Shown here one piece after another: positions 1 to 64,000 of a stretch of 64,000 bases of DNA. The DNA is from Deltaproteobacteria bacterium (GTDB taxonomy: Bacteria; Desulfobacterota; Deferrisomatia; Deferrisomatales; BM512): NCBI GenBank assembly GCA_002869015.1, contig PKTT01000003.1, positions 43,073 to 107,072 on the forward strand, in the 5' to 3' direction. The translations under genes and the position numbers were made by a program. A model generated the notes under the pieces. That model made no database searches. It had not been told where the DNA came from and saw nothing but the letters and a program-made list of their open reading frames with translations. How positions within the stretch are numbered: the stretch's first letter is position 1; each line of letters starts with the position of its first letter.

Positions 1-260
1 TCAGGCAGTGGCAGGAGCTCTTTTACGGCAAACGCTACTCACACACCGTAATGGACAACGCCCCGGACTTTGTAAAGCTCGCCGAAGCATATGGCGCGCT
101 TGGGCTCAGGGCTGAAAAGCCCTCCGAGGTGGTGGATGTCATCAAGAAGGCTCTTGCCCATGACGGCCCCGTGGTGATGGATTTCATAGTGGACCGGGAG
201 GAGGGCGTCTATCCGATGGTCCCCGCCGGCGCGGCGATCAGCAAGATGCTGCTGGCGTAG
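1..260 (+). CDS. ilvB: Acetolactate synthase large subunit, C-terminal end (partial)
   Basis: The reading frame is open from base 3 to a TAG at 258-260, and its 5' part lies outside the window. The translated tail begins RQWQELFYGKRYSH, the conserved C-terminal signature of the thiamine-diphosphate enzyme that condenses pyruvate to acetolactate (or with 2-oxobutyrate to acetohydroxybutyrate), the first common step of valine, leucine and isoleucine synthesis. The end, with MVPAGAAISKML, matches the usual C-terminus of the catalytic subunit. The small regulatory subunit gene follows after 10 bases, so the two are co-transcribed. The ATG at 51 offered by the ORF track is internal to the protein and is not a start. 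Confidence 0.95.
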   Translation, partial: RQWQELFYGKRYSHTVMDNAPDFVKLAEAYGALGLRAEKPSEVVDVIKKALAHDGPVVMDFIVDREEGVYPMVPAGAAISKMLLA

Positions 261-270
261 GAGGAGAGCG

Positions 271-1817
<1,547 letters not shown>

Positions 1818-1863
1818 GCCCTACCGAAAGGAACGTCTCCGACGGAACGGAGAAGAAGATAAA

Positions 1864-3393
1864 ATGGAACGAGTATATATATTTGATACGACCTTGCGCG
1901 ACGGGGAGCAATCCCCCGGCGCATCAATGAACGTCGAAGAGAAGCTGCGCATGGCGCAGATGCTCGAAAGGCTCGGCGTCGACATTATCGAGGCGGGTTT
2001 CCCAATATCCTCGCCCGGTGATTTTGAGAGCGTGAAGCTCATCGCCGACAAGGTGAGGGGTCTTCAGGTGGCGGGCCTTGCGCGCGCCTCCTTTGAGGAT
2101 ATCGACAGGGCGTGGGAGGCGCTTAAGGGTGGTGCGGACCCCCGCATACACACCTTTATAGCGACCTCGCCCATCCACATGAAGCACAAGCTCAAGCTCA
2201 CCCCCGATCAGGTCTTTGAGCAGGCAGTGGAGTCGGTGAAGCACGCTGTCAAGTACACATCCAACGTCGAGTGGTCGGCGGAGGATGCGGTCAGGAGCGA
2301 CGTCGATTACCTTTGCCGCATCATCGAGGCGGTCATCGACGCAGGGGCGAAGACGGTAAATATCCCCGATACTGTGGGTTACGCTATCCCCAACCAATGG
2401 GGGCAGACGATTGCCGAGATAATGAACCGCGTCCCCAACATCGACAAGGCGGTGGTTTCGGTGCACTGCCACAACGACCTTGGGCTAGCCACCGCCAACT
2501 CGATAGTCGCCCTCCAGGCAGGCGCGCGGCAGGTTGAGTGTACGATAAACGGCATCGGCGAGCGCGCGGGGAACACCTCCCTTGAGGAGGTGGTAATGGC
2601 GATGAAGGTGCGCCCGGCGCTCCTTGAGATGGAGACAAAGATAAACACCGAGTATCTCTACCCGGCGTCAAGGCTTGTCTCCAACATAACCGGCCTCCCC
2701 GTGCAGCCCAACAAGGCTATAGTTGGCGCCAACGCCTTTGCACACGAGGCGGGCATCCACCAGGACGGCGTCTTAAAGGACAAGTCCACCTACGAGATAA
2801 TGACCCCCGAGTCGGTGGGCATAGCGACCAATGACCTCGTCCTTGGAAAGCACTCCGGCAGGCACGCCTTTATAGACAAGATTAAGCGTCTCGGCTACGA
2901 CCTCGAAAAGGAGCAGCTTGAAGTTGCCTTCTCGGCGTTAAAGGAGCTTGCCGACAAGAAGAAGACTATCTACGACGAGGATATCGAGGCGATAATCGCC
3001 GAGCGGATATTGAGGCTCCCCGACCGCTTCCGCCTGGTCTACCTTAACGTGACCTCCGGTACTGTAACCGTGCCGACGGCTACGGTTCAGATGGAGGTTG
3101 ACGGCGTGGTCAGGCAGGAAGCTGAGTTTGGCGATGGCCCCGTCGATGCCGTCTTCTCGGTCATCAAAAAGCTCACCGGCAAAAAGCCGAGGCTGGAGTC
3201 CTTCAATATCGCGGCTATTACAGGCGGCACCGACGCTCAGGCGGAGGTCTCCGTAAGAATTGAGGAGAGCGGCGTCATGTCCAACGGGCAGGCTTCGGAC
3301 ACCGATATCATTGTTGCCTCTGCGAAGGCCTTTGTACGGGCGCTCAACAAGCTTGAGCACAGAAAACAAAAAACATTCATGGCCCACATGTAG
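1864..3393 (+). CDS. leuA: 2-isopropylmalate synthase
   Basis: This is the first committed step of leucine synthesis, condensing 2-oxoisovalerate with acetyl-CoA. The protein is 509 aa and opens with [13 protein letters not shown], the metal- and substrate-binding start of the DRE-TIM metallolyase barrel; [15 protein letters not shown] carries the HxH metal ligands and [11 protein letters not shown] follows. The region from about residue 390 to the end is the LeuA allosteric dimer domain ([23 protein letters not shown]), where leucine feedback acts. The start lies just after a purine-rich GGAGAAGAAG. It is 46 bases downstream of ilvC in the same operon. Confidence 0.95.
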
Positions 3394-3413
3394 GGCCTCG
3401 AGGTATCCGTAAA

Positions 3414-4676
3414 ATGGGTATGACTATAAGCGAGAAGATTCTCGCAAAACATGCCGGAGTAGAGGGGGTTGAGCCCGGGGAGATAATCAGCGTAAAAGTT
3501 GATATAGCCCTCGGAAACGACATCACCGCTCCAATCGCGATAAAGGAATTTAAGCGCGCTGGCGCGAAAAAGGTCTTCGACAAGGGTCGCGTTGCCCTCG
3601 TACCCGACCACTTCGCACCCAATAAGGACATCGCCAGCGCCGAGCAGTGCAAGATACTCCGCGACTTCGCCAAGGAGCAGGATATCGAAAATTACTTCGA
3701 GACCGGCGAGATGGGCGTTGAGCACGCGCTCCTGCCTGAGCAGGGTATCGTTACCCCCGGTGATGTGATAATCGGCGCGGACAGCCACACCTGCACCTAC
3801 GGGGCGCTCGGCGCTTTCTCCACCGGCGTCGGCTCCACTGACCTGGCTGCGGCGATGGTCACAGGAGAGACGTGGTTCAAGGTGCCGGAGTCCATGAAGT
3901 TCGTATACACCGGCAAGCTCCCAAAGTGGGTGGACGGTAAGGACTTGATCCTCTACACCATCGGTAAGATCGGTGTTGACGGCGCGCTATACCGTTCAAT
4001 GGAGTTCACCGGCCCGGTGATCGACTCTCTCCCGATGGATGACCGCTTCACGATGGCGAACATGGCTATCGAGGCGGGCGGCAAGAACGGCATCATCGCG
4101 CCTGATGCAATAACAAAGGCTTATGTGGAGGGGCGGATGAAGCGCCCGCCTGTCTATTACGCCTCCGACGCTGATGCGGTCTACTCCGATGTAATCGAGA
4201 TAGACTGCTCCAAGCTGAGCCCCCAGGTAGCCTTCCCGCACCTGCCCTCCAATACCCGCGCTGTCGAAGAGGCTGGCAATGTAGCTATCGACCAGGTGGT
4301 TATCGGTTCTTGCACTAACGGCAGGATAAGCGACCTTAGAAAAGCGGCCGCTGTCCTGAAAGGCAAGAAGGTAGCGAAATATCTACGCCTCATCGTCATA
4401 CCCGCCACCCAGCAGATTTATCGGCAGGCGATGGAGGAGGGGCTTTTCGACATCTTCCTCGACGCGGGCGCGGCTATCTCCACCCCAACTTGCGGCCCCT
4501 GCCTTGGCGGACACACCGGCATCCTCGCAGCGGGAGAGCGCTCCCTTGCGACGACCAACAGAAACTTCGTGGGCCGCATGGGCAGCCCGGACTCCGAGGT
4601 TTACCTTGCGAGCCCCGCTGTGGCGGCGGCGACAGCGGTGAAGGGCGTAATCGCTTCGCCCGAGGAGGTGGCATAG
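3414..4676 (+). CDS. leuC: 3-isopropylmalate dehydratase large subunit (archaeal/homoaconitase-type)
   Basis: The large [4Fe-4S] subunit isomerises 2- to 3-isopropylmalate with LeuD. At 420 aa it belongs to the shorter archaeal-like subclass, not the ~465-aa enterobacterial form. Visible motifs include [31 protein letters not shown] and [10 protein letters not shown], whose cysteines bind the cluster. Two in-frame ATGs start the gene ([10 protein letters not shown]); the first is kept. The leuD start codon follows the stop directly, as expected for subunits of one enzyme. The subclass also contains homoaconitase-like enzymes, but the leuA-leuC-leuD order makes leucine synthesis the best call. 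Confidence 0.92.
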
Positions 4677-5168
4677 ATGAAGTTCACGGGTAAAGTTTGG
4701 AAATTCGGCGCGGATATAGATACCGACGCCATAATCCCCGCGCGCTACCTCAACACCTCCGACCCGGAGGAGCTTGCAAAGCACTGCATGGAGGACGCCG
4801 ACCCGGAGTTCGTAAACAAGGTTAGCCCCGGCGATATCATATTGGCGGATAAGAACTTCGGCTGCGGCTCCAGCCGCGAGCACGCGCCCATCTCCATCAA
4901 GGGCGCAAAGGTCTCTTGCGTCGTCGCCAAATCATTCGCGAGGATCTTTTACAGAAACTCCTTCAATATGGGGCTCCCCATCTTCGAGTCGGAGGAGGCC
5001 TACGACAAGTGCGATGAGGGTGACGTGATCGAGGTCGACGCCGACAACGGCGTCATAAGAAACATCACGAAGGGAATAGAGTTCAACGTTGCGCCCATTC
5101 CCCCCTTCATGCAGCAGCTAATTGAAGATGGCGGTCTAATGGCGCATATCGAGAAGCGCGGCAAGTAG
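4677..5168 (+). CDS. leuD: 3-isopropylmalate dehydratase small subunit
   Basis: A 163-aa swivel domain protein that completes the isopropylmalate isomerase with LeuC. KFGADIDTDAIIPARYLNT is the substrate-specificity loop region and NFGCGSSREHAP the conserved turn. The length fits the archaeal-type small subunit and agrees with the subclass of LeuC. The ATG directly follows the leuC stop, and the SD is GAGGAGG inside the end of leuC. leuB, the next enzyme of the pathway, does not follow here; an RNA methyltransferase gene begins four bases after the stop. Confidence 0.93.
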   Translation: MKFTGKVWKFGADIDTDAIIPARYLNTSDPEELAKHCMEDADPEFVNKVSPGDIILADKNFGCGSSREHAPISIKGAKVSCVVAKSFARIFYRNSFNMGLPIFESEEAYDKCDEGDVIEVDADNGVIRNITKGIEFNVAPIPPFMQQLIEDGGLMAHIEKRGK

Positions 5169-5171
5169 CAT

Positions 5172-6251
5172 ATGGCGCGCCTCGAAGGGTTCGTCGTGGC
5201 GCCCCCCGGTTTGGAGGGGGTGCTTAAGGATGAACTCTCGACGCTTGGGGTGAGAGCCCTCCAGCTTACCGTTGGGGGCGTAGCATTCATGGGCGGTTGG
5301 CGCGAGGTATATGGAATAAATCTAAGCTCAAGGGTTGCGGGACGGATCCTCGTAAGGGTCGCCCGTCTCGCAGCCCACTCCTTTAAGGAGCTCTCCAGGG
5401 GCCTCTCCCGCATAGCGTGGGAGGGTTGGTTAGACCCCTCCAAGGGAGCCTCCATCTCCATCTCCACCAGAAAGACCCGCCTCTACCATACCGGCAAACT
5501 AGAAGAGATATTTCGGGAAGCTACAGGTCTTGGGACGGGGGAGGGAGCCAACCTCTTAATGCGCATCTCCGGCGACAAATGCCTAATATCCCTGGACACC
5601 AGCGGCGAGCACCTTCACCGTAGGGGGTACCGTGTGCTTGCCGGTGATGCACCGCTTAGGGAGAATATCGCCGCAGGGCTCCTCCTAGCGGCTGGCTATG
5701 ACGGCTCCCGCCCGCTCCTTGACCCCTGCTGCGGCAGCGGTACCTTCGGGGTAGAGGGGGCGATGATCTCCTTGGGGCTGGCGCCGGGCCTTGGGCGCTC
5801 CTTCGCCTTTGAGACGCTGCCCTCCTTTGACTCCGAAGGGTGGTCCGGCTTAAAGGAGAAGGCGCTAAAGGGCGCTTCTAAGAAGCTCCGGGCTCCCATA
5901 CTCATAAACGACATTTCATCGGATGCCGTAGCCCTCGCGAGGGCCAGCGCTGTAAGCGCCGGGGTTGGTGAAATGCTTGAGATATCCCAAGAAGATATGG
6001 AGTCTTTAAAGCCGCCCTCAGGGTCGCGGGGAGTGCTCATTGCAAATCCTCCCTATGGAGTCAGGCTGGGCAGACCCGGGGAAGTTTATGGTAAGATAAC
6101 CCATCTTCTTGCCGGTCCCTTCAAAGGTTGGCGATGGGGTGTAATAGCGCTGCGGCGTGGTGTTTATAATCTCCCTAACGGAGCGTCGGAGTGTATTGAC
6201 TTTACTAGCGGCGGGCTTTCCCTCGCCTTTCACATGGGCGGCATGCCCTGA
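5172..6251 (+). CDS. THUMP-domain class I SAM-dependent RNA methyltransferase (RlmL N-terminal/YpsC-like)
   Basis: A 359-aa protein, probably a 23S rRNA guanine-N2 methyltransferase acting in the cytoplasm. Residues about 50-155 resemble a THUMP RNA-binding domain. A Rossmann methyltransferase domain follows, with DPCCGSGTFGVEGA near residue 185 as the SAM-binding loop and ANPPYGVRLG near residue 290 as the catalytic NPPY motif of N-methyltransferases of exocyclic amines. Older annotations call this family N6-adenine-specific DNA methylase; the THUMP domain argues for RNA. It begins four bases after leuD, so it is probably transcribed with the leucine genes without a functional link. Confidence 0.85.
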   Translation: MARLEGFVVAPPGLEGVLKDELSTLGVRALQLTVGGVAFMGGWREVYGINLSSRVAGRILVRVARLAAHSFKELSRGLSRIAWEGWLDPSKGASISISTRKTRLYHTGKLEEIFREATGLGTGEGANLLMRISGDKCLISLDTSGEHLHRRGYRVLAGDAPLRENIAAGLLLAAGYDGSRPLLDPCCGSGTFGVEGAMISLGLAPGLGRSFAFETLPSFDSEGWSGLKEKALKGASKKLRAPILINDISSDAVALARASAVSAGVGEMLEISQEDMESLKPPSGSRGVLIANPPYGVRLGRPGEVYGKITHLLAGPFKGWRWGVIALRRGVYNLPNGASECIDFTSGGLSLAFHMGGMP

Positions 6252-6264
6252 TGGGGAGCAACTT

Positions 6265-7215
6265 ATGAAGACTGGCGTTATACTCCTCAATATGGGCGGT
6301 CCCGACTCGATAGAGGCGATACAGCCATTCCTTGAAAACCTCTTCTCCGACCCGGAGATCCTCCGCTTTCCCCTCTCTTTTATCCTCCAAAAACCCCTGG
6401 CCCGTTTCATAAGTAAAAAAAGGGCTGTCAAGGTAGCGCCCCTATATGAGGCAATGGGCGGCGAGTCGCCACAGTGCAGGATAACCGCGGAGCAGGCCCG
6501 CCTCCTTGGCGAGGAGCTGGGCGATGATTACCGAGTGGTTGTTGCGATGCGCTACTGGAACCCCAGAGCGGATGAGGCGGTGCGGGAGGTTAAGGAGTGG
6601 GGCGCCGAACGCCTTGTCGTGCTGCCCTTATACCCTCACTATAGCCGTGCAACCACGGGCACCAGCTTAACCGACCTTGACGTAGCCCTTAAAGCAGCTG
6701 GAGCAGTAGGCTTGCCACGGGTCACCGTTACCTCATGGGAGGATTTTCCGCCCTACGTTGAAGCGCTTGCAGAGACGCTTAAGGAGGCGATGCCGGAGGG
6801 TGGGGAGACGACGATTCTCTTCTCGGCTCATGGTTTGCCTGAGCGGCTCATCAAGGAGGGAGACCCATACCTTGCGCAGGTCGAGCGAACTGTGGCGGCG
6901 GTTATGGAGCGCTTCCCCGGCAAGCCGAACAAACTATCATTCCAATCACGCACAGGCCCGGTGAAGTGGCTTGAACCCTATACGGACGAAATGATTAAAG
7001 AACTTGCCGGGGATGGTGTGGAAGACCTCACCGTGCTCGCCGTCAGCTTCGTCTCAGACCATATAGAGACCCTTCAGGAGATTGACGTGGAGTACCGGGA
7101 GCTGGCCCTTGAGGCTGGGATGAAACGCTTCAGGCGGGCTCCTGCGCTCAATGCGCGGCCCTCCTTCATCAGGGCCCTCGCAAAGCGTGTTAAGGCGGCG
7201 GAAGAGGAGTTCTAG
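6265..7215 (+). CDS. hemH: Ferrochelatase
   Basis: This enzyme inserts iron into a porphyrin in the last part of heme synthesis. The track starts at 6157, inside the previous gene; the ATG at 6265 follows GGGGAGC and gives the normal N-terminus KTGVILLNMGGPDS. The protein is 316 aa, typical of bacterial ferrochelatases. The metal-binding pair is present: His189 in FSAHGLPERLIKEGDPY and Glu268 in SFVSDHIETLQEID. Whether it acts on protoporphyrin or coproporphyrin cannot be told from the sequence. It is separated by 13 bases from the methyltransferase gene upstream. Confidence 0.95.
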   Translation: MKTGVILLNMGGPDSIEAIQPFLENLFSDPEILRFPLSFILQKPLARFISKKRAVKVAPLYEAMGGESPQCRITAEQARLLGEELGDDYRVVVAMRYWNPRADEAVREVKEWGAERLVVLPLYPHYSRATTGTSLTDLDVALKAAGAVGLPRVTVTSWEDFPPYVEALAETLKEAMPEGGETTILFSAHGLPERLIKEGDPYLAQVERTVAAVMERFPGKPNKLSFQSRTGPVKWLEPYTDEMIKELAGDGVEDLTVLAVSFVSDHIETLQEIDVEYRELALEAGMKRFRRAPALNARPSFIRALAKRVKAAEEEF

Positions 7216-7252
7216 AAGGGGTTTTCGGCAAAAGTTTAGATTACGACAAGGG

Positions 7253-8464
7253 GTGGCTTTGCGAGGAAGATTTCATTACGGCTGGGTGATCGTCGCGACG
7301 GGGATTCTAACGGTAATCTCCTGCCTGGGTTTTGCCCGCTTTGCGCTTGGGATGATTCTCCCCGCGATGGGCGAGTCTCTTGGGCTCTCCTACTCCGAGA
7401 TGGGCTTCATAAGCACGGGCAACTTTATCGGCTACCTCATCGCGGTTATCCTCAGCGGCAGGCTATACACTAAATTCGGCGCGAGAAAGCTGATTGTAAC
7501 CGGAGCTTTGACCTGCTCCCTTATGATGATGGCGGTCTCCCGCGCTGAGGGTTTCTGGCAGGTCTTTATCGCTTACATAGTGACGGGAATTGGAACAGGC
7601 ACCGCCAACGTCCCGATAATGGCTTTGATTCCACACTGGTTCAGGCGCAGCCACCGGGGAAGAGCTTCGGGGTTTATAGTCACCGGCAGCGGCATCGGTA
7701 TAATTATCTCCGGGTGGTTGATACCACTTGTCAACAGCGCGTTGGGGGTAGAGGGTTGGCGGAGCAACTGGCTCATATTGGGCTTGGCGAGCATCGTCAC
7801 AACTATTATAGCTCTTACCTTTCTTAGGAATGACCCAGCGGAGGTCGGCCAGGAGCCCCTTGGTGTGGACCCGCCTCCATCTGAAGAGAAGGCCGGTGGC
7901 AGAGAGCTTGCCCCGGAGAGGGCGATACTCCTCCTCGGCACCCTTTACTTCCTCTTCGGCTACACCTACGTTATCTACGCTACCTTTATCGTAACGACTT
8001 TGGTAAATGAGGTTGGCCTGTCTGAGGCGGTGGCGGGTAAGACATGGATGTGGATCGGGGCGTTCAGCCTCTTTTCAGGCCCGGTCTTCGGTGCCTTGAG
8101 CGATAAGCTGGGTAGGCGCGAGGGGCTGGCGGCGGTCTTCACCTTCCAGATGGCAAGTTATCTCCTCATGGCTTTCCATGGAGGCATGTGGAGCATCTAC
8201 CTCTCAGTGGGGCTCTACGGTTTTGTCTGCTGGGCTATTCCCGGAATTATGGGCGCTGCTGTCGGAGACTACATGGGGCCGCAGCGGGCGGCTATGGCCT
8301 TTGGCACCATAACCCTCTTCTTTGGCGTGGGGCAGGTGGTAGGCCCATCGGTCGCTGGAATGCTCGCCGATGCCTCAGGCTCTTTCTCAACCAGTTACAT
8401 GATGGCTGCCGCTATGGCAGCGGTAGCGATAGCGACAACAAGGTTAATTCCAAAAAAGAGGTGA
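7253..8464 (+). CDS. MFS transporter (12 TM segments predicted)
   Basis: A major facilitator of about 403 aa with alternating hydrophobic segments, an MFS-type loop between TM2 and TM3 (SGRLYTKFGARK) and a second one in the other half (GALSDKLGRREG). The first TM is HYGWVIVATGILTV, as in the oxalate/formate-antiporter-like branch. The track starts at 7151 inside hemH with an Arg-rich, membrane-unlike stretch. A GTG at 7253 or a TTG at 7259 is more likely; AAGGGG at 7248-7253 is five bases before the TTG. The substrate is unknown. A monocarboxylate is a guess from the subfamily only. Confidence 0.8.
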   Translation: MALRGRFHYGWVIVATGILTVISCLGFARFALGMILPAMGESLGLSYSEMGFISTGNFIGYLIAVILSGRLYTKFGARKLIVTGALTCSLMMMAVSRAEGFWQVFIAYIVTGIGTGTANVPIMALIPHWFRRSHRGRASGFIVTGSGIGIIISGWLIPLVNSALGVEGWRSNWLILGLASIVTTIIALTFLRNDPAEVGQEPLGVDPPPSEEKAGGRELAPERAILLLGTLYFLFGYTYVIYATFIVTTLVNEVGLSEAVAGKTWMWIGAFSLFSGPVFGALSDKLGRREGLAAVFTFQMASYLLMAFHGGMWSIYLSVGLYGFVCWAIPGIMGAAVGDYMGPQRAAMAFGTITLFFGVGQVVGPSVAGMLADASGSFSTSYMMAAAMAAVAIATTRLIPKKR

Positions 8465-8467
8465 AGC

Positions 8468-8503
8468 AAAAAAGGCCGGGTTAAGTTTTACCGCCCTTAA
8501 CCC
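8468..8503 (-). terminator. Intrinsic terminator for the minus-strand HD gene
   Basis: The arms GGGTTAAG and CTTAACCC (8478-8485 and 8496-8503) make an 8-bp stem that overlaps the stop codon of the HD gene. On the minus strand it is followed by GGCC and a run of six T (8468-8473). It separates the converging MFS and HD genes. Confidence 0.6.
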
Positions 8504-9056
8504 ACCAGTCGGTTCCCTTGTCGAACCACCAAGCCGATGAGTCGCCATTTACTATCGCTTCGGCAAGCTCTCTGGCGCGCTCGGTTTTGATCCTCTTTAC
8601 GGTGAAGGGTATCCACTCGTCGGCGTTTTTGTTTCCAACGTCGTGGTGCTCCTTTAGCTGGAGGAGCATCTCTATATTGTCCGCGTCCTTAACCAGTATG
8701 GCTTCAGTGCTTTTCTGGGCGCGAAACTCATCGAAGAGGTCGACAATATCTTCACCGAAGGGGAGCCCCTCCGCCATGTCTGCGGCGGCGCGCTCCTCAT
8801 CCGCCTTTACATACTTTTGATTCATATAGTTGAGGTCGCCGGTGCGCGCCTCGGCAAGGTCGTGGAAGAGGGCCATCCTGAGCACCTTGTCGCGGTCCAC
8901 ATCATCGCGCTCTGAGGCCAGGGAAAAGGCTATCATTGCGGTGCGGAAGATATGCTCGGCTACCGATTCGGTGCCGGAGCCCAGAAATTGCCAGCCGGTG
9001 CGGGGTGTACGCTTTAACATCCCGACCTCGAAGAGAAAGTTCGCTAAACGATCCAA
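8481..9056 (-). CDS. HD-domain phosphohydrolase (YfbR/HDDC2-like 5'-nucleotidase)
   Basis: A 191-aa HD-superfamily protein. SVAEHIFRTA supplies the first metal histidine, FHDLAEARTGD the HD pair, and VKDADNIEMLLQ the distal aspartate. This arrangement matches the YfbR/HDDC2 group, which removes phosphate from (deoxy)nucleoside 5'-monophosphates. The family assignment is from motifs; the substrate is inferred. It is a single gene facing the MFS gene, with a terminator at its end, and diverges from the histidine kinase at 9113. Confidence 0.8.
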   Translation of the reverse strand: MDRLANFLFEVGMLKRTPRTGWQFLGSGTESVAEHIFRTAMIAFSLASERDDVDRDKVLRMALFHDLAEARTGDLNYMNQKYVKADEERAAADMAEGLPFGEDIVDLFDEFRAQKSTEAILVKDADNIEMLLQLKEHHDVGNKNADEWIPFTVKRIKTERARELAEAIVNGDSSAWWFDKGTDWWVKGGKT

Positions 9057-9112
9057 GCTAAACTCCTGATTGTTATTGCGTATTCACGCTATGGGAGGTA
9101 AATCTATAACCT

Positions 9113-10870
9113 ATGAGGCGAGAAAGCGGGCCCCCGGAGAGCAGCAGGACTCAAGTTAAGGAGACATTATTCGACCTCCTTGGGGAAAGTCTGGGCAAAA
9201 ACGCCGCCCATGTCTTCGAGGAGGTCCTCGCCATCCACTCAAGACTCGGCTCAATCGAGCACGATCAATCCTGGAAGTCCATAGCTTACGACGCCGCGCA
9301 GATATTTGTCGAGAGTTTCGGCGCGAGCGGCGCTACAGGGCTCTTTAAAGAGCAGGGCACGGGCAAGCTAAGGCGCTTTTTCTCCTACCGCTTTATAGGG
9401 TCGATTCCAGATGCCGCCAAAGGTTATGAGGAGGAGGTGTCTCTTGAGGTTATAGAGCGCGGCCTCCCCATAATATCAGATTGCGTCCCGGAGCATACGG
9501 GCACGATGACCTTCGGCCTTCCCATCACGATACGGAGCACCCGGGATATAGAGGAGGACATAAGGGGCGCGCTCCTCATATTCTTCGACCACTGCCCGGA
9601 CTTTAACCCCCTTATCGTAAAGGTCGCCGAGATGATGGCGGGGCGCGTCGGCGAGGTGCTGGCTAGAAGGCGCATACTGAATATGCACCGTGTGGCGCAG
9701 AAAAAAGAGTGGATTGTCGAGAAGGTTTTTTCAAAGATATCCATTGAGAAGGGCGTAAAGATGAAGGACCTCTTCAGCCTTATGGTTGAAGAGCTTGCCG
9801 ATATAATAAGGGTGCAGTCATGCTCGCTCTTTTCAATCTCCGAGGATGGTCGTGAGGCGCTATTGGAGGCGGGTTGGCCGGAGAGCGGCAGTTATCATTC
9901 AATTGGCAAGAATTTCAAATTGTCAGATCACCCTTACCTTGGCGCGGCAATCAACCGCGATGGCTTGGCCGGTGACTTTGAAAATGAGCGCTTCCACGAG
10001 AATTATCTTTTAATTAAAAATCCCGCCGAGTCCAGCCTCTTGACGCCCTCCATGAAGAAATTCTCGGAGCAGCACGGCATCCATTCAATCCTCTATATAC
10101 CTATATCGACTGACAGGCGGGTCAGCTATCTCCTGGTCTTTGACGCGCTGGAAAAAAAGCGCATCTTCTCCACCGGTGATATCGAGGTGCTCACTTTTTT
10201 CGGCAAAGAGCTGACCCAGGCCCTGGAAATCGAAAAACTCGACGATATCCTCCACGATTTTAAGAACCCCGCCATAGCTGTGGCCGGCTTTGGGCGTAGG
10301 GTCAAGAAGATGGCGGAGCGTGGTGAGAACTCAGAGAAGTTCTTAGCCTACCTGGATATAATCATAAAGGAGGGGGTGCGCCTACAAGAGATGGCGATGA
10401 GCCTCTACCCTGTGGCGCGGCTGGAGCCCGTTGACCTATGCGCCGTAGTGCGCGACCGCTTTAAAATTAACAGGGAGGCCTTAGGGGAGCAGGGGCTTAC
10501 GAACATAAAGCTAAGCGCCGAGGGGCTTGATTGCGGAGGGGTGAAGATATTGGCGCCCCAAATTGCGATCGAGCGCGTGCTCGACAACCTCTTTAACAAC
10601 GCAACAAAGGCGATTGGCGCTGCGGGAGGGGAGCTCTCAACCTCTATTTCGGTGGAGAGGGATACAGCGGTGATAAAGATATCAAACACCGGAGAGCTGC
10701 CCGAATATATCCTAAGCCGCCTAAGGACCGCCGAGGTTACGACGGGCAGAGGGCTGGGCATCGTCAAGCGGTTGGTCGCTAATATGGGGGGAGAGGTGGT
10801 CGCCGAGCAGGATGAAGACCAATGCGTCTTTACCCTTCGTCTGCCACGTTACCGGGGTAAGGGTGGATGA
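9113..10870 (+). CDS. GAF-domain sensor histidine kinase
   Basis: A 585-aa soluble kinase without a clear membrane segment. Two GAF-like sensor regions cover about residues 25-190 and 205-370. The phosphoacceptor is His381 in HDFKNPAIAVAG, a variant of the usual HE/HDxxN/P box. The catalytic domain has the N box NLFNNATKAIG and the G box GRGLGIVKRLVANMGG. No response regulator is next to it, so it is an orphan kinase. The first ATG is used; the nearest purine-rich SD (GGGAGG) is rather far upstream, so the start is not certain. The signal is unknown. Confidence 0.85.
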   Translation: MRRESGPPESSRTQVKETLFDLLGESLGKNAAHVFEEVLAIHSRLGSIEHDQSWKSIAYDAAQIFVESFGASGATGLFKEQGTGKLRRFFSYRFIGSIPDAAKGYEEEVSLEVIERGLPIISDCVPEHTGTMTFGLPITIRSTRDIEEDIRGALLIFFDHCPDFNPLIVKVAEMMAGRVGEVLARRRILNMHRVAQKKEWIVEKVFSKISIEKGVKMKDLFSLMVEELADIIRVQSCSLFSISEDGREALLEAGWPESGSYHSIGKNFKLSDHPYLGAAINRDGLAGDFENERFHENYLLIKNPAESSLLTPSMKKFSEQHGIHSILYIPISTDRRVSYLLVFDALEKKRIFSTGDIEVLTFFGKELTQALEIEKLDDILHDFKNPAIAVAGFGRRVKKMAERGENSEKFLAYLDIIIKEGVRLQEMAMSLYPVARLEPVDLCAVVRDRFKINREALGEQGLTNIKLSAEGLDCGGVKILAPQIAIERVLDNLFNNATKAIGAAGGELSTSISVERDTAVIKISNTGELPEYILSRLRTAEVTTGRGLGIVKRLVANMGGEVVAEQDEDQCVFTLRLPRYRGKGG

Positions 10871-10897
10871 TAGGCGAGAGATATCTATCTGCAACCT

Positions 10898-12703
10898 TTA
10901 GTCGGAGTATATGCCTCTCTTCTTTTCAAGCTCAGAGGTGTACCTCGCCAGCGCGGAGCGGCGGGTAATCATGTAAAGCACCTTGCCAGGGTTGGCAGGG
11001 TCCATCACGGGCAGCTCCTCAAGTCCACGCCCGGAGAGCTTTTTGAGCGCATTTGAAAGCAGCTCACCGGGGGTAGTGTAGACAATCTTCGTCTGAGCTA
11101 TATCCCGGGCGATCACGAGCCCTGGGGGAATGTCCTCATCGAGAATTCGCCGGATGTCGTTTACCGAGAAAACTCCGGTGCATTTGCCCTCATCATCAAC
11201 CGTATGGTAGTAGGCGCCCTCGGCTTGAGCTATCAGCTGCATTACCTCTGTCAAGGTAGTGTCATCTGGTATAAGGGTCGGGGGCAACCCTGTGTCCCTG
11301 AGATCACCTACGGTTATGCCCTCCATCACGTCAACGACGAAATCCCCGAGGTGGGCTTTAGACTCCATGCGGGAGGTTACCTGCTTCTCATAGATGCTGG
11401 ATTTTCGCCAGGCAAGCATGGCGAGGGTGCATATAAGCATCAGCGGCGCCAGGAGGCCATAGTTGCCGGTGAGCTCGCTCACCATTATTAGGGTCGCGAT
11501 TGGGGTCTTGGAGACGCCCGCGAAAAAGCCCGCCATACCCAGAAGGACGTAGGCGCGAGGGTCTCCCGCGATGGCTGGAAAGAGCGCGCTTGCGCCCGCG
11601 CCGAAGGCGCCGCCGAGCATGGCGCCGATTACCAGCGAGGGGGCGAATACGCCGCCTGAGCCGCCGGAGGAGATGGTCAGCGAGGTGGCTACTATCTTTG
11701 CAAGGGCTATAACCAGCATGACCCAGAGGGCGACCTTGCCGTAGAGGGCCGCCTGCACCCAGCCGTAGCCGGAGCCCATCACCTGAGGAACTGCCAAGGC
11801 CAGCAGGCCGAGCGCGAAAGCGCCAACAGCGGGTTTCGCCATCTCGGGCAGGGGGAGCTTCCTGAAAAGGTCCCTCATACCGTAGAAGAATTTGCTGTAA
11901 AAGACACCCAGGGCAGCGAGGCATACCCCCATGACGCCGTAGAAGATAAGCTCCCTTGGATCACGGAAGTGGAAGTTCGGCGTTGCCAGAAGCGGCTCCC
12001 AGCCGGTGATTACGCCGAATATAGAGTATGCGACGATCGATGAGATGATGCAGGCGATGAGCCCCTCATGCTCAAACTCAGTGTCACGGTAGAGTACTTC
12101 GACGGCAAATAGCGCTCCGCCCAATGGGCTTCTGAAGGTCGCCCCTATGCCCCCCGCCATTCCAGCGAGCAGGAGGACGCGTCTGTCGGCGTTGGAGAGG
12201 CCCAGCTTAGTTGCTAGGAATGATCCGAAACCAGCGCCAATCTGCGCTATCGGACCTTCGCGGCCAGCCGAGCCGCCGGTGCCTATCGTAGCTATGGAGG
12301 CGAGGGTTTTGATCACCGGCACCCTAGCGCGGATAACGCCCGCCTTATTGTGGAAAGCGTCAATCGCGGCGTCGGTGCCATGGCCCTCAGCTTCGGGGGC
12401 GAATTTTGTTACTAAAAAGCCTGAGACCAGGCCGCCTATTATAGGGATTAGACAGAGCCACCACTCAAAGGACATGTGGAGGGAATTTATGATTTCAGGG
12501 AAGTGGCTAACGGCCGCGCCCTCCTCGGGTGGCGTATATCCGGCGGCTTTAGTGAGAAATATTTCGGTGACTGTGTTTGCCCCGAAGTAAAAGGCGATGG
12601 CTCCGAATCCAGCGACGACGCCTACCGATGCCGCGAGAATTATAGACCTCGTCACGGTCGATGATCGGACGTTGCTAAATAGATATCGGAGTACATTAGC
12701 CAT
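10898..12703 (-). CDS. ClC-family chloride channel/transporter with C-terminal CBS pair
   Basis: A 601-aa inner-membrane protein. Conserved ClC filter elements are present: GSGGSAGREGPIAQIG, whose Glu is the gating glutamate, and SGGSGGVFAPSLVIG near the chloride site. Residues about 450-595 form two CBS domains (DVMEGITVGDLRDTG, and RDIAQTKIVYTTPGELL), which usually bind adenine nucleotides and gate the channel. Whether it is a channel or a chloride/proton antiporter is not settled by what I can see. It is the last gene of a minus-strand run, after pyrD with a 69-base gap, and probably has its own promoter. Confidence 0.92.
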   Translation of the reverse strand: MANVLRYLFSNVRSSTVTRSIILAASVGVVAGFGAIAFYFGANTVTEIFLTKAAGYTPPEEGAAVSHFPEIINSLHMSFEWWLCLIPIIGGLVSGFLVTKFAPEAEGHGTDAAIDAFHNKAGVIRARVPVIKTLASIATIGTGGSAGREGPIAQIGAGFGSFLATKLGLSNADRRVLLLAGMAGGIGATFRSPLGGALFAVEVLYRDTEFEHEGLIACIISSIVAYSIFGVITGWEPLLATPNFHFRDPRELIFYGVMGVCLAALGVFYSKFFYGMRDLFRKLPLPEMAKPAVGAFALGLLALAVPQVMGSGYGWVQAALYGKVALWVMLVIALAKIVATSLTISSGGSGGVFAPSLVIGAMLGGAFGAGASALFPAIAGDPRAYVLLGMAGFFAGVSKTPIATLIMVSELTGNYGLLAPLMLICTLAMLAWRKSSIYEKQVTSRMESKAHLGDFVVDVMEGITVGDLRDTGLPPTLIPDDTTLTEVMQLIAQAEGAYYHTVDDEGKCTGVFSVNDIRRILDEDIPPGLVIARDIAQTKIVYTTPGELLSNALKKLSGRGLEELPVMDPANPGKVLYMITRRSALARYTSELEKKRGIYSD

Positions 12704-12772
12704 CTTTGAAGCCTTTTATCTTAACGCAAGAAGCCCCGACGTCATAAAAACGCGGGGAGGAGGGCTGCTTTT

Positions 12773-13696
12773 TCAGGGAATTCGGAAGGTGCCGATGAAA
12801 TCAGTGACCCTCCCAATTCCTTTAGCGGTGAGATAGTGCTCTATTTCGGAGAGAATATCAAGGACTGATAAGGGTTTGATGAAATTTGCAGTGCCTATCT
12901 GGACTGCGCATGCCCCTAGACATAAGAATTCAAGGGCATCCTCGCCCGTTACGATTCCGCCGAGGCCAATAACCGGAATTTTGACGGCTGAGAGCGCCTC
13001 CCATGTCATTCTCAGCGCCACCGGCTTTATCGCAGGGCCGGAGAGCCCACCGGTGACGTTGGCTAGGGCCGGAGTTTGCCGGTCTAGATTTACCGCCATG
13101 CCTGTAATGGTGTTGATAAGGGAGATAGCGTCGGCTCCCGCCTCCTCAACAGCGCGGGCTAGCACCTTTATGTCTGTGACATTTGGAGAAAGCTTTACTA
13201 TGAGGGGCAGGTTTGCGGCTTTTTTCGCAGCACCCACCACCTCTGCGGCGAGGAGGGGGTCCGTACCGAAGGCTATCCCTCCCGCCTTTACGTTCGGGCA
13301 GGAGATATTCATCTCAAGGGCGTGGATACCCTCCACCTCAGAGAGACAGGAGGCCATCGCCGCATAGTCCTCAACGGTATTGCCGAAGAAGTTGGCTATA
13401 ACCTTGGTGTCGAGGGTGCGAAGATAATCCAGCTTCTCTTCGATGAAGCGCCTTAGCCCGACATTCTCAAGGCCGATGGCGTTTAGCATCCCGGCAGAGG
13501 TCTCGACGATGCGCGGCATCGGATTGCCCTCTTTGGGGTTGAGGGATAGACCCTTTACCGCGATAGCGCCGTAGCTGGACGGATCGACGAAATCGGCGAA
13601 CTCGCTGCCGTAGCCGAAGGTGCCGGAGGCTGCTATGAGCGGATTTTTCAGCTCAAGAGCCCCGACCTTGACCGAAAGGTCGAACTCTTTAGCCAT
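12773..13696 (-). CDS. pyrD: Dihydroorotate dehydrogenase, class 1B catalytic subunit
   Basis: Oxidises dihydroorotate to orotate in pyrimidine synthesis. The 307-aa protein starts with VKVGALELKNPLIAASGTFGYG, binds FMN, and has the active-site base as a cysteine in MNISCPNVKAGG. Cys at this place marks class 1 enzymes, and the sequence resembles the 1B type that works with the iron-sulfur flavoprotein PyrK. No pyrK lies in the window, so the partner would be elsewhere. The start overlaps the end of the XRE-cupin gene by eight bases, which ties it to the oxidoreductase operon upstream. Confidence 0.93.
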   Translation of the reverse strand: MAKEFDLSVKVGALELKNPLIAASGTFGYGSEFADFVDPSSYGAIAVKGLSLNPKEGNPMPRIVETSAGMLNAIGLENVGLRRFIEEKLDYLRTLDTKVIANFFGNTVEDYAAMASCLSEVEGIHALEMNISCPNVKAGGIAFGTDPLLAAEVVGAAKKAANLPLIVKLSPNVTDIKVLARAVEEAGADAISLINTITGMAVNLDRQTPALANVTGGLSGPAIKPVALRMTWEALSAVKIPVIGLGGIVTGEDALEFLCLGACAVQIGTANFIKPLSVLDILSEIEHYLTAKGIGRVTDFIGTFRIP

Positions 13697-14285
13697 CTTC
13701 CCTGTGCTGCTCCTGTGACCAGACCACCGCTAGAAGCTGCGCGGTCTTGCCATCAACTGCGGAGAGGCTGTGGGGCACCTTCGCGGAGTATTGGATGGAG
13801 TCGCCGGGCTCAAGTATGTCCTTGTGTCCGTCGAGCTCAATCTCCAGCTTCCCATTTAGGACGTATAGGAACTCCTCGCCCTCGTGGCAGGAGGGTTTGG
13901 TTTTGTTTACCGTGGGTGGCTCAAGGGTAACGATGAAGGGCTCTATGTGGCGGCTGCCCATCCCCATGCCGAGGGATTCATAGCTGTAGCCGTAGGAGAC
14001 GCCCTCTTTGGAGGCGAAGCGGTTCACCGGGCGGCGATCCTTCTTCCTCGCGATTGCATAGGGCGCATCGCCGTGGTCGCCCCACAGCTCTCCGATATCA
14101 ACGCCGAGGGCGTGCGCTATCTTGCCCAGCGCGCCAAGGGGGGGAGATTCAAGGTGGTTCTCAATCTGGTTGACGAGGGCTGAGGTGTAGCCTGACTTTT
14201 CGGCAAGCTCCTGCAGGGTGAGGCCCTTTGCTTCACGCACCTCTTTTATCTTCTCGCCTACCGATAGGGTCTTCTCTTCGCTCAT
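13689..14285 (-). CDS. XRE-family regulator with C-terminal cupin domain
   Basis: A 198-aa DNA-binding protein. Residues 9-68 form a helix-turn-helix of the XRE/Cro type (LTLQELAEKSGYTSALVNQIE). Residues about 110-190 form a cupin barrel (EEFLYVLNGKLEIELDG, then PGDSIQYSAKVPHSL), which in this family senses a small metabolite. The start has GGGAGG eight bases upstream. It lies between the 2-oxoacid oxidoreductase genes and pyrD on the same strand with small gaps, so it probably controls this operon and itself. The ligand is not known. A second protein of the same architecture is at 41645. Confidence 0.88.
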   Translation of the reverse strand: MSEEKTLSVGEKIKEVREAKGLTLQELAEKSGYTSALVNQIENHLESPPLGALGKIAHALGVDIGELWGDHGDAPYAIARKKDRRPVNRFASKEGVSYGYSYESLGMGMGSRHIEPFIVTLEPPTVNKTKPSCHEGEEFLYVLNGKLEIELDGHKDILEPGDSIQYSAKVPHSLSAVDGKTAQLLAVVWSQEQHREDG

Positions 14286-14298
14286 CTGACTGCCTCCC

Positions 14299-14844
14299 TT
14301 AATTCTCAGCTGCGTATTTGGCTCCCGCTTTTAGCGCCTTCTCATTGAGAGGTATAAGCTTGTGGGCCTTCTCCGGCAGTACTCTGGGCAACGCCTGAAC
14401 CAGCGAGTCGATAGTGACGATGCCCGTCTTCTCCACGAAGGCACCAAGCGCAACCATAGAGGCGAGCTTGGGGTTGCCCAGCTCTGTGGCGATTGTGTTG
14501 CACCCGATCCTGAGTACATTGACGCCATCTTTTGAGAATTTCTCATCCTGCGCCATATCCGTGTTGATAAGGAGAAAGCCGCCCTCTTTAACGCGTGGGC
14601 CGAACTTATCCACGGAGGGGCCGTTCATCGCAATCACTCCGTCGGGGCGCGCGGTGACGGGGCTCCCAACCTCCTTGTCGGAGATGGTAACGGTGCAGTT
14701 TGCAGTGCCGCCGCGCATCTCAACACCGTAGGAGGGGAAGTAGGTACACCCAAGGCCCTGCTCCAGCGCGCCGATGGAGAGCAGGTTGCCTATCATCAGA
14801 ATACCCTGCCCGCCGAAACCTGCCATTATGCTGGCGTAATTCAT
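14299..14844 (-). CDS. 2-oxoacid:ferredoxin oxidoreductase, gamma subunit (KorC/VorA-type)
   Basis: A 181-aa subunit of a CoA-dependent 2-oxoacid:ferredoxin oxidoreductase. It has the gamma-domain start MAGFGGQGILMIGNLLSIGA and the conserved region GVEMRGGTANCTVTISD. It completes the beta and alpha subunits and the ferredoxin subunit encoded directly upstream in this operon. The start has GAGG seven bases before the ATG. The enzyme makes an acyl-CoA, CO2 and reduced ferredoxin from a 2-oxoacid. The substrate, 2-oxoglutarate or a branched-chain 2-oxoacid, cannot be decided from this subunit. Confidence 0.88.
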   Translation of the reverse strand: MNYASIMAGFGGQGILMIGNLLSIGALEQGLGCTYFPSYGVEMRGGTANCTVTISDKEVGSPVTARPDGVIAMNGPSVDKFGPRVKEGGFLLINTDMAQDEKFSKDGVNVLRIGCNTIATELGNPKLASMVALGAFVEKTGIVTIDSLVQALPRVLPEKAHKLIPLNEKALKAGAKYAAEN

Positions 14845-14856
14845 ATTAATGCCTCT

Positions 14857-15609
14857 TTAGAAGAAATCCGACCCTTTCCGCTCCTTGAATACGCCAAGGG
14901 GGAAGTAGGGAATCATCTCTGTTTCAATACGCTTGTTGGCTTCTATAGCGTTCATGCCCCAGTTGGTCGGGCAGGAGGAGAGTATCTCCACCATCCCCAT
15001 TCCGCGTTTTTCTACCTGCGCCTCAAAGGCCGCGAAGATTGCCTTTTTAGCTTTGGCAAGGTGCGCGGGAGTATCCACCGCTACTCGCGCCGCGTATGCT
15101 ACGCCTTCAAGCTGCGCCAGCATCTCGGTGATCTTGATGGGGTAACCGTCCTGGCTGAACTCCCTGCCGTAGGGGCTTGTGGTAGTGCGCTGACCCAGCA
15201 TCGTCGTCGGTGCCATCTGACCGCCGGTCATCCCGTAGACGGTGTTGTTTACGAAGATGACTGTGAGGGGCTCGCCGCGGTTCGCCGCGTGGATGATCTC
15301 TGCGGTGCCAATCGCCGCGAGGTCGCCGTCACCCTGGTATAGGAGGACGAACTTCTCTGGGTTGGAGCGCTTCACGCCGGTGGCGACGGCTGGTGAGCGG
15401 CCGTGGGGGGATTCGACGACGTCTATGTCGAAGTAATCGTACATGAAGACTGAGCAGCCGACTGAAGCGGCGCCGATTGTCTCTTCACGGACGCCATAGT
15501 GGTCAATCGCTTCGGCGACTAGACGGTGTATTGTGCCGTGGTGGCAGCCGGGGCAGAAATGGCTCGCAACGTCCACCAAAGATTCGGGGCGGCCGAATAC
15601 CTGTTTCAT
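14857..15609 (-). CDS. 2-oxoacid:ferredoxin oxidoreductase, beta (TPP-binding) subunit
   Basis: A 250-aa thiamine-diphosphate subunit. [19 protein letters not shown] is the conserved N-terminal motif, [21 protein letters not shown] the GDG motif that binds Mg-diphosphate, and [18 protein letters not shown] the following TPP motif. The start is preceded by GGAGGAG and almost touches the end of the alpha gene. It is the catalytic centre for decarboxylation of the 2-oxoacid. The set ferredoxin-alpha-beta-gamma is the order seen in four-subunit Kor/Vor enzymes of strict anaerobes and deltaproteobacteria. Confidence 0.9.
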
Positions 15610-15610
15610 C

Positions 15611-16675
15611 TTAATTCTCCTCCCCCTTTAATATTTCCATAATCTTCTCGTAGATCTCATCGGGTGAGGGGAGGTAGCCCGGCGGGTAGCCGCAGAAGGA
15701 TACCTTGCTGGCTCCCTTCACCGCTATCTCCACGTCCTCCACCATCTGCCCGGTGTTTAGCTCTACAGCCAGTATCGGCGTGCCCTTCTCTCCGACCTTG
15801 ACGAACTCCTCTGCGGGGAAGGGCCAGAGGGTAATGGGGCGCAGCATGCCGACGGAGTGGCCCTCTTCGCGCGCGCGGTCAACCGCGGTACGGGCGATGC
15901 GAGCCGCAGAGCCGAAGGCGGTAACCACAAGCTCTGCGTCCTCGGGTATATCGACGCTGGCACGGGTTTCGTTTTCAGCTATTCGCTTATGCTTTTCGGC
16001 GAGGCGCCAGTTGTGTTCCGCCAAATCGCCGTCACCCAGGTAGAGAGACTTCACTCTGCGACGCTCCCGGCCTTTGGCGCCGGTGAGAATCCACTCTGAG
16101 TGGCCGTAATCGATGCCGAGCTCCGGCTTCCACTCGTCTAGGGGCTCCTTCATCTGACCGAGCATGGCGTCAGCCAGGATCATCGAGGGGATTCGATACT
16201 TGTCGGAGAGGTCGAAGGCCAAGATAGTGAGGTCATACATCTCCTGCACCGTGGCGGGGGCGAGGACAATGGTGCGGTAGTCGCCGTGGCCGCCGCCTCG
16301 GGTGGACTGGAAGTAGTCACCCTGGCTCGCGGAGATGCCGCCGAGGCCTGGGCCTGAGCGCTGGATGTTGACGATGACGCCCGGTATCTCCGAGCCCGCC
16401 ATGTAACTTATCCCCTCCTGCTTCAAGCTTATGCCCGGCGAGGAGGAGGAGGTCATGGCGCGCTTACCTGTGGAGCCTGCGCCAAGCAGCATGTTGATGG
16501 AGGCAACTTCGCTCTCCGCCTGTACAAACTGCCCGCCGAGGCCGGGGAGGACTCCGCTTAAATATTCAGGGATGTCGGACTGCGGGGTGATGGGGTAGCC
16601 GAAATAGTAGAGGCACCCTGCGCTCACCGCCGCCTTAGCAATGGCGACATTGCCCTTCTCAAAGGATTTGGTCAT
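15611..16675 (-). CDS. 2-oxoacid:ferredoxin oxidoreductase, alpha subunit (KorA/VorB-type)
   Basis: A 354-aa alpha subunit. The N-terminus [25 protein letters not shown] contains the YPITP motif of pyruvate:ferredoxin-oxidoreductase-type domain I, and [26 protein letters not shown] is the domain surface contacting TPP. The C-terminal half is the transketolase-like domain II. The sequence looks most like proteins annotated VorB (2-oxoisovalerate) or KorA (2-oxoglutarate); I cannot separate these by eye. With branched-chain synthesis genes nearby but in a separate operon, both roles stay open. Confidence 0.88.
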
Positions 16676-16688
16676 GGCTGATTCCTGC

Positions 16689-16892
16689 TCACTTGAAAAC
16701 TTCGATTACGACGTCGGGACACATGCGCGCGCAGATGGCGCAGCCGGTGCATTCTTCCGTGTTCATCCAACCGACGGGGTTGTACCCCGAGGGGTTAAAA
16801 CGGTCGGTTATTTCGAGGCACCCCTTGGGGCAAAACTCGATGCACAGGCCGCAGCTTTTGCAGCGCTCCTCCCGAATCTCCAGCTTGGGCAT
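16689..16892 (-). CDS. 2-oxoacid:ferredoxin oxidoreductase, 2x[4Fe-4S] ferredoxin subunit (KorD-type)
   Basis: A 67-aa ferredoxin-like subunit. It has two cluster motifs, CKSCGLCIEFCP and CTGCAICARMCP, which pass electrons from the TPP subunit to free ferredoxin. The track gives a 161-aa ORF starting at 17174, but that reading runs back through the divergent promoter region. The ATG at 16890-16892 has AGAGGAAAG upstream and gives the normal N-terminus of this subunit, MPKLEIREERC. It is the first gene of the minus-strand operon ending with pyrD. Confidence 0.93.
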   Translation of the reverse strand: MPKLEIREERCKSCGLCIEFCPKGCLEITDRFNPSGYNPVGWMNTEECTGCAICARMCPDVVIEVFK

Positions 16893-16929
16893 TATCTTTC
16901 CTCTAAGGTTTGAAAAAGTTGAGCATTGC

Positions 16930-16958
16930 ACCCTATCAGGACGGCCTCCCGGCGTCAA
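16930..16958 (-). promoter_or_regulatory. Candidate sigma70 promoter of the oxidoreductase operon
   Basis: On the minus strand TTGACG (16953-16958) and TAGGGT (16930-16935) are separated by 17 bases and lie about 38 bases before the ferredoxin ATG. The -35 is close to consensus, the -10 is weak. Confidence 0.4.
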
Positions 16959-17080
16959 TCCGCTAGATGGCGCGGGGGGAAACCAATTGTAAAAAAATAG
17001 CTCTAAAGCACTTGCCGACAGGGTCAAACAAGTGTACCAATTAAGGGCGCGGCTGTGTCGAGGTCGCGAAAAAAACGTTT

Positions 17081-17102
17081 TACCATCCCCTTTTGGGGGG
17101 TA
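17081..17102 (+). promoter_or_regulatory. Small hairpin in the leader of the beta-barrel gene
   Basis: TACC-AT-CCCC, a TTTT loop, and GGGG-GGTA form a short stem with an AT bulge directly before the ribosome binding site of the outer-membrane protein gene. It might stabilise the mRNA or tune translation. This is seen by eye only. Confidence 0.3.
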
Positions 17103-17121
17103 ACAATCAAATGAGGTGACA

Positions 17122-17628
17122 ATGCGTATCCTGAAATTCATAGCGGCGACGGCAATCGCTATCGCACTCTCCACCCCGGCTTTCGCCCTCGGCGGACCCT
17201 ACTTCGGCTTCAACTATTCAACCCTCGACCTTGAGATTCCGCATAACTCAGATGCAGACATAGACTACATAAGCGGCACCATAGGCCAGTATGTACACCC
17301 AAACCTCGCCGTGGAGCTTAGGGCGGGGCTTGGAATAGATGACGACAGGGTAGATGGGGTAAAGGTCGAAGTGGACTACCTCGTCGGCGCTTATGGCAGA
17401 GTGGTATATCCCGTGCAACGCTTCGTCCCCTACTTCCTCTTCGGCGTCACCGGCGCCAAGGTAAGCGCGGGAAGCGACGACGAAAGCGAAATGGACCTCG
17501 GCTACGGCTTCGGCACCGATTACATAATCACAGACCAGCTCTCAATGAACGTCGAGTATGCCAACATCATCGACGGCTCCGACATCGACATAACCTCATT
17601 CTCAATAGGGCTGAGATTCAGCTACTAA
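17122..17628 (+). CDS. Outer-membrane beta-barrel protein (OmpA-transmembrane/porin-like)
   Basis: A 168-aa exported protein. Residues 1-23 are a signal peptide (MRILKFIAATAIAIALSTPAFA). The mature part alternates short amphipathic strands such as LAVELRAGLGI, VDYLVGAYGRVVYP and LSMNVEYANII. It ends in FSIGLRFSY, the aromatic C-terminal signal used by the BAM machinery. About eight strands are expected for this length. The track begins at a GTG two codons earlier; the ATG at 17122 is preferred because GAGG lies five bases before it. It is monocistronic, with a terminator 23 bases after the stop. Confidence 0.8.
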   Translation: MRILKFIAATAIAIALSTPAFALGGPYFGFNYSTLDLEIPHNSDADIDYISGTIGQYVHPNLAVELRAGLGIDDDRVDGVKVEVDYLVGAYGRVVYPVQRFVPYFLFGVTGAKVSAGSDDESEMDLGYGFGTDYIITDQLSMNVEYANIIDGSDIDITSFSIGLRFSY

Positions 17629-17651
17629 CAAATAAATCAACCAGCTAGAAA

Positions 17652-17681
17652 GGGCCGGCTCAAAAGAGTCGGCCTTTTTTT
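17652..17681 (+). terminator. Intrinsic terminator after the beta-barrel gene
   Basis: GGCCGGCTC, an AAAA loop, and GAGTCGGCC pair over nine bases with one G-T pair and are followed by seven T. Confidence 0.85.
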
Positions 17682-18125
17682 GCCGCAGCCATAAAAACAG
17701 CAACTGAATCAAAGTAAAACTCACCTCAATTTTGCAATAAAGCTCCAGCCGTGGGGCAATGTGAATCCAATCACACGTCAGGCGGGGGGTGCCACTTGGC
17801 AATTTATTCTCTTCAGAGAACAACTCAAAAGAAAAAGAGCTACGGCTATGCAGCCGATTGGGGAGGCGGGGTGATGAGCTTCACATTGAAAGAGAGTAAC
17901 TTGAGTCGTATTTCATTTCATTCAATCCGACCTACAAGGCTACTGCCTTTTTGAAAAAAGTGGGAGCGTGGGCAAGAAAGCACCCGCTACATAATTAAAG
18001 GGTGGGCCATGCCAACTCTACATGGTACTCAGCGTCAGTGACCTTTTGATTGGCGTCTTTTCCTTATTCAGGTAGATTTTCTCCATGGCGATTTTTTTGA
18101 ACTTTAACGGCATGGTGGGAATACG
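17682..18125 (+). other. Intergenic stretch without a convincing gene
   Basis: The 67-codon ORF at 17751 has no ribosome binding site and no recognisable sequence. A 14-codon reading frame at 18085-18129 overlaps the next gene as ATGA, but it also lacks a clear SD. I see no tRNA or riboswitch. Confidence 0.4.
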
Positions 18126-18554
18126 ATGATTCTAGTTCACCCGATTATGCAGGTTTTTTTCATTGCGATGGCTGCGGTGGCGTTTATCCTCGGGTCGCAG
18201 CGGTTTCGCTCTAACCATTTGGGCCATCAGACGCGCTTCAATTGGAAGGGCCATGTTTATGTGGGCCGTATTGCCATTGTGGGTTTGATTTTGGGCACTG
18301 TTGCGGGTATCGCGATTACCCCCCACTATTTTGAATATACGCCTCCGGTGCTTTCTCACGGGCTGCTCGGACTTGTTTCCATCTCTTTTTTCCTGGTTGG
18401 AGCGGTTACGGGCTATATCCTCGACAAGCACCGAAAGAAGCGTAAAATCCTCCCCCTTATCCATGGTACGGCTAATACCGTTGCGCTTATTCTTACCCTC
18501 AATCAGATTAAGTCAGGCTATGCCCTCTACATCTCATTTGTCGGTGGCGGCTAG
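18126..18554 (+). CDS. Four-helix membrane protein, cytochrome b561/DUF4079-like
   Basis: A 142-aa protein with four hydrophobic helices (around residues 5-23, 44-65, 76-97 and 112-138). Histidines sit at positions typical of membrane-bound heme b: HP near residue 5, KGHVYVG, SHGLLG and IHGTANTVAL. This pattern is like the b561 and DUF4079 families, where pairs of histidines hold two hemes and move electrons across the membrane. Heme binding is inferred from the pattern alone. It stands as a single gene; a strong terminator follows 70 bases after the stop. Confidence 0.55.
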   Translation: MILVHPIMQVFFIAMAAVAFILGSQRFRSNHLGHQTRFNWKGHVYVGRIAIVGLILGTVAGIAITPHYFEYTPPVLSHGLLGLVSISFFLVGAVTGYILDKHRKKRKILPLIHGTANTVALILTLNQIKSGYALYISFVGGG

Positions 18555-18624
18555 TTAGCGGCGCTTGAATTCTTTGACCTTCGCGGTGGCGGAGGTGTAA
18601 CCTGTTCCCCACTTGTAATGAAGA

Positions 18625-18664
18625 AGGGGCGGGAGTGGTTCTTGAGGCCGCCCCGCCCCTTTTT
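18625..18664 (+). terminator. Intrinsic terminator after the b561-like gene
   Basis: AGGGGCGGG (18625-18633) and CCCGCCCCT (18652-18660) form a perfect 9-bp stem, followed by TTTT. Confidence 0.8.
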
Positions 18665-18705
18665 ATGTCTTTGTGGCGCTTGTTTGCCATTTGGAGGGAG
18701 TAACC

Positions 18706-20064
18706 ATGAAAAAGTTTGCGGCCTTAGCGGCAGTTGTTCTTCTTTTAGCGATTATATTTGGCGCGCCTTACTACGCCGGGATGAGGATTGAAAAGGCGCT
18801 CATAGAGCATGCTTCTCCCGATGCGAGCTATGAGCTTTTCAGTATCGACTCAATCTCCATCACCAGAGGTATTTTTTCTAGCGATGTGGAGTGGGGAGTT
18901 TCTATCCCGACGGTCTCGGCGGCTACGGTGCAGGATTCCCCCGAGGATGGCGGCGAGGCTGTCGAGACTATGGAGGAGGGCGAGGTCAATTTTACCCTCA
19001 AGGCGCATATCACCCACGGCCCCTTTGCCTTCCCCGGAGAATTTCACAGCCTCGAAAGCTCCTCATTCGGCTGGGGTGTGGTTGATACAGAGCTTTTTCT
19101 CCCCGATTTTTCAGAGACCGCGCCTATCTACGTGAGTCGCAGCATAGCAACTTTTGGCGGCTTGATAGAGGGCGAGGGCCTCTCCGACGCGGGTTCGTTC
19201 AAGGATGAGGAGGCGAAGTCCCTATTTGCCTGGGGAGATTTTACCAATACTTACTCTACGAACTTTGAGGGGAACTCCGTAAGCTACAAAGGTGTTTTGC
19301 AGAACCTGAAGATAGAGGATGAAGCCGCGAAGCTGTTGATTAGCGATGTTGCCTTCGATGGCGTCTTCGCCGAGTACCCCCCGAAGGGCTCCTTTGAGAT
19401 TAAGGTCGCCTCAATGGGTATTGTGGATGAGAGCGGCGAAACAACCATGAAAGGCTTTGCCTTTAAGGTAGATACGGATACTGAGGGTGAGATGGTTTCA
19501 TCCACAGGAAATTTGCATTTAGATGAGGTTGTCGCTGACGGTAAGCGGTCCGGGCCGCTTGGGGGAACAATTAGTTTGAAGAGGGTCAGCCTTGAGGCCT
19601 ATAAAATGCTCAACGAGCTTGGCGAACGTGTTTCGGAGCTCGGGCCCGATGCCGATCCCGACGCGGTGCAGACGGTGATGATGGGCGAGATGATGCGCAT
19701 CGTCCCCATAATCCTTGAGGGCGGTCCAGTTCTAGAGGTTAAGGACGTCTTCGCCAAATCGCCCCTCGGAGATATTGAGGGCGGCGCGGTGGTATCCTTT
19801 GAGCCGGATGGCTCCGTCAACATCTTCGACCAGCAGGATTTGCTCTCCAAGGTGCGTGGCGATATGGCGGTAACTGCCATAATCCCAGAGGGGGCGAATT
19901 CCCCCTTAGCGCAAAAAGCCGAGGAGTTAAAGGAGATGGGCTTGGTGGTCTTCGAGGAGGGCAAATATATCATACGCGCAAACTTTGACGGCGTTCGCCT
20001 CACCGTAAACGGAAACACCCTTTGGGAAGGCCCCCCGCCAATGAAGCATGAGATGGCTGAATAA
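18706..20064 (+). CDS. DUF945 (YdgA-like) membrane-anchored protein
   Basis: A 452-aa protein with one N-terminal hydrophobic helix (FAALAAVVLLLAIIFGAPYYAG) and a long exported domain. The helix with its following IEKALIEHA and the repeated beta-rich segments match the DUF945/YdgA family of gammaproteobacteria and relatives, whose function is not established. The track starts at a GTG 33 bases upstream; the ATG at 18706 follows GGAGGGAG and begins exactly before the membrane helix. It is followed after 26 bases by the exported glutaredoxin gene, so they may share a transcript. Confidence 0.75.
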   Translation: MKKFAALAAVVLLLAIIFGAPYYAGMRIEKALIEHASPDASYELFSIDSISITRGIFSSDVEWGVSIPTVSAATVQDSPEDGGEAVETMEEGEVNFTLKAHITHGPFAFPGEFHSLESSSFGWGVVDTELFLPDFSETAPIYVSRSIATFGGLIEGEGLSDAGSFKDEEAKSLFAWGDFTNTYSTNFEGNSVSYKGVLQNLKIEDEAAKLLISDVAFDGVFAEYPPKGSFEIKVASMGIVDESGETTMKGFAFKVDTDTEGEMVSSTGNLHLDEVVADGKRSGPLGGTISLKRVSLEAYKMLNELGERVSELGPDADPDAVQTVMMGEMMRIVPIILEGGPVLEVKDVFAKSPLGDIEGGAVVSFEPDGSVNIFDQQDLLSKVRGDMAVTAIIPEGANSPLAQKAEELKEMGLVVFEEGKYIIRANFDGVRLTVNGNTLWEGPPPMKHEMAE

Positions 20065-20090
20065 TTTAACCGATTAGGAGAGAAACCAAG

Positions 20091-20693
20091 TTGAGGGTAC
20101 TTATATCCGCCATTACAGCGCTTTTTATTGCGGCCAGCGTATTAGCTTCGCCCTCATTTACGGCAAAGCGAGAGAGCCTTGATGTCACCGATGACAAGGT
20201 GAACTCTATAAAACTCCATTGGAAGGGTGAGGTGGCTAACGAATCGCTCGTTGACGCCAACCTCGCCGTAGTGCTCAGCCTTATAAACAAGCGCGGCAAG
20301 GTGGTCACCCAGCTTGAAGGAAGGCCGTTTTTGGCTAAGAGGTTGACGACTTACAAAGTTGAGGATGATTTCAAAGTCAAACGCGAGCTTTGGGTAAAGG
20401 CAGAGAGTGTTAAGACGGGGGTTAAGTTTCTTGGTTCGCCTAATAATAATGACAAGGTAAGCGGTGTTGAAATCTTCGTCACCAACTCATGCCCCTACTG
20501 TAAAAGGGCGCTTGCCCACCTAAACCGCCTGGGAGTTGAATACACAAAATTAAACGTACAGACCGACCGCAAAGCATACAACCGAATGAAGACAATAAAC
20601 CCAAGAGGCGGCGTGCCAACGCTCCTGATAGATGGAAAAGACGTCCACATCGGCTATTCGCCCGAGCTTTACGACAGCCTCTTTAAGAAGTGA
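20091..20693 (+). CDS. Exported protein with C-terminal glutaredoxin domain
   Basis: A 200-aa protein. Residues 1-20 are a signal peptide ending LAS. Residues 25-115 are an unassigned beta-rich domain. Residues 125-200 are a glutaredoxin fold with the active site CPYC (Cys134 and Cys137), the cis-proline loop GGVPTLLIDG and the YSPELYDSLF end. A dithiol glutaredoxin in the periplasm is unusual because glutathione systems act mainly in the cytoplasm; it may serve as a thiol-disulfide exchanger. The start is a TTG, with GGAG upstream. It lies between the DUF945 and DUF2238 genes. Confidence 0.75.
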   Translation: MRVLISAITALFIAASVLASPSFTAKRESLDVTDDKVNSIKLHWKGEVANESLVDANLAVVLSLINKRGKVVTQLEGRPFLAKRLTTYKVEDDFKVKRELWVKAESVKTGVKFLGSPNNNDKVSGVEIFVTNSCPYCKRALAHLNRLGVEYTKLNVQTDRKAYNRMKTINPRGGVPTLLIDGKDVHIGYSPELYDSLFKK

Positions 20694-20738
20694 GAGCATA
20701 AATTTTAAGGGTAGCTCAATCACCACCAGGAGGTAGAA

Positions 20739-21482
20739 ATGGTTGGAAGGCGCATAAACTGGTATCTGGTCTCGCTGGCGATAATCTTTCTCGCCGTATG
20801 GACATGGTCGGCGATTGAGCCAATATATCCACACGACTGGCTCCTCGAAAATTACCTCGTCTTCATCTTCGTACCGGTGATTGTCGGGCTAGGCTTCTAC
20901 TTCCGCCTCTCCAACATCTCCTACACCCTAATCACCATCTTCATGTGCCTCCACGTAATCGGCTCACACTACACCTACGCCGAGGTGCCCTTCGGCTTCG
21001 ACCTGCAAGAGATGCTCAACGGCACACGCAACTACTACGACAGGCTGGTGCACTTCTCCTTCGGCTTCCTCCTCGCATACCCCGTAATGGAGGTATACAT
21101 ACGCGTAAGCCACACTAAAGGCTTCTGGTCATACTATCTGCCGGTGGAGCTGACCCTCGCCTTCTCCGCGATATTCGAGCTCTTCGAGTGGGGAGTGGTG
21201 GAGATGGTCAACTCGGAAGCGGGGATAGCCTACCTCGGCGCGCAGGGCGACATTTGGGACGCGCAAAAAGACATGGCCCTTGCCGGGCTCGGCGCGCTCA
21301 TCGCAATGGTCATAACCATGCTTATCGCCTTCAAAATCAACCCGGAGACGGTGAGAGAGTTCAGAAACAGCTTCAAAATTGACAAAGATGACCGCCCAAT
21401 AGGCGAAATACAGCTAAAAGAATGGTGGCAACGCAAAAAAGAAAAAGAACTCCGACGCCTAAAGAAAATGCGGCATAAATAA
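20739..21482 (+). CDS. DUF2238 (YjdF-like) inner-membrane protein
   Basis: A 247-aa protein with six predicted membrane helices. The signature motifs of DUF2238 are present: IGSHYTYAEVPFG, NYYDRLVHFSFGFLL, IFELFEWG and GDIWDAQKDMALAGLGA. The conserved acidic and histidine residues inside the helices suggest metal or proton handling, but the family has no established function. It has a strong SD, AGGAGG, seven bases before the ATG. The basic tail of about 50 residues is cytoplasmic. It is the last gene of a plus-strand run starting at 18706. Confidence 0.85.
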   Translation: MVGRRINWYLVSLAIIFLAVWTWSAIEPIYPHDWLLENYLVFIFVPVIVGLGFYFRLSNISYTLITIFMCLHVIGSHYTYAEVPFGFDLQEMLNGTRNYYDRLVHFSFGFLLAYPVMEVYIRVSHTKGFWSYYLPVELTLAFSAIFELFEWGVVEMVNSEAGIAYLGAQGDIWDAQKDMALAGLGALIAMVITMLIAFKINPETVREFRNSFKIDKDDRPIGEIQLKEWWQRKKEKELRRLKKMRHK

Positions 21483-21642
21483 GTTGGATGATGAGAAGTT
21501 AGAGAAAAAATTCCAGCATGTGGAAAAAGCGAGTTCTATAGAGTGGGCATGGCCCACCAGTTGAATGTATTGAGGGATTGCATGGGGCGTGAATTCCTTA
21601 TTTTACCAAAGAATAAATAACCTCTTGCCACTTGGACAATCA

Positions 21643-22005
21643 TCACTCAAGCGTAATTAAGTAGTCTTCACGCCACTCGCAGCCATCGCTTTTGGTAAAG
21701 ATATAGACGGTGTTTGTGCCGTAGGTTAGTTCAACCTCGTTTGTTATGTGCATCCAGTTACCGCAACCAATTGGGAAAAAGCATTCATAGGTTTTTTCCA
21801 CTATCCCTGAGCCGCATCCTTCAGTAGTAATGTTTTCCCATCTGGTTCCGCTGATTGCATAGTCGGTCGAGTATTGGCTAAGTGTGTAAGGGGTTTGGCT
21901 TGTCGTTATCTCAATCGGCGGAAGGTAGTCCTGCTCGCACTCATCACCGCAGGCGGCGAGGGTAAGCGGAAATAAGAGGATTATTGGCATTAGGCATTTT
22001 TTCAT
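21643..22005 (-). CDS. Small lipoprotein of unknown function
   Basis: A 120-aa exported protein. The signal peptide ends in a lipobox, LAAC, so Cys19 would be lipidated. The mature part is rich in cysteine and aromatic residues (CECEQDY-like start, SGIVEKTYECFFPIGCGNW), so disulfides are likely. I do not recognise a family. AAGG lies before the ATG. It is downstream of cfa on the same strand with a 50-base gap, but nothing else links the two. Confidence 0.6.
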   Translation of the reverse strand: MKKCLMPIILLFPLTLAACGDECEQDYLPPIEITTSQTPYTLSQYSTDYAISGTRWENITTEGCGSGIVEKTYECFFPIGCGNWMHITNEVELTYGTNTVYIFTKSDGCEWREDYLITLE

Positions 22006-22055
22006 GAAATACCTTTAAGGTAAGCGTCTTCCAAAACGCTTTGTTTCTCCTCATT

Positions 22056-23249
22056 TTACCGCACGTTTTTGTGTTCGCCTCCTTTCCTCGGCTTGGAGAG
22101 CAGTATCTGCCAGAGCTGGTTGTCGTCGGCGCGAAATGACCCTGCGCAGGAGAGGAGATAGTAGCGCCACATCCTTTTGAACCTCTGGTCGAGCCCGCCT
22201 TTGATATCATCCCAGTTCCATTCAAAATTTTTGTGCCACGCCATCAGGGTGGGGTCGTAGTCCCTGCCGAAGGAATGCCAATCCCTGATTGAAAATAGCC
22301 CCTCGACCGCAGCCGTTATCTGCGCGGGTGAGGGGAGCTGCGAGTTCGGGAAGATATACTTTTCTATCCATGGGTCGACGGATTTTGAGGAGACATTCCT
22401 ACCTATTGTGTGGAGGAGGAAGTTGCCCTCATCGTTGAGGCAGCGCTCGGCGAGTTCCATGTAGGTGCGGTAATTTTTGTGCCCAACATGCTCAAACATC
22501 CCGACTGAGACGATGTGATCGAAGCGTTCGGCGAGGTGCCGGTAGTCCTGTAGGCGAACCTCCACGGGCAGCTCTTTGTAGCGCTCATTGGCATATTTTG
22601 CCTGCTCGGCGGATACGGTAATGCCGACCAATTTGGCGCCGTAGTGTTCGGCGGCGTATCCGGCGAAGCTCCCCCAGCCGCAGCCGATATCGAGTACTTT
22701 ATCGCCGGGCTTCAGGTCTATTTTGCGGCAGATTAGATCGAGTTTGGCTTCCTGTGAGGCGTCCAGGCTCTCGGCGTCGCTCCAATAGCCGCAGCTGTAG
22801 GCGAGGCGGACATCGAGCATCCCCATGTAGAAGTCGTTGCCGATATCGTAGTGATGCTCCCCGACCTTGTAGGCGCGGCGGCCCTTCTGGGCGTTGGTGG
22901 CAAGTGAGCGGATGAGCATCCAGAGTTCGCGAAATGATTTACCCACGCGCTCATCAAGCCGCGCTGATAGGACCCGGTGAAATAGTCCGTCAAGTGAATC
23001 GCACTCCCATTGCCCCTCCATATACCCCTCTCCCAGGGCGAGCGACCCTTTGGCGACTACCCTGTCGAAGAGGCCTGGGTCATTAACGTGCATATCCCAA
23101 GGGCGGGAGCCGCCAATTGATACACCCGCGAAGGAGAGAAGCTCCTCAAAGTAGTCCCGCGGCGCTCTTCCGCTCCTAATTAGTGGGGTAAGAAAGACTT
23201 TTTTACTCTTTTCTTTCCTCTCTTCGCGCGCTTCTCTAAGGTGCGCCAT
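22056..23249 (-). CDS. cfa: Cyclopropane-fatty-acyl-phospholipid synthase
   Basis: A 397-aa SAM-dependent enzyme that adds a methylene bridge to unsaturated acyl chains of membrane phospholipids. The N-terminal lipid-binding part includes GSRPWDMHVNDP and LGEGYMEGQWECDSLD. The catalytic domain has VLDIGCGWGSFAGYAAEHYGAKLVGIT for SAM, MFEHVGHKNY near the bicarbonate site, and IEKYIFPNSQLPS. All features are typical of full-length bacterial Cfa. Such modification usually increases in stationary phase or under acid or solvent stress. It is followed by a small lipoprotein gene. Confidence 0.94.
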   Translation of the reverse strand: MAHLREAREERKEKSKKVFLTPLIRSGRAPRDYFEELLSFAGVSIGGSRPWDMHVNDPGLFDRVVAKGSLALGEGYMEGQWECDSLDGLFHRVLSARLDERVGKSFRELWMLIRSLATNAQKGRRAYKVGEHHYDIGNDFYMGMLDVRLAYSCGYWSDAESLDASQEAKLDLICRKIDLKPGDKVLDIGCGWGSFAGYAAEHYGAKLVGITVSAEQAKYANERYKELPVEVRLQDYRHLAERFDHIVSVGMFEHVGHKNYRTYMELAERCLNDEGNFLLHTIGRNVSSKSVDPWIEKYIFPNSQLPSPAQITAAVEGLFSIRDWHSFGRDYDPTLMAWHKNFEWNWDDIKGGLDQRFKRMWRYYLLSCAGSFRADDNQLWQILLSKPRKGGEHKNVR

Positions 23250-23342
23250 TTAGCTTCTCCCCGGTGCGAAGATATGAATTTCTCTATAGCGTATCAGGGG
23301 AAAAGGCGCTGTCAAACCTGCTTTGACTGTAACGGTATTAAA

Positions 23343-23376
23343 TAAAAAGGGCGAAACGCCTTTTCGCGTTCCGCCC
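23343..23376 (-). terminator. Intrinsic terminator of the ABC transporter operon
   Basis: Read on the minus strand: GGGCG-G-AACGC, a six-base loop, GCGTT-T-CGCCC, then TTTTTATTT. The stem has one mismatch. It follows the ATPase stop by about 45 bases. Confidence 0.85.
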
Positions 23377-23420
23377 GCTTTGTCAATCAATCATCTTGCC
23401 GGAAGGCTACCCCAAAGACT

Positions 23421-24137
23421 TTAAGAGGCGCACTCGCATACCTCGCTGTTACTCGTCCATGTCGATTTGTCTTCGAGAATTTTACCATCCGCTATCTTTA
23501 TGATTCTCCTCGCGTTCTTTGCGCACTCGAGGCTATGGGTGACCATGATGATTGTCATCCCCTGCGCATTCAGCTTCTCCAAGAGGGACATGATCTCCTT
23601 GGAGGTGCCGCTGTCGAGGTTGCCCGTCGGCTCGTCCGCCATCAGGATGGGGGGTTCATTTACAATGGCCCTGGCTATCGCGACGCGCTCCGCCTCTCCG
23701 CCTGATATCTGGCTTGGCAGGCGGGGCCCTTTATCTGCGAGGCCGACACGCTCAAGGGCGGATTGCGCCAAAGCGCGCTTTTCAGCCATCGATTTATTGG
23801 TGGTTACTAGAGGCAGCATGACGTTCTCGATGACCGACAGGTATGGCACGAGGTGGAAGGACTGAAAGACGAAACCGATAAACTCGCGCCTGAAGTCCGC
23901 GCGCTGGTCGGAGCCGAGGCTGTAGACCCTCAAATCCTCGACCACATACTCACCGGTGGATGGGCTGTTCAGTGCGCCGAGCATGGAGAGCAGCGTCGAC
24001 TTGCCCGAGCCCGACTCTCCCATTATGGAGATGAACTCACCACGCGCCACCTCAAGGCTGATGTCGCGAACCGCGTGAACCGCCGCGTCGCCTTCACCGT
24101 AACTCTTGCTCAGGTTCTTTGCGCTAATCTGTATCAT
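23421..24137 (-). CDS. ABC transporter ATP-binding protein (LolD/MacB type)
   Basis: A 238-aa ATPase. Walker A is GESGSGKST, the signature SGGEAERVAIARAI, Walker B ILMADEPTGNLD, with the H-loop in VTHSLECAKNA. DEPTGNLDSGTSKEI and the sequence around it place it in the LolD/MacB/FtsE group that drives mechanotransmission-type permeases. It is encoded 11 bases after its permease, and a terminator follows, so it ends a three-gene operon that begins with a Cys-rich exported protein. The last residues, CECAS, include two further cysteines, which is odd for this family. Confidence 0.88.
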   Translation of the reverse strand: MIQISAKNLSKSYGEGDAAVHAVRDISLEVARGEFISIMGESGSGKSTLLSMLGALNSPSTGEYVVEDLRVYSLGSDQRADFRREFIGFVFQSFHLVPYLSVIENVMLPLVTTNKSMAEKRALAQSALERVGLADKGPRLPSQISGGEAERVAIARAIVNEPPILMADEPTGNLDSGTSKEIMSLLEKLNAQGMTIIMVTHSLECAKNARRIIKIADGKILEDKSTWTSNSEVCECAS

Positions 24138-24148
24138 TTTTATATTCC

Positions 24149-25306
24149 TTATATCGCGCGTAACGCTTCGTTGGGGTCAAGCCGCGAAGCGATGAGCGCG
24201 TGGTATATGCTTGAGATGAGCCCTAGCAGCACAGCAAAGACAACCGCGCCGCCGCCGAGGAGCGGATCGAGGTAGAGCGCCGCGCCGTGTCCGTCTGTGA
24301 AGAGCGGCAGCGAAAGCCAAGAGGCCCCTATCCCTACTCCGTAGCCGAGGATGCCCGCGATTAGGGAGATAACCGCAGCCTCGAAGAGGACGATGTGCAT
24401 TACGTGCGAACGCCTGAAGCCTATGGCGCGGAATATCCCAATCTCTCTGGTGCGCTCACGCACGCTACCCATCATCGTTACGAAGACAACCAGACACCCG
24501 ACGAGGACGACAAGTATCGATATGCCGTAGAGGAAGTTCTCAAAGTGGCTCATCGCGTTCATGCGCCCCTGCACAACCTGCTTTATCGCCATTACTTCGG
24601 CGTTGGGCAGATTTGTTGAAATCTCGGAGATGATGCTCTCTATGGGGCACTCGCTGCATAGCGCGGCGACCTCGATTAGGGAGACCTTGCCATCTTTGCC
24701 GAGGATCCTCTGGGCGGTGCGAGTGTCGGTAAAGATTATCTGGTCATCCTGTGAGCCGGTGGAGCCCAGGACCCTCTCTACGGTGAGGCTGCTGCCTCTC
24801 AGCATAAGGGAGTCTCCGGGTGAGAGTGATAAAATATCAGCGGCTGTGGAGCCGACTATAAGCGAACCAACGCGAGGCAGTATGCCGCCGAGCTCCCACC
24901 AAGGCTTGAGGGTGCGCGAAACCTGGAAGTCGACTCCGGCGAGCATGACATCGTTCTCCCCCACACGAACGGCGCCGAGCACCATCGGCCCCACTGCCGC
25001 GAGGTTCGCACTGCTTGGAATTTCGTGGATACGCGCCACGTCACTCTCGCTTATCTCCTGAGTCTCTAGCGATACCCCGCCCAGGGAGATGCCGCCATAG
25101 CTGAGGGAGAGGTTCTGGCTCTTTGGCACCACCATTATATTGGCGCCGTACTTCTCCATCTTGTGCATTATGTTGTGGCTGACAGACTCAAACAGGGTAA
25201 TGAGCGTTACAACAGTGGCAACGCCTATCATCAGTCCTGTCAGGCTGAAGGCTGCTTTCGCCTTACGCCTTCTCATATTTAATAGTGCTATATCTCTAAG
25301 CTTCAT
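24149..25306 (-). CDS. ABC transporter permease (FtsX/MacB-like)
   Basis: A 385-aa permease with the four-helix layout of the MacB group: helix 1 at residues 20-42, a periplasmic domain of about 220 residues (MacB_PCD-like, with NIMVVPKSQNLSLSYGG), then three helices from about residue 260 on. FtsX-type motif RTREIGIFRAIGFRR links helices 2 and 3. Such transporters move lipoproteins, peptides, or other envelope substrates using force rather than a channel. Two cysteines, CSECPIES, stand in the periplasmic domain. The ATG has GGAGC upstream. It is the middle gene of the operon. Confidence 0.85.
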   Translation of the reverse strand: MKLRDIALLNMRRRKAKAAFSLTGLMIGVATVVTLITLFESVSHNIMHKMEKYGANIMVVPKSQNLSLSYGGISLGGVSLETQEISESDVARIHEIPSSANLAAVGPMVLGAVRVGENDVMLAGVDFQVSRTLKPWWELGGILPRVGSLIVGSTAADILSLSPGDSLMLRGSSLTVERVLGSTGSQDDQIIFTDTRTAQRILGKDGKVSLIEVAALCSECPIESIISEISTNLPNAEVMAIKQVVQGRMNAMSHFENFLYGISILVVLVGCLVVFVTMMGSVRERTREIGIFRAIGFRRSHVMHIVLFEAAVISLIAGILGYGVGIGASWLSLPLFTDGHGAALYLDPLLGGGAVVFAVLLGLISSIYHALIASRLDPNEALRAI

Positions 25307-25411
25307 CTTGATAAAGCTCCCTGGAAGTTGGACTTTAAATGTTTACCGGGGATGCCGGCGCCCGGACGCACTTTGACTTTTAAAACTTTTTGCGGAGTTT
25401 GAACTGGCGGA

Positions 25412-25801
25412 TCAGCAGAGAAATGAGCTGTTGAGGATGAATACCTTGGGTGGAGGCTGCCCCATCTCGGCTTTGCTGGTGACGGGTTGGCTGTATTTCT
25501 TTATGGATGGAGGTGAAGCAGCGCTTATGGCTACCGTGTAGAAGGTGACTTTTGGCATAACTTTGCCATTAAAAGCCAGCTCGTTTGAGTTTTTCTCAAG
25601 GGCCTTATTGCATCCGCCATCGGCGCAGCAGGGGCAAGTGTCGTTGGAAATTTCCCCCGCAGGGCTACAGCAGCTTTTTGTCTCAGTTATGCTGAGGGGG
25701 CCTTCCATCATGCAGGGAGGGCGCACCAAGGCATACCCTGCCTGACAGAGTATAACCACAAGTAAAAACACGAAAATTTTTACCCCCAGTTTATTGCCCA
25801 T
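25412..25801 (-). CDS. Cys-rich exported protein of unknown function
   Basis: A 129-aa protein with an N-terminal signal or anchor helix (residues 7-25). Nine cysteines are present, seven of them within residues 30-64 in the groups CC (44-45), CPCC (56-59) and GGC (64). That density suggests metal binding or a disulfide-linked core. I do not recognise a family. GAGG precedes the ATG. It is the first gene of an operon with a MacB-like ABC transporter, 105 bases upstream of the permease, so it may deliver the substrate or sense a metal. Both are inference. Confidence 0.6.
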   Translation of the reverse strand: MGNKLGVKIFVFLLVVILCQAGYALVRPPCMMEGPLSITETKSCCSPAGEISNDTCPCCADGGCNKALEKNSNELAFNGKVMPKVTFYTVAISAASPPSIKKYSQPVTSKAEMGQPPPKVFILNSSFLC

Positions 25802-25826
25802 TTACATCCTCAACTTTCTTCTATAA

Positions 25827-25855
25827 AACTTAACTATATAAGTAAAGAATGTCAA
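25827..25855 (-). promoter_or_regulatory. Candidate promoter with overlapping palindrome for the Cys-rich/ABC operon
   Basis: On the minus strand TTGACA (25850-25855) is a perfect -35, and TAAGTT (25827-25832) lies 17 bases downstream as a weak -10. ACTTA-N6-TAAGT (25828-25843) covers the -10 and the spacer, as expected for a repressor or MerR-like site. Confidence 0.45.
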
Positions 25856-25940
25856 CGCAGATTTATTTTTGATGTGTGCGGCAGGTTAGGGGAGAGTTTT
25901 TTACGGGGGGGATATTTGACGAGCCGGGGTTAGTTTGTAG

Positions 25941-26318
25941 TCAGCCAGAGGTGATCCACTTCAGCGCTTCATCCAAAGTTCGGAAAACCATAGTCTCAAA
26001 AGAATGCTCGCCTACCTCTTTTTGAAGCTGGTACATCCTGGAGAGGCCAAAGCCGTATGTTGATGATACCACGACGGCTGTTTTGCCACCTCTTCGCGAC
26101 TCCTCCGCGTCAGTTGGAACAACTGTGAATTCACGAACGGAGTGGGAATCTATTTTTTTTAAATCAGCTTGGGTAAGGTCCCAAAGCACGTTTAGGGTAA
26201 CTTCTCCACGGTAAAAATCATTGATTGATTCCAGAAACTCATGGCTTGAGAGCTCACCGCTGCCGACAAAGGTGGTTAGGGACTGCTCTCTGTCGATACG
26301 CTTTGTAATGGTGCCCAT
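25941..26318 (-). CDS. Small cytosolic protein, SpoIIAA/STAS-like
   Basis: A 125-aa protein if it starts at the ATG 26316-26318, where AGGG lies five bases upstream; the longer 156-aa frame of the track has no such site. The pattern, with a beta-rich start (ITKRIDREQSLTTFVGSGELSSHEFL), a central VLWDLTQADL and an ending helix FRTLDEALKWI, resembles SpoIIAA/STAS-like proteins of unknown function. No signal peptide or membrane helix is visible. The gene stands alone and diverges from the ankyrin gene at 26568. Confidence 0.6.
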   Translation of the reverse strand: MGTITKRIDREQSLTTFVGSGELSSHEFLESINDFYRGEVTLNVLWDLTQADLKKIDSHSVREFTVVPTDAEESRRGGKTAVVVSSTYGFGLSRMYQLQKEVGEHSFETMVFRTLDEALKWITSG

Positions 26319-26567
26319 AAACGCCCTTCTTCTTTGATTCCAATGATTTATTGCGACAACTGTATAGGTGGAGAAGTAGTTCCTCTTTAAAGGATAGACA
26401 ATGTTGACCAATAGTAAAATATCTAATTAGATCAAAAGCGCTTCTACTGCTTTGGCCTACGCTTTGGGGTAGGGTAGGGTGAAAAAAATCCGATTCTCCG
26501 GTTAGGCGGGCTCCAAACATGATATATTCACAAGCCAACTTAAAGAAAACAACCTCTTGGAATTAAG

Positions 26568-27338
26568 ATGAAGATAAAGACTTTTGCGGCAATATTTTTA
26601 ATCCTCCTCCTCCCCGCGTTATCAACCGCCGGGGTTGGTTTAAAGCCTGGCGTGCAGCTTTGGGTCTACTCTATGAAGGGCGACGTTGACTCGATAAGCG
26701 AGGCAGTGACCGAGCACTCCTTTGACAGAAAAGTTCTGGGCAGGGCTCTTTATCACTACCTGCGCCGCTCCAAAAGCGTCGATGAGAAGGAGGTGCTGGA
26801 GGTGGTCAGGCTCCTCCTGACTAATGGCGCGGATGTAAATTATAAATCCGTGGCGGGGCGGACCCCCCTGATGGCGGCGGCAAAGAGAAATTCACGGGAG
26901 CTTATAACTCTCCTGATGGAGAACAACGCTGATCCGACCTTGGCTGATTCAACCGGCAAAACCGCGCCTTCCATAGCAAAGGCTGAAGGCAATATTGGCG
27001 TTACCTATGTCTTTGATAACCCCCCGGCGCTCAATCCACTAGCGAAGCTTACCCCCGTCGAGTCGAAGATAGTCAATCCCGACCTCTGGCTTGAGGACAG
27101 GACGATAGTAGTCACCTATGACCTTGTTGGCTCAGCTCCCTCCTGTACAGCTTTAATTGGCTCTCTTGATGGTGGCGCAACTTACCAGATGGTTTTTACC
27201 ACGGTCTCCGGCGACATAGGGGTTGGGGTAGCACCTGGGGACGACAAGAGGGTGGAGTGGCAACTATATGACGATTATCCCGGAGGGCTGGACGATTACG
27301 ATGTCCTAATCGACATAGTTATCGCCGAGTGCCCATAG
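26568..27338 (+). CDS. Exported ankyrin-repeat protein
   Basis: A 256-aa protein with a signal peptide (residues 1-21). Residues about 75-150 hold two ankyrin repeats (VVRLLLTNGADVNYKSVAGRTPLMAAA and LITLLMENNADPTLADSTGKT). From about residue 165 a beta-sandwich follows (VTYDLVGSAPSCTALIGSLDGG, then VSGDIGVGVAPGDDKRVEW), a motif found in exported proteins of several phyla in front of lipid or repeat domains. It is likely periplasmic and mediates protein contacts. It is monocistronic with a good terminator after it. Confidence 0.75.
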   Translation: MKIKTFAAIFLILLLPALSTAGVGLKPGVQLWVYSMKGDVDSISEAVTEHSFDRKVLGRALYHYLRRSKSVDEKEVLEVVRLLLTNGADVNYKSVAGRTPLMAAAKRNSRELITLLMENNADPTLADSTGKTAPSIAKAEGNIGVTYVFDNPPALNPLAKLTPVESKIVNPDLWLEDRTIVVTYDLVGSAPSCTALIGSLDGGATYQMVFTTVSGDIGVGVAPGDDKRVEWQLYDDYPGGLDDYDVLIDIVIAECP

Positions 27339-27359
27339 CATAAAACCACATAATGAATT

Positions 27360-27384
27360 GGCCGCCGCCTTGGCGGCCTTTTTT
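27360..27384 (+). terminator. Intrinsic terminator after the ankyrin gene
   Basis: GGCCGCC, a GCCTT loop, and GGCGGCC form a perfect 7-bp stem followed by TTTTTT. Confidence 0.9.
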
Positions 27385-27442
27385 ATTTTAGGTTTTAAGA
27401 TCCCTGTTAAGAATTTTCTCCTGATAATTTACTCATTAAAAT

Positions 27443-28123
27443 ATGGAGAAACACTTGCTTATGGATAAACCGCGTAGTATAAAGTTTCACATGCGCTTCA
27501 TCCGGTTGTTCCTCCCGCTGTTGTTCTGTTTCATCACCGCTACTCAGCTTTATGCCGACGGGGCACAGAATCCTCTCCCAGGGCCCTACCTGGACTCAGA
27601 ACCGGCACCATCCTTCCATGATATGCGCAAGAACCCCGCCGCAGCTTATATCTCATTGATTGACCCTAATGCAGACTGCATCGTTGAACTGGCGGCCAAG
27701 TTTGACACCCTTGAGGAAGCCTACAGATTTGTGCGGGACGATATCGACTTCGTTCCCTACGCGCCGCCCGGCCCCCTGGAATCTACCCTCTCATATGGCA
27801 AGGGTAGCTGTCTCGGCAAAGCCGCTTTGCTGGTGAGCATCTACCGGGCTATGGGGGTGAAGTCGAAGGATATAAGGATTGTTGTGGGGATGGTGATGAC
27901 GCCGCAGGGTCTGACAGACCATGTATGGGTAGATATCGACTATAAGGGTGGCTACGTTCAGCAGGACCCCTCCGGCATGCTCGGCAAATTTCATTTCACC
28001 GAGTTTCGCGACTACTCCTATTGCAAGCAGTATGTCATGAGGGAGCTTTATTGCTTCAATGACAAAGAGTTCTCCCTCGTATCACAGTTAAATCGCATGA
28101 TAATGATGGGCGGAGGAGAGTAG
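27443..28123 (+). CDS. Exported transglutaminase-like cysteine peptidase
   Basis: A 226-aa protein with an N-terminal signal or anchor helix (about residues 19-38). The rest is a transglutaminase-like fold with the full catalytic triad: Cys123 in GKGSCLGKAALL, His160 in TDHVWVDID and Asp175 in QQDPSG. Such domains act as proteases or amidases in the periplasm or deliver substrates to the envelope. The first ATG is kept, but the ATGs at residues 7 and 17 are alternatives that would leave a more typical signal peptide. It converges on the tannase-like gene, with a bidirectional terminator between. Confidence 0.7.
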   Translation: MEKHLLMDKPRSIKFHMRFIRLFLPLLFCFITATQLYADGAQNPLPGPYLDSEPAPSFHDMRKNPAAAYISLIDPNADCIVELAAKFDTLEEAYRFVRDDIDFVPYAPPGPLESTLSYGKGSCLGKAALLVSIYRAMGVKSKDIRIVVGMVMTPQGLTDHVWVDIDYKGGYVQQDPSGMLGKFHFTEFRDYSYCKQYVMRELYCFNDKEFSLVSQLNRMIMMGGGE

Positions 28124-28352
28124 CCGCTCCCTCGTTACACCCTACTCCACAAAGCAAAAAGTCAAATACAAACTACTTGTAAATCTCCCATGGCAACTAC
28201 TGGAAATTGCCCCGTTAAATCGCTCCGTTACCTGCCAGTAAATGCCACCCCATCCAGTTTGAATCAAGCCACAGCAGAAGCTCAAAAACGACCGTTTTTT
28301 AATGGTCCTCTAGACAATACTCTTTAGTAGTCCTGTCATGCAAAGAGTATGT
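28124..28352 (+). other. Intergenic stretch with an undecided 45-codon ORF
   Basis: A reading frame from the ATG at 28190 to a TAG at 28325-28327 would encode 45 aa (MATTGNCPVKSLRY...). It lacks a ribosome binding site, and its base composition differs from nearby genes. It could be a decayed fragment or nothing. The terminator hairpin at 28353 follows. Confidence 0.25.
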
Positions 28353-28387
28353 AAAAATGGCTGCAACACTTCGTTGCAGCCATTTTT
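28353..28387 (+). terminator. Bidirectional intrinsic terminator between convergent genes
   Basis: AAAAATGGCTGCAAC and GTTGCAGCCATTTTT make a perfect 15-bp stem with a five-base loop. The A and T ends give a U-tract in both directions, so it can end both the transglutaminase-like and the tannase-like transcripts. Confidence 0.85.
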
Positions 28388-28461
28388 AATTTTTCTCAGA
28401 TGCACTTACTACTTTATTAAAATACTATGTAAACCTAATTGACTTAGTATTGCTCTTGTGA

Positions 28462-30216
28462 CTATTGGCAGGTAAAACTCTCCGCCAACTCCAAGCTCCC
28501 TAAGCCATTGTAAACAGCAATCTGAGGGTATGGACAGAGGGGTCTGGTACGGTCAGCCGACCAATCGTCGGGCAAATCTTCATTTTCTCCGCCCGGGTTG
28601 TTTTCACCGCGCGCGGTTGCGATGATGCTATTCGGAGCCACTCCTTCTTCAACCCAATCCACCAGCGCGGTAAGCGCGTCGAATTGGTCAGTAGCCATGC
28701 CTCCCCTACAGTGGTTCATACCTGGCACTAGGAAGAGTTTTGCAAAATCACCAGCGGTGCCCATATTTGCGATGTCTAGTTCGTCATACCAGTCCATTGT
28801 ATCATTGGGGGAGAACACGCCGTCAGCTACCCCATGAAATACCATCAACTTGGCGCCACGATTTCGTAGTGTGCTCAAATTGGTCGGATTTGGCGGTGTC
28901 ATGAATGTCATTGGGGCAACAGTATATGTTTCGTCAGTATCGAATATTCTCGGGGCGTCATCATCCATGCTGAAGTTCATCGCGTATTCGTAACCACTCT
29001 GATCTAGAAACTCTAACATTGGAGAAGGCGGTGTCGTAAAGATGAAAGCCACGGCCCCCGGGTCCCGCTGGAGAGCCATATCGTATTCCCAACTTGCCCA
29101 ATTCGGTGAAGCTATGCTCGGATCATAGGGAAAGCTTTTGTAAATGAATTCACCGAGGCTGTTACGTGCACCTGTCATAATATTGTCTACGGCGGTCATC
29201 TGGTACTCATCCAGGCAAGTGCCATCCCGTTCGCCATCACACAAAGGCACATCACGAGTAAGCTCAAACGCCTCCTGACAGCCTAGGGTATCAGATACAA
29301 TACCATCCGCTGCGCCATCGAGGCCGTCACATTGGGCAAGTATCTTTCTGCTAATCAGCTCAAATTCTTCCGGTGTGATTGCTGTGTAGATATCCGGGTA
29401 GCCGGTTTCTCCATCCACATCGCTTGCTGCGTCAGAATACTGCTGAACGCCGTAAAGTTGTGCTACCGCTGCCTGAGGCAGATTGAAGCCAGGATTGCCT
29501 GCCATAATACCGTCATACTCACCTGCGGAACGAGCTGCTGCGACCATCGCGTGTCGCCCACCGTTTGAGCAGCCTCCAAAATATGATCGGTCCGGCCCCT
29601 TACCATAAGCAGCTTCAACCAGGGCTTTAGCCATTGGCGTGAGGGTAGCAACAGCATTGTAGCCGTAATCTAACCTTGCTTGGTTATCCCGACCCCAAAA
29701 AGGATGCCCGTATGAATGTCCTGCGTCCGAGCTAATCACGGCAAAACCCATACCCAAGGCGGAGCTCAGAGGTCCACCTCCAAGATTATCACCAGTGGCT
29801 GTTCTAACCGAACCGTCGATCCCGCCATTGGCCTGGTAGAAATATCTACCATTCCAGTCAACAGGCAGGCGCATTTCAAATCCGATGGCGTAGGGTACTT
29901 CGTCACCTGAGAGTGGTGGGAAGCCAGTGCCTGTTCTCTCGTTCATCTTTCCGGTCACTCGACAGTGCTCGCCAATTGGATTCCCTGCAATCTCCAACTC
30001 TCCGGCGGGCACCAGTTCCGCTGAAGTAATATTTGTGGATGCGAAGTCGAAGTCGTCTAGCAAGTCCTCACAGGAGGACAAAGTAGCCCCCGTGGCCGGG
30101 GCAAGTTGCGGAATCTTGGGCAAGTCGTTTCCAGTGTCGCCGGCGCATCCGAAGGTAAAGAGCGCTAAAAACAATGCCCCCCCTGCGAAAAGTTGAGTTC
30201 CCGTTAATTTCTTCAT
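28462..30216 (-). CDS. Tannase/feruloyl-esterase family lipoprotein
   Basis: A 584-aa secreted esterase. The signal peptide ends in the lipobox TFGC, so Cys24 is likely lipidated. The catalytic serine is Ser217 in GGCSNGGRHA, and the histidine His502 in MNHCRGG; with Cys216 and Cys503 they form the CS-D-HC arrangement of this family, in which a disulfide joins the serine and histidine loops. CDGLDGAADGIVSD is the calcium-binding segment. Family members cleave galloyl, feruloyl or other aromatic and terephthalate-type esters. The substrate here is unknown. The gene is less GC-rich than its neighbours and stands alone, so transfer is possible. Confidence 0.88.
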   Translation of the reverse strand: MKKLTGTQLFAGGALFLALFTFGCAGDTGNDLPKIPQLAPATGATLSSCEDLLDDFDFASTNITSAELVPAGELEIAGNPIGEHCRVTGKMNERTGTGFPPLSGDEVPYAIGFEMRLPVDWNGRYFYQANGGIDGSVRTATGDNLGGGPLSSALGMGFAVISSDAGHSYGHPFWGRDNQARLDYGYNAVATLTPMAKALVEAAYGKGPDRSYFGGCSNGGRHAMVAAARSAGEYDGIMAGNPGFNLPQAAVAQLYGVQQYSDAASDVDGETGYPDIYTAITPEEFELISRKILAQCDGLDGAADGIVSDTLGCQEAFELTRDVPLCDGERDGTCLDEYQMTAVDNIMTGARNSLGEFIYKSFPYDPSIASPNWASWEYDMALQRDPGAVAFIFTTPPSPMLEFLDQSGYEYAMNFSMDDDAPRIFDTDETYTVAPMTFMTPPNPTNLSTLRNRGAKLMVFHGVADGVFSPNDTMDWYDELDIANMGTAGDFAKLFLVPGMNHCRGGMATDQFDALTALVDWVEEGVAPNSIIATARGENNPGGENEDLPDDWSADRTRPLCPYPQIAVYNGLGSLELAESFTCQ

Positions 30217-30341
30217 CCGGTGCTCTCCTTTCTCATTGTAGTAAGAAATGATTTATATCGACCAAGGACTTGCGATTTAGATGAAAGATAAACAAAAAAT
30301 AGTTTTACTCTTCCATCTAAGAAATAAATTCATTATCCGGT

Positions 30342-30393
30342 AATTTCACCAGGTGAAATTTGTCTCACTACAGGCCACCCCAGCGGGTGGCCT
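30342..30393. promoter_or_regulatory. Palindrome and hairpin upstream of the tannase-like gene
   Basis: AATTTCACC-A-GGTGAAATT (30342-30360) is a perfect palindrome, suited to a dimeric regulator. Eleven bases on, AGGCCACCC-CAGC-GGGTGGCCT (30372-30393) forms a 9-bp hairpin without a T run. Both lie between two minus-strand genes, 126 or more bases upstream of the esterase start. Confidence 0.4.
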
Positions 30394-30434
30394 TCTCATA
30401 TACGACCGGTTTAAATCAATCCGGAAGGAGAACA

Positions 30435-30668
30435 TCATGGCGCACGCCCAAAGGCATGAAAAGTGAAGAAAAAGGCAAAGTAGAAAAGTGCTACAGAAGC
30501 TATTGGTAAGTACACGATTGCAATTACCGTTGCCGAAGAACGTTTAATTGGCAGCTTGAAAATAGATGCCACTCCAAGCAAAACTCCACCAAATATTGCT
30601 AAATAATCAAGAGCTGTTTTTTGGGAGCTGCTATAAGCTATTTCGGATGCAAGTAGCATCAAGAACAC
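30435..30668 (-). CDS. Small two-helix membrane protein, hypothetical
   Basis: Up to 77 aa with two hydrophobic helices (LAIFGGVLLGVASIF and VIAIVYLPIASVALFYFAFFFTF) joined by a short basic loop. The track start is a GTG; an ATG three codons on is equally possible, and neither has a good ribosome binding site. The region is AT-rich compared with the rest. No family is recognised. It may be a real small protein or a chance frame. Confidence 0.3.
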   Translation of the reverse strand: MFLMLLASEIAYSSSQKTALDYLAIFGGVLLGVASIFKLPIKRSSATVIAIVYLPIASVALFYFAFFFTFHAFGRAP

Positions 30669-30821
30669 AAAAAGAAATGGCCTTTTGAAAGAGAGAGGCG
30701 CCTGTCACCAAGTTTGAGGCCAGAATGCTGCGCCGATTTAGTGCAGAATATTCACTTGCCGAAGAGAAAATTTCTACTAAAATTTTAGTAGTATCCTTTG
30801 AGATTCTCTTGTGGGGTTGGC

Positions 30822-31511
30822 ATGCGGTGCATTGTTGCTACTTTAATTATTCTCTTTTTAGGGCAGTTTGCTTATACCCAGCCTGATAAGCGCCTTGAGC
30901 TGGTTGCGTTTGACTATAACGCAATCTCCATAGGGTCCGGTGATGAGGTCGGGATAAGTTGGTCAGGTTCCGTAGAGAGCTACCTCTCCTACAAAGTTAA
31001 GTGCAGGGTAGTCCTCTCATTGACTACTGCTGTGGGCGAGAGGCGGGAGTTCTCCTCGGCTCCCATTGACCTCATGGGCCTTGGAAGCGCATCTCTTTCA
31101 GGGGAATTTCATCTTCCAAGAGAGCTTTGGGATGTCGCGGAGGTCGTTGAGGTTGAGGCTGTAGAGGGTGAGGTTGATTCTCATATTGAACAACCCAACC
31201 CCCAATTTGAAGGCGAGGCGCACCTTGAGCGCTGCAAGGAGGAATCAAGAAGTGACCCTGATGCCTACCGCTACCAGAAGAACCTTATCGCTGAAAAAGA
31301 GGGTGAGATAAAACGCATCCAAGGGCTTATAGCTGAGGTCCAGATGGCAGAGGATAAAGTTATACCTCGCCGCAAGGTCAAGGAGTGGGAGCTTGAGAAA
31401 TGGGAGCTCGAAAGGGAGCTAGCCTCAATGGTAGATAATTTGGAGAGGGCGATCGATGCCTACTGCACTGAGCTTCATGGGGAAAATGAATATCACAATC
31501 GCCGACAATAG
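30822..31511 (+). CDS. Exported coiled-coil protein of unknown function
   Basis: About 229 aa from the ATG at 30822, which gives a signal peptide (CIVATLIILFLGQFAYT). Residues about 25-120 look like a beta-rich domain (VGISWSGSVESYLSYKVKCRVVLS). Residues about 140-215 are strongly charged and helical (NLIAEKEGEIKRIQGLIAEV, WELEKWELERELASMVDNL) and probably form a coiled coil. The track start, a TTG 24 bases upstream, is less likely. No family is recognised. A terminator follows the stop at once. Confidence 0.55.
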   Translation: MRCIVATLIILFLGQFAYTQPDKRLELVAFDYNAISIGSGDEVGISWSGSVESYLSYKVKCRVVLSLTTAVGERREFSSAPIDLMGLGSASLSGEFHLPRELWDVAEVVEVEAVEGEVDSHIEQPNPQFEGEAHLERCKEESRSDPDAYRYQKNLIAEKEGEIKRIQGLIAEVQMAEDKVIPRRKVKEWELEKWELERELASMVDNLERAIDAYCTELHGENEYHNRRQ

Positions 31512-31540
31512 CCGCCTCAAGTCAAGGGGCGGTTTTTTAA
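31512..31540 (+). terminator. Intrinsic terminator after the coiled-coil gene
   Basis: CCGCCTC and GGGGCGG pair over seven bases (one T-G pair), around a seven-base loop, and are followed by six T. Confidence 0.75.
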
Positions 31541-31615
31541 TTTATGGGATTTAACAGGGCTCCTCTCTTTGGGGTAAACTGGTAAAAGGTAACGCATTTG
31601 CTGAGAGGTGAGAGG

Positions 31616-33601
31616 ATGTCAAAGGGCGTCAAGATTCTACTTTGGATAGTAGCTGTGGTGGCGATATTAGCTATCGTCGCTTTCGCGGCAATTAAAATTT
31701 ATGTAACGGAAGAGCGCGTTCGGGCTTGGGTTATCCCGCCCCTTGAGGAGCGCTTGGGGCGTAAGGTTTCATTTGATTCAGTCTCCGTCGGCTTAACGGG
31801 CTTTCATCTCTTGGGTTTCGACCTCCGCTCCGCCGGGGCTCCGGCTCCTTTGGTAGCGGCGGATGGGGTTGAGATAGCGTGGCGGCTCATGCCGCTCCTC
31901 TCCGGCACCCTTGAAGTTGATAACGTGACTTTGGCAAACCCTGAGATACATATCGAACGTTTAAAGGACGGCACCCTCGATATAGATGATTTGATAAATA
32001 AGGGCGCCTCTGAACCTTCCACAGAGAAGAGCGACGAGAGCCGCTCAAGCGGGCAGGGAGGGGAGAAGGGCATTGATGTGGCGGTACGGCGCATTTCGGT
32101 GGTAGACGCCAGGGCCAGCTTCACGGATCGCATGCCTGCTAAACCTGTCAGCTACTCAGTTGAGGAGTTAAACCTCGAAGTAGTTGAACTCTCCAATAAA
32201 GCGCCCTTTGATTTTACCCTCTCCGCTGGATTTCCGACTGTAGGAGGGGCGCACCTCTCGGCAAAGGGGCGTATAGACCCGATCGGGAAGGCTATTAATA
32301 CCAATATCAACCTCTCCTCCCTTGATTTGAAGAGCGCCCTCGGCTTAGTGGGCGAGAGCCCGGTAAGCGCCGGAACCCTATCGATGAATCTGGACTTCTC
32401 CGGCAGGGAGCGTCGCATGGGGGACCTCTCCGGGGATATTAAGGTGGCAGGGCTCATCCTGGAAGAGGGGGGGCGCAGGGGCGTACCAACCGACATATCC
32501 CTATCTACAAAGCTCTCCTGCCCGATTGACAGCCATGTCATCACAGTTGAAAAGCTATCGATGAATGCCGGGGGGCAGGCCCTAAGCTGTACAGGTGAAT
32601 TTACCCATGGGGATCGCCCCGACTTCAACCTCTCAATTGAATCGCCATCCATCTCGGTGGATAAGCTCCTTGCCATACTCCCTCCCGCCGCTGATGAAAA
32701 TTCAAAACCGGGTGGAAGCAATGGGAGCGGAACCGCTGCTCCCAAAGCGGCTGCCCCCTCGCCAATTCCCGTCGACGGGGTTGTGGACCTATCGATAGGA
32801 GAGCTTTTGGCGTCGGGATTCAAGGTTGAGAGGGTCAAGGCCACCGCAGCGCTCAAAAACTCTAAGGTTACAGTTACACCCTTGGCCGCAGAGCTTTACG
32901 GAGGCTCCTTTGGTGGGATTTTGTCGGCCAACCTCAAAGAGGCCGGGCCGCCTGTTAATATGGATATCTCCATGAATGGTGTTCAGCTCTCCGGCCTGTT
33001 GGGCGCTGTGGACGGCAAGCTTGAGAACTCAATAACAGGGACGCTTGCGGGGAGCGTTAAAGGTAAAGCCGTAGGAGGTGATTTGGAGAAGCTAAACGTC
33101 GCCTTCAAAACTTCATCCACGGAGGGTAAGTTATACAACCACCCGGCGGTCTTAGCGCTGGCTTCAGCGCTCAAGGCGCCGGAGCTTGAGGAGCTTAACT
33201 TTTACGACCTTCAAATGGATGGCGATGCCAGCGGTGGCGTTGCGAACGTGACCACGGGAAGGCTGAACGGCCCCGATATGCGTGTCGAGCTAAAGGGCAA
33301 GGCGGGTCTGATAGACCAGAAAATTTCCTTTGATCTGGTTGCCGCTGTTCCAGAGAAGATAGCCAAACGGTTGATTGGAGACCGGAGGGTGCGCGAGGCT
33401 TTGTCGGACTCCCAGGGGTGGACAAAGGTCCCCTTCAAGGTCAGGGGCAGCACCTCCTCGCCAAAGCTCACGCTGGACGAGAGCGCCCTTGGTAAGAGCG
33501 CCGGGAAGGTGCTGGAGAAGGAGGTCGAGAAGAAGATACAAAAAGCGGTGGGTGATAAATTCGACGCAGGTGGTCTTCTTAAGGGGCTTCTGGGCAAATG
33601 A
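31616..33601 (+). CDS. AsmA-family envelope protein
   Basis: A 661-aa protein with one N-terminal helix (LLWIVAVVAILAIVAFAAIKIYV) and a long periplasmic part. The N-terminal domain VTEERVRAWVIPPLEERLGRKVSFDSVSVGLTGF is typical of AsmA, and the C-terminal part from about residue 380 (VDLSIGELLASGFKVERVKA and later) fits AsmA_2. Related bridge-like proteins help move phospholipids or assemble the outer membrane. The linker near residues 225-250 is rich in Gly, Ser, Ala and Pro. ATG at 31616 follows GAGGTGAGAGG and is preferred to the track TTG. It converges on a small zinc-ribbon gene. Confidence 0.85.
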   Translation: MSKGVKILLWIVAVVAILAIVAFAAIKIYVTEERVRAWVIPPLEERLGRKVSFDSVSVGLTGFHLLGFDLRSAGAPAPLVAADGVEIAWRLMPLLSGTLEVDNVTLANPEIHIERLKDGTLDIDDLINKGASEPSTEKSDESRSSGQGGEKGIDVAVRRISVVDARASFTDRMPAKPVSYSVEELNLEVVELSNKAPFDFTLSAGFPTVGGAHLSAKGRIDPIGKAINTNINLSSLDLKSALGLVGESPVSAGTLSMNLDFSGRERRMGDLSGDIKVAGLILEEGGRRGVPTDISLSTKLSCPIDSHVITVEKLSMNAGGQALSCTGEFTHGDRPDFNLSIESPSISVDKLLAILPPAADENSKPGGSNGSGTAAPKAAAPSPIPVDGVVDLSIGELLASGFKVERVKATAALKNSKVTVTPLAAELYGGSFGGILSANLKEAGPPVNMDISMNGVQLSGLLGAVDGKLENSITGTLAGSVKGKAVGGDLEKLNVAFKTSSTEGKLYNHPAVLALASALKAPELEELNFYDLQMDGDASGGVANVTTGRLNGPDMRVELKGKAGLIDQKISFDLVAAVPEKIAKRLIGDRRVREALSDSQGWTKVPFKVRGSTSSPKLTLDESALGKSAGKVLEKEVEKKIQKAVGDKFDAGGLLKGLLGK

Positions 33602-33654
33602 GCCATGCCCGGGCGCGCCGCTTTACCGCGCCCACAGTGAACGACTCAAGCCGG

Positions 33655-33789
33655 TTAGGGCTTATAGGTGCTCGCGAAGCATTTAGGGCAGTTGGGGAGC
33701 TTCTCCTTGTGGTCCTTTATCTCGACCTCAAGGCCGCACATCGTGCATACATAGACTCCGGGCCCCGGTTTTTCACCTGCTCTTGCCAT
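33655..33789 (-). CDS. 44-aa zinc-ribbon protein (below ORF-track size)
   Basis: A short gene absent from the supplied track. It encodes MARAGEKPGPGVYVCTMCG and ends LPNCPKCFASTYKP, with two CxxC pairs (Cys15/Cys18 and Cys34/Cys37) that should hold one zinc or a rubredoxin-like iron. The ATG has AAGGAG at good spacing. Small ribbons of this shape (rubredoxin-like or zinc-ribbon) occur widely in anaerobes; the partner is unknown. It is upstream of nothing on its strand and converges on the AsmA gene. Confidence 0.8.
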   Translation of the reverse strand: MARAGEKPGPGVYVCTMCGLEVEIKDHKEKLPNCPKCFASTYKP

Positions 33790-33844
33790 TATCCGCTCCT
33801 TGGGTAATTGCTCTTGTCCTTCAAATATACCAGCTTAGGGCGGC

Positions 33845-35182
33845 TTACTGTTTGGCGGGGTCGCCTTTAATATAGCCCCACTCCAAAAGCCTTTTTTTGC
33901 TGTACTCCGCCATCTCTCCCTTTTTGACTTTGGAGAGCACCTCGGAGAAGGCTTTTGCCGCAGCCTCCCGGTTACCCTCCTCCTCATGGTTCCTGCCTAT
34001 AAAGAAAGCGACAGAGGGTTGCCCCGGAACTATCTCATCAGCCGCGCCCAGCTCCTTAATGCTCTTGTCGTATTCATCCAGCTTGAACTCGGCGAGGCCT
34101 CTCACGTAGCGCGCCTGAAACAAACCGGGGTCAAGCTCAACGCTCCTCGCGGCGGCCTCCGCGGCCCGCTTTTCATCGCCCACCTGCAACTCGGCGGATG
34201 CCAGGGTAGCATGTAGTATTGCATGGGACGGAGCGCTCTTTGCCCCCTCCCTGATCAGCTCGAGCCCTTTACTATCCTTACCATCATTAATTAGCTTCTT
34301 GCCCTCGGCGACCTTGTCGAAGGCGGGCGCGTCATCCTTTAGCTTTAAGGTCTCTTCCTCGAAAGGTTCTCTTCCCAAGCGCTCAATTGTTTTGAACCTG
34401 TCCGGGTAGGAGTCAGTGCGGCGTTTCGCGGCCTCCAGCCGGTCGGAGGTCAATGGATGGCTGGAGAACATCTGCTCGATAGTGGAGGGTGAGCCCTTCC
34501 TCGCGCTGTCCAGCACCTCCATAACTTCGACCATCCCACGCGGGTCATATCCCGCCGCGACCATGTACTCGGTGCCCAGCTTATCCGCCTGCCTCTCCTG
34601 GTCCCGGCTATAGCTTGTCAGCACCAGCTGCATTCCCAAGAGGCCGCCGCCCGCTATAATCTCCCGTCCGTTAACATCCGCCGCCTCCATCGCAGCGATC
34701 CCCGCCGTTGAGAGAACTCCCGCCAGGACTTGCCGCGTATACCCCTGAGCGCCGTGACGCGCCGTGACGTGGCCTATTTCATGGGCGAGCACCGCAGCAA
34801 GCTGTGACTCGTTGCTAAGCTTTGCAAGGAGCCCCCGGGTTATCGAGATGTTGCCTCCCGGTAGGGCGTAAGCGTTTATGTTGTCGTCATTGACTAGATT
34901 GAAGGAGTAGGTGAGCCCTGGACGGTGGCTCACCGCGGCAATCTTCCTGCCGACCTCGGATACATATCCTTGCAATCCATCGTCGAGATATTGACCGCCA
35001 GACTTTTGAGTGTAGAGAGGATACGCCTTGCGCCCTGCCTCAATCTCCTGAGCCTCGCTCATCAGAGAGAATTCACGCTCATTAGTTACCGGGTTGACCG
35101 CGCACCCGGCAAAGAGAAGTAGCAGAGCGATGGTTGCGGTGATATAGAAATAAAGCCTTGAGGACCACTGCCCTTTCATCAC
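33845..35182 (-). CDS. M48-family metalloprotease lipoprotein with TPR repeats (BepA-like)
   Basis: A 445-aa periplasmic protein. The lipobox LFAGC puts a lipid on Cys27. The peptidase domain has the zinc motif HEIGH (residues 134-138), and the third ligand lies in RQADKLGTEYMVAAGYDP. From about residue 285 to 435, TPR-like helices follow (LINDGKDSKGLELIREGAKS, AARSVELDPGLFQARYVRGL). This layout is that of BepA/YfgC, which assists or degrades outer-membrane proteins such as LptD. The start is the first of two ATGs, with GAGG upstream. Confidence 0.9.
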   Translation of the reverse strand: MMKGQWSSRLYFYITATIALLLLFAGCAVNPVTNEREFSLMSEAQEIEAGRKAYPLYTQKSGGQYLDDGLQGYVSEVGRKIAAVSHRPGLTYSFNLVNDDNINAYALPGGNISITRGLLAKLSNESQLAAVLAHEIGHVTARHGAQGYTRQVLAGVLSTAGIAAMEAADVNGREIIAGGGLLGMQLVLTSYSRDQERQADKLGTEYMVAAGYDPRGMVEVMEVLDSARKGSPSTIEQMFSSHPLTSDRLEAAKRRTDSYPDRFKTIERLGREPFEEETLKLKDDAPAFDKVAEGKKLINDGKDSKGLELIREGAKSAPSHAILHATLASAELQVGDEKRAAEAAARSVELDPGLFQARYVRGLAEFKLDEYDKSIKELGAADEIVPGQPSVAFFIGRNHEEEGNREAAAKAFSEVLSKVKKGEMAEYSKKRLLEWGYIKGDPAKQ

Positions 35183-35274
35183 TTGACCTCTTTTACTTTC
35201 AAAAAGTTATATATAAGCCCTAAAAAGAAGTTTAACGCATTACGGCTTATTCGCGGGGTAAAATTTGGCTTTAT

Positions 35275-35769
35275 TCAATGGTCGTCGCAGGTAAGCTCGG
35301 CGGCGCTCATGGAGCCGGCCTCTTTGCAAAGCTCAACATAGCGGGAGAGATGGTCGCGCTTAAAAGCCATGAGGTCCCAACGCTCTTTATTTATGAGGTG
35401 GGCGAAAGGCGCTGAAAGCAGATAGACAAGGGCGTCGACTTCCTCTTCGCCGCATTGGACGCTTATTATGCTCAAAGTGTACTCCTCCCCCTCAAAGCGG
35501 TCGAGGACCTCCATCATTTGACTATCCAGCCCTTGATATAGAACCCCCTTTGCCGACTCACCCTCCTCTTTGAGGAGCCCCGGATAAATGCGCCCCGAAA
35601 GCGTGCGCGCTGAAAAACCATTCGCTACGGCAGGTGTTGCCTCAGGAAGGGCGCCAAGGAGCGCCCTTACGACCTCGGGGAAGATGAGCGTCCCGTAGAC
35701 AAAGAGCGGAAGATTGGCTGCCTTTGCCCGGCATCCTGAAACAACGTCGTTACTGGCGTCTTTTGTCAT
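35275..35769 (-). CDS. Gamma-glutamylcyclotransferase-like (AIG2-type) protein
   Basis: A 164-aa protein with the GGCT fold. FVYGTLIFPEVVRALLG is the YGxL substrate-binding turn, and the conserved acid is in LDRFEGEEYTL. The family includes enzymes acting on gamma-glutamyl peptides as well as bacterial members of unknown substrate. An N-terminal extension of about 20 residues precedes the domain; no strong SD is seen, so the start could be further in. It diverges from the epd gene. Confidence 0.8.
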   Translation of the reverse strand: MTKDASNDVVSGCRAKAANLPLFVYGTLIFPEVVRALLGALPEATPAVANGFSARTLSGRIYPGLLKEEGESAKGVLYQGLDSQMMEVLDRFEGEEYTLSIISVQCGEEEVDALVYLLSAPFAHLINKERWDLMAFKRDHLSRYVELCKEAGSMSAAELTCDDH

Positions 35770-35916
35770 GGTACACTCACGTGAAAAAGGTTTGGCCTTG
35801 CCGCCAAAGTTTGAAAGTGGTTATTCTCGCGCTCTTCAGTGAGCAGCGCAAACGTAAAGACTTACCCTTGAATTGCGGCAAGGTGGTTATTTAGCTCCCC
35901 ATATAGGTGATCTTTT

Positions 35917-36951
35917 ATGGATGTTAGAATTGCGATAAATGGTTATGGGCGGATAGGCCAGTGTGTCTTTCGCGCCCTATACGAGACCGGGCGGTACAAT
36001 GGCCTGTCCATAGCGGCTATAAATGACCTCGCTCCCCCGGAGACGATCGCGCACCTCACCCGCTATGACAGCACCCACGGGCGCTTCGGCGCAGAGCTCT
36101 CACTCAAGGGGCGGGAGCTTCTGGTCGGGGGTGATTCTGTTAAGCTTTTCAACGAGGCGGAGATTGAGCGGTTGCCCTGGGGGGGGCTGGGGATTGACCT
36201 CGTCATGGAGTGCACCGGGACAATCTCAAAGGGTGAGGAGGCCAAGGGACATCTCACCGCAGGTGCCGGAAGGGTGCTGCTCTCGCAACCCGGCACAAGC
36301 GGCATTGACAGAACTGTGATCTTCGGCTTCAACCACGATGCCATCACCGGGCAGGAAAGAATCGTTTCAAACGCCTCCTGCTCCACAAACTGCATAGTGC
36401 CCGTCATCGCTGCTCTGGATGAGCGATTCGGCATAGAGAGCGGCACTATTACCACCGTTCACTCAGCGATGAATGACCAACCCGCAGTAGACGTCTCCCA
36501 CCACAGCGATCTGCGCCGCTCCCGCAGCGCAATGCAGTCGATAATACCGGTGGAGACAAAGTTGGCGCTTGGGATTGACAAGCTTCTGCCGCACCTTCAA
36601 GGGCGTTTTAGCGCCATCGCGATGCGCGTCCCCACCCTCAACGTTTCCGTAATAACGCTTGCGGCAGTTTTAGGATCCAATGCCACTGCCGCAGAGGTTA
36701 ACTCTTACCTTAAAGAAGTCGCCGATACCCGCTTTAACGGTGTGCTTGGCTATACCGAGGAGCCGCTCGCCTCCTGCGATTTCAACCACGACCCTCGCTC
36801 TGCCGTGGTGGATGGGAGCCAGACGAGGGTCGCCGGTGAGCGGCTGCTTAAAATTTTCTGCTGGTTTGACAATGAATGGGGCTACGCGAACAGGCTCCTC
36901 GATGTAGCGGGCTGCTGGATGGAGCGCGTAGAGGAGGGGCGTGGGCGCTAA
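35917..36951 (+). CDS. epd: Erythrose-4-phosphate dehydrogenase (GapA family)
   Basis: A 344-aa NAD-dependent dehydrogenase. INGYGRIGQCVFRALYETG is the Rossmann start and NASCSTNCIVPVIAALD contains the catalytic cysteine. Several segments fit E. coli Epd better than GapA: LPWGGLGID, LSQPGTSGID, QSIIPVETKLALGID and DFNHDPRSAVVDGSQTRV. Epd makes 4-phosphoerythronate for pyridoxal-phosphate synthesis by the DXP-dependent route. No pdx, pgk or fba gene is nearby. A GapA role remains possible, because single residues separate the two. The stop overlaps the converging DUF815 gene by four bases. Confidence 0.8.
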   Translation: MDVRIAINGYGRIGQCVFRALYETGRYNGLSIAAINDLAPPETIAHLTRYDSTHGRFGAELSLKGRELLVGGDSVKLFNEAEIERLPWGGLGIDLVMECTGTISKGEEAKGHLTAGAGRVLLSQPGTSGIDRTVIFGFNHDAITGQERIVSNASCSTNCIVPVIAALDERFGIESGTITTVHSAMNDQPAVDVSHHSDLRRSRSAMQSIIPVETKLALGIDKLLPHLQGRFSAIAMRVPTLNVSVITLAAVLGSNATAAEVNSYLKEVADTRFNGVLGYTEEPLASCDFNHDPRSAVVDGSQTRVAGERLLKIFCWFDNEWGYANRLLDVAGCWMERVEEGRGR

Positions 36952-37793
36952 AGAGGCGACTTGCCACCGGCAGCTACCACTCCCGACCACTCCACGGCAA
37001 ATTGTTTTGCAGTTCTGCCTGAGCGTATACCCCGCGAGATAGCCCAGCGGATAGCTTCCGGCTGCCACTTACCAGCCTCTTTTGATATTCCAAGGGCATC
37101 GAGATGCTTCTTTACCGCCTCAAGATAGGTAGCCTCGTCGAAGGTGTAAAAACCCAGCGATAGGCCGAACCTGTCAGCCAGGCTTATAGCTTCCGCCACG
37201 CTCTCCCCAGGGTGTATCTCCCTCTCGTCGGCGAAGGTTTCAACGGTAAGGTGGCGCCTGTTTGAGGTGACCACCATCATCGTATTGGCGGGGCGCTCCT
37301 CGACGCCCCCCTCCAAAAGGGATTTTAGCTCCCTGTAGTGTCCGCCGGGAGATTCAAAGGAGAGGTCGTCAAGGTAGACCACCCAGCGCCTTGCGTCACC
37401 GTGGAGGGCCTCCATCAACTTTGGAAAGTTTGGAATCTGCTCCTCGGTGAGTGATACGAGGGCCATTTCGCGGCCCTTAAAGACCATCGGGAGTGAGCGG
37501 ACCAGCGAAGATTTTCCAGCGCCGCGCTCACCCCAAAGCAGTACGTCATGGCATGGAGCGCCCAGCAAAAAACGCTCGGCGTTGAAATAAAAGCGCTCCT
37601 TTTGCTTGTCTATTCCAGTAAGGATCGCGGGGTCGATGAGGGCGGGGCGGGTTACGGCATTAAAGCCCTTTTCCCCGCTCCACGTGAAGGCGCCCCCTTT
37701 AGGCGGGGAGCTTAAAATGTCTGCTCCATCCGCGCCGGCTGCGTTCCTGATGAGCTTGGCGACCATGGAGGCCAATTGATCTATATCATTCAT
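36948..37793 (-). CDS. DUF815-type P-loop ATPase
   Basis: A 281-aa ATPase. The Walker A is GERGAGKSSLVRS and the Walker B VVYLDDLSFE; after these comes MMVVTSNRRHL, like sensor 1 of AAA+ proteins, and a long loop that tolerates variation. The layout is that of the DUF815 family (PF05673), AAA+ proteins of unknown target. It starts 19 bases downstream of the hybrid kinase stop and may be transcribed with it. Confidence 0.8.
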   Translation of the reverse strand: MNDIDQLASMVAKLIRNAAGADGADILSSPPKGGAFTWSGEKGFNAVTRPALIDPAILTGIDKQKERFYFNAERFLLGAPCHDVLLWGERGAGKSSLVRSLPMVFKGREMALVSLTEEQIPNFPKLMEALHGDARRWVVYLDDLSFESPGGHYRELKSLLEGGVEERPANTMMVVTSNRRHLTVETFADEREIHPGESVAEAISLADRFGLSLGFYTFDEATYLEAVKKHLDALGISKEAGKWQPEAIRWAISRGIRSGRTAKQFAVEWSGVVAAGGKSPL

Positions 37794-37812
37794 GGGTTTT
37801 CCCGGTAATTTT

Positions 37813-39588
37813 TTAATCGCCCAGCGCCGCCCTTACCTTTATGGCGAGCGCTTCCCTGGAGAATGGTTTTTGCAGGAAGTTGACGCCCTCATCAAGAACC
37901 CCCCTGTGTGCAATTACATTTGAGGTGTATCCTGACATGTAAAGCACCTTAACCCCCTCGCATCTTGACTCAAGCTCTTTCACCAGCTCTTTGCCCGTCA
38001 TCCCCGGCATTACGACATCGGTCAAGAGTAGATCGATCTCGCATTTGCTCTCTTCAAGCGTGTTAATGGCATCTCGTGGCGAGCCAACGGCGATTACCTC
38101 GTAACCCAGTCCCTGCAAAATTAGCTGCGTGAGCTCTAGGATGGAGGGGTCGTCCTCAACAACCATCAGTGTCTCACCTGCGCCCTGCGGGACTTCGCCC
38201 CTGTGAGGGCTCTCAAGTGATTGAGGAGTCCCGCTCTTCCTGGGCATGAAGGCTTTGAATGTCGTTCCCTCGCCGGGCTCGCTGTAGACGTTTATGAAGC
38301 CGTTGTTCTGGCGCACTATTCCATAAACCGTCGCAAGCCCTAGCCCCGTTCCCTCCTCCTTTGTGGTGTAGAAGGGGTCGAAGAGGTTCCCGAGTTGCTC
38401 TTCTTCAATGCCTTTGCCGTTATCGCTTACAGCCAGCATTGAATACTCGCCCGGTAGAAAGCCTTGATGCTTGGCGCAATAGCTCTCGTCAAAGGTGAAT
38501 ATGCCGGTCTCAATCGTCAGATTACCCTTGCCACCTAGGGCGTCCCTTGCATTGATGCAAAGGTTGGCGAGAATTTGGTCAAGCTGTGTCGGGTCCATGT
38601 AGACGAGCACGGGTTCGGGGGATGGATTCCATCTAAGGTCGATATCCTCGCCGATCAACCTTCTAAGCATCTTTAGCATGCTCTCTATGGCATCGTTGAG
38701 GTCTATTATCTTTGGAGCAATGGGCTGCTTTCTAGCGAAGGCGAGGAGCTGGCGCGTGACCTCCGCCGAGCGCTTGGCCGCTACATGGACCTCTTCGAGA
38801 TAGGCGTTAATCGGGGAGTCGGAGGGGAGCTTATCAATGGCAAGCTCTGTGTAGCCCAGTATGACGTTCAGCATATTGTTAAAGTCGTGAGCCACCCCGC
38901 CCGCAAGCCGTCCGACAGACTCCATCTTTTGAGCCTGGAGGAGCTCTTCCTGTAGGGTTTTTCGCTCCTCCTCCACCCTAATTCTCTCGGCGAGGGACTC
39001 CTTCAGCTCCGAGGAGTAGGTGTTCAGCTCAGCGTAAAGTCTCGCGTTTCTCGCGGTTAGCGCCGCCAGGTTGGCGAGCGTCCGCGAGAGCGCTATACGC
39101 CTTGGAGGGATATCAACTACATCCGTTGTAGAGCCAACTATAAGTGCCCCGATAGCTTTGCTATCTACAACCATAGGCACATACAGGACCGTCCTCAGGC
39201 CCCGCTGGCGTACTACTTCCCCTTCGGCTTCGGAGGAAATCTCTTCCCTCAAATCGTTGATGAGGAGGTGCGTGCCCGTTTCCATGGCTGTTTTAAGGTG
39301 CGGATGGTCATCTATGGGCGCAACGCTTAAGTGGTCAGGGAAATCGGGGGGCAGAGGCGGGTAGGTTGCCCAGAGGCGCAGGTTAGCCCCTTCCTTCAGG
39401 TAGACGACGGCGGAGTCCAAGCCGACCAGCTTGAGAATGCTCTCCACAGCGTTTTGGAGCACTTCGCGGAGGTCAAGGGTCTCGGCGAGCTTTTGGCTAG
39501 CTTCGAGAATAACCTGCAGCTCCTCAGTGCTCCCCGGGTTTTGCTCTTCGGGGTCTTTAGGTGCCTCCACGGTCTTGTTGTCCGGCAT
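37813..39588 (-). CDS. Hybrid sensor histidine kinase: GAF, HisKA, HATPase, receiver
   Basis: A soluble 591-aa kinase. Residues about 25-185 are a GAF sensor; residues about 190-222 are a coiled coil. The phosphoacceptor is the His in VAHDFNNMLNVILGYTEL (about residue 234). The ATPase has NLCINARDALGG and GTGLGLATVYGIVRQNNG. The C-terminal receiver carries its Asp at about residue 524 in LLLTDVVMPGMTG. The second ATG (39588) is preferred to the track start, because GGGAG is seven bases before it but only one base before the first. No output domain is present, so phosphate must go to another protein. Confidence 0.87.
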   Translation of the reverse strand: MPDNKTVEAPKDPEEQNPGSTEELQVILEASQKLAETLDLREVLQNAVESILKLVGLDSAVVYLKEGANLRLWATYPPLPPDFPDHLSVAPIDDHPHLKTAMETGTHLLINDLREEISSEAEGEVVRQRGLRTVLYVPMVVDSKAIGALIVGSTTDVVDIPPRRIALSRTLANLAALTARNARLYAELNTYSSELKESLAERIRVEEERKTLQEELLQAQKMESVGRLAGGVAHDFNNMLNVILGYTELAIDKLPSDSPINAYLEEVHVAAKRSAEVTRQLLAFARKQPIAPKIIDLNDAIESMLKMLRRLIGEDIDLRWNPSPEPVLVYMDPTQLDQILANLCINARDALGGKGNLTIETGIFTFDESYCAKHQGFLPGEYSMLAVSDNGKGIEEEQLGNLFDPFYTTKEEGTGLGLATVYGIVRQNNGFINVYSEPGEGTTFKAFMPRKSGTPQSLESPHRGEVPQGAGETLMVVEDDPSILELTQLILQGLGYEVIAVGSPRDAINTLEESKCEIDLLLTDVVMPGMTGKELVKELESRCEGVKVLYMSGYTSNVIAHRGVLDEGVNFLQKPFSREALAIKVRAALGD

Positions 39589-39852
39589 CCGCATGCTCCC
39601 GGCAAAAAGCCATCCGTTGGGATTTGCTGCCCCTGTCCTTTATGTGACCTATCGGCAAGACAGAAAAAAACTACATTCGCTAAGCATTAAGGCGCTGGAG
39701 ATTCAATCAAATAAATTGAATTTGCAGGTCTTCACCCGTCTCAGCTTGCCTCGGATACGGCGCTCACTTAAAGCGAATGGATATTCTTTTGGTAAAGTGA
39801 CTTTTCCCACCGCGCATCACCCCCCGATATGTGATTTGAGGAGCCGGGTAGT

Positions 39853-40440
39853 TCAACCCTTTGAGAGCAGCTCCGCCAGAGCGCCAGCTATATCGGGCGC
39901 CACCTCAGGGAAGAGGTCCTTTGCCCTAACCTTGATTATGAGATTCTCCCCTGAAGAGAGGTCGACAAACTCCAGGCTGTAGGTGACATCCATCATAACG
40001 CCCCTCGTAGGCGCTACTACGGTGTCGCGGCTGAGTATTGTTCCGACAAGCAGGTACTCGGGGGTGAAGTCTAGCTCCGAAAGAGCCTTGAGCTCTTTTG
40101 GAGACATCGACTTGTATTCGGCGGCTTTTTTCTCAAGAGAGTAGTAATCGGGTTCAAAGAGAAACTGGCCCTCGAAGAGGCTGATACCATTGATGGCGTC
40201 AAGGAGGTTTGCGGCATCATCACCCCTGGAGACGTAATACCCATCCTCACCCTTCAGAAAGGGCGCGAGGACAAGGAGCTTCTTCCCAGCCTTGAAGGTG
40301 GCTGTATCGCCCTTGGTTACCTCTATATCCTTTACTCCGCCCCCCATAGTCATAAGATTGCCCATGATCGGGCCACAGGAAACAAGGCTCAGGGCGGTAA
40401 CGATAAGGAGGAGGTTCTTAAGCTGCTTCATTCTGCTCAT
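39853..40440 (-). CDS. Lipoprotein of unknown function
   Basis: A 195-aa exported protein. The signal peptide ends in LVSC and makes Cys22 a lipid site. The following GPIMGNLMTMGGG and the pattern KLLVLAPFLKG, EYLLVGTILSRDTVV and SLEFVDLSSGENLI recall small lipoproteins that bind or assemble in the periplasm, such as the CsgG-like or DUF4823 kinds, but I cannot name the family. AGGT lies before the ATG. It is seven bases after the diheme lipoprotein gene on the same strand. Confidence 0.6.
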   Translation of the reverse strand: MSRMKQLKNLLLIVTALSLVSCGPIMGNLMTMGGGVKDIEVTKGDTATFKAGKKLLVLAPFLKGEDGYYVSRGDDAANLLDAINGISLFEGQFLFEPDYYSLEKKAAEYKSMSPKELKALSELDFTPEYLLVGTILSRDTVVAPTRGVMMDVTYSLEFVDLSSGENLIIKVRAKDLFPEVAPDIAGALAELLSKG

Positions 40441-40447
40441 CTTTTAC

Positions 40448-40657
40448 CTACCTTACTGAGAGGCGGTGGCAACGTGTGCAATTGTCGCCCGCGCGGTGGC
40501 CCTTCAAGTTGCCGAGATCGTGGCAATCAAGACAGGTTTCATTGGTGGCTCTTTTGTGGTCATCATTGAGGGTTCTATGAGGCGCAAGGACCGGTGTGCG
40601 TGCGGCGCATGCGCCTAATAGAGCTGTGGCGAGAAAAATGAGGAGTGAGCGCTTCAT
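40448..40657 (-). CDS. Small diheme c-type cytochrome-like lipoprotein
   Basis: A 69-aa protein. The signal peptide ends LLGAC, so Cys17 would be lipidated. The mature part carries two heme-attachment motifs, CLDCH and CTRCH, near residues 43 and 61, and extra histidines (APHRTLNDDHKR, KGHRAGDN) able to act as sixth ligands. It looks like a very small piece of a multiheme cytochrome with a membrane anchor. AGGAG is well placed before the ATG. It may pass electrons to a periplasmic partner; the next gene encodes another lipoprotein. Confidence 0.75.
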   Translation of the reverse strand: MKRSLLIFLATALLGACAARTPVLAPHRTLNDDHKRATNETCLDCHDLGNLKGHRAGDNCTRCHRLSVR

Positions 40658-40790
40658 TTAAAGCTCCTATCCAATATAAGAAATACAAACTTATCACAGG
40701 TGTTTTTAAAGTGAACCTGAAAAAGAGCCTCCATCAAAACGTTTATTGTTGCGGAACTAAAGCATGCTTATTCATCGCAGCAAAAATAAA

Positions 40791-41174
40791 TTACTCAAGT
40801 ATTTTGCAGCCCTGGGGTACGAAGCCCTCATTGGTCAATCCAATGACCTCACGGCCATCCAGCATTATAAGCTGCGAGAGGTATACATCCTTTACCTCGC
40901 CGCCCAGGGGAGGGATGTTCATCCTCTCGACATGGTCAGCGCGGATTACATCAAGCTTGGCGTCGGGAGTAACCTTGCATATCTCCGTTACTACGAAGAA
41001 CATTTTGCCGCCCACATCTTTCACCGTGATATAGGTATAAAGCCCTTCAAAGGTCACAACCTCAACAACTCCAGAGCGTAGGGGCTCCTCAGCCGCTGCT
41101 GCATGTTGGGGAAGCCCGGCGGCTATCGCTGCCAGCGCAATAATTGCCAAGAGAAACTTTGCTTTGAAAACCAT
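40791..41174 (-). CDS. Small periplasmic protein, NrfJ-like OB-fold
   Basis: A 127-aa exported protein with a signal peptide ending near AAAA-EEP (residue 28). The mature part starts SGVVEVVTFEGLYTYITVKD, similar to the GYTYV pattern of NrfJ-related proteins, an OB-like fold found beside cytochrome c genes. This similarity is weak. The last residues include a single cysteine. AGGAGG lies before the ATG. It is upstream of the diheme lipoprotein gene on the same strand with a 133-base gap. Confidence 0.5.
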   Translation of the reverse strand: MVFKAKFLLAIIALAAIAAGLPQHAAAAEEPLRSGVVEVVTFEGLYTYITVKDVGGKMFFVVTEICKVTPDAKLDVIRADHVERMNIPPLGGEVKDVYLSQLIMLDGREVIGLTNEGFVPQGCKILE

Positions 41175-41519
41175 GCCCGCCTCCTGAAGTATTCTTAATT
41201 GAAAAAACTATTTTGCCTCAACAAAGGTACCACCTCATAGCCAAGAGACAACCCCGCACATTATTACTTCACCGGCTTAATTTTGTTAATAGGGCAGGAG
41301 AGATGCCCCAATCGACTAGTGGTATATGGGAGAGGAGTGGAGGGGCGTAATAAAACCGGGGTAAAGGAGCTCCCGGGTCTCTTCAAAAGATCTCTTGGCT
41401 AATGCACCTTTAAATACATTGCGTTGCGCTTAACATCTCCCATCTTTCGCTAAGTAGCTCTGGTATATTGTAAGCCTAAATTTTAACTTGGAAAATCGCC
41501 CAGGCAATCGGAGCAATTT

Positions 41520-41552
41520 GCGCATAATGCGCCGTGGTGTTAAGTTGAACTT
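41520..41552 (+). promoter_or_regulatory. Two palindromes upstream of the XRE-cupin gene
   Basis: GCGCAT-A-ATGCGC (41520-41532) and AAGTT-G-AACTT (41542-41552) lie about 95-125 bases before the regulator start, in the 470-base gap 41175-41644. They could be binding sites for the regulator itself. Nothing else clear is seen in that gap. Confidence 0.35.
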
Positions 41553-41644
41553 GCCTGAATCAAATACCCCCTTGAATTGTTGGCGTCTTTACATATATAT
41601 ATTGTCATCGAAATTCTCAAATGACCTCATGGAGCTTTTAAAAA

Positions 41645-42190
41645 GTGGACCTTATAGGCGAAAAGTTAAAACTGATGAGGGAGGCGCGCCGCCTGACCCT
41701 CAAACAGCTTGGTGAGAAGGTCGGCTGCACCGGCGCGCACCTTTCACTAATCGAGAAGGGAAACTCCTCCCCATCTATCGCCACCCTTAAGAAGATCGCC
41801 GAAGCGCTGGGCGTCAACATTGTCGATTTTTTCACGGCAAAGGAGGAGGCCGAGCCCGTAGTGATGAAGGTCTCCGACAGACGCGACGTATCCTTGCGTA
41901 ACTGGAACGCCAAAATACAGCAGCTTGTGCAGCACAATGAGGGCAAGATGATACAGCCCTTTTACACCATAGTATCGCCCGGCGGCGGCTCTATGGAGAC
42001 CTACACCCATGTCGGCGAGGAGTTTGGCATAGTTATAAAGGGCGTGCTCTCTATAGAGGTTGACGGCAGGCGCTATCAGGTGAATCCGGGCGAATCATTC
42101 TACTACTCCTCCCGAAGCCCGCACATGTGGGTTAATGAGGGCGAGGTGGATGTCGAGGTGGTATGGGTCGTCTCGCCGCCTAGCTGGTAA
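41645..42190 (+). CDS. XRE-family regulator with C-terminal cupin domain, next to the nicotinate-type cluster
   Basis: A 181-aa regulator. Residues 5-62 form the helix-turn-helix (LTLKQLGEKVGCTGAHLSLIEKG), and residues about 105-180 the cupin (GEEFGIVIKGVLSIEVDGRRY, PGESFYYSSRSPHMW). The start is a GTG with GGAG upstream. The same architecture occurs at 13689. It has its own terminator and stands directly upstream of the TRAP and ring-degrading genes on the same strand, so it is the most probable local regulator of that operon, with the imported compound or a breakdown product as ligand. That role is inferred. Confidence 0.85.
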   Translation: MDLIGEKLKLMREARRLTLKQLGEKVGCTGAHLSLIEKGNSSPSIATLKKIAEALGVNIVDFFTAKEEAEPVVMKVSDRRDVSLRNWNAKIQQLVQHNEGKMIQPFYTIVSPGGGSMETYTHVGEEFGIVIKGVLSIEVDGRRYQVNPGESFYYSSRSPHMWVNEGEVDVEVVWVVSPPSW

Positions 42191-42212
42191 AAATATCTCC
42201 ACAAAAAAAAAG

Positions 42213-42246
42213 ACCCCCTCGTTGTCAGGCAAGGGGGTTTTCTTTT
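42213..42246 (+). terminator. Intrinsic terminator after the XRE-cupin gene
   Basis: ACCCCCT and AGGGGGT pair over seven bases with a loop of twelve, followed by TTTCTTTTTT. It separates the regulator from the transporter operon. Confidence 0.8.
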
Positions 42247-42530
42247 TTCGCTCAACTTCTTACGAAACGGCGTTTTTAGAGAGGTAAGATTATTCTCTCT
42301 CAAGTGCGTCTCAGGATAGGTAAGAAGTTTAAAACATATTCAAAATCGGCGATTCAAAGGTTCTGTAGAAGTGTTAAAGCTAAAGCGCCATGACTTCATA
42401 AGTGCCTAAAAACACATGTAAAAACGCAAATTTACCTGCCCTCTATCCCACTGGATACCACCCCCTTTCGAAAAGTAATTCACAAGCAATCTTTTATTTG
42501 ACTGAAATCAAGTGTTAGTTTAGTCTGAGG

Positions 42531-42558
42531 TTGCACTTGTTAAAAATTAAGCTAGAAT
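42531..42558 (+). promoter_or_regulatory. Sigma70-type promoter of the TRAP/ring-degrading operon
   Basis: TTGCAC (42531-42536) and TAGAAT (42553-42558) are separated by 16 bases, about 130 bases before dctP. The -10 matches the consensus at five of six positions. It is in the 495-base AT-rich gap 42191-42685, which holds no gene. Confidence 0.55.
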
Positions 42559-42566
42559 TAACAAGT
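42535..42566 (+). promoter_or_regulatory. Operator-like inverted repeat laid over the promoter
   Basis: ACTTGTTAA (42535-42543) and TTAACAAGT (42558-42566) are a perfect 9-bp inverted repeat with a 14-base spacer. The left arm overlaps the -35, the right arm the -10 end, which is what a repressor site would look like. Confidence 0.6.
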
Positions 42567-42685
42567 CCGAACTTCACTCTGCTTAAAAAAACAAGTTTCG
42601 GGGCTTTTTAAACCGCCTCATTTGACGCGCGGCCAGAGGCTTTGCGCAGGACTTCAGAGGAGTCCACACTTAAAAGGAGAGCAAG

Positions 42686-43750
42686 ATGAGAGCAAGGAAA
42701 CTTTTAATGGCAGGACTGGTGCTTGGTCTGGCGGCCGCGGGTATCTTTACCGCCCCAACCGTCTCAAGCGCGAGCGATGACACTGTACACATCCGCTTCA
42801 GCACCTGGCACCCCCCGGCGAGCCGCGAGGTCAAAACCGTATGGGAGCCGATGCTCGAAGAGATGAAGAAACGCTCCAACGGGCGCATCACCTACACCCT
42901 TTATGCCGGCGGCGCGCTAGGCAAGGGGCCGGAGCACTTTGACATCGTAAAGAACGGCCTCTCCGACATGGGTTACTTCACCGCCTCCTGGACACCTGGC
43001 CGCTTCCCCAAGTCTGACGTCCTCTCCCTCGCGACGAGCGTCGACTCCAAGGCCACCGCGGCGACCATCGGCAAAGAGATGTATGAAAAAGAGCTCAAAG
43101 ATGAGTTCGAAGGCGTGAAGGTTATGGAGCTTAACGGCTGCATACAGGCCTTCATCTGGACCCGCCAGCCCGTTAAAAGCCTTGAGGACCTCAAGTCCCT
43201 CAAGATCAGGACCCCCGGTGGTCACCAGACCAACTACATCAAAGCCCTCGGCGCAGAGCCGGTCTTCATGCCCCTTGGTGACGTATACCTAGCCCTTGAG
43301 ACCGGCACGATCGACGGCCTCGTAACCTGCTCCCCCCTCGTCCTCGCCTTCAAACTTCACGAAGTCGTCAAATACGGCGTAAAGGCCACCTTCGGCTGCG
43401 TAACAGAGGGTGTAGTCGCAAACCAGAAGTTCTGGGACAAGGTGCCGGACGACCTGAAGGCCATCATTGAGGATGTAGCCTCCAACCCCTACGAAGCCAC
43501 CGGCGGCCTCGACCACAAGGTCTATGGTGAGATGATCTCCGAGATCGAATCCAAGGGCGTAACCCTCTACGAGCTTCCCGCCGAGGAGTCTGCGCGTTGG
43601 TCCGAGCGCTTCCAGGACGAGACTCGTAAGTGGGTCAAAGACCTAGAGGCAGAGGGCAAGGGTGCCAAAGAGGCGGTCGTGATGTACAACCAGATCGTCG
43701 GTAAAGAGGGCATCACCTGCACAGCTTTCCCCGCTGAATGGCACGAATAG
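42686..43750 (+). CDS. dctP: TRAP transporter substrate-binding protein (DctP type)
   Basis: A 354-aa periplasmic binding protein with a signal peptide (residues 1-31). The DctP fold shows IRFSTWHPPASREVKTVWEPMLEEM at the start. The conserved binding segment LKIRTPGGHQTNYIKALGAEPVFMPLGDVYLALETGTIDG holds the arginine that normally salt-bridges a substrate carboxylate. AGGAG precedes the ATG. It is first in the operon with dctQ and dctM and the molybdenum hydroxylase, so an aromatic or heteroaromatic carboxylate such as nicotinate is a fitting substrate. Substrate identity is inferred from context. Confidence 0.9.
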   Translation: MRARKLLMAGLVLGLAAAGIFTAPTVSSASDDTVHIRFSTWHPPASREVKTVWEPMLEEMKKRSNGRITYTLYAGGALGKGPEHFDIVKNGLSDMGYFTASWTPGRFPKSDVLSLATSVDSKATAATIGKEMYEKELKDEFEGVKVMELNGCIQAFIWTRQPVKSLEDLKSLKIRTPGGHQTNYIKALGAEPVFMPLGDVYLALETGTIDGLVTCSPLVLAFKLHEVVKYGVKATFGCVTEGVVANQKFWDKVPDDLKAIIEDVASNPYEATGGLDHKVYGEMISEIESKGVTLYELPAEESARWSERFQDETRKWVKDLEAEGKGAKEAVVMYNQIVGKEGITCTAFPAEWHE

Positions 43751-43781
43751 GTCAGACACTTAAAAGGACGGATGTAGATAT

Positions 43782-44273
43782 ATGTCTTTATACCTGAAGA
43801 TCAGGGGCTTGGTGCAGCTTGTCACTAAGCGCTTGGCGCAGATTGGCATGTTTGTAGTGATGCCCATGATGTTTCTGACCTTCGCGGATGTTACCGGCCG
43901 GGCCCTCTGGGACCGGCCGGTATCCGGCTCCCTGGAGCTATCCAGCTACATGCTGGCTGTCTTCGTCCTCTTGGGCGTGGCATATACGCACCAGGTACGT
44001 GGACACGTCAGGGTTGAGATGCTCCTTCAGCTATTGCCGAAGCGGATGCAGGCATTCCTTGATGTGGTGACCACGGCCCTCTCAATGTTCATCATCGCGA
44101 TCCTCGCGATAGAGGGGTTTAAGGCCGGTATCTCTGAAACCGCGGTCTCCGACATGCTCCGCGTCCCCCAGTGGCCCTTCAAATCCCTGGTGGCCGTTGC
44201 CGGGCTTATGCTCTTTTTGGAGCTCTTGTTCGATTTCTTTGAAAACGTGGCACGATTGGTAAGGAGATGGTAA
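43782..44273 (+). CDS. dctQ: TRAP transporter small membrane subunit
   Basis: A 163-aa protein with four membrane helices (about residues 18-38, 50-70, 90-112 and 133-153). The family pattern DVTGRALWDRPVSGSLELSSYMLAVFVLLGVAYTHQVRGHVRVE is clear. DctQ forms the inner-membrane unit with DctM. Its stop overlaps the start of dctM by seven bases, so the two are translated together. Confidence 0.92.
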   Translation: MSLYLKIRGLVQLVTKRLAQIGMFVVMPMMFLTFADVTGRALWDRPVSGSLELSSYMLAVFVLLGVAYTHQVRGHVRVEMLLQLLPKRMQAFLDVVTTALSMFIIAILAIEGFKAGISETAVSDMLRVPQWPFKSLVAVAGLMLFLELLFDFFENVARLVRRW

Positions 44274-45580
44274 TGGACCCGGTAACTATTGGAATACTGG
44301 GCACCGTTGGCTTGTTTGTTCTCCTCGCCATCGGAATGCCCATAGCTTTTGCGCTTATGTTCGTCGGCTTCATGGGGATAACGACACTGGCCTCGATGGA
44401 TGCGGCCATGCCCGTCGTAGCCTCTACGATGTACGAAGTCTCTTCATTTTTCCCATATACGGTAATACCGCTCTTTATTGTGATGGGCGCCTTTGCCGGT
44501 AGCTCAGGGCTCACTAAAGACCTTTACAGCGCCTTTGAAAAGTGGCTGAGAAAGCTTCCGGGAGGGCTAGGAATAGCCACTATCTGCGCCTGCGCGGGCT
44601 TTTCAGCGGTCTCCGGCTCATCGGTTGCGACCGCCGCCGCGATGGGCACCGTCGCCCTGCCGGAGATGGAGCGTTACAAATATCACCCGCGCCTTGCCAC
44701 CGGCAGCGTAGCGGCTGGCGGCACCCTCGGCTTTCTGATACCGCCGAGCATAGGCTTTGTCGTCTATGGAATGCTCACGGAGCAGTCTATTGGAAAGCTC
44801 CTTGTAGCAGGAGTTATCCCCGGTTTGCTTTTGGCGCTCGCCTTCATCACCATCATTATTGTTACAGTAAAGATGAACCCCTCCCTCGCCCCAAGGCGCG
44901 ATGAGGAGGTGACGTGGAAAGATCGCTTCAGCGCGCTGCTCGGCGTCTGGGAGCCTATGCTCCTCTTCATCATCGTCATAGGCGGCATCTACCTGGGCTT
45001 TTTCACCCCCACAGAGGCTGGCGCCATCGGCGCAACGGTGCTCTTCGGGGTTGCGCTTATAAAGAAAAAGCTCCGCTGGGTCGATCTTCTTGAGGCGCTA
45101 ACCGAATCAACGCGCATATCTGTAATGGTCCTCTTCCTTGTCGCTGGCGCAAATGTGTTCAGCTACTTCCTCGCGCTATCCACCATACCCATGCAGGTGG
45201 CGAATTGGGCGAGCTCCCTTACAGTTTCTCCCTACCTGATTCATTTCGCGATTCTCTTCATCTACCTCATCCTGGGATGCTTTCTGGATGCGATTTCGAT
45301 GATGGTGCTGACAATGCCCGTCATCTACCCGGTAATAACCACCCTTGGTTTCGACCCCATATGGTTCGGCGTCATAGCTGTTCTGATGATGGAGGCGGGG
45401 CTTATAACCCCTCCGATGGGGCTCAATATCTTCACTGTTGCCGGTGTCTCGAAGAACGTAAAGGTGGAGACGATATTCAGGGGGGTAATGCCCTTCCTGC
45501 TGGCGATTATAGTTGTCGCGGTGATACTCACCTTCATCCCCTCACTGGCGCTTACTCTGCCAAAGATGATGATGAGATAA
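44267..45580 (+). CDS. dctM: TRAP transporter large membrane subunit
   Basis: A 437-aa protein with about twelve membrane segments. Typical DctM motifs are GMPIAFALMFVGF, GSSVATAAAMGTVALPEM, AAGGTLGFLIPPSIGFVVYG and FTPTEAGAIGA. This subunit carries the substrate across the inner membrane driven by a sodium gradient. It overlaps dctQ. A hairpin lies between it and the first oxidoreductase gene, but the gap is only about 100 bases and no terminator is present, so the transporter and enzymes are probably one operon. Confidence 0.93.
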   Translation: MVMDPVTIGILGTVGLFVLLAIGMPIAFALMFVGFMGITTLASMDAAMPVVASTMYEVSSFFPYTVIPLFIVMGAFAGSSGLTKDLYSAFEKWLRKLPGGLGIATICACAGFSAVSGSSVATAAAMGTVALPEMERYKYHPRLATGSVAAGGTLGFLIPPSIGFVVYGMLTEQSIGKLLVAGVIPGLLLALAFITIIIVTVKMNPSLAPRRDEEVTWKDRFSALLGVWEPMLLFIIVIGGIYLGFFTPTEAGAIGATVLFGVALIKKKLRWVDLLEALTESTRISVMVLFLVAGANVFSYFLALSTIPMQVANWASSLTVSPYLIHFAILFIYLILGCFLDAISMMVLTMPVIYPVITTLGFDPIWFGVIAVLMMEAGLITPPMGLNIFTVAGVSKNVKVETIFRGVMPFLLAIIVVAVILTFIPSLALTLPKMMMR

Positions 45581-45616
45581 GCAGCATTCAAGTAGCTATT
45601 AAGAGAAATGAAATAC

Positions 45617-45651
45617 CCCGGACGCGTTCTTTTGCGCGGCGCGCGTCCGGG
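45617..45651 (+). promoter_or_regulatory. GC-rich hairpin between transporter and enzyme genes
   Basis: CCCGGACGCG (45617-45626) and CGCGTCCGGG (45642-45651) pair perfectly over ten bases around a loop of fifteen. No T run follows, so it is not an ordinary terminator. It could stabilise or process the mRNA and so balance transporter and enzyme levels. Confidence 0.55.
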
Positions 45652-45682
45652 CTCTTCACGCCTTAATGCATGGAGGTCCCAA

Positions 45683-46144
45683 TTGTTCGTTGAATTTACA
45701 TTAAATGGCGAAAAGGTCTCAGCCGAGGTCTCCGGCGAGACTACAGCCTTGGCACTTTTGCGGGAAAAGTTCGACCTCACAGGAGCTAAAGAGGGCTGCG
45801 GCGTAGGCGAATGCGGCGCTTGCACCATCCTTGTTGACGGGGTCGCGGTGAATGGATGTCTTTATCTGGCGGGTAAGCTGGATGGGCGCAATGTCTTGAC
45901 CGTGGAGGGTGTAGGGGGCGAGGAGGCGCTCGACCCGCTACAGCAAAAGTTCATGGAGCATGGAGCGGTTCAGTGCGGCTACTGTACGCCAGGGATGCTC
46001 CTCAGCGCCAAGGCGCTCCTCCTAAAGAACCCGAAGCCGACCGTTGACGAGGTAAAGGTGGCGATATCGGGGAACCTCTGCCGCTGCACCGGTTACACAC
46101 CAATAGTCAAGGCGATCCTGGCGGCAACAGGGGAGGGGAAATAA
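45683..46144 (+). CDS. Molybdenum hydroxylase, 2x[2Fe-2S] subunit (nicotinate dehydrogenase-like)
   Basis: The 153-aa electron-transfer subunit of a xanthine-dehydrogenase-family enzyme. Cys39, 44, 47 and 59 (GCGVGECGACTILVDG...C) bind the plant-type cluster. Cys98, 101, 133 and 135 (CGYCTPGM, LCRCTGY) bind the second. The track begins at an ATG at 45608 inside the hairpin; the TTG at 45683 follows GGAGGT at five bases and begins the family N-terminus, FVEFTLNG. The ORF and the following FAD gene overlap as TAATG. In this cluster it would serve ring hydroxylation. Confidence 0.93.
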   Translation: MFVEFTLNGEKVSAEVSGETTALALLREKFDLTGAKEGCGVGECGACTILVDGVAVNGCLYLAGKLDGRNVLTVEGVGGEEALDPLQQKFMEHGAVQCGYCTPGMLLSAKALLLKNPKPTVDEVKVAISGNLCRCTGYTPIVKAILAATGEGK

Positions 46145-46995
46145 TGGCTGATAGGGAATATCTGAGGCCATCTACCCTCGTTGAAGCGGTCGAACTTATG
46201 GCGGCGGCCCCCGGAAGGAGGATCGTCGCGGGTGGCACAGACCTTATGGTTTACATCCGTGAGGGGAAGGAGCGGCCCTCCGCGCTGGTAGACGTTACCG
46301 GCATACCGGAGCTAAATGGGGTACGGAAATTGGATGACGGCGCCCTTGCCGTCGGCGCCGCAATGACCCACTCAATGATAGGGAGCGATCCAGTTATACA
46401 GGCTGTGGCGCCGCTCCTCTCCGATGCCTCTTCCAGCGTCGGCGCGGTGCAGATAAGGAACCTGGCTACAATAGGCGGCAACGTCGTAAACGGCGCCGTT
46501 GCGGCTGATACGCTCTCCGCCCTCGCCGCCTTCGATGCGGCATTTATCACCTACGGGGCCGAGGGTGAAAAGCGCTACACGATAGATGAGTTTTTCCTCT
46601 CCCCCGGCAAGACTGCCGTTGGCGCTGGCGAGATACTGACTAAGATTATACTGCCCCCGCAGCCAAAAGCGGCACACGCCTTCATAAAGGTGGCGAGGCG
46701 CAGGGCGGCGGCGATAAGCCGCCTGGCGGTTTCCGTGATGGCGAATCCCAGCGAAGGGTACGCCCGGATAGCCGTCGGCGCGGTGCTCCCAAAGCCTGGA
46801 CGCATAACCATGGCGGAGGAGGCTTTAATGAATGGCTTTGACCTCTCGGCGGCAAAAGCTGCCGGCGATGCCGCCAAGGCCCACGTTCTCTCCATCTCCG
46901 GGGAACGCCCCTCAATGGTCTATAAGCTCCCCGTGGTCAGCTCGGCGGTGGAAAAGGCGATAATTAAAGCGCTCTCACTAAAGGGGGTGAAGTAA
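46144..46995 (+). CDS. Molybdenum hydroxylase, FAD subunit
   Basis: A 283-aa flavoprotein subunit of the xanthine-dehydrogenase family. IVAGGTDLMVYIREG (residues 28-41) and QIRNLATIGGNVVNG (103-117) are the two FAD-binding motifs, and the C-terminal domain follows from about residue 180. It takes electrons from the iron-sulfur subunit and passes them to an acceptor such as NAD+ or a quinone; which one is not visible. It is translationally coupled on both sides by TAATG overlaps with the small and large subunits. Confidence 0.93.
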   Translation: MADREYLRPSTLVEAVELMAAAPGRRIVAGGTDLMVYIREGKERPSALVDVTGIPELNGVRKLDDGALAVGAAMTHSMIGSDPVIQAVAPLLSDASSSVGAVQIRNLATIGGNVVNGAVAADTLSALAAFDAAFITYGAEGEKRYTIDEFFLSPGKTAVGAGEILTKIILPPQPKAAHAFIKVARRRAAAISRLAVSVMANPSEGYARIAVGAVLPKPGRITMAEEALMNGFDLSAAKAAGDAAKAHVLSISGERPSMVYKLPVVSSAVEKAIIKALSLKGVK

Positions 46996-49241
46996 TGGGT
47001 ACCTTCAATAAAGTGGTGGGCGTTGACGGCGTACGCAGGGACACCGTCGATAAATTGACAGGCAAGGAGCGCTTCTCCGGTGACTACAAAATTCCCGGCG
47101 CGTTGGCGCTTGCAATAGCTCGCTCAAGCGAGGCGCACGCACTGATAAAAAATATCGATTTAACCAAAGCCAAAGCGCTCCCCGGCGTCGTCAGGGTGTT
47201 CACAGCCGAGGATGTGCCCGGTGAAAACAGCTACGGAATCATCCCCATAACCAAGGACCAGCCTATGCTGGCCGCTGGCAAGGTGCGCTTCAAGGGTGAG
47301 GCTGTTGCCCTTGTCGCTGCGGAAAGCCTGGAGGTTGCCCGGGAGGCGGCAGCGCTAATAGAGGTGGAGTATGAGCCTCTTAAGGCGAGCTTCACCCCGG
47401 AGGAGGCGCTGGCTGATGGCGCGGAGGCAATCCACGATAAAGGCAACCTCTGCTTCGAGCATGACTCATTAATGGGCGACCCCGACAAAGCCTTCGCGGA
47501 GGCTGCCGTCATAGTTGAGGATACTTACACCACCAGCGCCATCGAGCACAGCTACATGGAGCCTGAGAGCGGCTTTGCTGTGATGGAGGATGGAGTAGTA
47601 GTGGTGACCGTCTCAACTCAGAATCCCCACTATGACCATGCCGACCTCTGTCGCCTATTGGGGCTTGAGGAAGATAAGGTGCGGGTAAAGCAGGCGACGA
47701 CCGGCGGCGGTTTCGGTGGGAAGCTGGACCTTTCCGTGCACTCCTACGTCGCTTTGGCGACGCTCCTCACAGGACGTCCCTCACGACTTGCCTATACTCG
47801 CGAGGAGTCTTTCGCCGCCAGCGCCAAGCGCCACTCCTTTACCATCAAATACCGCACAGCGGCGGATGCGGAGGGCAACCTCCTTGCCGTGGACGCAGAG
47901 CTTGTCGCCGATACCGGCGCATACGCTTCCTACGGTGTTGCCGTCGCAATGCGCGCAGCGGTGCACGCAGCGGGGCCATACATGGTTCCAAACTCAAGGG
48001 TTTATAGCCGGGCGGTATACACAAACCATGTCTTTAGCGGCGCGATGAGAGGGTTTGGCGTACCCCAGGTGGCCCTCGCCCATGAGAGCCAGATGGAGAA
48101 GATCGCGGCGAAGCTGGGCATGGACCCCATCGAGCTGAGGCTTAAAAACGCCCTGAAACCCGGAGACAAGACGATAACGGGGCAGGTGCTCGGTGATTCG
48201 GTAGGGATACGCGAATGCCTAGAGAAGATAAAAGCCGTCCGTGACGAGTGGGGAGCTGCTAAGGGTGATGACGATGGAGTTCGCGGTATAGGAGTCGGCG
48301 CGATGCTCTACGGCATCGGCAACACCGGCGTCTCCAACCCCTCCACAGCGCAGATCAGGGTTAATAAAGAGGGCGGCGTGACGCTATACACGGGCTGCGC
48401 CGATATAGGGCAGGGGTCCGACCATGTCCTCCTAGGCATCTGCGCGGAGACCCTCGGCCTCGCCCGCGAGGATATAGCGCTGGTGCGCGCAGATACTATG
48501 CTCACCACAAACGCCGGCGCTACAAGCGCCTCCCGCCAGACCTATATCTCAGGCAACGCCGTAAAGGCTGCCGCTGAGATGTTCATCGCAAAGGCGGTGG
48601 AGGCTGCGGCCAAGGTATCTGGGAGCGCCGCCTCCGAGCTCTGCTTTACCGGCACTGCGGTTAAAGGCCCGGATGGTGAGTTGTCACTCCTTGAGATAGC
48701 CGAGTCGCTGAGAGCGGAGGGCAGGGAGCTGGAAGGAGAGGGGTATTTTGACCCGGAGACGGTGCCCCTAGACCACCACACAGGTCAGGGCAAGCCCTAC
48801 TCCACTTATGGTTTTGCAGCCCAGCTTACGCTCGTTCACGTAGACAAAGCCACAGCCGAAGTGAGGGTCGAAAAGCTCTTTGCCGTCCATGATATAGGCA
48901 AAGCGATCTACCCCCAGGGGGTCATCGGCCAGATATCAGGCGGCTCCGCGATGGGCGTTGGCCTTGCCCTCATGGAGGAGTTCGACCACACCTCCGATAA
49001 AAACTTCGATACATACCTGATCCCCACCGTTCTAGACGTACCGGACGTGGAGGCGAGCTTTATCGAGCACGCGGAGCCCACAGGACCATATGGCGCTAAA
49101 GGGGTAGGGGAGCCGGCGCTGATTCCAACCGCACCGGCGATTGTAAACGCAATAGCAGACGCCGTTGGCGTGAGGATCACCTCGCTCCCCGCCAACCTGG
49201 AACGTGTCCATAGCGCACTTCAGTTGATGGGAGGAAAGTAA
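46995..49241 (+). CDS. Molybdenum hydroxylase, molybdopterin subunit
   Basis: The 748-aa catalytic subunit that hydroxylates an N-heteroaromatic ring with water. QATTGGGFGGK (residues 233-243) and GAMRGFGVPQ are the molybdopterin contacts, and Glu706 in GAKGVGEPALIP is the catalytic base. AIEHSYMEPE is the family segment in the middle. In Eubacterium barkeri the nicotinate enzyme has this subunit split in two and contains selenium; here it is one chain, as in most family members. Substrate assignment to nicotinate rests on the enamidase and reductase next to it. No xdhC-like maturation gene is nearby. Confidence 0.92.
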   Translation: MGTFNKVVGVDGVRRDTVDKLTGKERFSGDYKIPGALALAIARSSEAHALIKNIDLTKAKALPGVVRVFTAEDVPGENSYGIIPITKDQPMLAAGKVRFKGEAVALVAAESLEVAREAAALIEVEYEPLKASFTPEEALADGAEAIHDKGNLCFEHDSLMGDPDKAFAEAAVIVEDTYTTSAIEHSYMEPESGFAVMEDGVVVVTVSTQNPHYDHADLCRLLGLEEDKVRVKQATTGGGFGGKLDLSVHSYVALATLLTGRPSRLAYTREESFAASAKRHSFTIKYRTAADAEGNLLAVDAELVADTGAYASYGVAVAMRAAVHAAGPYMVPNSRVYSRAVYTNHVFSGAMRGFGVPQVALAHESQMEKIAAKLGMDPIELRLKNALKPGDKTITGQVLGDSVGIRECLEKIKAVRDEWGAAKGDDDGVRGIGVGAMLYGIGNTGVSNPSTAQIRVNKEGGVTLYTGCADIGQGSDHVLLGICAETLGLAREDIALVRADTMLTTNAGATSASRQTYISGNAVKAAAEMFIAKAVEAAAKVSGSAASELCFTGTAVKGPDGELSLLEIAESLRAEGRELEGEGYFDPETVPLDHHTGQGKPYSTYGFAAQLTLVHVDKATAEVRVEKLFAVHDIGKAIYPQGVIGQISGGSAMGVGLALMEEFDHTSDKNFDTYLIPTVLDVPDVEASFIEHAEPTGPYGAKGVGEPALIPTAPAIVNAIADAVGVRITSLPANLERVHSALQLMGGK

Positions 49242-49242
49242 G

Positions 49243-50397
49243 ATGGCAACCACTAAGATTATTAACATCGGATTGATGCTCTCCGGCGACGTCGAAGCGC
49301 CCATCATAGATGCAGATACCCTCCTCGTGGAGGATGGCGTAATCAAAGCGGTGGGCGCAGAGGCGAATGTCTCCGATGTCGACAAGGTCATAGACGCATG
49401 CGGCTCAGCCCTGACCCCCGGCCTCATGGATTCGCACTGCCACCCGGTCTTGGGCGATTACACACCCCGCCAAAATCAGGTCGGCTTCCTTGAGAGCGCG
49501 GTCCACGGTGGCGTCACCACCTCCATAAGCGCGGGAGAGGTGCACCTCCCCGGCCGCCCCAAAGACCCAGCCGGGGTAAAAGCCCTCGCCATCCTCGCAG
49601 CTAAATCCTTCTCCGCATTCAGGCCGGGCGGGATGAAGGTCATCGGCGGCTCCGTAATCCTTGAGCATGGCCTCGTGGAAGCGGACTTTGAGGAGATGGC
49701 GCTAAATGGCGTCAAGACGGTCGCCGAGATTGGCCTCGGCTCCGTGAAGAGCCCGGAGGACGCCTCCGTTATGGTCAAGTGGGCTAAGAAGAATGGGATG
49801 GTGACCCTCATGCATATGGGCGGCACCTCAATTCCCGGCTCCTCTACGGTAACTGCGGAGATGGTCATTAAGGCCGGCGCGGACGTTGCCTGCCACATAA
49901 ATGGCGGCCCTACGGCGGCGTCCATAGAGGATGTAACCGCCATAATTAGGCAGAGCGACGCGATGATAGAGATTTGTCATTGCGGCAACCCCAAAATGGC
50001 GGCCTACGCCGCGCGTGAAGCGATAAACGCAGGCATGAGCCACCGCGTAATGATAGGTAACGACGCGCCCTCGGGCACCGGCGTTGTCAGCCTCGGCATA
50101 CAGCGGGTAATAGCGCACGTCTCCAGCCTAGCCGATGTGGACCCTGCGGTGGCTACCGCGTGGGCGACGGGCAATACGGCGCGCTGCCACAGCCTCCCCC
50201 AGGGCACCATAAAGGTTGGCGCTCCGGCCGATCTGCTCCTTTGCGATGCGCCGATGGGTTCAGTGGGGAGCGACCTTCTAAGCGCCTACACCGCCGGAGA
50301 TACCCCCGGTGTATCGGTGATCATGATCGACGGCAATGTAGTAGCGGCCAAGAGCCGCAATACGCCTCCCCCAAAGCGGGCGGCTAAGGTCCTTTAA
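49243..50397 (+). CDS. ena: Enamidase (1,4,5,6-tetrahydro-6-oxonicotinate hydrolase)
   Basis: A 384-aa amidohydrolase that, by homology to the E. barkeri enzyme, opens 1,4,5,6-tetrahydro-6-oxonicotinate to 2-formylglutarate and ammonia. The likeness runs over the whole chain, including HLPGRPKDPAGVKALAI, GNDAPSGTG and the very C-terminus KSRNTPPPKRAAKVL. Metal ligands are His65 and His67 (SHCH), His191, His218 and Asp274. Glu162 in AEIGLG is in the place of the bridging glutamate that this subfamily uses instead of a carboxylated lysine. GGGAGG lies before the ATG. This gene is the best single clue to the pathway. Confidence 0.92.
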   Translation: MATTKIINIGLMLSGDVEAPIIDADTLLVEDGVIKAVGAEANVSDVDKVIDACGSALTPGLMDSHCHPVLGDYTPRQNQVGFLESAVHGGVTTSISAGEVHLPGRPKDPAGVKALAILAAKSFSAFRPGGMKVIGGSVILEHGLVEADFEEMALNGVKTVAEIGLGSVKSPEDASVMVKWAKKNGMVTLMHMGGTSIPGSSTVTAEMVIKAGADVACHINGGPTAASIEDVTAIIRQSDAMIEICHCGNPKMAAYAAREAINAGMSHRVMIGNDAPSGTGVVSLGIQRVIAHVSSLADVDPAVATAWATGNTARCHSLPQGTIKVGAPADLLLCDAPMGSVGSDLLSAYTAGDTPGVSVIMIDGNVVAAKSRNTPPPKRAAKVL

Positions 50398-50425
50398 GGA
50401 TATTAAAAGAGGATTTTTAAAAAAT

Positions 50426-51934
50426 ATGAGGATTGATGCCGAGCGCTGCATTGTTTGCGGCAAATGTGTAAAAAATTGTCCCTTGGAGGCAATCTCCATA
50501 GTCGACAAGAAGGTAGTAATCGACGAGGCTATTTGCGTTGATTGCTCCGTGTGCTCCCGCGTCTGCGGTGAGGAGGCGGTGCTCTCGACGGGCCAAGTAG
50601 CAGAAGGGACAATTATCTGCGACTCCTGCCCCGTTGCTTGTTCAATTCCCGAGGGGCTGACAGGCGCATGCCACCGCTACATAAACGAGGGTGGGATGCT
50701 AAAGCGCATGGCAAGGCTTCACACCTTTGAGGACGTCAAAGATATCGTCGGCCCCGATTGGGAGCCGGCGATAAGGGAGCCGATTGTCACCGCAATCGGT
50801 GCGGGGACCACCTACCCGGACTGCAAGCCCGCCCCCGTCATAGTGAGCGGCGTACGTGATGGTGTCGATGTGGTCACCGTAGTCACCGAGGTTCCCCTTA
50901 GCTACAGCGGCGTCAAGGTTAAGATAGACACAGACGTGACCATCGGTGAGGAGGGCGCCGCGGTTTATAGCTCCGGCAGAAAGGTGGGCCACCTTACCAC
51001 CGAGGAGTACGGCTCAAAGATTGTAGCGATCGGCGGCGTAAACACCCTCACCGGAGGCCCCGACGGCTTTACCGCCGCGAGGCTTATGACGGATATCTGT
51101 AATCAAAAGCCCTTCTCCCTAAGGGTAGAGGGCGGCGCAAAGCTTAAACTCTGCGTCGGCAATGCGCCTGTGATAGATGGCAAGGAGATTGGGAAGATGC
51201 GCGTCGGCTGCGGCTCAGCGACAGTGGGCCTCTTCGCGCCCTTCTTCCTCAAGGCCGCTGACGAGGTTGTGGTTCTGGACAGCCACTTGACCGCGCTCTT
51301 CACCGAGCACACCGCAGGCAGGTTTTTGGGAACGACTCCTTCAGGTGTGAAGATCAAGTTCCCCCGCTCGACGCCGGGACGTTACTTCGGAGACCACGGC
51401 TCTGGTTGGGGCGGCACCTCAGTAACTTCCCCGGAGGAGGTCTTTGCCGAAGGCGGGCTCGACGGAGTAAAGGGCGGAACCACTATTCTCATCACTGAGA
51501 CCACCGGCCAAAACGCCGCCCTCTTTGAGGTTGTCGAAGGCGGAGGGGTAAAGGAGATTGAGATAACCCCCAAAGCGAAAGAAGCTGTAAACGCTGTGAG
51601 CGAGTCCTGCCAGCCCAGCCGTGTCTCCGCTTTCTACGCCGGTGGAACGGGCGGCTCCGCCCGCGCCGGAGTGGTCAAGCGCCCAATCAAGATAACGCAG
51701 GCGGTGCACGACATGCGCGCGCGCCTAACCGTTGGCGGCGCGCCCACCTTTCTAATGCCGGGCGGCGGCATAAACTTCTTTGTAGATGTCGAGAAGGTCA
51801 AGAAGGGGTCCTTCACCTGGGTGCCGACCCCCGCGCTCGTCGTGCCGGTAGAGTACACGATGCGCGTTACCGATTACGAGGAAATCGAGGGGCATATAGA
51901 AGCTATGAAGCCGGAGAAAGAGGTTGTCAAGTAG
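50426..51934 (+). CDS. hnr: 6-hydroxynicotinate reductase-like iron-sulfur flavoprotein
   Basis: A 502-aa protein. Two ferredoxin motifs open it, C8IVCGKCVKNCP and C37VDCSVCSRVCG, for two [4Fe-4S] clusters. A further set, Cys65, Cys68, Cys72 and Cys82 (CDSCPVAC...C), could hold a [2Fe-2S]. This count agrees with E. barkeri 6-hydroxynicotinate reductase, reported to have two [4Fe-4S], one [2Fe-2S] and a covalently bound flavin. The remaining 400 residues have no common-fold motif I can name. It would reduce 6-hydroxynicotinate with ferredoxin to the enamidase substrate. It is 28 bases after ena. Confidence 0.85.
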   Translation: MRIDAERCIVCGKCVKNCPLEAISIVDKKVVIDEAICVDCSVCSRVCGEEAVLSTGQVAEGTIICDSCPVACSIPEGLTGACHRYINEGGMLKRMARLHTFEDVKDIVGPDWEPAIREPIVTAIGAGTTYPDCKPAPVIVSGVRDGVDVVTVVTEVPLSYSGVKVKIDTDVTIGEEGAAVYSSGRKVGHLTTEEYGSKIVAIGGVNTLTGGPDGFTAARLMTDICNQKPFSLRVEGGAKLKLCVGNAPVIDGKEIGKMRVGCGSATVGLFAPFFLKAADEVVVLDSHLTALFTEHTAGRFLGTTPSGVKIKFPRSTPGRYFGDHGSGWGGTSVTSPEEVFAEGGLDGVKGGTTILITETTGQNAALFEVVEGGGVKEIEITPKAKEAVNAVSESCQPSRVSAFYAGGTGGSARAGVVKRPIKITQAVHDMRARLTVGGAPTFLMPGGGINFFVDVEKVKKGSFTWVPTPALVVPVEYTMRVTDYEEIEGHIEAMKPEKEVVK

Positions 51935-51937
51935 CTG

Positions 51938-52804
51938 ATGAGCGCCTGGCGCGACGGCGAGGCATTCCTCACAGAGGATGGGACACTCCGCGTGGAGTGG
52001 GGCCCTGTAAGCCTGATGGCTGTCGCTGAGTGGGATAAAAAGAGAGCGCCGGAGAAGCTTAAGAAGGCAGGTGATTACTGCCTTGGAGTTCTCGCGGAGG
52101 TCGCCAGAGATGCGGCGATATTAAAGCAGGATATTAAAAGGATAAAGATCATCGGGGGGCTTTCACCACATTCGGCGCGGATGGTCGAGGTGGCGAAGCT
52201 CTTCCCCGGAAGATTTATAACACCGATGATATCGGTCGCTGGGACTGTCGCCGAGGCTGTTGCCAGAAAATTGTTCGCCCTGGGCGCGGATAGGGTGCTG
52301 GTATCAAATGGTGGCGATGTTGCGCTGGTGCTCCCCTCGGGAGGGGAGGCGAAGGTGGGGTTGGTGGCTCGACTCGGTGATTCAGAGCCCTCCTTTGTGG
52401 TCAACGTAAGGGAGTCCGACCATGTAGGCGGCGTAGCCACCAGTGGCATGGGTGGACGGAGCTTCACCCTTGGAATTGCCGACGCGGTGACGGTTTTTTC
52501 CGGCAGAGCCCCTGTGGCAGATGCGGCAGCGACCCTCATCGCCAACGAGGTCAACGTAAAGAGCGAAGCGATTTTACGGGCGCCGGCATCATCAATAGAG
52601 GCCGGCAGCGACCTCGGCGAGATGATGGTAACCCAAAGGGTGGGAGAGTTAACTCATCTAGAGGTTTCAGAGGCATTGGAGAGAGGGGCTGCCTGTGCAA
52701 GGGAGCTTCTTGACTCCGGTCTAATACTGGGCGCCTTTCTCACCCTTAGGGGGGAGCGGCGCATTGTCGGCTATCCGGGGCCGAATAGAGTTGAAGGGCT
52801 TTAG
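51938..52804 (+). CDS. UPF0280 family protein, ApbE-like fold
   Basis: A 288-aa protein of the UPF0280 family, related to the ApbE flavin transferases. Visible matches to ApbE are VSNGGDVAL (the GGD loop that binds FAD) and the later APVADAAATLIANEV (the acidic, metal-binding ADA-AT loop). ApbE attaches FMN from FAD to a threonine or serine of its target. The gene starts four bases after the reductase gene, whose E. barkeri relative carries a covalent flavin, so a role as the dedicated flavin transferase is proposed. No biochemical role is established for UPF0280. Confidence 0.8.
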   Translation: MSAWRDGEAFLTEDGTLRVEWGPVSLMAVAEWDKKRAPEKLKKAGDYCLGVLAEVARDAAILKQDIKRIKIIGGLSPHSARMVEVAKLFPGRFITPMISVAGTVAEAVARKLFALGADRVLVSNGGDVALVLPSGGEAKVGLVARLGDSEPSFVVNVRESDHVGGVATSGMGGRSFTLGIADAVTVFSGRAPVADAAATLIANEVNVKSEAILRAPASSIEAGSDLGEMMVTQRVGELTHLEVSEALERGAACARELLDSGLILGAFLTLRGERRIVGYPGPNRVEGL

Positions 52805-52860
52805 AGTTTGGTGAATGGCGAGAGGTATTCCTCTCCCGATAAAAATGTGAGGAGGTTGTA

Positions 52861-53439
52861 ATGGAGATTAGAAAGATTGTGACGCTGATGGACGAAACCT
52901 TCATTGAAGGTGGAAAAAAAGTCGACCCCCAGACTAGAAGGGCAGCGGTCCTCGCGGTGATAAAGAACCCCTATGCGGGCAAATATGTTGATGACCTCTC
53001 CGAGCTGATGGAGACCGGCGAGAAGTTGGGTACGCTCCTCGGCGAGGCATGCGTAAAGGCCCTCGGCATCAAGCCTGAAGAGGCGGAGAGCTACGGCAAG
53101 GGCGCAATCGTGGGTGAATCCGGCGAACTTGAGCACGCTGCGGCGATTCTTCACCCCAAGCTGGGAAAACCCTTCCGCGATGCTTTGGGCGGCGGCAAAT
53201 CGATTATCCCATCAGCGAAGAAGATGGGCATCCCCGGCACAGAGCTTGACGTGCCCGTCCACTATAAGGACGCGGCCTTTGTACGCACCCATTTTGACGC
53301 GATGCCCGTGCGCTGCTACGACGCGCCCAAAGCCGACGAGATTGTCGTCGCCCTCGTAGTCACGGATTCCGGCAGGCCGCACCCCCGCATCGGCGGGTTG
53401 ACCATAGAGGAAGCAGAGAAGAAGGACGGCCTCCGCTAG
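52861..53439 (+). CDS. DUF1185 (amino acid synthesis family) protein
   Basis: A 192-aa protein of family PF06684 (DUF1185). EIRKIVTLMDETFIEGGKKVD at the start, GKGAIVGESGELEHAAAILHPKLG in the middle and DSGRPHPRIGGL near the end are its hallmarks. Structures of the family show a chorismate-mutase-like fold and led to a proposed role in amino-acid metabolism, but no reaction is proven. AGGAGG lies before the ATG. Placed between the ring-opening genes and the aldehyde dehydrogenase, it might act on 2-formylglutarate or another small carboxylic product; that is a hypothesis. Confidence 0.88.
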   Translation: MEIRKIVTLMDETFIEGGKKVDPQTRRAAVLAVIKNPYAGKYVDDLSELMETGEKLGTLLGEACVKALGIKPEEAESYGKGAIVGESGELEHAAAILHPKLGKPFRDALGGGKSIIPSAKKMGIPGTELDVPVHYKDAAFVRTHFDAMPVRCYDAPKADEIVVALVVTDSGRPHPRIGGLTIEEAEKKDGLR

Positions 53440-53481
53440 GGAGGCTCAATCCGACAATAACCTGAAAGGATAGAAGGTATT

Positions 53482-54966
53482 ATGAGCACTGAAATCAAGA
53501 TGAAAAAACACTATGGGATGCTGAAGCTTCTCATAGGCGGCGAATGGGTGGAGTCAAAGTCCACCAAAATCCAGAAGAGCTACAACCCCGTCACCGGGGA
53601 GGAGATAGCGGAGTTCCCCGAGGCGACCAAGGAGGAGGCGCGCGCGGCGGTAGAGGCGGCGCAGAAGGCCTTCCTCGTATGGAAAAACGTGCCCCTGCGC
53701 GAGCGCGCAAGGCTACTCTTTGACCTGCGCGGTTTTCTCGACGCGAATGAGGAGGAGCTTTCACGCATCTTAAGCCAGGACCACGGCCGCACCATCGGCG
53801 AGGCGCGCGGCTCCATACGCCGCTCCATTGAGAACGTCGAGTCAGCCTGTTCCGCAGCTTATCGTCTGGTGCGCGACAACGAGCACCTCGACTCCCTCGC
53901 CAACGGCATCGATCAGACCCTGGTATGGGAGCCCCTTGGCCCCTTCCTCGTCGTGACCCCCGGCAACATCCCGGTTCACGCGTGGTCCTCCTTTGTTCCC
54001 TACGCGCTGGCGACAGGCTGCACAGTTGTCGTAAGCCCCAGCCGTCAGGATCCAGTGGCCGCAGACGCCATCGCTCGCGCCGCCACCGCCGTCGGATTCC
54101 CCCCCGGCTGCATCAACCTCGTACACGGCGGCCGCCACATCAATAAATACATCCTCGACCAGCCCGAGATTCAGGGCGTCGGCTTCATCGGCTCCACCCC
54201 CGCGGGTTGGGACCTCTACAAGCAGTGCGGCGAGCTCGGCAAGGTCTCCTCGCTAAATGGTAACGGCAAGAACAACGTCGTCATCATGGACGACGCCGAC
54301 ATGGACCAGGTCGCGCAGTGGCTCCTTCGTTCCTGCTTCGGCATGGGCGGTCAGCGCTGCCTCGGCTCCGACAACGTTATCTTCGTCGGCGAGCGTTACG
54401 AGGAGCTCAAAGAGAAGTTCGTCGCAGCAGCCAAATCGCTGAAGCTCGGAGACGGCCTTGATGAGTCCACCGGCCTCGGGCCCATGTGCACCCAGGCTGG
54501 CAAGGACAAGGTGATCGACTTTATCGGCCGCGCGCTTGACGAGGGGTGCCAGATGGTGCTTGACGGCAGAAACCCCGTCGTTGAGGGTTGTGAGAATGGC
54601 TACTTCCTCGCGCCTACCATAATGGAGAACGGCAACCCCGACATGGAGACCTCAAAGGAGGAGTCCTTTGGCCCCGTGGCGGTGCTGATGCGCGCCAAGG
54701 ACCTCGATGAGGCCCTCGACTGGATAAACAATAAGACCAATTACGGCCACTCCGCCTGCATCTTCACTGCAAGCGGAAAAGCTGCCCGCAAGTTCTCCAA
54801 GGAGGCGATCGTAGGCAACGTCGGCATCAACGTAGCCGTTCCGCAGCCCTACGCCTTCTTCCCCCTCGGCTCAAAGAGGGAGTCCTTCCTCGGCAGCGCC
54901 AAGAGCAGAATGGCGTCGCTCAGACTCTTCCTCGACGAGAAGACGATTACCTCCCGCTGGGTGTAA
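53482..54966 (+). CDS. Aldehyde dehydrogenase, MmsA-like, possibly CoA-acylating
   Basis: A 494-aa aldehyde dehydrogenase. Cys293 in GMGGQRCLGSD is the nucleophile, and FIGSTPAG (residues 235-242) binds the cofactor. The place of the usual general-base glutamate (ELGG) reads SLNGNGKNN, without Glu, as in methylmalonate-semialdehyde dehydrogenases, which form acyl-CoA. The end, FFPLGSKRESFLG, fits the same branch. In this cluster the substrate may be 2-formylglutarate or, after decarboxylation, glutarate semialdehyde, so that glutaryl-CoA could be made. That is inferred. It is the last gene of the operon, and a terminator follows. Confidence 0.85.
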   Translation: MSTEIKMKKHYGMLKLLIGGEWVESKSTKIQKSYNPVTGEEIAEFPEATKEEARAAVEAAQKAFLVWKNVPLRERARLLFDLRGFLDANEEELSRILSQDHGRTIGEARGSIRRSIENVESACSAAYRLVRDNEHLDSLANGIDQTLVWEPLGPFLVVTPGNIPVHAWSSFVPYALATGCTVVVSPSRQDPVAADAIARAATAVGFPPGCINLVHGGRHINKYILDQPEIQGVGFIGSTPAGWDLYKQCGELGKVSSLNGNGKNNVVIMDDADMDQVAQWLLRSCFGMGGQRCLGSDNVIFVGERYEELKEKFVAAAKSLKLGDGLDESTGLGPMCTQAGKDKVIDFIGRALDEGCQMVLDGRNPVVEGCENGYFLAPTIMENGNPDMETSKEESFGPVAVLMRAKDLDEALDWINNKTNYGHSACIFTASGKAARKFSKEAIVGNVGINVAVPQPYAFFPLGSKRESFLGSAKSRMASLRLFLDEKTITSRWV

Positions 54967-54989
54967 AGCGTCCTCCGATCAAAGGCATA

Positions 54990-55024
54990 AAAAAGGGCCG
55001 CGCTATTTGCGTGGCCCTTTTTTT
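54990..55024 (+). terminator. Intrinsic terminator ending the ring-degrading operon
   Basis: AAAAGGGCCGC and GTGGCCCTTTT pair with one G-T, followed by further T. The run of A on the other side lets it also serve the converging gene at 55044. Confidence 0.88.
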
Positions 55025-55043
55025 ATTCCACCATTTTCTCTTT

Positions 55044-56351
55044 TTATAGGCCGGTACCCTCAAAAAGCTTCTTCTGTATATCTATCGTGAGGATGTCAAT
55101 TTCAAGACCGACATTCGCGCTTGCCCACGCTTTAAGGGCTTTCTTAGAGTTGGCGCCGAAGGCTCCATCGACAGTCGAGTTGTAATACCCAAGCGCTTTC
55201 AGCCTTGACTGGACAAGCACGGCGTCGTCGAATTTCTTTACGTCAAGAAGCCGCGCGCCCCTTGAGATGGTCCCACTCGCCGCAGTTTGCGTTGATGCTT
55301 CAGTCCGGGTGGTATTAGACATGTTTTGATTGGCGCCTTCTGCGGTCACCCTATCCGGCGCTTTGGGTGCATCTTCGGGGTAGAATTTGAGGCTAGAGTA
55401 GCTGGCGATCTTCTCTGTTCTCAGCTGGGTCGATGGGTCGGGGTTGAAGCTGACCTCTATGTTGAAGCTCTTTGCCGGAGAGAAAAGACGGGCTGTCCCG
55501 CTGAGGGCTACTATTCTCCAGCCATCGAAGTCGAGTTCAAATGGACTGTAGCTCGTTATCGCTGAATAATCGCTTATGCCCGAGAGCTTTAGATTCAACT
55601 TGGAGTTCTCTCCAAGCCTGTCGAAGCAGAAGGTGAGCACAACAAGCTCATATTCCTTTCCGGGGTCACCCTCGGAGAAGGATTTCTTCATCCTGTCCCA
55701 GGTAGAGAGCTTCAGCTCCTTGTTGTGTTTGGCGATATCCTCACCGGTGGCGCGCATCTCTATGCCGTACTTCATGGCGTGGTCTAGGTATTCAACGAAA
55801 GTTTTGGGCTTGCCTCCTTCACGATACTCAAAGCTCTCCGCCGGGACATAGAAGGTAGCTATTGCGGGAAACTGTGGTAGGACCGTGGAAACTACGCTGC
55901 GGAGTATGAGCGGAGGTTTATCCACCTTCTTCCACCTCCTGTAGCCGACCTCAAAGGCGACCACGGTGCGCCTGGCGCTGCCATCGATAAAGTGAAGAAA
56001 GCCGCCAAGTATCTGCGTTGAGGTATCGAGCGTCTCCTTGACAACATGGTACTTGGCGATATCCGTGTGTATCAGGTCAAAGCCGTCATAGTCGAAGCCC
56101 TCTCGTATGAGGTGCGTACCAGCAGGGTCGAAGGTGATACCTGCAAGCGGCTTGTGGCGCATATGCTGTATGAGACCGGCTATCGCGAGTTTTGCATGTG
56201 AGGGTAGCTCGATTGGGCCCGATCGCGGAGGCATTATGGCTTTTGTCTCTTCAACTCCAAGTGATTCCTTGATGTTTTTAAGAGAGCTTACGCAGCCGGT
56301 CAATGTGAGGGCGATTAAGACGATCAGTATTGAACGAAGAAATAATTTCAT
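55044..56351 (-). CDS. Lipoprotein with C-terminal peptidoglycan-binding domain
   Basis: A 435-aa exported protein. The signal peptide ends in LTGC, so Cys20 is likely lipidated. Residues about 25-330 are an unassigned, beta-rich region. Residues about 370-430 look like a PG_binding_1 domain (DDAVLVQSRLKALGYYNSTVDGAFGANSKKALKAW), which binds peptidoglycan. A linker rich in Thr, Ser and Ala precedes it. It is the last of three minus-strand genes for exported proteins (57283 to 55044) and may fix a complex to the cell wall. The role is unknown. Confidence 0.75.
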   Translation of the reverse strand: MKLFLRSILIVLIALTLTGCVSSLKNIKESLGVEETKAIMPPRSGPIELPSHAKLAIAGLIQHMRHKPLAGITFDPAGTHLIREGFDYDGFDLIHTDIAKYHVVKETLDTSTQILGGFLHFIDGSARRTVVAFEVGYRRWKKVDKPPLILRSVVSTVLPQFPAIATFYVPAESFEYREGGKPKTFVEYLDHAMKYGIEMRATGEDIAKHNKELKLSTWDRMKKSFSEGDPGKEYELVVLTFCFDRLGENSKLNLKLSGISDYSAITSYSPFELDFDGWRIVALSGTARLFSPAKSFNIEVSFNPDPSTQLRTEKIASYSSLKFYPEDAPKAPDRVTAEGANQNMSNTTRTEASTQTAASGTISRGARLLDVKKFDDAVLVQSRLKALGYYNSTVDGAFGANSKKALKAWASANVGLEIDILTIDIQKKLFEGTGL

Positions 56352-56360
56352 GATTTTCCC

Positions 56361-57080
56361 CTACCAGAGCTGGTTTGCATCCATCAGGTCCTGCGGACCG
56401 CCTGCGCCGAAGCTAGAAGAATCGGGCGGCGGGGCTAAACCTGCAGGTGGGGGAGGGGTGCTATTTGGTACAGCGTTGGGCAGGCTGTCGTAAGCCTTGC
56501 CGAGGCCGAAGCCCAATGCGGCGTCCATACCGGAGGAGCCTGTCTTAATCTTGTTGCCAAGGTGTGAGACCAAAGCTTTCTTTGCCCCTGAATAGGCGGC
56601 CTCGGCAAAAACTTCATCGGCGCTCTTGCCGTTAAGGTGCGCCTCCATCCCCTTGCCGCCGCCCTCGGCTATGGCGTCACCGGCGACTCCAATCACGGCC
56701 GCGCCGCCGCTGGCGAATATTCCGGCAATCGCACCGGCTATCGAGGCAATTGTAGAGATGGTTGACGCATTATCCTCTGCATCCTGCCACTGGTCGCCCG
56801 CGCGCATCGACTTTTTGAAGATGAAGCGCTGATAATCCTCATTTTGCTGTATCGCCCTCCGCCGCGCCTCTTTTAGGGTCCGTACAACGCCGTCGTCGCA
56901 CATAATCCCCTCTGTCTGCTCAGGGGAGTAAACGCCGGTCCAGCCTCCGTCGGTGGACATTCCATCGGCCATACCGCTGCCCTCACTGCCGCCACCGCCA
57001 CCTCCACTAGTAGCGAGCGCAGGGGATGAGGTAAATAATAAGAAAGAGAAAATTAGCACAACCGTAAGGGCGCGTTTCAT
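56361..57080 (-). CDS. Exported Gly-rich protein of unknown function
   Basis: A 239-aa protein with a signal peptide (residues 1-23, ALA). The mature part starts with a Gly-Ser stretch (SGGGGGGSEGSG). A basic and helical part follows (KEARRRAIQQNEDYQRFIFK). Then comes a Gly/Ala-rich hydrophobic stretch (ISTIASIAGAIAGIFASGGAAVIGVAG) that could insert in a membrane, and a Pro-rich tail. No family is recognised. It is nine bases upstream of the PG-binding lipoprotein gene and 77 bases downstream of a 41-aa lipoprotein gene, so the three are likely one operon. Confidence 0.6.
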   Translation of the reverse strand: MKRALTVVLIFSFLLFTSSPALATSGGGGGGSEGSGMADGMSTDGGWTGVYSPEQTEGIMCDDGVVRTLKEARRRAIQQNEDYQRFIFKKSMRAGDQWQDAEDNASTISTIASIAGAIAGIFASGGAAVIGVAGDAIAEGGGKGMEAHLNGKSADEVFAEAAYSGAKKALVSHLGNKIKTGSSGMDAALGFGLGKAYDSLPNAVPNSTPPPPAGLAPPPDSSSFGAGGPQDLMDANQLW

Positions 57081-57157
57081 CAGGGGACCCCCAATATGAA
57101 TTACAGAAAATTAGTGCATCCCATTTAACCGGAATGCACTAACATGCGTTGTATGCT

Positions 57158-57283
57158 CTAGTTCTTTTTGGCGGCTTCGGTGGTGGTAGTCTTTTTGACC
57201 TGACCGGGGGCGAAGGGATTGCAGCCTGCCGCGGCTGAGAGGCAAAGAGCGGAAATGATCAAAACTGCCAGAATCTTTTTCAT
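57158..57283 (-). CDS. 41-aa lipoprotein (below ORF-track size)
   Basis: A short gene not in the track. It encodes a signal peptide with the lipobox SAAAGC (Cys21) and a Lys/Thr-rich tail, VKKTTTTEAAKKN. AAGGAAG lies before the ATG. Small lipoproteins of this type often support larger envelope proteins. It is the first gene of the three-gene run for exported proteins. Confidence 0.65.
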   Translation of the reverse strand: MKKILAVLIISALCLSAAAGCNPFAPGQVKKTTTTEAAKKN

Positions 57284-57371
57284 TATAACTTCCTTTTTGT
57301 TATGAAAACTTGTTGGCATTAATGTTGTTACTGTTCGTCCTAAAGAGCAAAAAGTTTAAATGTTCTTGAGT

Positions 57372-58112
57372 TTATTCGTCATCCAACCCCAGGGATATCC
57401 TGAGCTTCTTTACAAATTCTAGGCCGTCTGCCTCAAAGGGGCGGGGCACCCAAGGCATCTCGCGCAGGGTTTTCAGGAGGCCGGGGAGGCGGTCGAAGGG
57501 GACAGCGATAAATTGCCGCCCTTCGGGGAAAAGCTTCCTTCTGCGCATCCCGAAGCCAAAGCCTGTGGTGAAGTAGTTTATCTCCCCTGATAGGTATGGC
57601 TGCGCGAAGAGCCACGCGCATCCTATCGCCGAGGAGTAGCGGCTCATCCACATCTCGCCGCTTTCATAGCTCATAGCTCTTAAGATAATCTCCGCTTGTG
57701 GTATCTCAGCCAGGATTATCAGAATATCGGGTTCGAAGGTTACCTTGCCGAGGGGCGCGAACGCTACGTAATTGAGTACCCCAGGGCTGATTCTGGGGGT
57801 GTAGTGGTAAAGGCGGCTTGCCGCTCTCGGATCTTTGAATACGCCGAGCCCAGCGCCGAATTCTCCGCTGATAAACTGCTCTTCTATCTCCTTTAAACCG
57901 AGGACGTAGGGACCCGCCTCGCAAGTGTGGTTTTCTAGACCGGCATAGAAGACTTCGCCGCCCTGTGCTTTTTTTAGCATCTCGCAAAGGGCGCTCTTCG
58001 TCTCTAAGGCGGGTATATCTTTGGGTGGCTTAGTAAGGTATTTTATCGCAACCGGCTCATATTCAAGCCCAAGCTCCTCCAAAATTTTGAATTCGCCATT
58101 ATCAGAATGCAT
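57372..58112 (-). CDS. DUF169 family protein
   Basis: A 246-aa cytosolic protein. LEYEPVAIKYLTKPP at the start, CEMLKKAQGG, and the closing segment EMPWVPRPF, together with the Cys and His in ENHTCEAGPYVLGL, fit DUF169 (PF02596), found often in methanogens and strict anaerobes. Function is unknown; conserved cysteines suggest metal binding. AGGAG precedes the ATG. It stands alone between the exported-protein genes and the amidotransferase pair. Confidence 0.8.
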   Translation of the reverse strand: MHSDNGEFKILEELGLEYEPVAIKYLTKPPKDIPALETKSALCEMLKKAQGGEVFYAGLENHTCEAGPYVLGLKEIEEQFISGEFGAGLGVFKDPRAASRLYHYTPRISPGVLNYVAFAPLGKVTFEPDILIILAEIPQAEIILRAMSYESGEMWMSRYSSAIGCAWLFAQPYLSGEINYFTTGFGFGMRRRKLFPEGRQFIAVPFDRLPGLLKTLREMPWVPRPFEADGLEFVKKLRISLGLDDE

Positions 58113-58242
58113 TTTTGCTCCTGTACTTTAATAAGGCTTCAGATAAACCCCTTAGAAAGTGCAAGAATAGCATGGACAGTATTTTTTGACCAGCGTCTGA
58201 GCCTAATGAAAGTGATCCGTTTCTCTTAAATATTTTGAACTT

Positions 58243-59031
58243 TTAGAGGGCGGCCGAATCCAGCAGGGCTTTGAAGAGCGCTCGCTGCTCGCTTTTCATG
58301 GGGAGGTACTCCGGGTGCCACTGGACGCCGATCAAGAACTTCTCGGAGGTAGCCTCTATGGCCTGAACTACCCCGGCGTCATCCCTGGCAGAGACCTTCA
58401 GCCCTCTTCCAAGGGTGTCGACTGCCTGGTGATGCAGTGCGTTTACCAGTAGCTTTTCCGACCCTAAAATGGAGAAGATTTTGCTGCCAGGTTCAACCCG
58501 TACAGGTTTGATGGGCCGCACCGTTTTAAACTGCGGCGTCTCCTCATAAAAGTCTTTGACCTCAGGGTGTAATGTGCCACCCAGCTCTACGTTGATGAGC
58601 TGCATGCCACGGCATATTCCAAGGAGAGGAATGCCGCGCCTTATAGCATCATTCAATATCTCGCGCTCGAAGCTGTCGCGCGCCGGGTCGGAAGCGGAGC
58701 CTCTCTTTTTGCTGAAGAGTATTCGCAAAAGGAGGAGTAGGGGAGCCAAGATAAGTTGAAAGATACCTATCAATGAGTATTCAGTATTTCCATTGGAGGT
58801 TGACGACGCTTTTCGCGCTCCAGCTGGGAGAGTCTCAGGTCCAACATCAGCACCGCCGCCCAAGATCAAGGCATCGGGCGGTTTTCCAGCGAAGGCGCCT
58901 CCAGGCCTCCTGCGTACAGCCTCTCCCCCCGCCAGCCATACCGCCAAGCGGGTGAACAACCACGCGGCACCTCCGCCGCTATCCGGACCGGTAACCCATA
59001 CAATGGGCTTCTTCTGATTGGAGCGCGGCAT
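58243..59031 (-). CDS. Class I glutamine amidotransferase-like hydrolase (peptidase C26) with a TM-like insert
   Basis: A 262-aa protein. Cys140 in LLGICRGMQLINVELGG and His239 in GVQWHPEYLP, followed by a Glu, are the catalytic triad of C26 hydrolases, which split gamma-glutamyl bonds (as PuuD does). Unlike usual members it has a hydrophobic stretch (IFQLILAPLLLLLRILF, about residues 90-106) inserted between LILGGGADVGPE and the nucleophile. This could bind a membrane or interact with a partner. Its start overlaps the stop of the amidoligase gene by one base, which suggests that they work on the same product. Confidence 0.85.
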   Translation of the reverse strand: MPRSNQKKPIVWVTGPDSGGGAAWLFTRLAVWLAGGEAVRRRPGGAFAGKPPDALILGGGADVGPETLPAGARKASSTSNGNTEYSLIGIFQLILAPLLLLLRILFSKKRGSASDPARDSFEREILNDAIRRGIPLLGICRGMQLINVELGGTLHPEVKDFYEETPQFKTVRPIKPVRVEPGSKIFSILGSEKLLVNALHHQAVDTLGRGLKVSARDDAGVVQAIEATSEKFLIGVQWHPEYLPMKSEQRALFKALLDSAAL

Positions 59032-60008
59032 CAGCGGAAGAGGTCTTTAAGCCAGTCACCGATGGAGGTTCTGTCGGCGAGGTAAACCCCCGCCTGCTCT
59101 TTTAGAAGCTCCTCATCATCGGCGAGCTTTTCAACGGCGGCCCAGCGGTTCCACTCCTCGGCGACGCTCCAGTCATCCTCATCGATTCGGCAGTTTGGAA
59201 GGCGATAATGGAAAGCCGGCCTGGCATTAACGAGGTCTGGCTCCTTAACCCCGGCCTTAACCCTCTCCAGGTCGAGGTGCGCAAAGATGGGCAGCATATC
59301 CAGCGCGCGGTTTCTCGTTGGGTTTTCGACAAGATAGTCGTCAATAAGCTCGTCAATACCGGGGTGGTAATCGGAAGCGAGTACTTTCCTTACGTAGCGC
59401 TCGGGGAATGTGTCGATATAGGGTGTAAGCCTGCGTGTCGGGTCGACGTCCGAGGCCTCCAATAGCTCCCTAAAGAGTATAAAAAAGGCTCTCAGGATAT
59501 TTAGCAGATATCTGGCATCTAGCGATGCAGCCTCAGGGTTTATGTGTAGGCCGAAGGCATAGATGAAGGAAGCGTTTGTGCCGAGAGCTTTTCTTTGACG
59601 CAATTTAGCCCTCAGCTCTTCAAAAAGGTAGATCGAATCCATCTCGATAGGGGGCGTTACAACCTCCATCGGTACAGCGATGCCGGAGAGCTTTCTTAAG
59701 GTCTCTTTAAGAGATTCCTCAGCCAGCTCGCTTAAATCCAGAAGCTCCAGGAAGGGCTTGTAGCGCTCCTCCTTTAAAAACGCGCTGTCTACCTCAACTT
59801 GAAAGTCGCCGTGCGCCGTACCCTCGACTCTGTAAATGAATGCGTTCTCTTCAACTACTGCGCCGCCGAATAACTCAGCAATCAAGTTGGCGACATCCTC
59901 TATCTCGACCCCCGCAAACTCGAACTCCATCCCTACTTTTCTCCTATTACCCGACTGGTTGGTTAGAAGGGGAGGCATTGAAAAACTTATACTTTTACTA
60001 TCAACCAT
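59031..60008 (-). CDS. Amidoligase family protein
   Basis: A 325-aa protein related to glutamine-synthetase/gamma-glutamylcysteine-synthetase-like amidoligases (PF12224). GMEFEFAGVEI carries the typical acid pair for metal/ATP. The HGDFQVEVDSAF segment and the VTPPIEMDS segment are further metal contacts, and GLHINPEAASL is the conserved histidine loop. This family joins an amino group to a carboxylate using ATP. The gene overlaps an amidotransferase-like hydrolase, a pair described before in bacterial genomes and predicted to make and remodel peptide-like metabolites. The N-terminal 25 residues may be extra. No SD is clear. Confidence 0.85.
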   Translation of the reverse strand: MVDSKSISFSMPPLLTNQSGNRRKVGMEFEFAGVEIEDVANLIAELFGGAVVEENAFIYRVEGTAHGDFQVEVDSAFLKEERYKPFLELLDLSELAEESLKETLRKLSGIAVPMEVVTPPIEMDSIYLFEELRAKLRQRKALGTNASFIYAFGLHINPEAASLDARYLLNILRAFFILFRELLEASDVDPTRRLTPYIDTFPERYVRKVLASDYHPGIDELIDDYLVENPTRNRALDMLPIFAHLDLERVKAGVKEPDLVNARPAFHYRLPNCRIDEDDWSVAEEWNRWAAVEKLADDEELLKEQAGVYLADRTSIGDWLKDLFR

Positions 60009-60176
60009 CTAATAAATTACCCGTAATGAATTTGTTAAAACAGAGAAATTTATAGCAATGTTAATCTAAAATCGTAATTGCTATTTTAGCAGCTAAGCAG
60101 TCGACATGCCAGGGGGATTAATTACAATTAAAGCAGGTCGAAAGGAGGAGCTGTGTTTTTAAATATCAGATGAGAA

Positions 60177-60211
60177 TGTGCATGGCCTTTGTTTGTTAAA
60201 GGCCATGCACA
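60177..60211. promoter_or_regulatory. Strong 14-bp hairpin between the amidoligase and the Fn3-repeat gene
   Basis: TGTGCATGGCCTTT and AAAGGCCATGCACA pair perfectly around a GTTTGTT loop. No T run follows on either strand. A ribosome-binding-like AAAGGAGG at 60141 and a short frame, GTG to TGA, lie just before it on the plus strand. The role is unknown. Confidence 0.45.
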
Positions 60212-60307
60212 AGTGTACTGGCAGGCGGTGATAACTAAAAATACATACTTACTAATAAAACTTATAGTTACGCAAGTAGTTGTAACGTTTTAAAAATGCT
60301 TAAATAC

Positions 60308-62647
60308 CTAGAAACTCCTAACGGCAAGATAAGGATATGAAACCCGTTTGTAGGTATAATTTATTTGGCCGGTCGTATATATATACCATGCAAAAGAAGC
60401 GTCGCGTTGTGATGACGTCCAGTATTGTCCTGGCGCGGGCTGAAGCGCTTTTGATGAGAGTTTGTTGTATATAAGAGACATTTCATCATTTGAGGGCAGG
60501 AACCAATCGCTGTAGCCATTAAGGGAGAGGCTGTCGCAAAGTTTGGCCGCAGTACCATCGCTTGAGCATGAAGCAACGATGGAGGCGGTGTTTGTGGCGC
60601 CGGAACCAACAATCGTATTGGTCGGGATATCAGTTCCCTCGCAACCCCAAGTTCCAGCTCCAGGACTTTGTGGTGTGACGACCATCCCGTGCTCCCCTGT
60701 CTCTTCTAGATAAAAAACAACCCCACCGGCATAGTTTTGACCAATATATGGTGTTGGCGGCGTAAGGGTAGTGAATACCTTCTCCGGGCCATAAGCTGTG
60801 CCTACGCTGTTGGTGGCGTAAGCCCTAGCGTAGTAGGTTCTGTTTGCGTAAAGCCCCTCCATATTAGAGGTGAAGGCTGCTGTTCCGCTTCCATCCTCTG
60901 AGTGGGTGTTTCCGGTTGAGGGCTGTGTAAAATAGTTCCAGGTGACGCCCTTCTGAGTTATCTGGCATCCGCCATCGTCCTCGATAAGCCCTCCGGAAGT
61001 CGCAGTGTAATAGCCGATGTCGGTAATATCGCTTGTGGTCACCGTGGGAAGCAGACCGGTGCTCAACGAAGTTTGGGAGCCATAGCCTGTGCCGGTGCTA
61101 TTTGTTGCGTAGGCCCTTATGTAATAGACGATGCCGCAGCCGCTCAGCCCGGTTGCTGTGCTTGAGAAGAAACCGACGCCGCTTCCGTCGACGTAACAGG
61201 AATCAGCAAGGGTAGGCTCCGGTGTCGTGCTCCAGCAGATGCCGCGTGCCGTTACCGTAGAGCCTCCATCCGAGCTTACATAGCCGCCGCTTGAGGCCGT
61301 TGAGCTGCCGCTAATGGAGGAGGAGACCGTTCCCACGACGGGCACCGTCGGGCCTGGGTAGACAAGGTCAGTTGTGGTGAAGGAGAGCTCGTTGCCGTAG
61401 GTCGTGCCCACCGCGTTTGTTGCATAGGCTCTTACATAGTATGTGGTCAATGGGGTAAGGCCGTTTAACGTGCTGTTATAGCTGTCGGGTCCTGTGCCAT
61501 CGGTTGTCGTAAAGTTAGCGGTTGCGGGGGAGGGATTTACGCTCCAACATACACCTTTGGCAGTTATGGCTGAACCTCCATCAGTCGAAATTAGCCCGCC
61601 GGAGCCCGCTATGTTGGAGGATATGCCGGTAATAGCTTTGGTAGTGAGCTCGGGTGCTACCATCGAGAGGGTGGTTAGCGTAACCTCATTGCCGTAAGAG
61701 GTGCCAACCTCATTCACCGCGAACGCTCTTATATAATAGGTGGTGTTTGAAACAAGCCCGGTGATATTCGTTGAGAAGGATCCCAGCCCGCCCGGTTCGG
61801 AGTAGCAGGTATCTTCAATGTCCGGCGACTGGAAAGTAGACCAGCAGAGGCCCCTTGCTGAGAGCTGTGAGCCATTGTCTTGCGTCACGTTTCCGCCTGC
61901 CGTCGCGGTCGTATAGGATACGCTGGAGGGGGACACTGTCAGCACCGTAGCAAGCTCCAGCATCCCTGTGGTGAAGGTTAGATCGTTGCCATAGGAGGTT
62001 CCAAGGTCGTTGGAAGCGTAAGCGCGTACATGGTAGGTAGTATTTTGTGACAGCCCCGTCATCAGTGCGATGAAGCTCCCTGAGCCAACGCCCTCGCCAA
62101 AACAGGTGTCATCCAAAGTTGGGTTCACCACCTCAGATACGCATACTCCCCGCCCTATGATTGGCAGCCCTCCGTCGTCCAGAATATCACCACCGGAGAT
62201 AGCGGTGGCAGGGGTTATGTTTGAGATGGCAGCGGTGCTAATCGCAGGTGTGGTCAGGTTTTTTGTTGAGAAGGATATATCTTCGCCGAAGGAGGTTCCT
62301 CCTACATTTGCGGCAAAGGCCCTCACGTAGTAGGTAGTCTCCGGGTTTAGCCCATCCGCCAAAACGGAGAATTCCCCATCTCCAGTTCCCCCAAGATAGA
62401 CTGCGTCCTCAAGACCTGGCTCTGGACTTTCGGAGAGACAAACACCCCTGGCGACGATGTATTCGCCCCCGGAATCAGTAATCTCTGCATTAATGCTGGC
62501 GGAGGTATACGTTATGGATTCAGCGTTTACCGTTGTCACCAGCGGCAAATCGGCTGAATAGTAAATATTCGTTTCGTCGGAACCGCAACCAGAAAAGATG
62601 ATCAGAAGGAGTAAGGATGCAAAGCTAACCAGGCAAAAATTTTTCAT
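60308..62647 (-). CDS. Lipoprotein with six Fn3-like repeats and a C-terminal DUF1566 domain
   Basis: A 779-aa exported protein. The signal peptide ends in FSGC, so it is likely lipidated. Six repeats of about 90-95 residues follow, each with the pattern TTYYVRAYATNxxGTxYG and a preceding GxGxFS segment. From about residue 640 the sequence GQNYAGGVVFYLEETGEHGMVV starts a DUF1566 (Lcl) domain, ending with the conserved WTSSQ and YLAVRSF. Such proteins are surface adhesins or scaffold proteins. The ATG at 62645-62647 is preferred to the track start, because GGAGGT is seven bases upstream and the signal peptide begins there. Confidence 0.8.
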   Translation of the reverse strand: MKNFCLVSFASLLLLIIFSGCGSDETNIYYSADLPLVTTVNAESITYTSASINAEITDSGGEYIVARGVCLSESPEPGLEDAVYLGGTGDGEFSVLADGLNPETTYYVRAFAANVGGTSFGEDISFSTKNLTTPAISTAAISNITPATAISGGDILDDGGLPIIGRGVCVSEVVNPTLDDTCFGEGVGSGSFIALMTGLSQNTTYHVRAYASNDLGTSYGNDLTFTTGMLELATVLTVSPSSVSYTTATAGGNVTQDNGSQLSARGLCWSTFQSPDIEDTCYSEPGGLGSFSTNITGLVSNTTYYIRAFAVNEVGTSYGNEVTLTTLSMVAPELTTKAITGISSNIAGSGGLISTDGGSAITAKGVCWSVNPSPATANFTTTDGTGPDSYNSTLNGLTPLTTYYVRAYATNAVGTTYGNELSFTTTDLVYPGPTVPVVGTVSSSISGSSTASSGGYVSSDGGSTVTARGICWSTTPEPTLADSCYVDGSGVGFFSSTATGLSGCGIVYYIRAYATNSTGTGYGSQTSLSTGLLPTVTTSDITDIGYYTATSGGLIEDDGGCQITQKGVTWNYFTQPSTGNTHSEDGSGTAAFTSNMEGLYANRTYYARAYATNSVGTAYGPEKVFTTLTPPTPYIGQNYAGGVVFYLEETGEHGMVVTPQSPGAGTWGCEGTDIPTNTIVGSGATNTASIVASCSSDGTAAKLCDSLSLNGYSDWFLPSNDEMSLIYNKLSSKALQPAPGQYWTSSQRDASFAWYIYTTGQINYTYKRVSYPYLAVRSF

Positions 62648-62802
62648 TCCAGCTACCTCCACAATTAGGTTGTGAACCAATGGCTTATATTATTCCTAAT
62701 TTAATGGTAGTAAAAATAAATAATGCACCGGTAGATGGTGTGTGTTTCTGGGGGTAGCAAATATTTAGGCAGGTATTGAGTAGTTGGGTGAGTATTGAGC
62801 TG

Positions 62803-62823
62803 GGCGGGGAGCGGCTCCCCGCC
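62803..62823 (-). terminator. Hairpin downstream of tctA, possible terminator
   Basis: GGCGGGGAG and CTCCCCGCC pair over nine bases with a CGG loop, 15 bases after the tctA stop. No T run follows on the minus strand, so termination is uncertain. Confidence 0.4.
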
Positions 62824-62837
62824 ATTTGTCTATGTTT

Positions 62838-64000
62838 CTATCGTCTTATAGCTTTAGCCACCCATCTTCTGAGCAGGGGGCCACATATAATGAGTAGGTT
62901 GATCAAGAGCAGGGTGAGGCTTATTGGACGGGTGATAAAGGAGGTCCAGTCGCCCCCGCTCATGAGCAGGGAGCGCCTGAAGTTGTCCTCCAGAATCGGG
63001 CCGAGGACGAAGCCAAGGATTATAGGCGCTGCTGGTACATCAATCTTTTGAAGGAGGTAGCCTAAAAGGCCGCATACAAGCACTACCCAGAGGTCGAAGG
63101 TCGTGTACCTGAGCGCGTAGGAGCCAACAAGGCAGAAGACCAGGATAGAGGGCAGCAGGTAATAGCTTGGCACCTGGAGGAGCTTAGCAAAGTACTTGGC
63201 GCCAACTAGCCCGACCACAAGAAAGGTCAGCACAGAAAAGATGTTGCCAAGGTATATCGTCGATATGAGGTCAGGGCGCGAAGCGAAGAGGAAGGGCCCC
63301 GGTGAAAGGCCGTGGATGAGGAGCGCCCCTATGAGTATCGCAGTCTGTGGGTCGCCGGGTATGCCCAGCGAGAGCATCGGGACAAAGGCGCCGCCGACCG
63401 CTGCGTTGTTTGCGGCCTCAGCCGCGACAATGCCCTCGGGTGTGCCGGTTCCAAACTCCTCGGATTTCGAGGATATACGCTTTTGGATTCCATACGCCGC
63501 CATTGACGCTATCGCTCCCCCTGCGGCGGGGACAGCGCCTATGAAGGTCCCTATCAGCGAGGAGAGGGCGATCATCGGCGACATGCTAAAGAGCTTCGCC
63601 GGGCTTGGAATAACATTCTTAATCTTAGCGACTATTGGTGTGAGGTGGGTCTCGGACTCAAGCTTGGTCAGCACCTCGCTTACGCCGAAGAAGCCTACCA
63701 TGACCGGGATCATCTGAAGCCCGGCCTGAAGGTCCTTTGACCCCATCGTAAAGCGCGGGTAGCCGGATATGACATCCTGCCCTATGCATGCGAGCAATAG
63801 TCCAATCACGCCGCCTATGAAACCCTTAATTATAGAGCCGGGGGAGATGTAGCTGACTATGCTGATGCCCAGCAGCGCTATGCCCGTGTACTCCTGCGCT
63901 GAGAACTCTAGAGCGAGGTCGGCCAGGATCGGCGCTGCAAACATCAGAACAACGACGCCAAGGAGCCCGCCGAGGGCCGAGGATGCCGTTGCGTAGCCAA
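62838..64000 (-). CDS. tctA: Tripartite tricarboxylate transporter large permease (partial, N-terminus cut)
   Basis: A TctA-type permease. The track starts at a Met at 63944, but the frame stays open to the window edge and codes GYATASSALGGLLGVVVLM, part of the usual TctA N-terminal half, so the true start lies outside. Motifs visible are SLIGTFIGAVPAAGGAIASMAAYG and AEAANNAAVGGAFVPMLSLGIPGDP, the conserved substrate and sodium region. About ten membrane helices can be counted. The family imports citrate and other carboxylates with TctB and the binding protein TctC; these would be upstream, beyond the edge. Confidence 0.92.
   Translation of the reverse strand, partial: GYATASSALGGLLGVVVLMFAAPILADLALEFSAQEYTGIALLGISIVSYISPGSIIKGFIGGVIGLLLACIGQDVISGYPRFTMGSKDLQAGLQMIPVMVGFFGVSEVLTKLESETHLTPIVAKIKNVIPSPAKLFSMSPMIALSSLIGTFIGAVPAAGGAIASMAAYGIQKRISSKSEEFGTGTPEGIVAAEAANNAAVGGAFVPMLSLGIPGDPQTAILIGALLIHGLSPGPFLFASRPDLISTIYLGNIFSVLTFLVVGLVGAKYFAKLLQVPSYYLLPSILVFCLVGSYALRYTTFDLWVVLVCGLLGYLLQKIDVPAAPIILGFVLGPILEDNFRRSLLMSGGDWTSFITRPISLTLLLINLLIICGPLLRRWVAKAIRR

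Follow-up and report, generated by a model that had tools for sequence, protein, structure and literature searches.

In the stretch of DNA analysed here (the window, 64,000 nucleotides of contig PKTT01000003.1 from a Deltaproteobacteria bacterium), the gene for a homologue of 6-hydroxynicotinate reductase (Hnr) is followed directly by a gene of the UPF0280 family, whose product we infer is probably a dedicated flavin transferase of Hnr. We propose this function based on the homology of UPF0280 to ApbE, the retained Ser, Asp and Thr of the ApbE active site, the near-obligate pairing of the two adjacent genes, the existence of a partner-specific UPF0280 clade, the gene order in an E. barkeri-like nicotinate cluster and the dispensability of canonical ApbE.

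Both open reading frames were confirmed on the forward strand, with the Hnr homologue at positions 50426-51934 (502 aa) and the protein of the Hnr-type UPF0280/COG2122 clade, the proposed FAD:protein FMN transferase, at 51938-52804 (288 aa). An earlier note had placed the UPF0280 start four bases past the reductase gene; this holds apart from the style of counting, as three bases (CTG) separate the TAG stop codon (51932-51934) from the ATG at 51938. The surrounding genes form a complete-looking nicotinate operon on the forward strand, encoding, in this order, an XRE-cupin regulator, a TRAP transporter, three subunits of a xanthine-dehydrogenase-family hydroxylase, an enamidase, Hnr, UPF0280, an AA_synth protein and an aldehyde dehydrogenase resembling methylmalonate-semialdehyde dehydrogenase (MMSDH). 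The three subunits, probably those of a nicotinate dehydrogenase, are a 2[2Fe-2S] subunit (45608-46144 by the listed reading frame, whose true start may lie downstream), an FAD subunit (46144-46995) and a molybdopterin subunit (46995-49241). Together with the enamidase (49243-50397), a homologue of E. barkeri Ena (E 1e-132 to 2VUN), these upstream genes support the name Hnr.

Downstream, the AA_synth protein (PF06684; 52861-53439, +) is a recurrent neighbour: about 40 of 80 loci, among them the E. barkeri-type cluster (L054), encode it downstream of the Hnr/UPF0280 pair. The aldehyde dehydrogenase (53482-54966, +), with CoA-acylating methylmalonate-semialdehyde dehydrogenase as its best NCBIfam match at a score below the cut-off of that model, takes the operon place held by hgd, the gene for 2-(hydroxymethyl)glutarate dehydrogenase (Hgd), in the E. 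barkeri-like cluster. It might convert 2-formylglutarate directly to glutaryl-CoA and CO2, which would constitute a different lower nicotinate pathway. A DUF169 (COG2043) protein is encoded on the opposite strand at 57372-58112, outside the nicotinate operon.

The E. barkeri-like cluster was found in a genome (G337) whose enamidase is 97.4% identical to 2VUN and whose Hgd is near-identical to 3CKY. As both are structures of E. barkeri enzymes, the genome belongs to E. barkeri itself or to a very near relative of it, and thereby to the organism group in whose Hnr a covalent flavin was reported (by Alhapel et al. in 2006, for the E. barkeri enzyme). In its nicotinate cluster, UPF0280 is located directly between hnr and hgd. 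The Hnr of the window and that of this cluster are 49% identical over 498 aa, indicating full-length homology, and an enamidase is present in both operons. The window operon differs, however, in having the three-subunit dehydrogenase and the downstream MMSDH-like aldehyde dehydrogenase, and no hgd was seen adjoining it.

Residues 1-52 of Hnr correspond to a 2[4Fe-4S] ferredoxin domain, and an invariant Cys set (C65/C68/C72/C82) likely forms a [2Fe-2S] site. Judged by these ligand sets, Hnr would carry two [4Fe-4S] clusters and one [2Fe-2S] cluster. Although the core of Hnr (residues ~120-495) is confidently predicted (mean pLDDT over the full chain 86.8), only the ferredoxin domain matched a PDB fold with confidence, and the core may therefore represent a new fold. 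Alphaproteobacterial and related Hnr homologues examined (L065-L110) do not have the N-terminal 2[4Fe-4S] ferredoxin domain, and keep the C65/C68/C72/C82 set and UPF0280. As an enamidase is encoded nearby in only about 10 of these loci, many of these homologues may use another substrate.

The second protein was assigned to UPF0280 by NCBIfam model NF003322/PRK04334 (E 7e-70, residues 11-278; 235 bits versus an equivalog cut-off of 290). Foldseek with its AF2 model (pLDDT 94) returned 35 matches at E<=1e-3, exclusively 2o34 (DVU1097, itself a UPF0280 protein) followed by ApbE/Ftp/FmnB structures. A profile comparison (hhalign) with canonical ApbE gave 97.4% at E 1.6e-11 over about 106 columns, in which the NGGD, VATSG and ADAAAT motifs were aligned. 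The window protein scores 15.2 bits (E 0.016) against the Pfam ApbE model (PF02424; cut-off 25.6), and four Hnr-type relatives pass this cut-off (L054 with 32.9, L011 with 30.1, L009 with 27.3 and L047 with 26.4). UPF0280 is thus homologous to ApbE, as the earlier note had supposed from the resemblance of the GGD and ADAAAT loops. The NGGD loop (residues 124-127; 52307-52318, +) aligns with N-x-GGD of ApbE, and the conservation of its GGD across 90 Hnr-type proteins is 95% or more. The same level of at least 95% was found for S169 in the ATSGMGGR loop region (residues 167-174; 52436-52459, +) and for D195 and T199 in ADAAAT (residues 194-199; 52517-52534, +), which align with Vc Ser241, Vc Asp285 and the metal-site Thr of ApbE.

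Catalysis by ApbE involves the conserved Ser241, His257 and Asp285 (PMC12052999). Of these, UPF0280 lacks the His that is proposed as general base (Vc His257), along with the surrounding HIIDPxTG loop, which leaves a 17-residue gap in the alignment; at this position the chain runs straight to G173-R174-S175, with Arg174 being conserved, and no column of the Hnr-type proteins contains His in more than 43%. Another residue would consequently have to act as general base, and the client might supply it, as has been suggested for Lys207 of NqrC (PMC4767422); in Hnr, the lysine K166 is invariant. The loss of this loop also leaves room for other flavin-related roles: UPF0280 could load flavin non-covalently as a chaperone, hydrolyse FAD like Ftp of T. 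pallidum, or act as a stable subunit of the reductase. Some ApbE-family proteins are indeed FAD pyrophosphatases (PMC4767422), and the pairing with Hnr is what would be expected of a subunit. Nevertheless, the Ser, Asp and Thr of the transferase site are all kept. In addition, the flavin of the E. barkeri enzyme is reported to be covalent and this enzyme is not known to have a second subunit, so that we regard these roles as unlikely.

Like ApbE, whose gene is found near the nqr genes, UPF0280 is often encoded beside its presumed client; it differs in forming client-specific clades and in having no evident export signal in its sequence. In this respect it is comparable to the cytosolic ApbE of Klebsiella pneumoniae, which acts on a single soluble reductase, the fumarate reductase, although that enzyme is a canonical ApbE and not a UPF0280 protein (PMC12052999). 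Canonical ApbE itself was considered as the flavinylating enzyme of Hnr, but it is missing from 6/15 of the Hnr-containing relatives of the window genome and from 11/29 further Hnr genomes, and was therefore rejected as a general answer.

The association of the two families was analysed in a sample of 225 alphaproteobacterial genomes, drawn evenly. Hnr and UPF0280 were detected in one and the same set of 34 genomes, and none of the others (0/191) contained UPF0280 (p about 1e-40). In 33 of these 34 genomes the two genes are adjacent, with matched stretches 36-500 bases apart; in the remaining case they lie on separate contigs. Among 59 relatives of the window genome, 15 encode Hnr, all with UPF0280 beside it. 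Over 80 named loci with an Hnr relative, UPF0280 lies downstream on the same strand in about 75. For the exceptions with a searchable whole genome, an Hnr-type UPF0280 was found at another place in that genome; this does not hold for G068, where Hnr is situated at a contig end. Two further cases deviate. A fragmented Clostridia assembly (G438) contains Hnr and only an Hcy-type UPF0280, and for the second Hnr of G033 no UPF0280 partner was reported. In the former (L221:929-3129), the gene following Hnr apparently encodes a transporter and not UPF0280, and an Hnr-type copy was not found in the assembly. No fusion of the two genes was found; a 794-aa open frame of L003 proved to be merely a longer upstream frame and was discarded.

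Overall, the pairing of Hnr and UPF0280 is near-obligate and far beyond chance, which gives the co-occurrence that the earlier note had suggested looking for and, together with adjacency and a partner-specific clade, agrees with its description of UPF0280 as a dedicated partner of the reductase. Our literature search found no paper linking the two families. It is conceivable that UPF0280 flavinylates one of the further redox proteins encoded in the same operon, or that its co-transcription with Hnr is incidental. Both genes are, however, kept together in alphaproteobacterial loci with quite different neighbours, and their pairwise distances correlate (r 0.82, 88 pairs, partly from shared ancestry), making a different client or mere coincidence extremely improbable.

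A partner of UPF0280 that the earlier note does not mention was known before, namely the enzyme HcyBio (DUF39/COG1900) of homocysteine synthesis: the fitness profile of DvMF_0044 correlates with that of DUF39 at r = 0.98 (PMC5764234), and for MA1715 a role in sulfur trafficking was proposed (PMC12068725). Any explanation must therefore cover both partners. Across 391 Clostridia genomes, the set with HcyBio is identical to the set with Hcy-type UPF0280 (50/50), and the Hnr type is confined to two of the three genomes that encode Hnr. The scores of the UPF0280 models are cleanly bimodal, and the phylogenetic tree separates the two types by partner (support 1.0, branch 1.68), with only two misplaced labels, both of them truncated contig-end copies beside Hnr. 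This division in tree, scores and genome sets gives good support to the view that the Hnr-type proteins are dedicated to Hnr. Both types are encoded in the window's genome: the copy next to Hnr is accompanied by another in an operon (L130:258-2652), where it is flanked by HcyBio and a NIL-ferredoxin.

The UPF0280 proteins of homocysteine synthesis (MA1715, DvMF_0044, and DVU1097 with PDB entry 2o34) resemble the Hnr type in family, core motifs and a near-obligate tie to one ferredoxin-linked enzyme. In contrast, they are shorter (about 245 aa versus 270-290 aa), have HcyBio as partner, contain Cys in 71% at the residue preceding TS and show, at the position of Arg (R174) in the Hnr type, His in 73%. 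Short strings common to HcyBio (L111-L140) and Hnr were observed in the same order (VDVVT near the core start, GGG/GGGI near the end). Homology between the Hnr core and HcyBio/DUF39 was rejected, as the hhalign score of 18.0 was matched by 96/200 column-shuffled controls. The two enzymes would have in common that each carries out a two-electron reduction with electrons supplied by a ferredoxin-type system, a setting in which a flavin would be useful.

On the basis of the homocysteine branch, UPF0280 could instead be a sulfur-trafficking or Fe-S accessory protein, as proposed for MA1715, and assist Hnr with its iron-sulfur clusters. A defect at low sulfide has been described for MA1715 mutants, and fitness data connect COG2122 with DUF39 (PMC5764234; PMC12068725); both Hnr and HcyBio are linked to ferredoxin-type clusters. 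The Hnr-type clade, however, has no conserved Cys (the commonest column reaches 26%), so that a persulfide relay would have no anchor there. Furthermore, no sulfur is used in the Hnr reaction, and the fold of UPF0280 is that of flavin transferases only. We thus consider a sulfur-related function of the Hnr-type proteins distinctly unlikely.

With regard to the acceptor residue, the earlier note had pointed to DGFTAA as a partial match to the ApbE target motif. The string is located exactly at Hnr residues 213-218 (51062-51079, +), but its role as flavin acceptor was ruled out because position 216 is poorly conserved, with Thr in only 9/101 homologues compared to Val in 48, Ala in 17 and Ile in 10; the E. 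barkeri-type enzyme has Ala there. The ApbE target motif D-x-x-[ST]-G-A-[ST] does not occur in any of these proteins (0/101 contain [ST]GA[ST]). Four Ser/Thr residues are identical in all 101 Hnr proteins, and by conservation T151, S159, T360 and S411 are the best candidate acceptors. The first two fall within residues 150-162 (VTVVTEVPLSYSG; 50873-50911, +), which constitute a candidate acceptor region on the same grounds. Analogy with a known structure offers no help in locating the site, given the lack of a confident PDB match for the core of Hnr.

An 8-alpha flavin link in Hnr could also form by itself. In this case, the flavin would be self-attached via its isoalloxazine ring and UPF0280 would have an unrelated role in maturation. 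Such autocatalytic linkages are common among covalent flavoenzymes (PMC12052999), and the missing ApbE motif in Hnr fits this possibility. It would leave unexplained, though, why Hnr keeps a near-obligate partnership with a homologue of ApbE, of all families, and we judge self-attachment to be very unlikely.

For the flavin transferase that we favour, we propose a cytosolic, client-specific member of the ApbE superfamily with the Hnr encoded just upstream as its client. FAD and Mg2+ would be bound in the ApbE-like pocket formed by NGGD, S169, D195 and T199, after which UPF0280 would dock on apo-Hnr. FMN would then be moved from FAD onto an invariant Ser or Thr of Hnr as a phosphoester, with release of AMP, and the tethered FMN would receive electrons from the ferredoxin-type clusters and relay them to the ring of 6-hydroxynicotinate. 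Speaking against this proposal are the absent ApbE His and HIIDPxTG loop, the absence of an ApbE target motif from Hnr and the exceptions G438 and G033.

By extension, the sister clade may likewise serve HcyBio. UPF0280 as a whole could then be a general family of cytosolic flavin transferases in anaerobic metabolism with two client-specific branches, HcyBio (DUF39/COG1900) a covalent flavoprotein like Hnr, and the "sulfur trafficking" of MA1715/COG2122 in fact cofactor attachment; we put this wider view forward tentatively, as a possibility that is somewhat more doubtful than probable.

If UPF0280 acts on Hnr as proposed, this would identify the enzyme by which 6-hydroxynicotinate reductase acquires its covalent flavin and would assign a function to the uncharacterised UPF0280/COG2122 family of methanogens, sulfate reducers, clostridia and alphaproteobacteria. 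It would also offer one explanation for the genetic link of UPF0280 to homocysteine synthesis, and would mean that flavin transfer of the ApbE type requires neither the classic target motif nor the catalytic histidine.
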